From assembly GCA_012517355.1 (NCBI GenBank), contig JAAYVD010000026.1, forward strand, positions 1 to 32,567: a stretch of 32,567 nt of DNA, written 5' to 3'. The notes under the pieces were generated by a model. The model did no database searches. It saw only the letters and a program-made list of their open reading frames with translations, and was not told the origin of the DNA. Each line of letters begins with the position of its first letter. Positions within the stretch are counted from its first letter, which is position 1. The position numbers and the translations under genes were made by a program. Origin of the DNA: Candidatus Rifleibacteriota bacterium. Lineage in GTDB: Bacteria; Muiribacteriota; Ozemobacteria; Ozemobacterales; Ozemobacteraceae. This document shows, one piece after another, positions 1-32,567 of this stretch.

Positions 1-2676
1 GGCGGCGGCCAGGCGGTCGCAGAGGGCCAGGACGGGGGTGGGGTCGGCGGCAGGGGTGAAGGCGGCCACGGCGCGCCCGGCCTCGTCGGCGAGGGCCTGG
101 GTGGCCGCGGCGAGGGCGGCCAGGCGGGCCGTCTCCGAGGCGTCGGCGGCGATCCGGTCGCGGGCGGCCTCGGCTTCCTTGACGCGGTCGGCGAGGCCGG
201 GGGTGGCGGGGAACTGCCGCTGCAGGTCATGCAGCCAGGCCAGGGCGCGGGCGGGATCGGTGGGCAGGGCGGCGGCGGCTTCGCGTTGGAAGCGCTCGAT
301 CCAGGCCGTCTGCGCCTGGGCGGCGGCGGTGGCGAGGCCGGCGGCCTTCATCTCCTGCAGGGTGGCCGCCAGTTCGGCGGTGCCGGAGCCGGGGGCGAGC
401 GCGGCCAGCAGGGCGTCAGCCCTCTGCCGGAGGGCCTGCTCGGCGGCGCGGCGGGCGGCTTCGGCCTGCAGCTCCGTCCGGTAGGCGAGGAGGTCGAGGG
501 CGGCGGAGGCGTTGACCGGGTTGACCCGGACGGCCTCCTCGAACAGCAGGAGCGCCTGGGTGGCCTGGCCGGTGCGCCGGGCCTCGCGGGCGCGCCGTTC
601 GAACTCGCCGCTGATGACCGGCCGGAAGGCCTGGGCCAGGGGCCCGCCGCTGGTGGCGTATTCCAGGCTGACCAGGTGGCGGGCCGCCTCCTCGAACTCA
701 CCGAGGGCCACCGCCCGCCGGATCTCGGCCTCGAGGGCGGGGATGGTCAGCAGGGTCGGCCCTGGCCGGGGGGGCGTCGGCGGAGCCGGGCTCCGGAACC
801 AGAGGAAGCCGGCGACCAGGAGCACGGCCAGGGCGGCGCCGCCGGCCAGCAGGCGGTTCCGGCGGGCTCCGGCGGCCGCCTCGTCGTCGAAAAGGGTGCG
901 CAGGGGGGCGGTGCGGCGGCTCTTGGAGCTCTTGCGTCGGCCGCTCTCTTCCGCGGCCTCCTCGGCGGGCTGGTTTTCCAGGAAGGCTTCCAGGGCATCG
1001 ATCACCTCGTCGGGGCGGGGGCGGGCCTCGGGGTTCTTGTCGAGCATCCGGCGGATGAGGGGCAGCAGGGGGGCGACCGCCTGGTCGGGGATGAGCACCT
1101 GGGCGGGCAGCGTGCTCTCGATGTGCATGGCGGCGACGGCGACGGCCGCGTTGGTGGGGCCGGTCGCCACGAAGGGTGGCTGGCCGAACAGCAGTTCCCA
1201 GAAGATGACGCCGATCGAGTAGATGTCGGACTGCCCGGTGAGGGCCTTGTCGCCGAGGCACTGCTCGGGGGACATGTATTCGGGGGTGCCGATCGTCATG
1301 CCGGTGCGGGTGACGCTGACGGTGCCGCGGGCGATGCCGAAGTCGAGGATCTTGAGGAGCCCGTCGCGGGTCACGTAGAGGTTGCCCGGCTTGATGTCGC
1401 GGTGGATGATGCCGCGGGCGTGGCAGGCGGCGATGCCCTCGAGCAGTTGCAGCATCAGGGGGGCGACCTTGCGGGGGTTCTTCAGCAGGGTCGGCTTGAG
1501 GGTGTCGAGGGTGACCCCGTCGATGTACTCCATGACCAGGAACGGCTGGCCGCTGGTCTTCTCGACCGAGGAGGCGAAGATGCCCACCACGTTGGGATGG
1601 CCGACCGTGGCCAGCAGCTGGCCTTCCCGGACGAACCGGTCGAGGATGCCGGCATCCTGGCGGGCCTCGTCGGTGAGGATCTTGAGCGCCACGGTGCGGT
1701 TGAGGGCGGTGTCGCGCACCTTGTAGACGCGCCCCATGCCGCCCTCACCCAGGAGGCTCTCGATGTGGTAGATGTCGTTGACCACGCCCCCCACCTGGAA
1801 CGGGCTGCCCGCCGGCGTCGCCGTTTCCGGGCCGGCCTGGAGGCGCTTGACCTCCCCCTTGAGGACCTCGATGATGGTCGGGATGGCCGGGCGGTCTTCC
1901 GGCTTCTTGGCCAGCATGCCGCTCAGCAGGTCGCGCAGGCGGGTGCCGAGGGGGCTTTCCGTGAGCTTGTCGAGGGGGGGCGGTTCGTTGAGGTGCATCA
2001 GGGCGATGGCCAGGGCGGGGTCGTCGGCCCCCGACCCGATGTCGAAGGGCAGGTGTCCGGTCAAAAACTCCCAGAGCATGACGCCGATCGAGTAGATGTC
2101 GGCCTTGGCGCTGATCTCCTGCTTGCCGAGACACTGTTCGGGCGACATGTAATGGGGGGTTCCCATGGCGATGCCGGTGCGGGTCTGCTTCTGGGCGGTC
2201 TTGGCGATGCCGAAATCGACGATCCGGAGTTTCCCCTCGCGGTTGACCAGGACGTTGCCGGGTTTGATGTCGCGATGGATGATGCCCTTCTGGTGGCAGG
2301 CGTGGATGCCGTCGAGCAGTTCGATGAAGTGGCGCAGCAGGCTCAGGGGGTTCTGCTGGTAGTCTTCGCGGCGCTTGTCGATGCTGACGCCGTCGAAGAA
2401 CTCCATGACCAGAAAACTGCAGTTCAGCTTCTCGTCGATGTCGGAGGCATAGACGGTGACGACGGCCGGGTGGGTGATCGTGGCCAGGATGCGGCCCTCG
2501 TTGAGGAACCGCTGGGCGAGCTCCTGGTTGTGGCTGATGTCTTCCAGGAGGAACTTGATGGCCACCTCGCGCCCGAGGTTCTGGTCGAGGGCGCGGAAGA
2601 CCATGCCCATGCCGCCCGCGCCCAGCTGGGCGAGGATCTTGTAATGCCGTCCGACGATCGAATCGATCTTGATCAT
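1..2676 (-). CDS. Serine/threonine protein kinase with two tandem kinase domains (C-terminus beyond the window)
   Basis: Start ATG at 2676; 892 codons are open to the left edge, so the protein is partial. Two complete Hanks-type kinase domains lie in series. Domain 1 (about residues 10-270) has the glycine loop GAGGMG, VAIK Lys41, HRD 134-136 with DIKPGN, and DFG 154-156. Domain 2 (about 310-570) has GEGGMG, VALK Lys332, HRD 425-427 and DFG 445-447. Both look catalytically intact. A basic stretch and one transmembrane segment (about 608-627) follow, then an Ala/Glu-rich helical region that would be extracytoplasmic. PknB-like kinases phosphorylate Ser/Thr of cytoplasmic partners and sense signals through the outer domain. 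The gene is last in a minus-strand run behind the methyltransferase (79 bp gap). There is no clear ribosome site before the ATG; a TACATT box 17 nt upstream could give it its own short-leader promoter. The FHA protein at 14341-16518 is a candidate substrate (inference). Confidence 0.93.
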   Translation of the reverse strand, partial: MIKIDSIVGRHYKILAQLGAGGMGMVFRALDQNLGREVAIKFLLEDISHNQELAQRFLNEGRILATITHPAVVTVYASDIDEKLNCSFLVMEFFDGVSIDKRREDYQQNPLSLLRHFIELLDGIHACHQKGIIHRDIKPGNVLVNREGKLRIVDFGIAKTAQKQTRTGIAMGTPHYMSPEQCLGKQEISAKADIYSIGVMLWEFLTGHLPFDIGSGADDPALAIALMHLNEPPPLDKLTESPLGTRLRDLLSGMLAKKPEDRPAIPTIIEVLKGEVKRLQAGPETATPAGSPFQVGGVVNDIYHIESLLGEGGMGRVYKVRDTALNRTVALKILTDEARQDAGILDRFVREGQLLATVGHPNVVGIFASSVEKTSGQPFLVMEYIDGVTLDTLKPTLLKNPRKVAPLMLQLLEGIAACHARGIIHRDIKPGNLYVTRDGLLKILDFGIARGTVSVTRTGMTIGTPEYMSPEQCLGDKALTGQSDIYSIGVIFWELLFGQPPFVATGPTNAAVAVAAMHIESTLPAQVLIPDQAVAPLLPLIRRMLDKNPEARPRPDEVIDALEAFLENQPAEEAAEESGRRKSSKSRRTAPLRTLFDDEAAAGARRNRLLAGGAALAVLLVAGFLWFRSPAPPTPPRPGPTLLTIPALEAEIRRAVALGEFEEAARHLVSLEYATSGGPLAQAFRPVISGEFERRAREARRTGQATQALLLFEEAVRVNPVNASAALDLLAYRTELQAEAARRAAEQALRQRADALLAALAPGSGTAELAATLQEMKAAGLATAAAQAQTAWIERFQREAAAALPTDPARALAWLHDLQRQFPATPGLADRVKEAEAARDRIAADASETARLAALAAATQALADEAGRAVAAFTPAADPTPVLALCDRLAAA

Positions 2677-2755
2677 GGGTCCCGTGGTGGTTGAATGTAC
2701 GACAGCCACTCTCGTCCGTCAAGGGAGTGGAAGAGGGCCAGGGGGGGAAACGAGG

Positions 2756-3514
2756 TCAGCGGCGGCGGAAGGCTCGCAGGTAGAGCGGGTAGGAGGACGG
2801 CGTCCAGCGGGTCTTTCCCTGGTCGGCGTAGCAGGCCGGCCGCACGAACCCGGCCCGCCGGATGAGGTCCAGCAGGTCGCCGCGGGTGACAGGGAAGAGG
2901 AGCACCCGGTTGCGGAGGGTCGTGCCGTCGGCCTTGACCCGAAGGGTGGTGTGGAAGGCGATCCGGCCGGGCTCCTCGTCGTACTTGTACACCCTGTCGA
3001 AATGTATCTTCCGGTTGTCGAGGGGCGGCAGGCCCGGCGGGCGGATCCGCAGGACGCGGTCGTAGTTGATGATCTGCATGACCAGTGCCCCACCGGGTCG
3101 CAGGCGGTCGTGCGCCTGGCGGAGGAAGCCGCCGATCGCGGTCGGGTCGGGCAGGTGGACGAGGGTGTTGCCGACGCAGGTCACCAGGTCGAAATCCCGC
3201 CCGGGAACGGCCTCGGCCAGGGTGGTCATGTCACCGGTCAGGAAAACGGGGGGTTCCCCGCGCGGCTTCCGCTGTCCGGCCGTGGCCCGGGCCCGTTCGA
3301 CCAGGGCGGGGTCGAGGTCGATGCCGGTGACGTGGTGGCTACGGGCGGCGAGGTTCCGGGCCAGCCCGCCGGTGGCGCAGCCGATGTCGAGGACCCGGCC
3401 GTGGCGGGGGAGCAGGCGGTCCAGCCAGGCGGCGAGCGCCGGGTCGGGGGGAAAGATGTCTTCGTACCAGGGGGCGATCGAGGTGTAGAAGGCTTTGACG
3501 GCAGGTCGTCGCAT
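2756..3514 (-). CDS. Class I SAM-dependent methyltransferase
   Basis: 252 residues. Motif I VLDIGCATGG (residues 41-50) is the glycine-rich SAM loop and the acidic GIDLD (64-68) follows as motif II. FLTGDM (91-96) and the LRPGGALVMQI segment (138-148) complete a Methyltransf_11/25-type Rossmann fold. No membrane segment or signal peptide is seen, so it is cytoplasmic. The substrate cannot be told from sequence. The N-terminal FYTSIAPWYEDIF is typical of small-molecule methyltransferases of this superfamily. The ATG at 3514 has GGAAG 7 nt upstream. It sits 49 bp after the pilin-like gene and 79 bp before the double kinase, all on the minus strand, so the three are probably co-transcribed. Confidence 0.9.
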   Translation of the reverse strand: MRRPAVKAFYTSIAPWYEDIFPPDPALAAWLDRLLPRHGRVLDIGCATGGLARNLAARSHHVTGIDLDPALVERARATAGQRKPRGEPPVFLTGDMTTLAEAVPGRDFDLVTCVGNTLVHLPDPTAIGGFLRQAHDRLRPGGALVMQIINYDRVLRIRPPGLPPLDNRKIHFDRVYKYDEEPGRIAFHTTLRVKADGTTLRNRVLLFPVTRGDLLDLIRRAGFVRPACYADQGKTRWTPSSYPLYLRAFRRR

Positions 3515-3563
3515 GCGGGGGCTTCCATTGGGGGGGTGGGTGGGGGCTGCCGGTGGGGTGGGG

Positions 3564-4028
3564 TTACCGGACGCCGAGCAGCCACCTGACCAGAGGACGG
3601 AGGTAGCGGACGGCCAGAGGGTGGTTGGCGATCCTTCCCCTCACTTCCTCGCTGGTGCCGTGGACGGGGCAGTGAATGCGCCCGCCGCTGGCCAGGCCGG
3701 TGCCGAGATAGTCGCAGGAAGGGAGGGGACGGGAGACCTGGCCTTTGAGGTATGCCTCTTTCAGGAGCACGGAATGGGGGGAAAACACGTCGCCGGCATC
3801 GGCCATCGAATCGATCCTGGCCTGCGGATGATCGAGGTTGTACTCGGCGATGACCCGGGCCAGCATCTCCATGTTGGCCGCGCAGGCCTCGTCCCGGGGC
3901 TGTTCCCGGGAGACGCGGTACACGGGGATCAGGACCAGCCCGGCGACGGCCAGGCCGAACAGGAGGACGATCCCCTGAACCAACCGCGTGCGGCGGGGTT
4001 GTTGGGGACTGGGCGGCAACCCGTTCAT
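3564..4028 (-). CDS. Small membrane-anchored pilin-like protein without a prepilin cleavage site
   Basis: 154 residues with one N-terminal transmembrane helix (about 17-37). A segment CAANMEMLARVIAEYN (49-64) resembles the helix after the methylation site in type II secretion pseudopilins and planctomycete-type pilin-like proteins. A C-terminal CDYLGTGLASGGRIHCPVHG (105-124) matches the 'P-x-C...GG-x-Y/I-x-C-x-x-HG' pattern that closes those proteins; Cys105 and Cys120 could form a disulfide. The prepilin peptidase motif (G/A-F-T-L-I-E) is missing, so it would stay anchored rather than be processed. The ATG at 4028 has GGAGAG 6 nt upstream. It is first in the minus-strand run with the methyltransferase and kinase. 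The function is unknown; the pilin link rests on the short motifs only. Confidence 0.75.
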   Translation of the reverse strand: MNGLPPSPQQPRRTRLVQGIVLLFGLAVAGLVLIPVYRVSREQPRDEACAANMEMLARVIAEYNLDHPQARIDSMADAGDVFSPHSVLLKEAYLKGQVSRPLPSCDYLGTGLASGGRIHCPVHGTSEEVRGRIANHPLAVRYLRPLVRWLLGVR

Positions 4029-4077
4029 GTGGTTCTCTCCGTTGCGGATGGGTTCGTCGACGGCAGGAACTGGCCTA

Positions 4078-4083
4078 AGGATA
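4078..4083 (-). promoter_or_regulatory. Putative -10 box of the pilin-like/methyltransferase/kinase run
   Basis: On the minus strand the sequence GATATCCTTAG contains TATCCT, 50 bp before the 4028 start. No good -35 is visible. The same TATCCT hexamer precedes the HD gene on the plus strand. Confidence 0.35.
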
Positions 4084-4126
4084 TCACGGATCCTGACCGG
4101 CGGGTTTTTTCCTGGGGGGCTCCGTC

Positions 4127-4147
4127 CCTGGGGTGAGCGCCCCCAGG
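4127..4147. other. Hairpin in the divergent intergenic region
   Basis: CCTGGGG and CCCCAGG form a perfect 7-bp stem around a 7-nt loop in the 271-bp gap between the divergent pilin-like and AsmA-like genes. No T-run follows on either strand, so a terminator role is doubtful. It lies upstream of both promoters and could be an operator or mere composition. Confidence 0.3.
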
Positions 4148-4274
4148 CGATTCGCGATGCTGGCCGTTCGAGCTGCCACCCGTGGCGGCCTGGGGCCTTC
4201 CGACCTCCCGCCTGTCGGACCCCCGGCCATCCGTCGGTGGGCGGGTGAAAAACCTGTTTTCCGGGACGGGTTTT

Positions 4275-4292
4275 CTATACAATACGGAAGGA
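4275..4292 (+). promoter_or_regulatory. -10 element and ribosome site of the AsmA-like gene
   Basis: CTATACAAT (TACAAT at 4278-4283) is an AT-rich -10 in otherwise GC-rich sequence. GGAAGGAG (about 4286-4292) follows and the ATG is at 4300. Transcription would start near 4290, so the leader would be only about 10 nt. No convincing -35 is seen. Confidence 0.5.
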
Positions 4293-4299
4293 GCAGACG

Positions 4300-7200
4300 A
4301 TGACGAACCCCGATCCACGGCAGACCCTCGACACCCTGGCGCAGGAGCTGGCCAAGCGCCGGGCGGCTCACCAGTCCGGCATCCAGGGCAGCCGGTGGCG
4401 GCGGCGGGCGCTGCGGACCCTGGTCGGGCTGGTGGCCCTGGTCTTTTTGGGGCTGGCAGGGGTCTTCTTCGTCAATTTCTTCCGGCTGAACAGCGACCTG
4501 ATCGAGGGCCACATCAAGGGCAGCGTCCTGCCGGGCCTCACGCAGGGCCGGTTCCCCCTCGACGTGGGACGCATCTCGGGCGACCTGCTGCACGGCATCG
4601 AGCTGGAGCACCTGATGGTGCGCAACCCGGCCTTTCCGGCGGGCGGGGTGTTCGTGTCGATTCCGCGTATCTCCCTGCGCTATTCGCTGTTCGACGTGTT
4701 CTTCGGCAATCTCGTCCTGGAGCGGGTCATCATCCAGGACCCGGTGGTCAACCTGTCGCGGGGCCCCGACGGCCGCGCCATCTGGGATTTTCCAGCCGCG
4801 TCGGGAACGGCCACGGCTTCTGAACCGGCGGTCGCCCCTGACCTGGGCGTCGCTCCGAACCAGGGCGGCGCCCCGAACCCAGACGCTCTTTCCGGTCAGC
4901 CCGGGGCCCCGGGCACGGTGGCCGGTTCGGGATTGACCGCCGGCCCCGGGACGGCCCCGGCCTCCGAACCGGTCGGGGTTGCCGGGACGGCTGCCGCGCC
5001 GGGCAGGCCAGCGGCCATTCCGAACGGCTCCGCCCGTGCCCCAGCCATGGGGGGGAACGGCCCCGCCCCGGTGGATTCGCCCGGGTCGGCCGGGCCCGAG
5101 GGCGCCGCGGGACCGGCGACGGGCTCGCGACGGGGCGGGCTCGCCCGGGCCCAGGCCCGCGCCCAGGTGCTGGCCGACCGCTACCTGGCGCACGTCGAGA
5201 TCCGCAACCTGAGCCTGCTGGTTCCCAATCCCCGCGATCTGCTGCCCGACCCCACGGTTGCCCGCCTGCTGCGCCTGCCCCCCGGCAACTTCTACCGCAC
5301 CGGCCTGAACCTGCTCCTGCGCAAGTTCCCCGGCCGCGACTTCACAACGCACCTGCTCAAGGTGACCCTCCCGGAAGACCCCTCCTTCCTGACCTTCCAG
5401 GTCACCCGTCTGAACACCACCGGCGATTTCACCCTGTCGGCCCAGTTCCTGCGGCAGGATTTCGAACTGGCCGTCCAGAATCTCGGGGCCGCCGGCCGCC
5501 GCGTGCTGTTCTACGACGGCCGCGACAAGAGCCGGCTCAACCTCCGGTGGCTGCTCGGTCGGCCAGGAAAACCTCTTCCCGAGCGCATCACCGGGATGAC
5601 GGGCGTCCTGCGCCTCGATTCACTGGCCCCCCTGGAATCCTGGCTCCCGGAAGGGGCCCGCCTGGCCGGCAGCGTCCGCATCGACCTCAGCGCCACCGAC
5701 ACCTCCCCCCTGCGCGAGACCGTGGTGGCCTGCGAGGCCGCCGGCCTGCGCGCCGAGCTGCCCGGGCTGCCGCCGCTCGAGAACCTCGACCTGAAGCTCA
5801 CCTCGCGCGGCGGGCTGGCCGCCGTCGAACGGGCCACCTTCCAGGTCGCCGGCTTCGTCTCGAGCCATACCGGCACGCTCGACCTGCGGAACCCCGACCA
5901 CCTGTCGGGCGAGTTTTCCTCGGTGCTGGCCGGCGACCCGCTGACCCTGCGCACCGGCTGGCGCAAGGTGGAGGGCGGGGAATCCCGTCTCTGGCTGGTC
6001 GTGGGCCGCCCCGGCGGCGAACTGAACCTCGAGGCCACCCGGTTGCTGACCCACGGCGTGGCCTCCTACCGCGATCTCACCGGCCGCCTCGAGGTGGCCG
6101 CCGACCGGTCCGTCTGGGACCTCGTCCCCACCCGGCTGCTGGCCCCCTCGATCCGTGAGCGGTTCCAGGCCTTCTTCGACAAGGTGACCGTCGTCGGGCC
6201 CTTGCGGGCCGACGTGGCCATCCCCTCGCCCGCCGACTGGCCCCGCGGCACCGCCGACCTCCGGCTCGACGGGGCCCGCCTCCAAAACCGCCAGAACCCG
6301 GCGCAGGGAGTGGTCCTGGGCGGGCAGGTGCGGCTGTCGCAGGGCCGCCTGCAACTGGCCGACACCTCGGCCACCCTGGCCGCGCTGACGGCCATGGCCA
6401 GCGGCGTGGTGACCTTCGCCACCGACTCGCGCCGCGTGTCCGCCTACGACCTGGAGGTCACCGGTTCCCTCGCCGGCGGGAAGGTCCTCAGCGTGACCGG
6501 CGACCAGGTCGCCGACTCCTGCGGGCTGGCCCGCCCGCCCTTCGACTCGCTCGAACTGGAAGGCGGGCGGGTGGTCGAGGCCCGCGTCACCTGGCCCGGG
6601 CCGGCCCCGGTCGCCCGGGTGGCCGCCGACCGCGTCCGCCTGAAGAAGGACGGCAAGCCCTGGTGGATCGACAAGCTGCAGGCCGAGGTGCGGCCCGATG
6701 CCGCGCCCGATCCGGCGGGGTGGCGGCCCCGGCTGTGGGAGGCCACCGCCTCCTGCCGCCTGTTCGAGGTCGACCTGCAGCTGGCCGCCGCGGTCGAGCC
6801 CGCCTCGCGCACCTTCCGGCGGTTCCGCGCCGACGGGAAGGGGGACGACCTGCAAGCCGTGGTGAAGGGCCTGGCCGGGATCCCCGCCGTGGGCGCGGCC
6901 CTGAAGAAATGGGGCCTGTCGGTGGCGGGCGGGTTCACGTTCGGGGCGGGCGGTCAGGGCCCCTTCGCCCGCCCGGCGGTCGAGGCCACCCTCGACGTGC
7001 CCCGGCTGCGGCTGTCGGCGCGCGACGCGGTGGCCGAGATGCCGTTCACCGCCTCGTTCACCTCGCCGGCGGAGGGCCGCTATCGCGGTCAGGTGCGCAC
7101 CCGCAAGGCGGCGCTCACCGTGCGGGGCGTGGCCTTCCCCCTCGACGCCGCGCAGGCCGAGATCAGCTGGGACCGCTCCCAGGGCAAGGCCGGGCAGGTG

Positions 7201-9072
7201 CTCGGGGTGCAGGCGCAGGTGCAGAGCTTCGGCACGACGGTGGCGGCGCGCGGGGAATACCTTCCCACCCAGGGGCAGATCCGGCAGGCGGCGGGCACCA
7301 TCGCCAGCACGCGCATCGAGGAACTGGCCCGTGAAGTGGCGCGCATCGGGAAGTTCAACCTGCCGTTCACCCTGGTCGGCAAGGCCGGTGGGGAATGGAA
7401 GCTCGCCGGGCCGGTCGCCGACCCGCGCGGGGAGGGCTTTCTCGAGGTCGACAGCCTGGGGCTGACCTTCCCGCTGCGGCAGCGGGGCAACCAGGTCATC
7501 GCCCTGCAGGTCGAGGACCTGGCCGGCCGGCTGGGCGTGAAATACGGGGGCCGCGACGGGGAGTCGGCGGTCAGCCTGGCCGGGGTGCGGGGGAAGGTGC
7601 TCGGCGCCGACCTGTTCTGCGAGGGTTCCGGCCGCCTGCGCCGGCAGGGCGGGGGGACGGTGCCCGAGTTCGACCGGGTGGTGGCCAGTTTCACCGGCCT
7701 GCCCGCCGACCGCACCTTCGCGTTGCTCGCGGCGGGCTACTTCCCCCCCGCCACCACCGCCCAGATCAAGGAGGTGGCCGGCACCCTCTCGGGCAGCCTC
7801 GACCTCGGCGGCGCGCAGAACCGGTTCCACGCGGTCGGCGAGGCGCGCCTCGAGGGCGGCCGGCTGCACCACCAGCTCCTGCAGGCGCCGCTCGAGCAGA
7901 TGAAGGGCCGGTTCCTGTTCTCGCGGCGGGCGGGCGAGTCCTTCCCGGTCGTCGAGATCCGCGATTTCGCGGCCGTCCTGGGCCGGACGCGCTTCGGCAT
8001 CCCGCTGGGCCGGTTCACCGACCCGCAGGGGGCCGGCGGCCTGGAACTGGAGGGCCGGATCGACCAGACCTTCCCCACCGACATCATGAAGCTGCTGTCG
8101 GGCTGGAGCCTGCCAAGCGTCACCTTCCCGAAGGAGGGGGCGATGTCCGGGCGGGTGCGGGTGGCCGGCACGCTGGGCCGGCCGCGGCTCGCTCTCGATC
8201 TCGAGACGATGGCGATGCTGGTCGACTACCGCACCGACCAGCAGAACTACACGGTTCCCCTCGGGAAGTGCCTGGTGGGGCTGGCCTACGACCCCGGCAC
8301 CGGCGAGGCGCGGGTGGCCACCTGTTCGCTCGGCCTGCTGGGCGGGCGGATCGAGGTGTCACGCGCCGAGGCGGTCCTCGACAAGGGGCGGCCGCGGCGG
8401 TTCGCGGTGGCCGGGAAGCTGCAGGGCATCGACGTGGGCACGCTGCGGACGGGCGGGGAGACCGCCCTGCGCGGGGTGATGGACGGCACCTTCACGGCCG
8501 AGCAGACGGCCACCGGCAGCCGGGAGGCCCTGTTCCAGCTGGCCTTCCGCGATATCGTGGTGCCGCAGATCCCCGTCGACCCGGAAGCGGTGCAGAAGAT
8601 CGGCCTCGAGTTCCTCGAGTCGCCCGAGTTCACGGTGGGCCGGCTCAACCTCTACCTGTCGAGCGACGAGGAGGCCGGCCAGCAGGGGCGGGTGCGCGTG
8701 GCCGACGGGCTGTTCGCCGGCCCGGACATGCGGCTCGAGATCGGCAACAGCGCCTTCGACCCCCTCAACCTGCAGCTCGACGCCAAGATCTTCTTCAACC
8801 CGCAGCCGCTGCGCACCACCAAGCTGGGCCGCAAGCTCGGCTCGTTGACCAAGCACCTGCAGGACTCAAAGACCGGCCTTCCCTTCGTCGATCTGACCGT
8901 CAGCGGCCACTGGGACAACCCCGGCCTGCTCGGCAGGACCATCTCCAAACGGGCCGAGAGTCGCGGCAAGCGCAACTTCATCAAGAGCATCTTCGGCGGT
9001 CGCCGCGCCCACAAGGCCAGCGTCGAGGAACTGATGGAATGGTTCCCCGGCTGGAAGCCCGAAAAACCGTGA
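4300..9072 (+). CDS. AsmA/TamB-like large envelope protein
   Basis: 1590 residues. A basic cytoplasmic N-terminus is followed by a single transmembrane helix (about 40-61), then a very long periplasmic region rich in beta-strand repeats. The segment after the helix (DVGRISGDLLHGIELEHL, then a 'SIPRISLRYSLFDVFFGNLVLERVIIQDP' type region around residues 111-142) is the usual AsmA/TamB/YhdP N-terminal pattern. Repeated 'tGtwdnP/varp' style strands recur, ending in VDLTVSGHWDNPGLLG near the C-terminus. AsmA-like proteins form groove-shaped bridges thought to carry phospholipids between inner and outer membranes. The protein is longer than TamB or YhdP (about 1260), partly because of a Pro/Ala/Gly-rich linker at about residues 168-280. 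The start is fixed by GGAAGGAG 7 nt before the ATG. It is transcribed alone and converges on the phospholipase D gene. The subfamily is uncertain. Confidence 0.85.
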   Translation: MTNPDPRQTLDTLAQELAKRRAAHQSGIQGSRWRRRALRTLVGLVALVFLGLAGVFFVNFFRLNSDLIEGHIKGSVLPGLTQGRFPLDVGRISGDLLHGIELEHLMVRNPAFPAGGVFVSIPRISLRYSLFDVFFGNLVLERVIIQDPVVNLSRGPDGRAIWDFPAASGTATASEPAVAPDLGVAPNQGGAPNPDALSGQPGAPGTVAGSGLTAGPGTAPASEPVGVAGTAAAPGRPAAIPNGSARAPAMGGNGPAPVDSPGSAGPEGAAGPATGSRRGGLARAQARAQVLADRYLAHVEIRNLSLLVPNPRDLLPDPTVARLLRLPPGNFYRTGLNLLLRKFPGRDFTTHLLKVTLPEDPSFLTFQVTRLNTTGDFTLSAQFLRQDFELAVQNLGAAGRRVLFYDGRDKSRLNLRWLLGRPGKPLPERITGMTGVLRLDSLAPLESWLPEGARLAGSVRIDLSATDTSPLRETVVACEAAGLRAELPGLPPLENLDLKLTSRGGLAAVERATFQVAGFVSSHTGTLDLRNPDHLSGEFSSVLAGDPLTLRTGWRKVEGGESRLWLVVGRPGGELNLEATRLLTHGVASYRDLTGRLEVAADRSVWDLVPTRLLAPSIRERFQAFFDKVTVVGPLRADVAIPSPADWPRGTADLRLDGARLQNRQNPAQGVVLGGQVRLSQGRLQLADTSATLAALTAMASGVVTFATDSRRVSAYDLEVTGSLAGGKVLSVTGDQVADSCGLARPPFDSLELEGGRVVEARVTWPGPAPVARVAADRVRLKKDGKPWWIDKLQAEVRPDAAPDPAGWRPRLWEATASCRLFEVDLQLAAAVEPASRTFRRFRADGKGDDLQAVVKGLAGIPAVGAALKKWGLSVAGGFTFGAGGQGPFARPAVEATLDVPRLRLSARDAVAEMPFTASFTSPAEGRYRGQVRTRKAALTVRGVAFPLDAAQAEISWDRSQGKAGQVLGVQAQVQSFGTTVAARGEYLPTQGQIRQAAGTIASTRIEELAREVARIGKFNLPFTLVGKAGGEWKLAGPVADPRGEGFLEVDSLGLTFPLRQRGNQVIALQVEDLAGRLGVKYGGRDGESAVSLAGVRGKVLGADLFCEGSGRLRRQGGGTVPEFDRVVASFTGLPADRTFALLAAGYFPPATTAQIKEVAGTLSGSLDLGGAQNRFHAVGEARLEGGRLHHQLLQAPLEQMKGRFLFSRRAGESFPVVEIRDFAAVLGRTRFGIPLGRFTDPQGAGGLELEGRIDQTFPTDIMKLLSGWSLPSVTFPKEGAMSGRVRVAGTLGRPRLALDLETMAMLVDYRTDQQNYTVPLGKCLVGLAYDPGTGEARVATCSLGLLGGRIEVSRAEAVLDKGRPRRFAVAGKLQGIDVGTLRTGGETALRGVMDGTFTAEQTATGSREALFQLAFRDIVVPQIPVDPEAVQKIGLEFLESPEFTVGRLNLYLSSDEEAGQQGRVRVADGLFAGPDMRLEIGNSAFDPLNLQLDAKIFFNPQPLRTTKLGRKLGSLTKHLQDSKTGLPFVDLTVSGHWDNPGLLGRTISKRAESRGKRNFIKSIFGGRRAHKASVEELMEWFPGWKPEKP

Positions 9073-9206
9073 CGCCAGACGAATTTTCCAAGCCACTCTG
9101 GATGGCGCTACCAGCAGGGCAAGGGGTTCCGGGGCAAGAGCGAAACCGTCAAAACCTTATCCGATGAAGGGCCCAACAGGAGGACGGTGGCACCGTCTTC
9201 CGGCGT

Positions 9207-9335
9207 CGATCCGCATGAAGGCTTGTTGAAGGGGCGTTGCCCCGCCAACCTGCCAGGGCTATCGCCCTGGACCCTTTCGACTGGCGTGGCGAACGCTGGC
9301 GCGCTCGCCACGCCGGAGGTCGGCTCTGCGGATGT
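9207..9335 (-). repeat. Multi-hairpin interspersed repeat, degenerate copy (reverse orientation)
   Basis: Its reverse complement aligns with the copies at 21384-21525 and 31474-31628. Shared blocks are GATCCGCAT, a GGGGC/GCCCC hairpin, CCAGGGC-TATC-GCCCTGG, CCTTTC and GAACGCT-GGCGCG. It fills most of the 287-bp gap between the convergent AsmA-like and phospholipase D genes, where its hairpins may act as a bidirectional terminator. A further perfect hairpin GACGGTG-G-CACCGTC sits just to the left at 9183-9197. The rest of the gap (9073-9182) shows nothing else. Confidence 0.75.
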
Positions 9336-9359
9336 CAGGCTTGGAACGGCTCACGAATT

Positions 9360-10916
9360 TCAGATCAGGGGGCGGAGGAATTTCAGGCGGCCGAACCGTT
9401 CGAGTTTCTTCATCACGTCGGCCTGGGTGTGGTCTTCGGGGCCGAAGAGCACGGTGACGCGGCCGTCCGGCTCGCGGCGGATCTTGTACTCGAGGCACTT
9501 TTTGAAGTCGTCCTTCATGCGCAGGGCGAGCTGGCGGGCGAACGGCGGGTCGGCGACGACGGTGACCACCTCCGAGTTGATGACCATGCTGAGGGGGTCG
9601 AGGTTGTAGGTGCCGACGACGGCGATCTCGTCGTCGAAGACGAAGGCCTTGGTGTGGATGCAGGGCTGGCCCTTGGGGTAGACGAGGATGCGCGCCGTGG
9701 GCATGGTGGCCAGCAGGCGCTTCCAGTCGGTCAGGAAGAAGGCCACGGTCGACTGGTGGTTGGTCGATTCGGCGCTGTTGGTGCAGAGGAAGATCCTCAC
9801 GCCGCGGGCCGAGGCGCGGCGCAGGGCGGCCTCGGCGGCCTCGTCGAGGACGACGTAGGCGTTCTGGATCAGGATCTCGCGGCGGGCGGCGTCGATGAGG
9901 CGGATCAGGTTGGGGGTGATGTCGCGCCGGGTGCCGAGCAGCGAATGGCGGTCGAGGATTCTGACCGGTTTCAGGCGTTCCCCGCGGAACAGGCGGAAGG
10001 AGGCGTAGGAGGAGAGCCTCTTGAACCCGGCGAGCTGGTCGCACAGGGTGCGGGCGGTTTTTTCCATGCCGCGCGGCAGGTCGAGGCGTGACAGGTCGGG
10101 GAGCCCCATGCCGTTGAGGTAGCGATTCATCAGGTGGAAGGCGAGGTCGAGTTTGGCCGACTGCGAGACGAGGTTGATGGGGTCTTTCTTCACGTCGCGG
10201 TTGGGCAGGGCCTTCCATTCCTCGTCGAAGGCCTTCTGCAGTTGCTGCACGACGCCCGGCCCCTCGAGCACGACGTCGAGATCCTGGAAGACGTTGGTGT
10301 GCTCTCCCATCTGCACGAAGTAGTCGCGGCCGATGTTGCGGCCGCCGGTGAGGCAGAGCCGGTCGTCGACGATGATGATCTTGTCGTGGTTGGAGACGAG
10401 CACCTTGCGGACATCGAGCAGGGCGGGCAGGAGCTGGCGCTCGATCGGGTTGTAGATGCGGATCTGCACGTTCGGTTCGCGGGCCAGTTCCTGCAGTTCG
10501 TCGTAGTCGTGCCATTTCTTGGCCCCACGCAGGAACCGGTCGTCGATCATCAGGCGGACGGCCACCCCCTGGCGCGCCTTCTTGCGCAGGAGGCCGAGGA
10601 ACGAGAAGCCGAAGACGTCCTGGTCGACGATGAAATAGGTGCTGGTGATCGTCTTTTGCGCCGCCTCGAGAAGGTGCCACCGGGCATACCAGGCCTCCTC
10701 GTTCCCGCTCAGCAGGCGCACCCGGGCCAGGTCGCCGGCCGGCGTCACCGGCAGCGAGGCGAACACCCCGGCCAGGCTGGGGGGCGACGCTTCCGCGGGT
10801 CCGGCGGCCCCGGTGGCCGGGGCGGCGGCAGCGATGGCCGGGCCCAGGGTGGCGACGGTGACCAGGACGAAAAGACAGGCGATCAAGGACGGCAGGCGTG
10901 GGGTTTGGGATGGCAT
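9360..10916 (-). CDS. Secreted phospholipase D-family protein (ClsC/YmdC-like)
   Basis: 518 residues. The N-terminus MPSQTPRLPSLIACLFVLV...AAA is a signal peptide. Two HKD motifs are complete: HDKIIIVD at 177-184 followed by the TGGRNIGRDYF signature, and HTKAFVFD at 421-428 followed by GTYNLDPLS. The order and the 'VRLMIDD...NVQIRIYNP' segment match the ClsC/YmdC branch of cardiolipin synthases, which join or transfer phosphatidyl groups. A signal peptide would put this one outside the cytoplasm, so a phospholipase or envelope lipid-remodelling role is also possible. An in-frame ATG lies upstream at 10988 without a ribosome site; the ATG at 10916 has GGAG 6 nt before it and places the signal peptide at the N-terminus, so it is preferred. 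The gene is transcribed alone, divergent from the PilT-like gene. Confidence 0.9.
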   Translation of the reverse strand: MPSQTPRLPSLIACLFVLVTVATLGPAIAAAAPATGAAGPAEASPPSLAGVFASLPVTPAGDLARVRLLSGNEEAWYARWHLLEAAQKTITSTYFIVDQDVFGFSFLGLLRKKARQGVAVRLMIDDRFLRGAKKWHDYDELQELAREPNVQIRIYNPIERQLLPALLDVRKVLVSNHDKIIIVDDRLCLTGGRNIGRDYFVQMGEHTNVFQDLDVVLEGPGVVQQLQKAFDEEWKALPNRDVKKDPINLVSQSAKLDLAFHLMNRYLNGMGLPDLSRLDLPRGMEKTARTLCDQLAGFKRLSSYASFRLFRGERLKPVRILDRHSLLGTRRDITPNLIRLIDAARREILIQNAYVVLDEAAEAALRRASARGVRIFLCTNSAESTNHQSTVAFFLTDWKRLLATMPTARILVYPKGQPCIHTKAFVFDDEIAVVGTYNLDPLSMVINSEVVTVVADPPFARQLALRMKDDFKKCLEYKIRREPDGRVTVLFGPEDHTQADVMKKLERFGRLKFLRPLI

Positions 10917-11150
10917 GGGCGTCTCCAGGCGATGGTTCTTGACGGTCAAGTTCCCCTCCAGGGTAAACCAGGACATGCCGCGAAACAACCCCGCCCGCCC
11001 GCTCGCCGCAATTCTCCCTCATCGCTCCGACGCTTTTCTGATGAACGGGGATTGCCGCGAACATCGGCCCCATCAGCAAGTCAGACCGAGATTGCCCGAA
11101 AAGCCGCTCCAGAGGCCGAAGGGAGAATGGCCGCGTCCCATGGCCGGACG

Positions 11151-11179
11151 TTGAAAGGGGGCGGGGAAGTTGCTACCAT
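11151..11179 (+). promoter_or_regulatory. Sigma-70-type promoter of the CNB/PilT-like gene
   Basis: TTGAAA (11151-11156) and TACCAT (11174-11179) are separated by exactly 17 bp. Transcription would begin near 11186, giving a leader of about 105 nt before the 11291 start. It lies in the 374-bp divergent gap 10917-11290, which holds no gene that I can support. Confidence 0.55.
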
Positions 11180-11290
11180 CCAGGGGCGGACCCCCGGCGA
11201 CCGACGCCGGAAGACCCCTGCCCGCCAGGGAAGGCAGCGCGGATCGCCCGTTTCGCGCCAGGTATGGGGGCGTCCGCGAGGAGCCGGACG

Positions 11291-13105
11291 ATGCAGCATC
11301 CCGAGGGGACCCCCGACCTGCAGGCCGCGGTGCGGGCCGCGGTGGACAAGACCGAATTCTTCTCGCGCCTGCAGGAGAAGCAGCGGGAACAGGTGATCGA
11401 GAAGGCCGGGGTGCTCGAGAGGTATGCGCCCGACGAGGCGCTGGTCAAGACCGGCGAGCCCGGCGACTCGCTGTTCGTCATCGTGACGGGCGAGGTGGGG
11501 ATCGTGGTCGGCCAGGGCGACGACGCGATCGAGCTGACCCGGCTCGGCCCCGGGCAGCTGGTCGGCGAGATGGCCGTGCTCCTCGAGGAGACCCGCACCG
11601 CCTCTGTCATCGCGCGCGCGGAGACCACCATCATGCGCATCTCGCGCGATGTGTTCCGGAAGATCCTGGTCGCCATCCCCGAGGCGGGGCTGGCCATGAT
11701 GCGGCTGCTGGCCGAGCGGTTGAAGAAGACCTCGAAACCGCCCGCCCACCGGGATTTCACGGCCGACTCGCCGATCCCGCCGGTCGAGGTGCTGCGGCTG
11801 ATCCCGTCGGCGTTCATGCAGCGCCACCGGGTCGCCCCGGTCCGGCTGGTGCAGAACAAGCTGCTGCTGGGCTGTTGCGACACGGTCGATCAGACCGTCC
11901 TCAACGCGGTGGCCAACATGCTGCCCAGCATGCGGGTGGAGACGGTGACCATCGACCTGGCCTTTTTCAACAAGATCCTGCAGAACTTCGCGGGGGATGC
12001 GGCGGCGGGGGCCGGCGAGGCGGGCGAGGGGTCGGGGGCGAAGCACGTCGACGACCTCCTGCGGCGGCTGGTCGAGGAGGGCGGTTCCGACCTGCACCTG
12101 CCCGCCGGCCAGGTGCCGCGGTGGCGGATCGACGGCGAGATCACCCCCATCGCCGGGTTCAACCGGCTGGGCCCGGACGAGGTGCTGCGGCTACTGCGCC
12201 CCGTCATGCCGGCCGACGCGGCGGCGCAGTTCGAGCAGGACCACGACGGGGATTTCGCCTACGCGATGGACCGCAACTCCCGGTTCCGCATCAACCTGCT
12301 GCGCGACCACCGGGGCGTCAGCGCCGTGTTCCGGCACATTCCCAACACCATCTTCTCGCTGGCGGAACTGGGCATGCCCGAGATCCTGGCGCGGTTCTGC
12401 GGGCAGACCCGGGGCCTCGTGCTGGTGTCGGGGGCGGCCGGCAGCGGCCGGTCGACGACCCTGGCGGCCATGGTCGACCACATCAACCGGAACCGGAAGT
12501 CCCACATCCTGACCCTCGAGGACCCGATCGAGTTCGTGCACGAAAGCGCCCAGTCACTGGTCACGCAGCGCGAGGTGGGGCCGCACACCCGCAGTTTCGC
12601 GCGCGCCCTGCGGGCGGCGTTGCGCGAGGACCCGGACGTGGTGATGGTGGGCGCCCTGCGGGACCGCGAGACGATCGCCATGGCGCTCGAGACGGCCAAC
12701 ACCGGCCGGCTGGTGCTGGCCTCGATGCACACCGCGACCGCCGCGACCACCATCGACGGCCTCGTCGGGCAGTTCCCCGCCGACGCCCAGGCCCAGGTGC
12801 GGTCCCTGCTCGCCGACACCCTGGTCGGGATGGTCTGCCAGACCCTGTGCCGGAAGGTCGGGGGCGGCCGGGTGCCGGCGCTCGAGATCCTGGTCAACGA
12901 CTACGAGATCGCCGGTCTGGTGCGCGAGGGGAAGACCCACAACCTGCCGGGCACGATGATCATGGGCCAGGCCAAGGGCAACCGCCTGCTCAACGACGAG
13001 CTGCAGAAACTGGTCGCCGCGAAGAAGATCGCCCCGGAGGAGGCGCTGGCCCGCTCCTGCGACCGCCGCGAACTCGAGAAGAAACTGGGAACCCGGCTGA
13101 CCTGA
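11291..13105 (+). CDS. Cyclic-nucleotide-binding domain + GspE_N + PilT-like ATPase with degenerate catalytic motifs
   Basis: 604 residues. Residues about 20-135 are a CAP_ED/cyclic-nucleotide-binding domain (KTGEPGDSLFVIVTGEVGIV, GQLVGEMAVLLEETRTASV). Residues about 163-235 look like GspE_N/MshEN. From about 250 it is PilT-like: DLLRRLVEEGGSDLHL, ILTLEDPIEFVH (Asp box), the PDVVMVG strand, and the His box ASMHTAT with His480. PilT/GspE ATPases drive pilus retraction or assembly and secretion. Here the Walker A is GAAGSGRST, with Arg387 in place of the invariant Lys, and the Walker B glutamate (family GEMRD/GEIRD) is Ala455 in GALRD. Both changes are plain in the DNA. ATP hydrolysis is probably lost or greatly reduced, which suggests a regulatory subunit controlled by a cyclic nucleotide (inference). 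The ATG at 11291 has GAGGAG 7 nt upstream; the in-frame ATG at 11264 lacks one. No other pil or gsp gene adjoins. Confidence 0.9.
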   Translation: MQHPEGTPDLQAAVRAAVDKTEFFSRLQEKQREQVIEKAGVLERYAPDEALVKTGEPGDSLFVIVTGEVGIVVGQGDDAIELTRLGPGQLVGEMAVLLEETRTASVIARAETTIMRISRDVFRKILVAIPEAGLAMMRLLAERLKKTSKPPAHRDFTADSPIPPVEVLRLIPSAFMQRHRVAPVRLVQNKLLLGCCDTVDQTVLNAVANMLPSMRVETVTIDLAFFNKILQNFAGDAAAGAGEAGEGSGAKHVDDLLRRLVEEGGSDLHLPAGQVPRWRIDGEITPIAGFNRLGPDEVLRLLRPVMPADAAAQFEQDHDGDFAYAMDRNSRFRINLLRDHRGVSAVFRHIPNTIFSLAELGMPEILARFCGQTRGLVLVSGAAGSGRSTTLAAMVDHINRNRKSHILTLEDPIEFVHESAQSLVTQREVGPHTRSFARALRAALREDPDVVMVGALRDRETIAMALETANTGRLVLASMHTATAATTIDGLVGQFPADAQAQVRSLLADTLVGMVCQTLCRKVGGGRVPALEILVNDYEIAGLVREGKTHNLPGTMIMGQAKGNRLLNDELQKLVAAKKIAPEEALARSCDRRELEKKLGTRLT

Positions 13106-13143
13106 CTCCGCCGGAGGTTCTCCGTTCCGCGCATGGTCGGCTT

Positions 13144-13164
13144 CCTTCCGGGACGCCGGGAAGG
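13144..13164 (+). terminator. Weak hairpin after the PilT-like gene
   Basis: CCTTCC and GGAAGG pair around a GC-rich loop about 40 bp after the stop, without a T-run. Further along the same 417-bp gap (13106-13522) lies a perfect 14-nt palindrome GGGCCGATCGGCCC at 13311-13324. I see no gene in this gap. Confidence 0.3.
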
Positions 13165-13436
13165 CGGTTCCGCGGATGAGCGCTGCTGGACGCGGACCGG
13201 ATGGAAGCGAGCCTGGGGCGATTGGGGCGTGGCCTGAAAGAACGACCGGGTCGCCGATTGGCAGAGGGTGGGGAGCACCGAGCAACCGGGGTGACCGGGC
13301 GGGGGCAGGAGGGCCGATCGGCCCGTGGGTGGATGTCGATGGTGGCGGGTGGGCGCGAATCGACACGGATCGGCGGGGCAGGGGAGGGAGCGGTGCGCCT
13401 TGGCGGTCGCGCGGTCGTGGAGGTCGTTGGCGAAAT

Positions 13437-13446
13437 CTGGTATCCT
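13437..13446 (+). promoter_or_regulatory. Extended -10 promoter of the HD gene
   Basis: TCTGGTATCCT gives an extended -10 (TGG before TATCCT at 13441-13446), about 77 bp before the start. It closely resembles the TCTGGTATACT box in front of the FHA gene. The -35 region is poor. Confidence 0.45.
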
Positions 13447-13522
13447 GGGCGCCCGGATGTCCTGCCGGCACCAAGGTGCGGGCGGGCCGGCGGGGAACCG
13501 GAGACGCACGGAGCGGATGACG

Positions 13523-14170
13523 ATGATTGACGAGGCCACTTTTCGCCGGATCGAGGCCGAGGCGCGGACCTTTTTCGAACAGGCGCGCGGCAGTCACGGC
13601 TGGGACCACACCGAACGGGTGCTGGCCCTCTGCCTGCACATCGGCCGCAGCGAGGGGGCCGACCTCGATGTGCTGCGCCTGGCGGCGGTGCTGCACGACA
13701 TCGGCCGGACGGAGCAGGACGAGGGGCAGGGCAAGGTCTGCCACGCCGAGATCGGCGCCCGGCTGGCCCGCGACCTGCTGCACGCGCATGGGCTGGCCGA
13801 ACCGCTGGTGAAGCGGGTCGTGGCGTGCGTCGCCACCCACCGGTTCCGCGGCGGCAACCGGCCGGTGAGCCTCGAGGAGCGCATCCTGTTCGACGCCGAC
13901 AAGCTCGACTCGATCGGTGCCGTCGGCATCGGCCGCGCCTTCCTGTTTGCCGGCGAGGTCGGCGCCCGGCTCCACGACCCGACCGCCGACCACACGAAGA
14001 CGAAGGCCTACACCGCCGACGACACCGCCCACCGCGAGTTCGTGGTCAAGCTGAGCAGGATCCGCGACCGCATGCTCACCGGCGAGGGCCGCCGCCTGGC
14101 CGAGGAGCGCCACGCCTACATGGTCGAATTCTTCGCCCGCCTCGACCGCGAGGTGGCAGGCGACCTGTAA
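13523..14170 (+). CDS. HD-domain phosphohydrolase (YedJ-like)
   Basis: 215 residues, cytoplasmic. The HD metal site is complete: His29 (GWDHTERV), His58-Asp59 (AAVLHDIGR) and the downstream Asp cluster FDADKLDSIGAVGIGRAF (123-140). That last stretch and the overall length match the YedJ branch of HD hydrolases, some of which act on nucleotides; the substrate here is unknown. ATG codons at 13517 and 13523 are in frame. The GGAG at 13510-13513 is only 3 nt from the first but 9 nt from the second, so 13523 is preferred. The gene has its own promoter and is followed by a terminator, so it appears monocistronic between the PilT-like and FHA genes. Confidence 0.88.
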   Translation: MIDEATFRRIEAEARTFFEQARGSHGWDHTERVLALCLHIGRSEGADLDVLRLAAVLHDIGRTEQDEGQGKVCHAEIGARLARDLLHAHGLAEPLVKRVVACVATHRFRGGNRPVSLEERILFDADKLDSIGAVGIGRAFLFAGEVGARLHDPTADHTKTKAYTADDTAHREFVVKLSRIRDRMLTGEGRRLAEERHAYMVEFFARLDREVAGDL

Positions 14171-14244
14171 AACCGGCCGGCCAACCCTGGACGACCGATC
14201 CGGGAAGACCCCCAGGGGCCGGACGACGAATGATCCGGTTTTTT
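14169..14244 (+). terminator. Terminator of the HD gene
   Basis: AAAACCGG just after the stop pairs with CCGGTTTT at the right end. Inside, CCGGCC..CCCTGG pairs with CCAGGG.GCCGG with small bulges. The right arm runs into TTTTTT (14239-14244). It ends about 70 bp before the next promoter. Confidence 0.5.
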
Positions 14245-14312
14245 CCACCAGGCCCGCCGCCTTTTTCAAGGCGCCAGGCGTTCCCAGACGGCGGGAAAAC
14301 CGGAACGGCTTC

Positions 14313-14334
14313 TGGTATACTCAACCTGGAGGAA
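14313..14334 (+). promoter_or_regulatory. Extended -10 and ribosome site of the FHA gene
   Basis: TGGTATACT (TATACT at 14316-14321) is followed by GGAGGAA (14328-14334) and ATG at 14341. The start point would fall near 14328, giving a leader of about 13 nt. No good -35 is seen. Confidence 0.55.
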
Positions 14335-14340
14335 CAACCG

Positions 14341-16518
14341 ATGAGAGGACCCTTGCAGACGACGGGTTTCCGGGCACTTTCCCTGGTGGGGCAACAGGCG
14401 GTGATGACGCGACCCCGGTCCCGGTCCCGAACCCCTCGACCCCGAGGAGCCGTCCTGGTTATCCTGCTGCTGGCGGTGGCCGCCGTGGCGGGGGCCGCCG
14501 ACCTGGTCGTGCCGGCCACCTCCAAGCCGGAAATGCTGTTCGTGGTCGAGGTGACCTTGCCCGCCGCGGCCCCCAGCCCTGCGCGGATCCGGTTCGACGG
14601 GCGGGCGGTGCAGTTCGCCGGCCCCGTCGTCTCCACCCCCGAGGTGCAGTTCATCCCCGAGAGCACCGTCGAGATCCACCCAGAGGCCGGCCGCCCGGGC
14701 ACCTTCGGGTTGAAGTTCCTGGCCCTGCCGGGAACCACCGCCGCGACCTTCTCGCTGCAGGTGGGAAGCGAAATTACCGAACGGGGCATGGCCTTCCTGG
14801 CTCAAGAGGAGAAGGGCGGGTATTCCCTGCTGGTGTTGGCCGGCGGCGTGGTGCTGCTGATCCTGGCCTGGAAGATGTGGCAGGTCCAGAAGAAGCACCC
14901 CGCGCTGATGTCCACGCGCTCGTTGTTCATGAACTACGAAGCTCTGGAAAAGCTGCGCCAGGAGTATTTCCCGGGCAGCCAGGGGGAAAAGCCGGCCTCG
15001 CCGGGAACCGGACCTGCGCCGGCCGCTCCGGCCGGGGCGGCCACTTCCCCCGGAAACGCGCAGGGAGCCGTCACTTCCGAGACCTCCGCGCCGGCCGCTT
15101 CCGATGGGCATGGCACCCCCACAGGAACCGCTTCCGCTTTTGGCACCCCCGGTGTCTCCGGGCCCGCTTCCGCAGGTGGAGCGCCCCTCTCAGGGGGGAC
15201 TTCCGCGCCTCCGGCGGCCCCCGCCACTTTGACAACCAACGCTCCTTCGGCGTCGGATGCCGACAACCACACCCGCCCCATGACCTTGCCGGGTGCCGGC
15301 AGGCCGGGAACGGGGGGCACCCAGCCGGAATCCGGCCCCCCCCCGGCCACCATCACGGACCTCCCCGCAGCGACGCCGACCCTCGCCGATCGCCCGGCCG
15401 TGATGCCGACCCTCGCTGACCGGCCGGCCGTGACGCCGACCCTCGCCGATCGTCCGGCCGTGACGCCAACCCTCGCTGACCGGCCGGCCGTGACGCCGAC
15501 CCTCGCCGATCGCCCGGCCGTGATGCCGACCCTCGCCGATCGCCCGGCCGTGACGCCGACCCTCGCTGACCGGCCGGCCGTGACGAGCGCGCCCACCAGC
15601 GGGCTGGGCGAACCCACCCAGGCCGACCGGCCTGTCGTGACGGAACGGGCGGGCGAAAACGGTCCGCGGGCCACGATCGACGATCAGCCCCTCAGTCCGG
15701 CCGCCGGGTACCAAGCCACTCCCCAGGCCACGGTCCTCGACCAGCCGGCCGCGTCATCGACCGATCCTCACCCGGCGGCCTCCGCCACGGTCACCGGGCA
15801 ACCGGCCGTTCCGTCCGCCGCAGTTTCCGCCGGCGCTGCGGCCACGGTCACCGACCAGCCCGCCGTCCCCCTTTTCCCAAGACCGACGGCGACCCTCGTC
15901 GATCAGCCGCCCGTTCCGGCGGCGGGGGGAGCGACCATCCGTCGTCCCTCGGTGAAGACGCCCGCCGTCACCCTTCCCGACACGCCTGCTGCCACCCCGT
16001 CAGCGGCCGGCCCGACCGCACCAGACATGCCAACCGGAGTCCCCGCAGGCGGGGCGACCGTCCAGCGGCCGTCGGCCCGGAAACCCGCGGTCACCCTTCC
16101 CGACACGCCGGCGCCCGGTTCCTCGCGGCCGTCCGCCACGCTTCCGGCAGACCCCGCGGCCTCCGACCCCGGCGCCACCCGCGCCGCGCCCTCGCGTTCC
16201 CCCTCGGGCAAGGCCCCGGCCGCCGGTGCCCTGACCATCCGGCTCGCGGACGACCGGCAACGGGAGTTCACCGGCTCCGGTCCCGAGATCACCATCGGCC
16301 GCCGGAAGGAGAACGTCATCAGCCTGACCGGCGCCGAGATCAGCCGGCACCACGTGACGATCAAGGCGGAGGGAGAAGGGTTCGTGGTCGTGCCGGTGTC
16401 GAAGAGCAACCTGACCGCGGTCAACGGAACCCGCCTGTCGGGCCCCGCGCCGATCAAGGAAGGGGACGAACTCGCCCTGGGCGGGACCCCCTTCCGGATC
16501 CTGGAGCTGCGGCGGTAG
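14341..16518 (+). CDS. Membrane FHA-domain protein with a long T-x-x-D repeat tail
   Basis: 725 residues. An Arg-rich N-terminus leads into a hydrophobic signal segment (about 36-52). A beta-rich extracytoplasmic region of about 100 residues and a transmembrane helix (about 160-180, SLLVLAGGVVLLILAWKMW) follow. After that comes a Pro/Ala/Thr-rich cytoplasmic linker of roughly 450 residues, then a C-terminal FHA domain (about 631-725). The FHA has the usual pThr-contact residues: GRR in ITIGRRKEN, ISRHH, and VNG. FHA domains bind phosphothreonine, often with Asp or a hydrophobic residue at +3. The linker (about 337-588) holds TLADRPAV seven times in tandem, then TQAD, TIDD, TVLD, TVTD, TLVD, TAPD and TLPD twice, with TITD before the array. 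GGAGGAA supports the ATG at 14341; a later ATG at 14404 would give a shorter signal peptide but has no ribosome site. Substrate of a nearby kinase is an inference. Confidence 0.88.
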   Translation: MRGPLQTTGFRALSLVGQQAVMTRPRSRSRTPRPRGAVLVILLLAVAAVAGAADLVVPATSKPEMLFVVEVTLPAAAPSPARIRFDGRAVQFAGPVVSTPEVQFIPESTVEIHPEAGRPGTFGLKFLALPGTTAATFSLQVGSEITERGMAFLAQEEKGGYSLLVLAGGVVLLILAWKMWQVQKKHPALMSTRSLFMNYEALEKLRQEYFPGSQGEKPASPGTGPAPAAPAGAATSPGNAQGAVTSETSAPAASDGHGTPTGTASAFGTPGVSGPASAGGAPLSGGTSAPPAAPATLTTNAPSASDADNHTRPMTLPGAGRPGTGGTQPESGPPPATITDLPAATPTLADRPAVMPTLADRPAVTPTLADRPAVTPTLADRPAVTPTLADRPAVMPTLADRPAVTPTLADRPAVTSAPTSGLGEPTQADRPVVTERAGENGPRATIDDQPLSPAAGYQATPQATVLDQPAASSTDPHPAASATVTGQPAVPSAAVSAGAAATVTDQPAVPLFPRPTATLVDQPPVPAAGGATIRRPSVKTPAVTLPDTPAATPSAAGPTAPDMPTGVPAGGATVQRPSARKPAVTLPDTPAPGSSRPSATLPADPAASDPGATRAAPSRSPSGKAPAAGALTIRLADDRQREFTGSGPEITIGRRKENVISLTGAEISRHHVTIKAEGEGFVVVPVSKSNLTAVNGTRLSGPAPIKEGDELALGGTPFRILELRR
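15382..15591 (+). repeat. Seven in-frame 30-bp tandem repeats coding TLADRPAV(T/M)P
   Basis: Each unit begins CTCGCC/CTCGCT and ends in CCGACC or CCAACC; the last diverges at its end. Two sequence types alternate (CTCGCCGATCG and CTCGCTGACCG), in the order A-B-A-B-A-A-B. That indicates recent duplication of one- and two-unit blocks. More diverged copies continue downstream to about 16107. Confidence 0.95.
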
Positions 16519-16733
16519 CCAGGCCCGGGAGGCCGTCACCCCCGTCGTCCTGACCCACCCCGCGCCCTCCCCGGCGGGCCGGGCCGGCGCGTCCACGGTT
16601 CTGGCCGCGACCCACCGCCCGCTGCCAGCCCAGCCCCGCACATACACGGTCGTGGCCGGGCACCGGAAGTCATCCGGAAAAGAGCCCCTCCAGTTTCCCG
16701 TCCCGGCCGGCCCGGAAATCCGCCCGGCGGCGG
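16519..16733. other. Convergent intergenic gap without a clear feature
   Basis: 215 bp between the FHA gene and the M23 gene. It has only short GC-rich inverted repeats (for example CCGG-AAGTCAT-CCGG near 16664-16678) and no T-run. No gene or convincing terminator is seen. Confidence 0.5.
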
Positions 16734-18038
16734 TCAGCGGTTGCGGACCTCGAACTCCTGGCTGGCGGAGGCCACGTTTCCGGCGAGGTCGGCGGCCTCG
16801 AGGTCGAAGCGGTAGATCCCGTCGCGCAGCGACCGGGTCGGCAGGGAGCGGCGGGCGGCGTAGCCGGCGCGGCGGTCGCCGTTGGTGAGGGTCAGCAAAA
16901 AGAACCGGGGCCCCATTTCGCCGTTCGACAGAAGAGGCTTCCCGTCGATGCGGAGGCGCTCCTTGTAGACGACGGTGGCAAGCTGGGTGCGGTCGCCGGT
17001 GACGGGCAGCCGGTCGAACCGGACGACCTCCGTCCAGGGCAGGATCTCGCGGGCATCGCTTCCGGAGAGGGCCATCAGGCGGGTGCGGACCAGGTAGGGG
17101 GAAAGGATGTACCGGCTGTTCGGCATCCGGTCGGTGATGGCGGCGACGACGTCGACGTCGCCCGAGACGCGCGGCCGGCCGTCGGTGGCGGGGAAGGTCG
17201 TCTCCTCCTCGTTGCGCACGAACCAGATGCCGTGGATCACGGGAGGGTCGGTGTCGGGCAGCGGGGCCATCAGGCGGGCGGGGTTCAGGTAGGTGCCGTC
17301 GGAAGCCAGCACTTCGAGGTGAAGGTGGTGATAGGTGGCGGTTTCGGGCAGCACGGGCTGGTGCCAGGCGACGATGGTTCCCAGCGGTTCCCCCGCGGGA
17401 ATGGGCTCGCCGGCGCGGCTGCGGCGCAGGAGGTCGGAAGGGATCGACTTCCCGTCGAGGTGGCGGAACATCCAGGTCCGGCCCTGGTCGTCGGTCACGG
17501 CCGCCTCGACGTAGCGGGCGTCGGTGTCGGCCCGGTCGGCGAACGGCCAGCGCTGATACTGGAAGTGGAGGGGAACCCGGGCGGCGTCGATGCGGTATTT
17601 GGAGACGGTCACCCGCCCGGCGACGGGCGTGTAGACGACGCTTCCGGCCTGGGTGCGGACGTCCGTGCCGCCGTGGAAATAGGGGACCCCGGAGTAGTTC
17701 TGGAAGTCGTGGAAATGGGCGCCGATCGCGAAGGGTCCGTGGACCGGCCAGGGCAGGGAGCCGACCGGGATGGTGGATGAAGCGGTGGCCTGGGGGAGGG
17801 CGGGCGCGGTCGAGGCGGTCGGGGCATTCGGCGCGGTGGAGGCTTTCGACAAGGTCGGGGCGATCGGTGCGGCGGGGGGCGGGGGGAGCGGGATCCCGGT
17901 GGGGGTGGCCAGCCCGCCTGCGGTGGGGGGCGCCGCCAAGACAGGCGACAACGCTGTCAGCAGGGCGAGCAGGGCGGCCGCCAGGGCATACCGGGTTCCC
18001 CGGCCCACGGCGACGACCATGCCGACGACTGTGTACAT
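16734..18038 (-). CDS. Secreted M23 (LytM-type) peptidase
   Basis: 434 residues from the ATG at 18038. A signal peptide (about residues 7-36, ending LSPVLA-AP) leads into a Pro/Thr/Ala-rich linker. The M23 core follows: FHGGTDVRT (H-x-x-x-D), the MFRHLD strand, and YHHLHLEV (H-x-H). These are the zinc ligands of the LytM fold and all are present, so the enzyme is probably an active peptidoglycan endopeptidase. The C-terminal part (DPPVIHGIWF... to DLAGNVASASQEFEV) looks like one or two Ig/cadherin-type beta domains. The start is uncertain. An ATG at 18110 overlaps the stop of the upstream lipoprotein as ATGA, which would couple translation but give a 45-residue N-region. An ATG at 18020 gives the tidiest signal peptide. 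The AT-rich promoter-like block before 18038 favours 18038 or 18020. Confidence 0.85.
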   Translation of the reverse strand: MYTVVGMVVAVGRGTRYALAAALLALLTALSPVLAAPPTAGGLATPTGIPLPPPPAAPIAPTLSKASTAPNAPTASTAPALPQATASSTIPVGSLPWPVHGPFAIGAHFHDFQNYSGVPYFHGGTDVRTQAGSVVYTPVAGRVTVSKYRIDAARVPLHFQYQRWPFADRADTDARYVEAAVTDDQGRTWMFRHLDGKSIPSDLLRRSRAGEPIPAGEPLGTIVAWHQPVLPETATYHHLHLEVLASDGTYLNPARLMAPLPDTDPPVIHGIWFVRNEEETTFPATDGRPRVSGDVDVVAAITDRMPNSRYILSPYLVRTRLMALSGSDAREILPWTEVVRFDRLPVTGDRTQLATVVYKERLRIDGKPLLSNGEMGPRFFLLTLTNGDRRAGYAARRSLPTRSLRDGIYRFDLEAADLAGNVASASQEFEVRNR

Positions 18039-18039
18039 A

Positions 18040-18064
18040 TCACACAATTTAGTGTTGTACCAAC
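18040..18064 (-). promoter_or_regulatory. Promoter-like AT-rich block with a dyad before the M23 gene
   Basis: On the minus strand TTGGTACAAC and TAAATT lie within 25 bp of the 18038 start. The block holds the inverted repeat ACAC-AATTTA-GTGT (operator-like). It stands out as AT-rich against the local sequence and suggests a start point within 10 nt of the ATG. Confidence 0.35.
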
Positions 18065-18106
18065 CACTTTCGGCCGGGCGGGGCGAGGTCGGAGGGGCGG
18101 TGCCGG

Positions 18107-19246
18107 TCATCGCAGGGTGGGATCGCCGACGCGGCGGTTGTACTTGTACCGGAAGGTGATGCCGGTCGTGTAGAAGGAGGTGATCTGCAGGGCGCCGTAG
18201 CGGCCGCCCACCAGGAACCCGTAGACCTGGCCCTCCTCCAGTTCGGTGGGCAGGGGGAAGCGGGCGAGGGCCTCGGTGCCGAAGGAGCCGGGGGCGGTGG
18301 CCACGTCGTCGAGGGAGGCCGCTTCGGGGATCCAGGCGATGATGTTCGTCTGGTCGGCGGCGGTGCCGGTCGGGTGGATGTGGGCGAAGGAGTTGCCGAG
18401 GGTGGGCTTGCCGCTGGTGGGCAGCTTGAAGTAGGCGAGGCCGATGACCTCGCCCGGGCTGGAGGGCACGTTGTCGGGAGGGGTGGTCAGCCGCCATTCC
18501 CAGTTGAAGCTGAGTTCCAGGTTGCCGGTCGCCAGGTCGGGGCCGTGGCTGGTCTCCTGCCCGGGGATGGGAGCCAGGTCGGCCACCCGGGATGCCTCAC
18601 GCGTGACCGCGCTGCCCCAGGCGAAAGCGGCGGTGGGCGGGGTGGTGCTGGCAAGGTCGGCGTTCAGCTGGGTCTGGACCAGGCCCGCCAGGACCGAAAC
18701 GTCGCCGCTGAAATCGTCGATCGTCTTCTGGGCCGCCCCGGTCCGCTTCTTCCAGAGGTCGTAGGCCATGGCGCGCGCCGTCGACGAGGCGTCGAGGGTG
18801 GCCGTGGCCGAGCCCATGCCGCCGTCGGGGACGGTGATCCGGAAGCACCCCTTGAGCAGGGAACCGGTAGTGGCGGTGCTGCTCGCCGGCCGGATGTCGA
18901 GGGCGAATTCGACGGGCCCGGGGATCACCGGGGCCATCGCCGAGAAGGAGACCTGATTCTGGGCGGCATCGATGGTCAGGGTCGGCGTCCAGGCCACCGC
19001 CGACTCGTTGATCAGCAGGCGGCCGACATACTGGGCGGTGGTGCGGGGAACCCCTTCCTCGCCCGCCGCGCGCCGCGAGAGGGCGAACCCGGCCGGCCCG
19101 CCGGTGGGCCCGGCGACCGCGTTGGCGGTCACCGACAGGATGCCGTCCTTGGCGGAGGCCACGCCCGAACCGCCACCGCACCCGGACAGGATCAGGCTGG
19201 CGAAGAACCCCGCCACGACCAGACAAAGAGCCGAGAACTTCCGCAT
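18107..19246 (-). CDS. Lipoprotein of unknown function, paralogue A
   Basis: 379 residues. The N-terminus has a lipoprotein signal with lipobox LSGC (Cys23). No family is recognised. It is clearly paralogous to the lipoprotein at 19926-21110: both have a central T-L-(D/N)-A-(S/T)-S-T-A-x-A-x-AY-x-x-WKK segment, a 'F-A-W/F-Q-W' region, a 'GLAYF...NSF/NYWH' region, and a C-terminal GALQITS...YKYN. The preferred start is the ATG at 19246 with GGGAG 7 nt upstream; in-frame codons further upstream read through the repeat array and are not used. The stop overlaps a possible ATG of the M23 gene. It is probably outer-membrane or periplasm-facing, to judge from the lipid anchor. Confidence 0.88.
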   Translation of the reverse strand: MRKFSALCLVVAGFFASLILSGCGGGSGVASAKDGILSVTANAVAGPTGGPAGFALSRRAAGEEGVPRTTAQYVGRLLINESAVAWTPTLTIDAAQNQVSFSAMAPVIPGPVEFALDIRPASSTATTGSLLKGCFRITVPDGGMGSATATLDASSTARAMAYDLWKKRTGAAQKTIDDFSGDVSVLAGLVQTQLNADLASTTPPTAAFAWGSAVTREASRVADLAPIPGQETSHGPDLATGNLELSFNWEWRLTTPPDNVPSSPGEVIGLAYFKLPTSGKPTLGNSFAHIHPTGTAADQTNIIAWIPEAASLDDVATAPGSFGTEALARFPLPTELEEGQVYGFLVGGRYGALQITSFYTTGITFRYKYNRRVGDPTLR

Positions 19247-19288
19247 GGTGTCACTCCCGGAATGGAATCGCTGGGGAAAGGACAACTG

Positions 19289-19297
19289 AGTATACCA
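19289..19297 (-). promoter_or_regulatory. Extended -10 promoter of lipoprotein A
   Basis: TGGTATACT on the minus strand is identical to the box before the FHA gene. CTGGCA lies 18 bp upstream as a partial -35. Transcription would start near 19282, 36 nt before the ATG and downstream of the repeat array. Confidence 0.55.
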
Positions 19298-19398
19298 TGC
19301 TGAGTCCAGGTGTGCCAGTTGGGACAGATTCCCCGAACGTGGTATTCCCGCGCGGCTCACTCTTCCTGGAAGACCGGGTCGATCCCGGAAAGGCAGGT

Positions 19399-19770
19399 GA
19401 ATTCCGAATTCCGCGAATTCCGCGCGAATTCCGCGAATTCCGCGAATTCCGGGGACATGATACGAATTCCGGGGACATGATACGGAATTCCGGGGACATG
19501 ATACGGAACTCCAATGTCTCAGCGACGCCGGGCAAACGGGTATCATGTCCCCGGAACTCCAATTGGGTATCATGTCCCCGGAACTCGGAACTCTGCCGCC
19601 GAAGCGGTGCGAACATCATCGTGGCGGGGAGGAGAATTCCGGGGACATGATACGGAACTCCAATGTCCCGAATTCCGGGGACATGATACGGAACTCCAAT
19701 GTCCCAGCGACGCCGGGCAATTGGGTATCATGTCCCCGGAACTCCGCGGGGTATCATGTCCCCGGAACTC
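19399..19770. repeat. Palindromic repeat array (family 1, core GGGGACATGATAC)
   Basis: Nine exact copies of the 13-nt core occur in two orientations. Forward copies are at 19451, 19471, 19492, 19641 and 19677; reverse copies (GTATCATGTCCCC) are at 19540, 19567, 19725 and 19751. The order is FFF-RR, FF-RR, so two large hairpins can form. A linker beginning GGAACTCCAATGTC and containing AGCGACGCCGGGCAA is duplicated at about 19505-19539 and 19690-19724. The left flank (19399-19450) is a short tandem run of GAATTCCGC. The inverted pairs resemble REP/BIME arrays mobilised by REP-associated (Y1) transposases; no transposase gene is in the window. Confidence 0.9.
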
Positions 19771-19814
19771 CGCAGGAGGAGGGCCAGGCAACACAGGGTG
19801 AACAGACGCTTCAT
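19735..19814 (-). pseudogene. Truncated small secreted-protein gene cut off by the repeat array
   Basis: An ATG at 19814 with GAGG about 6 nt upstream opens a frame MKRLFTLCCLALLL, a typical signal-peptide start. It then runs directly into repeat sequence (RSSGDMIP...) and stops after about 27 residues. It lies 58 bp downstream of the terminator of lipoprotein B and has the spacing of a once-independent gene. It may be a third lipoprotein or secreted gene whose body was lost or replaced when the array expanded. It could also be a chance frame. Confidence 0.4.
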
Positions 19815-19871
19815 GTCGACCTCACGATGGAAAAGGAGGGTATCAAAGTCGGTTCGAATTGGGCTGGGGGC

Positions 19872-19913
19872 GGAAAAAGAAACTCCCCCGTCCGGAGGGC
19901 CGGCACGGGGGAG
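19872..19913 (-). terminator. Intrinsic terminator of lipoprotein B
   Basis: CTCCCCCGT pairs with ACGGGGGAG (9 bp), with an inner CCGG-AGGG-CCGG. On the minus strand it is followed by TTTCTTTTTCC. It starts 12 bp after the TAA at 19926, a textbook Rho-independent terminator. Confidence 0.88.
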
Positions 19914-19925
19914 GGGAGGCGGGGT

Positions 19926-21110
19926 TTACCGGTGGCTGGCAGCGAATGACGCCTGGGACAGGGTCTTCTGCCCGCTGGTGGTATTGTACTTGTAGGAGAA
20001 ACTGACTTCGGTGGAGGAATAGGAGGTGATCTGGAGGGCGCCGTAGTAGCCGCCCACGTTGAAGACATACACCTGGTTGGCAGCGAGGCAGCAGGAACCT
20101 GCCCCATAGGTCGTCCCGTAGAACGTGACATTCTCCGCCGTGGTGACGCCGTCGAGCGAGGTGGTATCGGAGGCGTAGGCGATCACCATCGTCTGATCAC
20201 CAGGGGTGGTGGGGGTGCTGACGTGCCAATAGTTCCCGAGGACGTCGACGGTGGCAATCGGATGCTGGAAGAACGCGAGGCCGACCGGGGAAGTGATGGT
20301 CTGGAGAGCGTCCTGAGAAACGCCGGTGTTGGGGAACCACTGCTTCCCGCGAGGCAGGGTGGCCTGGCCGGTGGTAATCGTCGCGGTCGAGGTAGAGGTG
20401 GTGGTCGTGGTGGTGGTGGGAACGGTAGTCGAGGCGGCTGTGGAAGAGGCCTGGGCATCAATGGAAAAATCCCACTGGAAGGTGGCATCCGGGGTGACCG
20501 TCCCCGTCATGGAAGCGTTCAACTGGTTCTGGATCTTGGTTGCCAGCGCATCGATGTCCGCGCTGGCGGGTTTGAAGTCATTGATGGTCAAAAGGGCAGT
20601 GGTGGTGGGGTTCAATTTTTTCCACGCTTCGTAGGCCAACGCATTTGCCGTGCTGGTGGCGTTGAGGGTGGGGGCTTCCTCGGCGCGACCGCCGTTTTCG
20701 ACGTTGGCCACCTTGTAGAGCTTGAGCAGGGGGTCGGTGGTGGAATTGGCGGTGGCGGGGAAAATCTCCACGGAATACTCGTTGGCCCCGGGGTTGGCGC
20801 TCAATTCGGCATTGATGAACAGCTGGGTCTCGTCGGGACTCTTGGTGAGGGTGGTCGTTTCGGTGGCGAGGACCCCGTTGACCTTGATGACGGCCTTGTA
20901 GCCGGTGGTGGTGATGGCGGCCCGGGGGGAATCCCGGTGGGAGGCGGCGAACGTGGCCAAGCCCGCGCCACCCGAGGAGGCGATCGCGGCGATGGCGATG
21001 ATGCCGAGCGCGACACCCAGGATGCCGCCGTCGCTGCCGCAACCGGTCGAGAAGAGGGCGATGCCGCCCATCACGCTGAGAATCAGGACGAGACAAAGGG
21101 TTTTCCTCAT
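19926..21110 (-). CDS. Lipoprotein of unknown function, paralogue B
   Basis: 394 residues. Signal and lipobox STGC give Cys24. An unusual hydrophobic, glycine-rich stretch (about 29-50, ILGVALGIIAIAAIASSGGAG) follows the anchor. The body shares its segments with paralogue A, for example TLNATSTANALAYEAWKK here against TLDASSTARAMAYDLWKK there, and the C-terminal GALQITSYSSTEVSFSYKYN. A Thr/Ser-rich low-complexity stretch (TTTTTSTSTATITT) lies mid-protein. The family is not recognised. The start is fixed by GGAGG 5-6 nt before the ATG at 21110. It has its own terminator, so it is not co-transcribed with paralogue A. Confidence 0.88.
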   Translation of the reverse strand: MRKTLCLVLILSVMGGIALFSTGCGSDGGILGVALGIIAIAAIASSGGAGLATFAASHRDSPRAAITTTGYKAVIKVNGVLATETTTLTKSPDETQLFINAELSANPGANEYSVEIFPATANSTTDPLLKLYKVANVENGGRAEEAPTLNATSTANALAYEAWKKLNPTTTALLTINDFKPASADIDALATKIQNQLNASMTGTVTPDATFQWDFSIDAQASSTAASTTVPTTTTTTTSTSTATITTGQATLPRGKQWFPNTGVSQDALQTITSPVGLAFFQHPIATVDVLGNYWHVSTPTTPGDQTMVIAYASDTTSLDGVTTAENVTFYGTTYGAGSCCLAANQVYVFNVGGYYGALQITSYSSTEVSFSYKYNTTSGQKTLSQASFAASHR

Positions 21111-21144
21111 GGGGTCCTCCGATTGATGTTTTGGATGATGCGGT

Positions 21145-21150
21145 ATCATA
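21145..21150 (-). promoter_or_regulatory. Putative -10 of lipoprotein B
   Basis: TATGAT on the minus strand, 35 nt before the start. The -35 region falls in a degenerate family-1 repeat copy (GGGACA, 19-bp spacing), so the repeat may contribute promoter sequence. Confidence 0.4.
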
Positions 21151-21163
21151 TCACTGCCGGGGG

Positions 21164-21176
21164 TACCTTGTCCCCC
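21164..21176. repeat. Degenerate single copy of the family-1 repeat
   Basis: GTACCTTGTCCCC matches the reverse core GTATCATGTCCCC at 11 of 13 positions and sits 54 bp before lipoprotein B. It is followed by a run of A. Confidence 0.5.
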
Positions 21177-21383
21177 AAAAAAAAAAACGAAGTGCCAGGA
21201 AAGGTCTGGCGCCCTTTCACGGCCCACATCGGAACAGGAAAGGGTACAGCAAAAAACTCACGGAACCGGTCGTCCCGACAAGCATTCCGGTTCCCGGTCG
21301 GAAGTCCGAATCCTTTGCCCCATTTCGGGGCCCGTGGTGAGAAGCCTGGGAGAAACCCATTCAAAACGACGATCTGTCCCAGG

Positions 21384-21525
21384 CGGAACGGACCTCGAAG
21401 CGGAGCCTCCGCGAGGCGAACGCGTCAGCGTTCACCTCGCCATCAGAAAGGTTCCAGGGCCATCGGCCCTGGTGGGGTGAAGGGGCAACGCCCCTTCAGC
21501 CGGCCTTTATGCGGATCATCGATGC
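21384..21525 (+). repeat. Multi-hairpin interspersed repeat, intact copy
   Basis: Four successive hairpins are seen: GCGGAG-C-CTCCGC (21400-21412); GAGGCGAACGC/GCGTTCACCTC with one mismatch (21413-21438); CCAGGGCC-ATC-GGCCCTGG (21454-21472); TGAAGGGGC-AAC-GCCCCTTCA (21478-21498). It ends in CTTTATGCGGATCAT. It lies in the 565-bp divergent gap 21111-21675 before the DUF401 gene, which otherwise holds no gene. Confidence 0.88.
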
Positions 21526-21675
21526 AGAATGCTCCCCGACGACCGGGCCTTTTGTCTGCCACGGACGGATGGGGCTTGCCGATAGGCAGGGTTGCGAGTA
21601 GATTCGGGCCATGGATTCCCTCGCCTGCCGACCGGAAGCCACGATCGGCCTATCTGCCTTCCTTCTGCCCCGGCC

Positions 21676-23034
21676 ATGACCCCCGCCTGGGCTCTTGGCC
21701 TGTTCGCCCTCTGGCTGGCCCTGATGCCCCTGTTGGTGCGGCGCGGCTGGCCGCTGGGGGGCGTCATCCTGGCCGCCGCCGTCTGCCTGGCCCTGGGCCT
21801 GGGCCGCGGCCTCGCGGGCCTGTGGGCCGATGCCCGGCTCGTCACCGTCGACCCCAACCTGCTCGAACTGATGGCCGTCATCGTCCTCATCTACCAGTTC
21901 TCCTTCCTGTTGAAGACCACCCGCCGCATGGAGGCGATCGCCGTCGTCCTGCAACGGACCATGCGCGACCCCCGCTACGTGCTGGTGGCCGTCCCCGCCC
22001 TGGTCGGGCTGATCCCCATGCCCGGCGGCGCGATGTTCACCGCCCCCCTCACCGACGAAGTGGGGAACAGCATCGACCTCGCCGCGGAAGACAAGGTCTT
22101 CACCAACTACTGGTTCCGGCACTGCTGGGAACTCGCCTTCCCGCTCTACCCGGGCATCATCCTGTGCGCCGGCGTGGTCGGCCTTCCCCCGCTGACCCTT
22201 GCCGCCGCCCTCCTTCCTCTGGCCATCACCGCTTTCGCCGCCGGCATGGCCCTCTTCTTGTGGCGGGCCCGGTCGCCCGGGACGGCTCAGGCGAGGGTCG
22301 CCACACCTTTCCATCCCGAGGCCGCCCCCCCCTCATACGAGGGAGACCCGGACATGACACCAGCCCTCATTTCCGCTGCCGGCGGCCTTCCCCAGGTGGA
22401 CGACACCCCCTCCTCACAGGGTTCTCACTTGTCGAGAGAACCTTCGAATGTCGCTTCCCCAGGGGCACGGAACCCGGGCCTGGGGGTCCTCTGGCCCATT
22501 CTCCTGGTGGTCGGCATCGCCCTGGCCAGGATCCCCCTCGTTCCCGGCCTGGTCGGTGTGATCGTCGTGTACGCCCAGGCCGAACGCGTGGGATGGGGCG
22601 AGTTCCTGCGGCAATTCCGCGATTCCTTCAATGGGCCTATCCTGGTGCTGGTCTGGGCGGTCTTCCTGTTCGGGCAGGTGCTGACCTCGACCGGGCTGCT
22701 CCGCCTGCTGGCCGACAGCCTGCTCGGGCTCGGCCTGCCCGTCGCCGTCCTGACGTTCGTCCTGCCGTTCCTGATGGGGGCCCTGACCGGCGTCACGCCA
22801 GGGTTCGTCGGCACCGTCTTCCCTTTCCTTCTTCCCTTCTGGTCGGAAGATCCGGTCGGCTGGCTGCAGTTCGCCTATGCCAGCGGCCTGGCCGGCGTCT
22901 TCCTGACCCCGGCCCACCTCTGCCTGTCGATGACCCAGGAATACTTCCGGGCCCCGCTGCGGGGCGTGTTGTGGCTTCTGCTGCCACCCGTCGCCGCCGT
23001 GGTCGCGGTTGCCGCCCTCCGCCTGGCGTGGTAG
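21676..23034 (+). CDS. DUF401-family membrane permease
   Basis: 452 residues with about ten or more transmembrane helices. It carries the DUF401 landmarks: GLIPMPGGAMFTAPL (about residues 113-127), NYWFRHCWELAFPLYPG (about 151-167), and near the C-terminus LMGALTGVTPGFVGTVFPFLLP and LTPAHLCLS. DUF401 proteins are related to ion-transporter-type permeases (GntP/Lct-like) but their substrate is unknown. A hydrophilic loop of about 60 residues (about 212-272) splits the two halves and is probably cytoplasmic. The ATG at 21676 is the only one at this end of the frame, with no clear ribosome site; TATCTG 19 nt upstream could be a -10 with a short leader. The gene is single and ends inside a strong hairpin. 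Confidence 0.88.
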   Translation: MTPAWALGLFALWLALMPLLVRRGWPLGGVILAAAVCLALGLGRGLAGLWADARLVTVDPNLLELMAVIVLIYQFSFLLKTTRRMEAIAVVLQRTMRDPRYVLVAVPALVGLIPMPGGAMFTAPLTDEVGNSIDLAAEDKVFTNYWFRHCWELAFPLYPGIILCAGVVGLPPLTLAAALLPLAITAFAAGMALFLWRARSPGTAQARVATPFHPEAAPPSYEGDPDMTPALISAAGGLPQVDDTPSSQGSHLSREPSNVASPGARNPGLGVLWPILLVVGIALARIPLVPGLVGVIVVYAQAERVGWGEFLRQFRDSFNGPILVLVWAVFLFGQVLTSTGLLRLLADSLLGLGLPVAVLTFVLPFLMGALTGVTPGFVGTVFPFLLPFWSEDPVGWLQFAYASGLAGVFLTPAHLCLSMTQEYFRAPLRGVLWLLLPPVAAVVAVAALRLAW

Positions 23035-23049
23035 GCGTGCCACGCCAGG
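23022..23049 (+). terminator. Hairpin overlapping the DUF401 stop codon
   Basis: CCTGGCGTGG and CCACGCCAGG form a perfect 10-bp stem around an 8-nt loop that contains the TAG stop (23032-23034). TTCCC follows. Likely a terminator; ribosomes reaching the stop would cover the stem. Confidence 0.6.
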
Positions 23050-23470
23050 TTCCCTCTGGGGGTATCCAAACATCTTTGGAACGAGGAAGAACAGGGCTTA
23101 GGAGAAGGGGGGAACATGGGGAAAGGGAGAGCGCGGCCTTGCATCAGAAGATGGCCCGCTTCCGGTCATGGATTTCTCTGGAAATTTTTGGGGAGCAGGA
23201 GACCAGAAAGGTCATTGTCGGAAATCAGGGAGCCCTTTTTTCCTTCCCCTCACCTCAGTTTCGCATCGGTTTGACTCTTTTCTGATTCCCATCTTCTTCA
23301 CCTTCTGCCTGAATTTCCAGCTCCGTCCGGAAGGTGAACACCGCTCGCCCCTTCTCCCTCTTCTCCCCTTCCCCTGCCGTTCCTGAAGTCGCTCCTCCCC
23401 CCTCCTGACCCGAATTTCCTCCCCCCTTCCCCTTTCGCGAATACCTTCTGCAGCTTTCCCCGGCGCCCTT
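23050..23470. other. Non-coding purine-rich then pyrimidine-rich tracts
   Basis: Between the DUF401 and TcdA genes. About 23078-23135 is strongly purine-rich on the plus strand and about 23330-23460 strongly pyrimidine-rich. The stretch is visibly less GC-rich than the genes. No ORF, RNA gene or repeat copy is supported here. Confidence 0.5.
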
Positions 23471-23472
23471 CG

Positions 23473-23512
23473 TACGGTATCTTTTCCCATCGCCTTTGTG
23501 ACGAAAGGAGGT
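23473..23512 (+). promoter_or_regulatory. -10 and strong ribosome site of the TcdA-like gene
   Basis: ACGGTATCTT gives a -10 (TATCTT 23478-23483). AAAGGAGGTG (from 23504) is a near-perfect Shine-Dalgarno and decides for the GTG start at 23518, 6 nt after GGAGG. Confidence 0.55.
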
Positions 23513-23517
23513 GCCGG

Positions 23518-24465
23518 GTGGCCCGTTCGCCCGTTCCCCCCACCGGTTCGCCCACCTTCCGGGTCCCGCGCCCGTTCGACCGCAACGCCCGCCTCTTCGG
23601 CCCCGCGGGCGTCGAGCGCCTCGCCCGCGCCCACGTCATGGTCATGGGCCTGGGCGGCGTCGGCAGTGCCGTGGTCGAGGGCCTCGCCCGCGCCGGGGTC
23701 GGCCGCTTCACCCTGGTCGACTTCGACCACGTCTGCCTCACCAACGTCAACCGCCAGTTCCACGCCCTGCCCGCCACTGCGGGAGCCGCCAAGGCCGACC
23801 TCATGGCCGACCGGGTCCGGGCCGTCAATCCTGCCGCCGCGGTCGAGGCGGTGACCACCTTCTACGAGGCGAAGACGGCGGCGACGATCCTGGCGCGGGA
23901 CCCCGACGTCATCGTCGACGCCATCGACAACGTCACCGCCAAGCTGCACCTGCTGGCCACCTGCATTTTCCGCGCCCGGCCCGTGGTGACCGCCCTGGGG
24001 GCTTCGGGGAAGGTCGATCCCACCCTGGTCCGGTTCGCCGACCTGCGCAAGACCCACGACGATCCGCTGGCCAAGACCATCCGCAAGAATCTCTGGCGCG
24101 TCTATGGCATCAACCTCAAGCGGGTCTCCAACCTGGCCGCCGTCTATTCCGACGAGGAGGTCATCCTGCCCGACCCCGCCCTCCCCTTCGTGAAGTGCGG
24201 CCCCGAATGCCCCTGCACCACCTGGCCGAACCGCCACCACACCAGCGAGAAACGCCGGGTCATCTACGGCACCGCGGTCTTCGTCACCTCGGTGTTCGGC
24301 ATGACCGCCGCCAGCCTGGTGACCCGCTTCCTGACCGGTGACCCACGGGTCGACCTGCGGCCGGAGCTGAAGGTGCTGCCGGGCGACGACCCGGTCACCG
24401 ACCCCGACGAACGGTGGCGCGAGGTGCCCGACGACGAAGAGGATACCTTCCAGGCGGAGGCCTGA
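23518..24465 (+). CDS. tcdA: TcdA-like E1 enzyme (tRNA threonylcarbamoyladenosine dehydratase family)
   Basis: 315 residues from a GTG start. ThiF/MoeB fold: RNARLFGPAGVERL at the N-terminus, nucleotide loop GLGGVGS (44-50), LVDFDHVCLTNVNRQFHA (66-83) with the Asp/Arg that bind ATP, and VDAIDN (133-138). The 'VCLTNVNRQ.HA' signature and the GASGKVDPTL segment point to TcdA/CsdL, which cyclises t6A37 of ANN-decoding tRNAs. The middle carries CGPECPC, a Cys-rich patch followed by basic/His-rich residues that I do not recall from E. coli TcdA; it may be a lineage-specific metal or redox site. It is cytoplasmic. It stands alone, converging on rlmE; both neighbours would modify RNA. Confidence 0.85.
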   Translation: MARSPVPPTGSPTFRVPRPFDRNARLFGPAGVERLARAHVMVMGLGGVGSAVVEGLARAGVGRFTLVDFDHVCLTNVNRQFHALPATAGAAKADLMADRVRAVNPAAAVEAVTTFYEAKTAATILARDPDVIVDAIDNVTAKLHLLATCIFRARPVVTALGASGKVDPTLVRFADLRKTHDDPLAKTIRKNLWRVYGINLKRVSNLAAVYSDEEVILPDPALPFVKCGPECPCTTWPNRHHTSEKRRVIYGTAVFVTSVFGMTAASLVTRFLTGDPRVDLRPELKVLPGDDPVTDPDERWREVPDDEEDTFQAEA

Positions 24466-24485
24466 CCCGGTTCCGGCCGGTTGAT

Positions 24486-24506
24486 CCGGTCTGCGGACCA
24501 GACCGG
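24486..24506. terminator. Hairpin between convergent tcdA-like and rlmE genes
   Basis: CCGGTCTG and CAGACCGG form a perfect 8-bp stem with a 5-nt loop in the 55-bp convergent gap. It has no T-run but can serve both strands. Confidence 0.5.
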
Positions 24507-24520
24507 TGACCGGGGGAGGT

Positions 24521-25246
24521 TCAGCCCTCGCCGGCCGGCTTTTTTCGTCCCATCTTCAGACCTGGGGTAGGGGAAGGGGCTGGCGGTTCGGTGGGGGAAG
24601 GCGAGGGGGCGGGGGGAGGCTGGTCGGGTCTGGCGACCCGGGCCCCGCGGAAGCCGGTTCCGAGCAGGTAGACCTCCCGGCTGCGGGCCAGGGACGCTTC
24701 GGGGGTCACGGTCTTGGCGAACCCGAACAGCCCCTTGGCCCGCTGCCGCAGGGCGGGATACTCCGCCCCCTCGAAGACCTTGGCCAGGCAGGCCCCACCC
24801 GGTTTCAGCCAGCGCCCGCAGAGGTCGAGCACCAGCCCCACCAGCTCGGCCGAACGTTCGGTGTCGGCGTGATGGATGCCGGTGGTGTGGGGCGCCATGT
24901 CGCTCAGGATCAGGTCGAACCCGCCCGGACACAGCCGCCCGATCGCCGCCTGCATGGCGGGATCGGTGATGTCGCCCTGCAGGAGGGTGGCCCCCTCGAC
25001 GGGTTCCACGGGTAGCAGGTCGATGCCCACCACCAGCCCCTTCGGGCCCAAAAAGCGCCGGACCACCTGCGTCCAGCTGCCGGGGGCGCAGCCGAGGTCC
25101 AGGACTTTGCTGTACGAATGTATCAATTTGTACTTATCCGCAATTTCCTGCAGTTTGTAGGCGGCCCGCGACCGCAGGTCCTCCCGGTGGGCCTTCTTCA
25201 GGAAGGGGTCCTGCAGCCGCTTCCGGAACCAGGTCGGGTTGGGCAT
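24521..25246 (-). CDS. rlmE: 23S rRNA (uridine-2'-O-)-methyltransferase RlmE (FtsJ)
   Basis: 241 residues. RlmE methylates the 2'-O of U2552 in the 23S A-loop. SRAAYKL, VLDLGCAPGSWTQ (48-60), SDMAPHTTG (115-123) and LAKVFEG (154-160) are all present. The K-D-K-E catalytic set reads Lys31, Asp116, Lys156 and Glu191. Beyond residue about 205 there is a Pro/Ser-rich tail ending in basic residues (GRKKPAGEG), longer than in E. coli RlmE. It begins 10 bp after the 5'-nucleotidase stop, so the two are co-transcribed on the minus strand. Confidence 0.95.
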   Translation of the reverse strand: MPNPTWFRKRLQDPFLKKAHREDLRSRAAYKLQEIADKYKLIHSYSKVLDLGCAPGSWTQVVRRFLGPKGLVVGIDLLPVEPVEGATLLQGDITDPAMQAAIGRLCPGGFDLILSDMAPHTTGIHHADTERSAELVGLVLDLCGRWLKPGGACLAKVFEGAEYPALRQRAKGLFGFAKTVTPEASLARSREVYLLGTGFRGARVARPDQPPPAPSPSPTEPPAPSPTPGLKMGRKKPAGEG

Positions 25247-25256
25247 GGCCGGCCCG

Positions 25257-27044
25257 CTACCAGGCGGCCGCCGCGCCCTGGTGGCAGGCCGGCGCAGCGG
25301 AAGGGGCGGCGGCGGGTGGCGTGGTGCCAGGAGCCGTCTGCGCGGAGCCCATGCCGGGAGCGGCGCCGTCCGCCGTCCGCGCCATCGGCCGGACGGTCTG
25401 CTTCAGGTTGAACATCCGCTGTTCCGGGAGGCGGGCGATCCCCTTGTCCTCGCGGATCATCCGCATGATCATGTCCCGCACCAGGACGCCGGTCTCGCGC
25501 CGTTTGGCGATCTGCTTGAGCCACGTGAAGCCGTCCCCGCCACCCGCCAGGTAGCTGTTGAAGGCGACCTGGTAGTCCCGGGCCGGCTCCAGTTCGGCGC
25601 CCGCGCCGTCGGTCAGTTTCACGATGCGGTCCATCGGGGGGCGGGTGGGGTCGAAGGTGACGTGCAGATTGGCCGGGACCAGATACCCGAAGGCGGTGTT
25701 GAATTCCCGCTTCAGGCCCTCGGCCTCCAGCTGGAAGTTCGCCCTGGCGAACTCCTGGTCGGCCGCGTTGATCGGGGTCCACTCGACCGACAGCGACTGC
25801 TCGATCAGTTGCCGGACCTGCGCCCCGGTCAGGGTCAGCACCTCGACCGTGTTGGGGAACGGCTGCAGGGTGAAGATGTGCTCGGCCGTGATGTCGCCCC
25901 GGAACAGCGGAAACCGGACGCCCCCGAAATTCATGAAGGCGAAATCGGCGCCGGAATATCGCCGCATGGCATCGCCCATGAACGACCCCTCGGACGAGTC
26001 CCCACCGATCACTCCGCGCACCAGGTCGACCTCGGAACGCCCCAGCACCTCTTTCATGATCCGGTCGATGGGGGCCATGTAGCTGGCCACCAGGTCACGC
26101 GTTTCCGGGTCTTCGGGAAAGTCCGACAAAAACAGCGGGACGCTGTGGAAGTCGATGGCCCGACCCCGTCCCGGTTCCACCACCACCGTGGTCTTCGTGA
26201 AAAACCGGTTGTCGTAGGCGGCATGGAAGATCGGCGTCGGCCGCAGTCCCCCGAACTCGGGGGCGGTCATCGGGGTGTGGCTGTGCGAGCCCAGGATCAG
26301 GTCGATGTCGGACCGCCGCGAGACCAGGACCCGGTCCTCCTCGATGCCCAGGTGCGACAACAACACGATGAAGTCCGCCCCTTTGCGGCGCATGGCCGGG
26401 ATCACCCGGTCCAGGATCGTCCCGGGGTCACGGAACTCGAGGCCGACCATGTTCTCCGGCAGGGCGATGGACGGCGTCTGGGCGGTCAGGACGGCGGTCA
26501 CCCCCAGGGTGCGGCCTTTCCACGGAATCAGCACGTAGGGCCGCACGCGCGGCAACAGCTCCCCGGTGGCGGTCTCGAAGACGTTGCAGTTGACGACGGG
26601 GAACCGGGCCGCCCGGATCGCTCCCTTCAAGACGGGAAGCCCGTAATCGAAGTCGTGGTTGCCGATGCCGGCCGCGGTCACCCGCAGGTGGTTCATCAGG
26701 CCGATCATGCAGGCTCCCTTGGTGTGGTCGACGATGGGGGTGCCCTGGAAGAAGTCGCCGGCGTCGAACACCAGGGGCAGGGCCCCCTGGCGCCAGGCCT
26801 CCAGCTTGGCCTGGTGGAGAAAGGTGGCCGCCGCCGCGAACCCGCCGATCAGCGGTTTCTCGAGTTCGGTGCTGGTCGGGTCGGGCTGGGGCGTCATGTG
26901 ACCGTGGGTATCGCTGGTGTGCAGCAGCACGAAGGGGACCGGCTGTGCGGAGAGGGGGGTGGCCAGCGACAGCGCCAGGAGCAGGACCGGCAGCAGCGCC
27001 GGAGCGAAGAGGGGAAGGTGGCGGCGAAGGGTGGGTGGACGCAT
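25257..27044 (-). CDS. Secreted 5'-nucleotidase / metallophosphoesterase
   Basis: 595 residues with a signal peptide (about 1-33, ending LSA-QP). The calcineurin-like metal motifs appear in order: DTHGH (45-49), DAGDFFQG (94-101), GNHDFDYG (128-135), SHLGIE, and GSHSHT at about 250. The C-terminal 5_nucleotid_C domain has NFGGVRFPLFRGDIT and FNSYLAGGGDGF, the substrate-specificity loops. Enzymes of this family (UshA, YfkN) hydrolyse nucleoside monophosphates or cyclic nucleotides in the periplasm. The C-terminal 40 residues are low-complexity Pro/Ala. The ATG at 27044 has GGAGG 5 nt upstream. It lies 146 bp after the DUF6812-TPR gene and just before rlmE. Confidence 0.93.
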   Translation of the reverse strand: MRPPTLRRHLPLFAPALLPVLLLALSLATPLSAQPVPFVLLHTSDTHGHMTPQPDPTSTELEKPLIGGFAAAATFLHQAKLEAWRQGALPLVFDAGDFFQGTPIVDHTKGACMIGLMNHLRVTAAGIGNHDFDYGLPVLKGAIRAARFPVVNCNVFETATGELLPRVRPYVLIPWKGRTLGVTAVLTAQTPSIALPENMVGLEFRDPGTILDRVIPAMRRKGADFIVLLSHLGIEEDRVLVSRRSDIDLILGSHSHTPMTAPEFGGLRPTPIFHAAYDNRFFTKTTVVVEPGRGRAIDFHSVPLFLSDFPEDPETRDLVASYMAPIDRIMKEVLGRSEVDLVRGVIGGDSSEGSFMGDAMRRYSGADFAFMNFGGVRFPLFRGDITAEHIFTLQPFPNTVEVLTLTGAQVRQLIEQSLSVEWTPINAADQEFARANFQLEAEGLKREFNTAFGYLVPANLHVTFDPTRPPMDRIVKLTDGAGAELEPARDYQVAFNSYLAGGGDGFTWLKQIAKRRETGVLVRDMIMRMIREDKGIARLPEQRMFNLKQTVRPMARTADGAAPGMGSAQTAPGTTPPAAAPSAAPACHQGAAAAW

Positions 27045-27190
27045 GAGGGCCTCCGGCAGTGGCGGAAGATGGTGACGGGAACGCGGGCTCGGCGGTGGTC
27101 GAAACGGGCAGACGAACCCATGGGCCGGGTCGCCCCGGTCAGGTTTCGCCGCGCGGCGGACGGGGGTTCCTGACCCCGCCTGGCCCGGTC

Positions 27191-27682
27191 TCAGCCGCCG
27201 AGGGTGTGCAGGGCCTCTTCGGCCTGCTTGGCGATCTCGACCGCGGGCCGCAGCTTCAGGCACTTCTCGAAGTTGGCGCGGGCCCCTTTCAGGTCGTTCA
27301 TCTTGGCCTGGCAGAATCCCAGGAAGTAATAGGCCTCGGCGTTGCTCGGCGAGGCCTTGACCGCGCGCTCGCAGAACATCAGGGCTTCGGGGAACTTCCG
27401 CTTGGTGATCATCTCCTTGGCCTTCGACAGGGCGATGGCCTCGTCGTCCTCGAGGACCAGCTCGATGAACTTCCGGTTGATCGACAGGAAGCTGATCTCC
27501 GAGGTCGATTGGTCGCGCAGGTCGGTCAGGAACACGTTGGTGACGGGCAGGAAGTCCTTCGTCGCCGTGTCGGCGTTCAGGATGTCGGTGAGGCGGCTGT
27601 TCTCGTAGAGGTGCACCTCGCCTTTGATACGGTGCTGCGGGGTGTAGATGATGACCCGGAGCTTTTCCTTGTGGGCTTTCAT
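27191..27682 (-). CDS. DUF6812 domain + TPR protein
   Basis: 163 residues, no signal peptide. Residues 8-75 (RVIIYTPQHRIKGEVHL...SRLTDILNADTATKDFLPVTNVFL) fit the small beta-rich DUF6812 pattern. Residues about 83-146 contain two tetratricopeptide repeats (ALMFCERAVKASPSNAEAYYFLGFCQAKMNDLKGARANFEKCL region). TPRs bind protein partners. The role of DUF6812 is unknown; it is often found alone or with TPRs in poorly characterised phyla. GGAGGA lies just before the ATG at 27682. It sits 58 bp after the CofG-like fusion and before the nucleotidase, all on the minus strand. Confidence 0.8.
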   Translation of the reverse strand: MKAHKEKLRVIIYTPQHRIKGEVHLYENSRLTDILNADTATKDFLPVTNVFLTDLRDQSTSEISFLSINRKFIELVLEDDEAIALSKAKEMITKRKFPEALMFCERAVKASPSNAEAYYFLGFCQAKMNDLKGARANFEKCLKLRPAVEIAKQAEEALHTLGG

Positions 27683-27740
27683 GATCTCCTCCGTCAGGTG
27701 GATTCAACATTCCTTGGGGCCCGCCGGGCGGCGGGTCCGG

Positions 27741-29123
27741 TCAACACTCGGCGAAACGGCCCTCCGCCTCGGCGAGCACCGTTCCCTCGGGGGTCACCAG
27801 GCTGCCCCGGGCGAAATGGATGCGGGCGCGCTGGCCGGTGCGCGTGCCGATCACGGTGAGCGGCAGGCCGACCGGCACCGGTCGCAGGAAGCGGATGCGC
27901 AGGTCGGCAGTCACCACCTGGATGCCGTTGCCGTTCAGGCTGTGAGCCATGGCCTCGTCGAGCAGGGTCGAGACGAGGCCTCCGTGCACGATGCCGGCAT
28001 AGCCCTGGTAGGCGGGGCCGGGAACCCAGGTGGCGGTGCAGGTGTTCTGGTCGCGGCGCGTGAAGGCGATCTGCAACCCCTGGGCGTTGTGGTCTCCGCA
28101 GACGAAACACTTGCGGTTGTCGAGCAGGGCCAGGCCACCCGCGGCACGGGCCTGCATCCGCTCGCGCGACCTGGTCAGCGCGTCGGCGAGGGCCGGCCGT
28201 CCGAGGGCGGCGGGGGTGACCAGCGACAGGCGCTCGTAGAGGGTGCTTCCGGTCTCGGTCAGGCGGCTTTTCACCGTCTCCAGGCTGGGGACGGGGAAGG
28301 CCGGCAGCAGCGGGTCGCCGCTCACCATCGGGGTCGACCCCAGGTCGTTGAGCCCGGTTTCGACGAGGTCGGGGAACCGGGCGAACAGGTGGGCGGGAAC
28401 CGAGATGGCATGGACCGGGAATCCCCGCACGGCTTCCGCCACGGCGGCGCGCACCGCCTCGAACGGCAGGGGCGGGCGGGCGTGGAAGGGGGTTCCCGCC
28501 ACCGGCTGGAAGGGGACGATCCGGACGTCCTGCAGCCAGGGGTCGGCGGCGCAGAAGGTGGCCGCTCCCCGGATGGCCGCCAGCCGTTCCTCGGCGGTCT
28601 CGCCGATGCCCACCAGGAAATCGAGGGAATACGGGACTTCGGCCTGGTGCGCTTTCTCGATCATCGCGTGACCCGCCAGGGGCGCCCGTCCCCGGGCCGT
28701 GGCGTGCGCCTCGCCTTCCCCCTCGAGGGGGGCCGGCAGCACGGGGATGCGCACCGCCGCCGCCACCGGGGCCAGGGAGCGCAGTTCCAGCGGGGTCAAC
28801 AGGCCGGTCTGGACCACGGGCAACAGGCCGTGCTCGAGGGCCATCCGGCAGGCCTGGGCCAGATACTCGCCGAACGAGGTGCACTTGTCGCGGGCGAGCG
28901 CCATCAGCACATGGGGCAGTTCGTACGACCCTTGCCCGGCCGCCAGGACGACCTCGGTGGCGCGCCCCTTCCCCAGGTCGGCGAAGAAGTCGCCCAGCCG
29001 CCCCAGCGGCACCAGCGGGTCGTCGGCCTTGTGGAACCCGCAGTACGCACAGGATTCCCGGCACGATCGCGTCAACACCACCGTGCCGCTGACCACCACC
29101 GAAACCGACCGCCCGGATTTCAT
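27741..29123 (-). CDS. CofG-like radical SAM domain fused to a PaaI-type hotdog thioesterase
   Basis: 460 residues from the ATG at 29123. Residues 1 to about 320 are a radical SAM domain. The 4Fe-4S cysteines are Cys21, Cys25 and Cys28 in TRSCRESCAYCGFH, the C-x3-C-x2-C of CofG/CofH-type enzymes. FLVGIGET (about 185-192) and LNDLGSTPMVSGDP are further CofG landmarks. CofG works with CofH to make the deazaflavin core of F420. From Cys339 (CFVCGDHNAQGLQIAF) to the end is a complete 4HBT/PaaI-like hotdog with YAGIVHGGLVSTLLDEAMAH (HGG 380-382), an acyl-CoA thioesterase signature. No stop or frameshift separates the halves. No CofH or other F420 gene is in the window, so F420 synthesis is not established. 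An ATG at 29141 is in frame but overlaps the -10, so 29123 is preferred. Confidence 0.85.
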   Translation of the reverse strand: MKSGRSVSVVVSGTVVLTRSCRESCAYCGFHKADDPLVPLGRLGDFFADLGKGRATEVVLAAGQGSYELPHVLMALARDKCTSFGEYLAQACRMALEHGLLPVVQTGLLTPLELRSLAPVAAAVRIPVLPAPLEGEGEAHATARGRAPLAGHAMIEKAHQAEVPYSLDFLVGIGETAEERLAAIRGAATFCAADPWLQDVRIVPFQPVAGTPFHARPPLPFEAVRAAVAEAVRGFPVHAISVPAHLFARFPDLVETGLNDLGSTPMVSGDPLLPAFPVPSLETVKSRLTETGSTLYERLSLVTPAALGRPALADALTRSRERMQARAAGGLALLDNRKCFVCGDHNAQGLQIAFTRRDQNTCTATWVPGPAYQGYAGIVHGGLVSTLLDEAMAHSLNGNGIQVVTADLRIRFLRPVPVGLPLTVIGTRTGQRARIHFARGSLVTPEGTVLAEAEGRFAEC

Positions 29124-29129
29124 GCCCGC

Positions 29130-29138
29130 AGTGTACCA
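29130..29138 (-). promoter_or_regulatory. Extended -10 promoter giving a likely leaderless mRNA
   Basis: TGGTACACT on the minus strand, TACACT at 29135-29130. The usual 6-7 nt to +1 lands on the A of the 29123 ATG. No ribosome site precedes the ATG, in line with leaderless translation. Confidence 0.5.
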
Positions 29139-29159
29139 CAAATCCGCCGCCCGGTCCGG

Positions 29160-29231
29160 GAATTTCGGGGACCCATGACCAAATTCTGCTGCCGGGGGAA
29201 TTTCGGGGACACCTGACCAAATTCTGCTGCC
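29160..29231 (+). repeat. Two direct copies of the family-2 repeat (core GGGGACACATGACCAAATT)
   Basis: GAATTTCGGGGAC(C/A)C(A/C)TGACCAAATTCTGCTGC occurs twice at 29160 and 29198, 38 bp apart. The core is related to family 1 (GAATTCCGGGGACATGATAC). They lie 22 bp upstream of the -10 of the CofG-like fusion. The gap 29142-29664 holds this pair, the decamer run at 29291 and a pyrimidine-rich stretch near 29480-29520, but no gene. Confidence 0.85.
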
Positions 29232-29290
29232 TGGTCATTCTGTTCTTTGTTTGCTTCGACCTGAGGACGCACCGGACGGGAAGAAGGTAG

Positions 29291-29330
29291 CCGCGGATGG
29301 ACGCGGACAGACGCGGACAGACGCGGATGA
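29291..29330 (+). repeat. Four tandem decamers (ACGCGGACAG type)
   Basis: Units CCGCGGATGG, ACGCGGACAG, ACGCGGACAG, ACGCGGATGA. The first and last differ at the ends. It is non-coding. Confidence 0.8.
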
Positions 29331-29664
29331 GGCCGTGGACGAGGCCAAAGGAAGCCGCCACCTGGGTGCCGGAAACGGGTGAAAAGGGGAAACTTCCGCA
29401 TTCCGACGGACGCATCAATCCACGTTCTTCACCCGCCCATCGGTGCTGGTTGCGCAGACCATGCTGGCGGGTCCCTTCTCCCTTTCCACCCCTTTTTCTC
29501 CCTTTCCCCTGCAGCCCTCGAGGTTTCTGTCGGCATGCTGAAGTCTCGAAGAGGGGTGCCTTGATCGGCATGATGAACCGGCGCCATGCTTGCGCGATCG
29601 AAGAGCCGCGGGAACTCTCCCGGGGCGGAAAGGGCCAAGCCTTGGATCACGTGGAATGGGCGGT

Positions 29665-31062
29665 TCAGGGGCGCAGGGGACACCCGCGGACGAGGCCGGG
29701 CGGGGGTTCGGCGTGGCCCTGGACCAGCCGGCGGGCCCAGCGGCCGGATCGTTGGCGCAGCCAGAACCCGACCGACTTGACCAGGCATTCCAGCCCCACG
29801 CCCGCCAGGCAGCCGGGAAGCCCCCAACCCAGCCGGACCCCGAGCCACCAGGCGCCCGGCACTCCGACCAGCCAGAACGACCCGAGGGTGATCAGGCTGA
29901 CCGCAGGCCCGTCGCCGCCCGCCCGCAACACCTGCGAAAGGATCACGATCACCGCCTCGAACGGCAGGATCAGGGTGAAGGCCCGGATCAGGAAACGGGC
30001 CTCCTCCGCCACGGCCGGCAGGACCTTGAAGGCCGGCAGATACCACACCGCGGCGACGAGGTAGCCGACGTTCATGAGGAGCGAGACGGCCACGGCGAGG
30101 AACCGGGCCCGGTCGACGGCCGCGGTGGCCCGGCGGGTGTGGCCGGCGCCGATGTGCCGGCCGGCCACGATGGCCGCGGCGCTTCCCAGCGCCCCCAGCG
30201 GCACGTACCCCAAACCCCGGATGCCCGAGAAGATGAACCAGGCGGCCAGGGCCTGGTCGCCCACGAGGCTGATCACCCGCGTGTACCCCAGGGCCGCCGC
30301 CTGCCAGAAGACCGCGTCGAGGGCGATCGGCCCCGCCAGCGCCAGGAGCTGCCAGGCAAGGCGGGCCCGTGCTTCCAGCAGGTGGGTCCAACGGAAGGTG
30401 TATTCGGGAAAAGCACACCGGGCCAGCGCCCGACCAGCCAACAGGCAGCCAACCATTTGCGACAGGGCGGTGGCGATCGCGGCCCCCTCGACCCCGAGCG
30501 TGGGAAAGCCCCAGTATCCGTTGATCAACAAGAAGTTCAAACCGGTGTTGACCCCCAGCGCGGCCAGGGAGGTGACCAGCGAACTTCTGGTGTCGCCCAG
30601 GGCCCGCAAAAACCCGGTCATCGCGAAGGTCAGCAGCACCAGAGGGCTGGCGGGGGCCACCCACCCGAGATACCGCACGGCCTCGGCGGTGGCCTCGGAT
30701 TCTCCGTTCGCCAGCCAGCCGGCCAGGGCGGGCCCCTGCCAGACGAGCAGACCCGTCACCCCCCCGCCCAGCGCGAGGCTGAGGGGAAGGACCGACCCGA
30801 GGATCCCCGCCAGAGTGTCGGGCCTTCTCGCCCCGCGCGCCTGCGCGGCCAGGATGCCGGCCGCCCCCGCCACCGCCCCTGCCACCGTCACCGGCGCGAA
30901 GATCAGCTGCCCCCCGATGCCGACCCCGGAAATGGCAGCCTCGGCCAGCTGTCCAACCATCAGCCGGTCGATCATGCCCAGCAACGTGTAGGCCAGAGCC
31001 TGCGCCGCCAGGGGCCAGGCCAGCGACAGCAGTTCCCGCGTGGTGCGTCCCATCCTGCTCAT
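29665..31062 (-). CDS. MATE-family efflux transporter
   Basis: 465 residues, about twelve transmembrane helices in two similar halves. N-terminal LLSLAWPLAAQALAYTLLGMIDRLMVGQLAEAAISGVGIGGQL is the classical MATE opening (PF01554), and the second half repeats it (ALAGPIALDAVFWQAAALGYTRVISLVGDQALAAW). It would export cationic drugs or metabolites using Na+ or H+; the substrate is unknown. In-frame ATGs are at 31062 and 31053, neither with a ribosome site; TAGCCT 8 nt before 31062 suggests a leaderless start, so 31062 is chosen. The frame further upstream reads through repeat sequence and is not used. It stands 541 bp before the CofG-like gene and is probably separate. Confidence 0.92.
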   Translation of the reverse strand: MSRMGRTTRELLSLAWPLAAQALAYTLLGMIDRLMVGQLAEAAISGVGIGGQLIFAPVTVAGAVAGAAGILAAQARGARRPDTLAGILGSVLPLSLALGGGVTGLLVWQGPALAGWLANGESEATAEAVRYLGWVAPASPLVLLTFAMTGFLRALGDTRSSLVTSLAALGVNTGLNFLLINGYWGFPTLGVEGAAIATALSQMVGCLLAGRALARCAFPEYTFRWTHLLEARARLAWQLLALAGPIALDAVFWQAAALGYTRVISLVGDQALAAWFIFSGIRGLGYVPLGALGSAAAIVAGRHIGAGHTRRATAAVDRARFLAVAVSLLMNVGYLVAAVWYLPAFKVLPAVAEEARFLIRAFTLILPFEAVIVILSQVLRAGGDGPAVSLITLGSFWLVGVPGAWWLGVRLGWGLPGCLAGVGLECLVKSVGFWLRQRSGRWARRLVQGHAEPPPGLVRGCPLRP

Positions 31063-31070
31063 GCGCCGCG

Positions 31071-31076
31071 AGGCTA
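31071..31076 (-). promoter_or_regulatory. Possible -10 for a leaderless MATE transcript
   Basis: TAGCCT within GGGATAGCCT, 8 nt from the 31062 ATG. TTGCAT lies 18 bp upstream as a possible -35. Confidence 0.3.
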
Positions 31077-31117
31077 TCCCAACCCCCCCAGAAAATGCAA
31101 CCAGGCAGCAATTTCGG

Positions 31118-31145
31118 GAATTTCGGGGACACATGACCAAATTCC
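31118..31145 (+). repeat. Family-2 repeat copy upstream of the MATE gene
   Basis: GAATTTCGGGGACACATGACCAAATT, preceded by a partial AATTTCGGG. It lies 56 bp upstream of the MATE start. The 749-bp gap 31063-31811 is otherwise filled by repeats and contains no supported gene. Confidence 0.85.
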
Positions 31146-31420
31146 TCTGGGGGGCGCCCCCTGGATCCGGACCCGCGCCCATCCTGGTGAAGCAGGCAAA
31201 GGGCAGACGCCCCGACCTGGCCAGGCCCCGCCCCTGGCTGCAGGTTCGCGCCTGGAAAGAATTTCACCTTAATTTGGGATTCGCCTGGCCAAGCCTTCCC
31301 GGGACAACGAGTTTAGGGAGGGCATTGAAGGAAGGACTCTCCTGCCGGAAAGCGGGCAAAAAAGTCCTGTGTACCCGAAATGGATGCCCTGCCTGGCGGG
31401 TGGCGCTCCCGTCGTTGGAT

Positions 31421-31472
31421 TGCCTCGGATGCCCGTTGCCGCAGAATGGGCGGCCGAAAGGGGACAAAAAAA
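31421..31472 (+). repeat. 52-bp direct repeat, left copy
   Basis: TGCC(T)CGGATGCCCGTTGCC...GCGGCCGAAAGGGGACA with a closing A-run. About 44 of 52 positions match the right copy at 31675-31726. Confidence 0.75.
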
Positions 31473-31473
31473 A

Positions 31474-31628
31474 CTACCGTCCGGTCAAGGGCGAACGGAC
31501 CGCGAAGCGGAGCTTCCGCGAGGGGAACGCGTCAGCGTTCCCTCGCCAGCAGAAAGGGTCCAGGGCCATCGGCCCTGGTGGGGTGAAGGGGCAAAGCCCC
31601 TTCGGGAAGCCTTTATGCGGATCATTGC
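31474..31628 (+). repeat. Multi-hairpin element, intact copy, apparently inserted
   Basis: The conserved part (31491-31627) matches 21384-21525 almost base for base: GCGGAG/CTTCCGC, GAACGC-GTCA-GCGTTC, CCAGGGCC-ATC-GGCCCTGG, GAAGGGGC-AAA-GCCCCTTC, CTTTATGCGGATCAT. It is bounded by A-runs (31466-31473 and 31629-31635) and splits a '52-bp repeat + family-2 repeat' unit. The undisturbed form of that unit is at 31675-31751. Confidence 0.85.
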
Positions 31629-31636
31629 AAAAAAAG

Positions 31637-31659
31637 TTTGGTCATGTGTCCCCGGAATT
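31637..31659 (-). repeat. Family-2 repeat copy (reverse)
   Basis: TTTGGTCATGTGTCCCCGGAATT directly follows the A-run at the right end of the multi-hairpin element. Confidence 0.85.
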
Positions 31660-31674
31660 GCCCGGTTGCTGGGT

Positions 31675-31726
31675 TGCCTTGGATGCCCATTGCCCCAGAA
31701 AGTGCGGCCGAGAGGGGCCAGAAAAA
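31675..31726 (+). repeat. 52-bp direct repeat, right copy
   Basis: TGCCTTGGATGCCCATTGCC...GCGGCCGAGAGGGGCCAGAAAAA, joined directly to the next family-2 copy. Confidence 0.75.
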
Positions 31727-31727
31727 G

Positions 31728-31751
31728 TTTGGTCATGTGTCCCCGAAATTC
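31728..31751 (-). repeat. Family-2 repeat copy (reverse) upstream of the BatD-like gene
   Basis: TTTGGTCATGTGTCCCCGAAATTC, 60 bp before the BatD-like start. The 60 bp between contains AT-rich sequence that may hold the promoter, but no clear -35/-10 pair. Confidence 0.85.
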
Positions 31752-31811
31752 TTGGAACCTTTTTCTGGGGGGATGGTCAAATAGGGCAAACTATCAGGGA
31801 GAACATGACTC

Positions 31812-32567
31812 ATGAGGCTGGCAAACCGCTGCCGCCTGGCCGGCGTGGCCCTTCTTCTCATACTGATGGGATACGGACTGGGCGTGGCCGGGGCGGCCGA
31901 TTTTTCCATCGAGGCCACCGTCGACCGCACCAAGGTGAAGTTCGGCGAGTCGCTGCAACTGGTCATCACCGTCACCCAGTCCCTCGGTTCGGGTGGCGGG
32001 GAGCGCCTCGGCGCCCCGCAGGTGTCGAAGATTCCCGGTTTCGACATCGCCGGGCAACGCACTTCCCACAACATGACGATCATCAACGGCGTGGGGCAGG
32101 TGCAGCTCCAGACCGTGGTCGAGCTGGTCCCCCAGGAACCGGGAAATTTCAACATTCCCGCCTTGCAGCTGCAGGGCCCCGATGGAAAGGTGCACGCCAC
32201 GAAGCCCATCGCGGTGACCGTCCTCCCTCCCGCCCCCGACGAGGAAGCCGCCGCTGCCGGGGGGAGCCCCGCCGACGACGCGGCCGCCGCCGACGAGTCA
32301 GGCGAGGTGCCGGCCGGTAGCCGGGTCGGGAAGATCCTGGTCGTCGCCCTGTTCGTCCTCGGAGCGATCATCGGCGCCCCCATCCTGTTGTCCTTCCTCC
32401 TGAACCGTGGGGCCAGGCCCTCCACCCGCTGGCAGGACGAGGAGACGGCTACCATCACGGGTACCACCACTGCCACCACCACCGGCAGCCCCGCCGGTTC
32501 CCCGCGCCCCGGTGCGGCCCGGTACGAGGGAACACGGCCCCCACGATCCGAATCCCCGATCGAAGAC
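31812..32567 (+). CDS. BatD-like membrane protein (C-terminus beyond the window)
   Basis: 252 codons open to the right edge. A signal peptide (about 1-28, GVAGA-AD) is followed by FSIEATVDRTKVKFGESLQLVITVTQ and later VQLQTVVELVPQEPGNFNIPALQL, the BatD/oxygen-tolerance beta-domain pattern (PF13584). BatD works with BatA/BatB and MoxR in aerotolerance or envelope stress operons. A low-complexity Ala/Glu/Asp linker leads to a transmembrane helix (about 175-196) and a Thr/Pro-rich cytoplasmic tail that runs off the edge. Only one such beta-domain precedes the membrane helix, which is shorter than classical BatD. The ATG at 31812 has GGGAG 10 nt upstream; an ATG at 31805 is in another frame. The layout (outer beta domain, helix, disordered tail) parallels the FHA protein at 14341. 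Confidence 0.75.
   Translation, partial: MRLANRCRLAGVALLLILMGYGLGVAGAADFSIEATVDRTKVKFGESLQLVITVTQSLGSGGGERLGAPQVSKIPGFDIAGQRTSHNMTIINGVGQVQLQTVVELVPQEPGNFNIPALQLQGPDGKVHATKPIAVTVLPPAPDEEAAAAGGSPADDAAAADESGEVPAGSRVGKILVVALFVLGAIIGAPILLSFLLNRGARPSTRWQDEETATITGTTTATTTGSPAGSPRPGAARYEGTRPPRSESPIED

Follow-up and report, generated by a model that had tools for sequence, protein, structure and literature searches.

What is an array of sixteen T-x-x-D motifs for in the cytoplasmic linker of a bacterial membrane protein that ends in an FHA domain, and is that FHA domain its reader? The gene lies in a window of 32,567 nucleotides, one contig of a draft genome (7.1 Mb, 184 contigs), and all sequences compared with it also come from draft genomes. 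The sequences lead us to propose, with a probability of roughly 0.45, that the protein is a kinase-controlled membrane scaffold bearing a multivalent array of threonine motifs.

The gene is a complete coding sequence for 725 residues (14341..16518, forward strand, as are all features of the protein given below) that starts at ATG 14341, with a GGAGG at 14328-14332, 8 bases upstream. Residue numbers such as R630 and Glu642 follow the frame of the alignment, which starts at 14413, and not the ATG. A signal peptide is followed by a predicted periplasmic β-sandwich of nine strands (14500..14796; AlphaFold pLDDT 83; Foldseek), for which the best Foldseek match is a weak one to the reeler domain of F-spondin (E 2e-4, TM 0.47-0.57). 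The model and the alignment place a single transmembrane helix at 14821..14895, and the KK/R-rich segment after it indicates an N-out/C-in orientation. The cytoplasmic juxtamembrane segment MSTRSLFMNYEALEK (14908..14967), in which M, S, T, S and L are invariant in 16 homologues, is among the best-conserved parts of the family and is predicted to be helical with moderate-to-low confidence. A Pro/Ala/Thr-rich linker (14974..16215), with disorder predicted in its modelled part (15841 on), leads to the FHA domain (16288..16482; Pfam PF00498, alignment, AlphaFold and Foldseek). For this gene the nearest relative with a name is Candidatus Ozemobacter sibiricus (QOQW01000006.1); the bacteria concerned form a poorly studied, uncultured group whose phylum is taken to be Riflebacteria. 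The 16 homologues align over the periplasmic domain, the transmembrane helix, the juxtamembrane MSTRSLFMNYEELEK and the FHA domain; their linkers are unalignable. Within the bacterial family, 16 of 24 genomes encode this architecture of N-terminal region and FHA domain; outside it, the phylum members searched yielded no example. Elsewhere in the window (19405-19773 and 29158-29231), a number of short tandem repeats share the core GAATTCCGGGGACA(T) and seem to form a family of repeated elements.

A reading of the DNA alone (hereafter the sequence-only reading) had counted about sixteen T-x-x-D motifs in the linker, and the in-frame total at 15349-16110 is exactly 16: TITD, seven TLAD, TQAD, TIDD, TVLD, TVTD, TLVD, TAPD and two TLPD. 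The first lies in TITDLP (15349..15366) and is followed by seven 30-bp tandem copies encoding TLADRPAV[TM]P (15379..15588), whose hexamers differ only synonymously (pS 0.34, pN 0). The diverged units TQADRP, TIDDQP, TVLDQP, TVTGQP and TVTDQP, spaced by exactly 19 residues, together with TLVDQP, occupy 15616..15909, and TLPDTP, TAPDMP and TLPDTP complete the array at 15970..16110. In 2000 composition-preserving shuffles of the 410-residue linker, T-x-x-D occurred 3.1 times on average and at most 10 times; T-x-x-D-[QR]-P, present 12 times, is expected 0.04 times. The TLAD copies have recently been homogenised, copies 1 and 5 and copies 2 and 4 being identical at the DNA level, and they constitute one 30-bp array rather than seven independent observations. 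When they are collapsed to one, 10 T-x-x-D remain against 2.2 expected, a count reached in 0 of 5000 shuffles, which rules out chance or composition as the source of the array. Thr stands at -3 of 16 of the 23 Asp residues in the linker, and Thr–Asp offsets of +1, +2 and +4 show no enrichment there. Thr, Asp+3 and Pro had also been described as the residues kept across diverged repeats, and the five units at 19-residue spacing agree with this (Thr 5/5, Asp 4/5, Gln/Arg 5/5, Pro at +5 5/5), although their spacers are only 15-21% identical. The spacing of the units is regular yet independent of sequence, with periods of 12 and 19 residues. Among 10 FHA loci, 22 kinase loci and the homologues, no other frame with at least two T-x-x-D-[QR]-P was found, and searches with the linker sequence gave this orthologue as the sole confident match. 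A single ATVADRP, which matches the hexamer, lies just ahead of the kinase domain of another kinase (G000:C59:8317-9066, L057).

Comparison of repeat units within each protein, hexamer against spacer, in three congeneric species gave pN/pS values of 0, 0.22, 0.38 and 0.6 for the hexamer and 0.58-1.1 for the spacer. By repeat set, pN was 0, 0.12, 0.25 and 0.29 in the hexamer against 0.13, 0.37, 0.53 and 0.63 in the spacer, with synonymous change broadly alike in the two and about 0.5-0.65 in the diverged (older) sets. Purifying selection thus acts on the hexamer and the spacers drift, as expected of a genuine linear motif and not of slippage noise, and pure slippage is ruled out by this contrast in pN/pS. 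Judged from these comparisons, the hexamer is very probably a functional linear motif.

The constraint covers the whole hexamer: positions +4 (Gln/Arg) and +5 (Pro) are kept to the same degree as Thr. Rather than presenting a phospho-acceptor, the hexamer could dock a partner many times independently of phosphorylation, the Thr forming part of a rigid binding peptide. Such a peptide would explain why Asp (11/13), Gln/Arg (12/13) and Pro (12/13) are as strict as Thr (10/13) in O. sibiricus, and why two degenerate units retain DQP or QP while losing Thr or Asp. We nevertheless consider this rather unlikely, given an FHA reader in the same chain, an adjacent kinase and a strong preference for Thr over Ser. 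The hexamer is probably phosphorylated.

The identity of the C-terminal domain as an FHA domain with its pThr-binding residues in place was confirmed by the match to PF00498 (E=2.6e-13, 50.6 bits against a cut-off of 20.7) and by a pocket that is invariant in the 16 homologues (G629, R630, S644, R645, H647 and N666; the alignment places the pThr-pocket residues R630 at 16300, S644 at 16342 and N666 at 16408). The model of the domain is confident (pLDDT about 95), and its best structure matches are EmbR, GarA and OdhI. The further argument, that Asp+3 is an FHA preference and that this FHA domain hence binds it, proved weak. The Asp+3 selectivity of Rad53 FHA1 depends on Arg83, which forms a salt bridge with Asp+3, and according to the same source the FHA +3 rule does not hold generally (PMC4037201). 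At the position of Arg83, two residues before the conserved Ser, the alignment places Glu642 (16336-16338), which is invariant in 16/16 homologues; the Arg on which Rad53 FHA1-type selectivity depends was found in none of them. An acidic residue at this position should disfavour Asp+3, so that Asp+3 is no predictor of self-binding, and it is doubtful that the protein's own FHA domain reads the hexamer array. Two other FHA domains of the genome (C22 and C114) have Arg at this position and could read the hexamer in trans. The placement of the linker relative to the FHA groove in the AlphaFold model, which is unphosphorylated, is uninformative (pLDDT about 50-65).

Another candidate ligand lies next to the FHA domain. 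Two copies of a T-[VI]-x-R box, ATIRRPSVK (15931..15957) and ATVQRPSAR (16054..16080), are present in the linker, and the second is near-identical, as ATVQRPSA[RK], in three congeneric species. Boxes of the form [KAQ]T[VIL]x[RK] number 9 against 0.8 expected over 16 linkers from several genera and mostly lie no more than about 100 residues from the FHA domain. The FHA domain might therefore read its own T-[VI]-x-R box (ATVQRPSAR) in an intramolecular switch resembling that of GarA/OdhI, with the T-x-x-D array serving the kinase or another reader; Arg+3 of the box would complement the invariant Glu642 by charge better than Asp+3. This arrangement appears unlikely, however, since g4 and a number of further genera have linkers that lack the box, and matching Arg+3 to Glu642 is an argument from charge in a fold whose +3 rules do not generalize (PMC4037201).

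Two further species of the genus have linkers with 9 and 8 T-x-x-D, with the consensus TLVDQP and mostly 12-residue periods. The array is known from these three species, all of one genus, over which the pooled count is 33 against 5.3 expected. In 13 homologues from other genera, T-x-x-D occurs at chance level (8 against 7.6 expected), so that the anticipated retention of Thr and Asp+3 in a drifting linker holds inside the genus, where the hexamer is kept, but fails beyond it. The linkers of the other genera display different Thr motifs, for example [DEN][KSNAG]T[VILM]P and TxEMP, and in the 13 homologues [DEN][KSNAG]T occurs 30 times against 11 expected and T-x-P 46 times against 27. Common to both groups is an enrichment of Thr followed by a hydrophobic residue [VILM] (37 against 13 in the genus, 43 against 28.5 in the other genera); Ser[VILM], conversely, is depleted in linkers family-wide. 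On this sequence evidence the Asp+3 motif is a genus-level trait, and the wider trait is the presence of repeated Thr-hydrophobic motifs. The linker of one genome (G014, L018) contains PTLPP/TIRST repeats and that of another (G004, L006) contains TxEMP and KTVARSG, which suggests motif turnover between genera. A neutral or entropic Pro/Ala/Thr spacer, generated by replication slippage and devoid of specific motif function, would fit the homogenised minisatellite of seven TLAD copies with its identical pairs, the variation in repeat number, period and linker length between species and the lack of the array outside the genus, but this very improbable explanation is already largely refuted by a hexamer pN far below the spacer pN in every repeat set and by the retention of T..D[QR]P in three species and in diverged units with unrelated spacers.

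The tail of the protein had been proposed as the substrate of a neighbouring kinase. A Ser/Thr kinase with twin kinase domains and a transmembrane segment, cut by the contig end, is encoded at 1..2709 on the reverse strand; a full-length orthologue (L094 3843-9251) contains two complete kinase domains, a transmembrane helix and a C-terminal NosD-like β-helix. The kinase is indeed a conserved neighbour, the order divergent twin-kinase, AsmA, FHA being found in 10 of 13 records (the remaining three include short contigs), but it runs on the minus strand (2709..1), divergently and outside the FHA operon, so that a single operon of kinase and FHA genes is ruled out. The kinase itself lacks the hexamer motif. 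The window also encodes an AsmA-like membrane protein (4300..9072, forward strand); in most relatives its gene immediately precedes the FHA gene, ending close to or just before it. Its assignment is marginal for the orthologue L095 (PF05170, 30.4 bits against 29.8, E 2.5e-7), and the window's own copy gave no PF05170 match in the Pfam search. Extra genes separate the two in the window, including one for an HD-domain protein; also between them, and not found there in most relatives, is a fusion of a cyclic-nucleotide-binding domain, an MshEN-like domain and a PilT-type ATPase (11264-13105, forward strand). Across the family, a genome has either both the AsmA-like and the FHA gene or neither, with the sole exception of the fragmentary genome G016, in which AsmA is truncated at a contig end. 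Other genera retain FHA, kinase and AsmA without the Asp+3 motif, and the exact motif is therefore dispensable for the module. This conserved neighbourhood provides the strongest support for a functional link between kinase and FHA protein, and there is perhaps an even chance that the divergent kinase phosphorylates the hexamer. These partners are not unique, since the genome also holds at least 15 further kinase-domain loci and nine further FHA domains. The AsmA family has a known role in envelope lipid handling, which by analogy is a possible client process.

The kinase-controlled scaffold that we favour would sit in the inner membrane, its periplasmic β-sandwich, transmembrane helix and juxtamembrane segment followed by a disordered linker of Thr motifs and a cytoplasmic FHA domain, and would work in a module with the membrane twin-kinase and the AsmA-like envelope protein. 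The T-x-x-D-[QR]-P hexamers would most likely be multisite phospho-acceptor or docking motifs for the twin-kinase system and, once phosphorylated, could offer many weak sites to FHA domains, whether these belong to adjacent copies of the protein or to different FHA proteins of the same cell; such binding may cluster the complex at the membrane. The architecture, FHA pocket, array, selection on the hexamer, gene neighbourhood and AsmA co-occurrence are present in the sequences; from there we infer phosphorylation, the identity of the kinase, FHA-array binding and clustering. A phosphorylation-switched membrane scaffold, as the sequence-only reading had envisaged, thus remains plausible in view of the kinase neighbour, the Thr[VILM] enrichment, the pThr pocket and the selection on the hexamer, but its argument from Asp+3 to FHA binding is weak. 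A fuller version, in which the twin-kinase phosphorylates the array of a new Ozemobacter-family envelope module, multivalent FHA-pThr binding clusters an AsmA-type lipid-handling protein and the specificity of motif and reader is re-invented in each genus, is speculative and improbable as a whole.

The view that a tandem array of this kind lacks precedent was too strong; Rv1747 and human MDC1 come nearest to it. The Mycobacterium tuberculosis protein Rv1747 clusters through FHA domains and a phosphorylated disordered linker: according to a review (PMC9312465, citing Heinkel 2019), its FHA-linker-FHA region condenses once phosphorylated by PknF, and membrane clusters are seen. Like the present protein, Rv1747 is a membrane protein with a cytoplasmic FHA domain and a disordered linker, and in Rv1747 the linker is phosphorylated by a Ser/Thr kinase (PMC9312465); here membrane protein, disordered linker and FHA domain are all predicted and the kinase is a conserved neighbour. 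Rv1747 differs in having two FHA domains and an ABC transporter, as opposed to one FHA domain, a periplasmic sandwich and a tandem array. To our knowledge, no array of repeated hexamers has been described for Rv1747. Human MDC1 is an FHA protein with its own phospho-read motif sets, SDTD (read by NBS1) and TQxF, and it oligomerises through its FHA domain and has repeats that are specific to lineages (PMC11014961, PMC6858307); it is a nuclear DNA-damage mediator with BRCT domains, related only through the FHA domain, and shows that a motif array and the FHA domain of the same protein may have different partners. GarA and OdhI have the same FHA fold and a single N-terminal pThr bound by their own FHA domain, but they are soluble, have one site and, in GarA, Thr at the Glu642 position; the NCBIfam OdhI model scores 22.1 bits, below its cut-off of 200. 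Bdellovibrio DgcB likewise binds its own phosphorylated N-terminal tail (PDB code 6hc1; PMC6733907), but with a single site and a GGDEF output. Type VI secretion Fha/TagH forms an inner-membrane kinase-FHA pair with PpkA, and Fha/PpkA forms condensates (PMC12607579); its architecture and neighbours are different, and the Fha/TagH model TIGR03354 scores 25 bits, below its cut-off of 120, as does the FhaB/FipA (Rv0019c) model NF049868 (29.6 bits against 125). No bacterial FHA protein with tandem ligand repeats was found in a literature search that covered mainly open-access papers.

Rv1747, Fha/PpkA and MDC1 already pair FHA scaffolds with phosphorylated regions or arrays, and the principle is therefore known. 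What is new is that a bacterial membrane FHA protein carries an array of tandem hexamers, that this array turns over at the level of the genus, and that kinase, AsmA and FHA genes form a conserved cluster. Since the motif changes between genera while the +3-contact residue of the reader is fixed, T-x-x-D by itself is not a safe guide to the ligands of an FHA domain. If the proposal is correct, bacteria too would have a multisite FHA scaffold comparable to MDC1, encoded in one gene cluster together with its kinase and a putative envelope client, and the natural series of arrays with 8, 9 and 16 T-x-x-D would bear on how valency sets clustering at the membrane.
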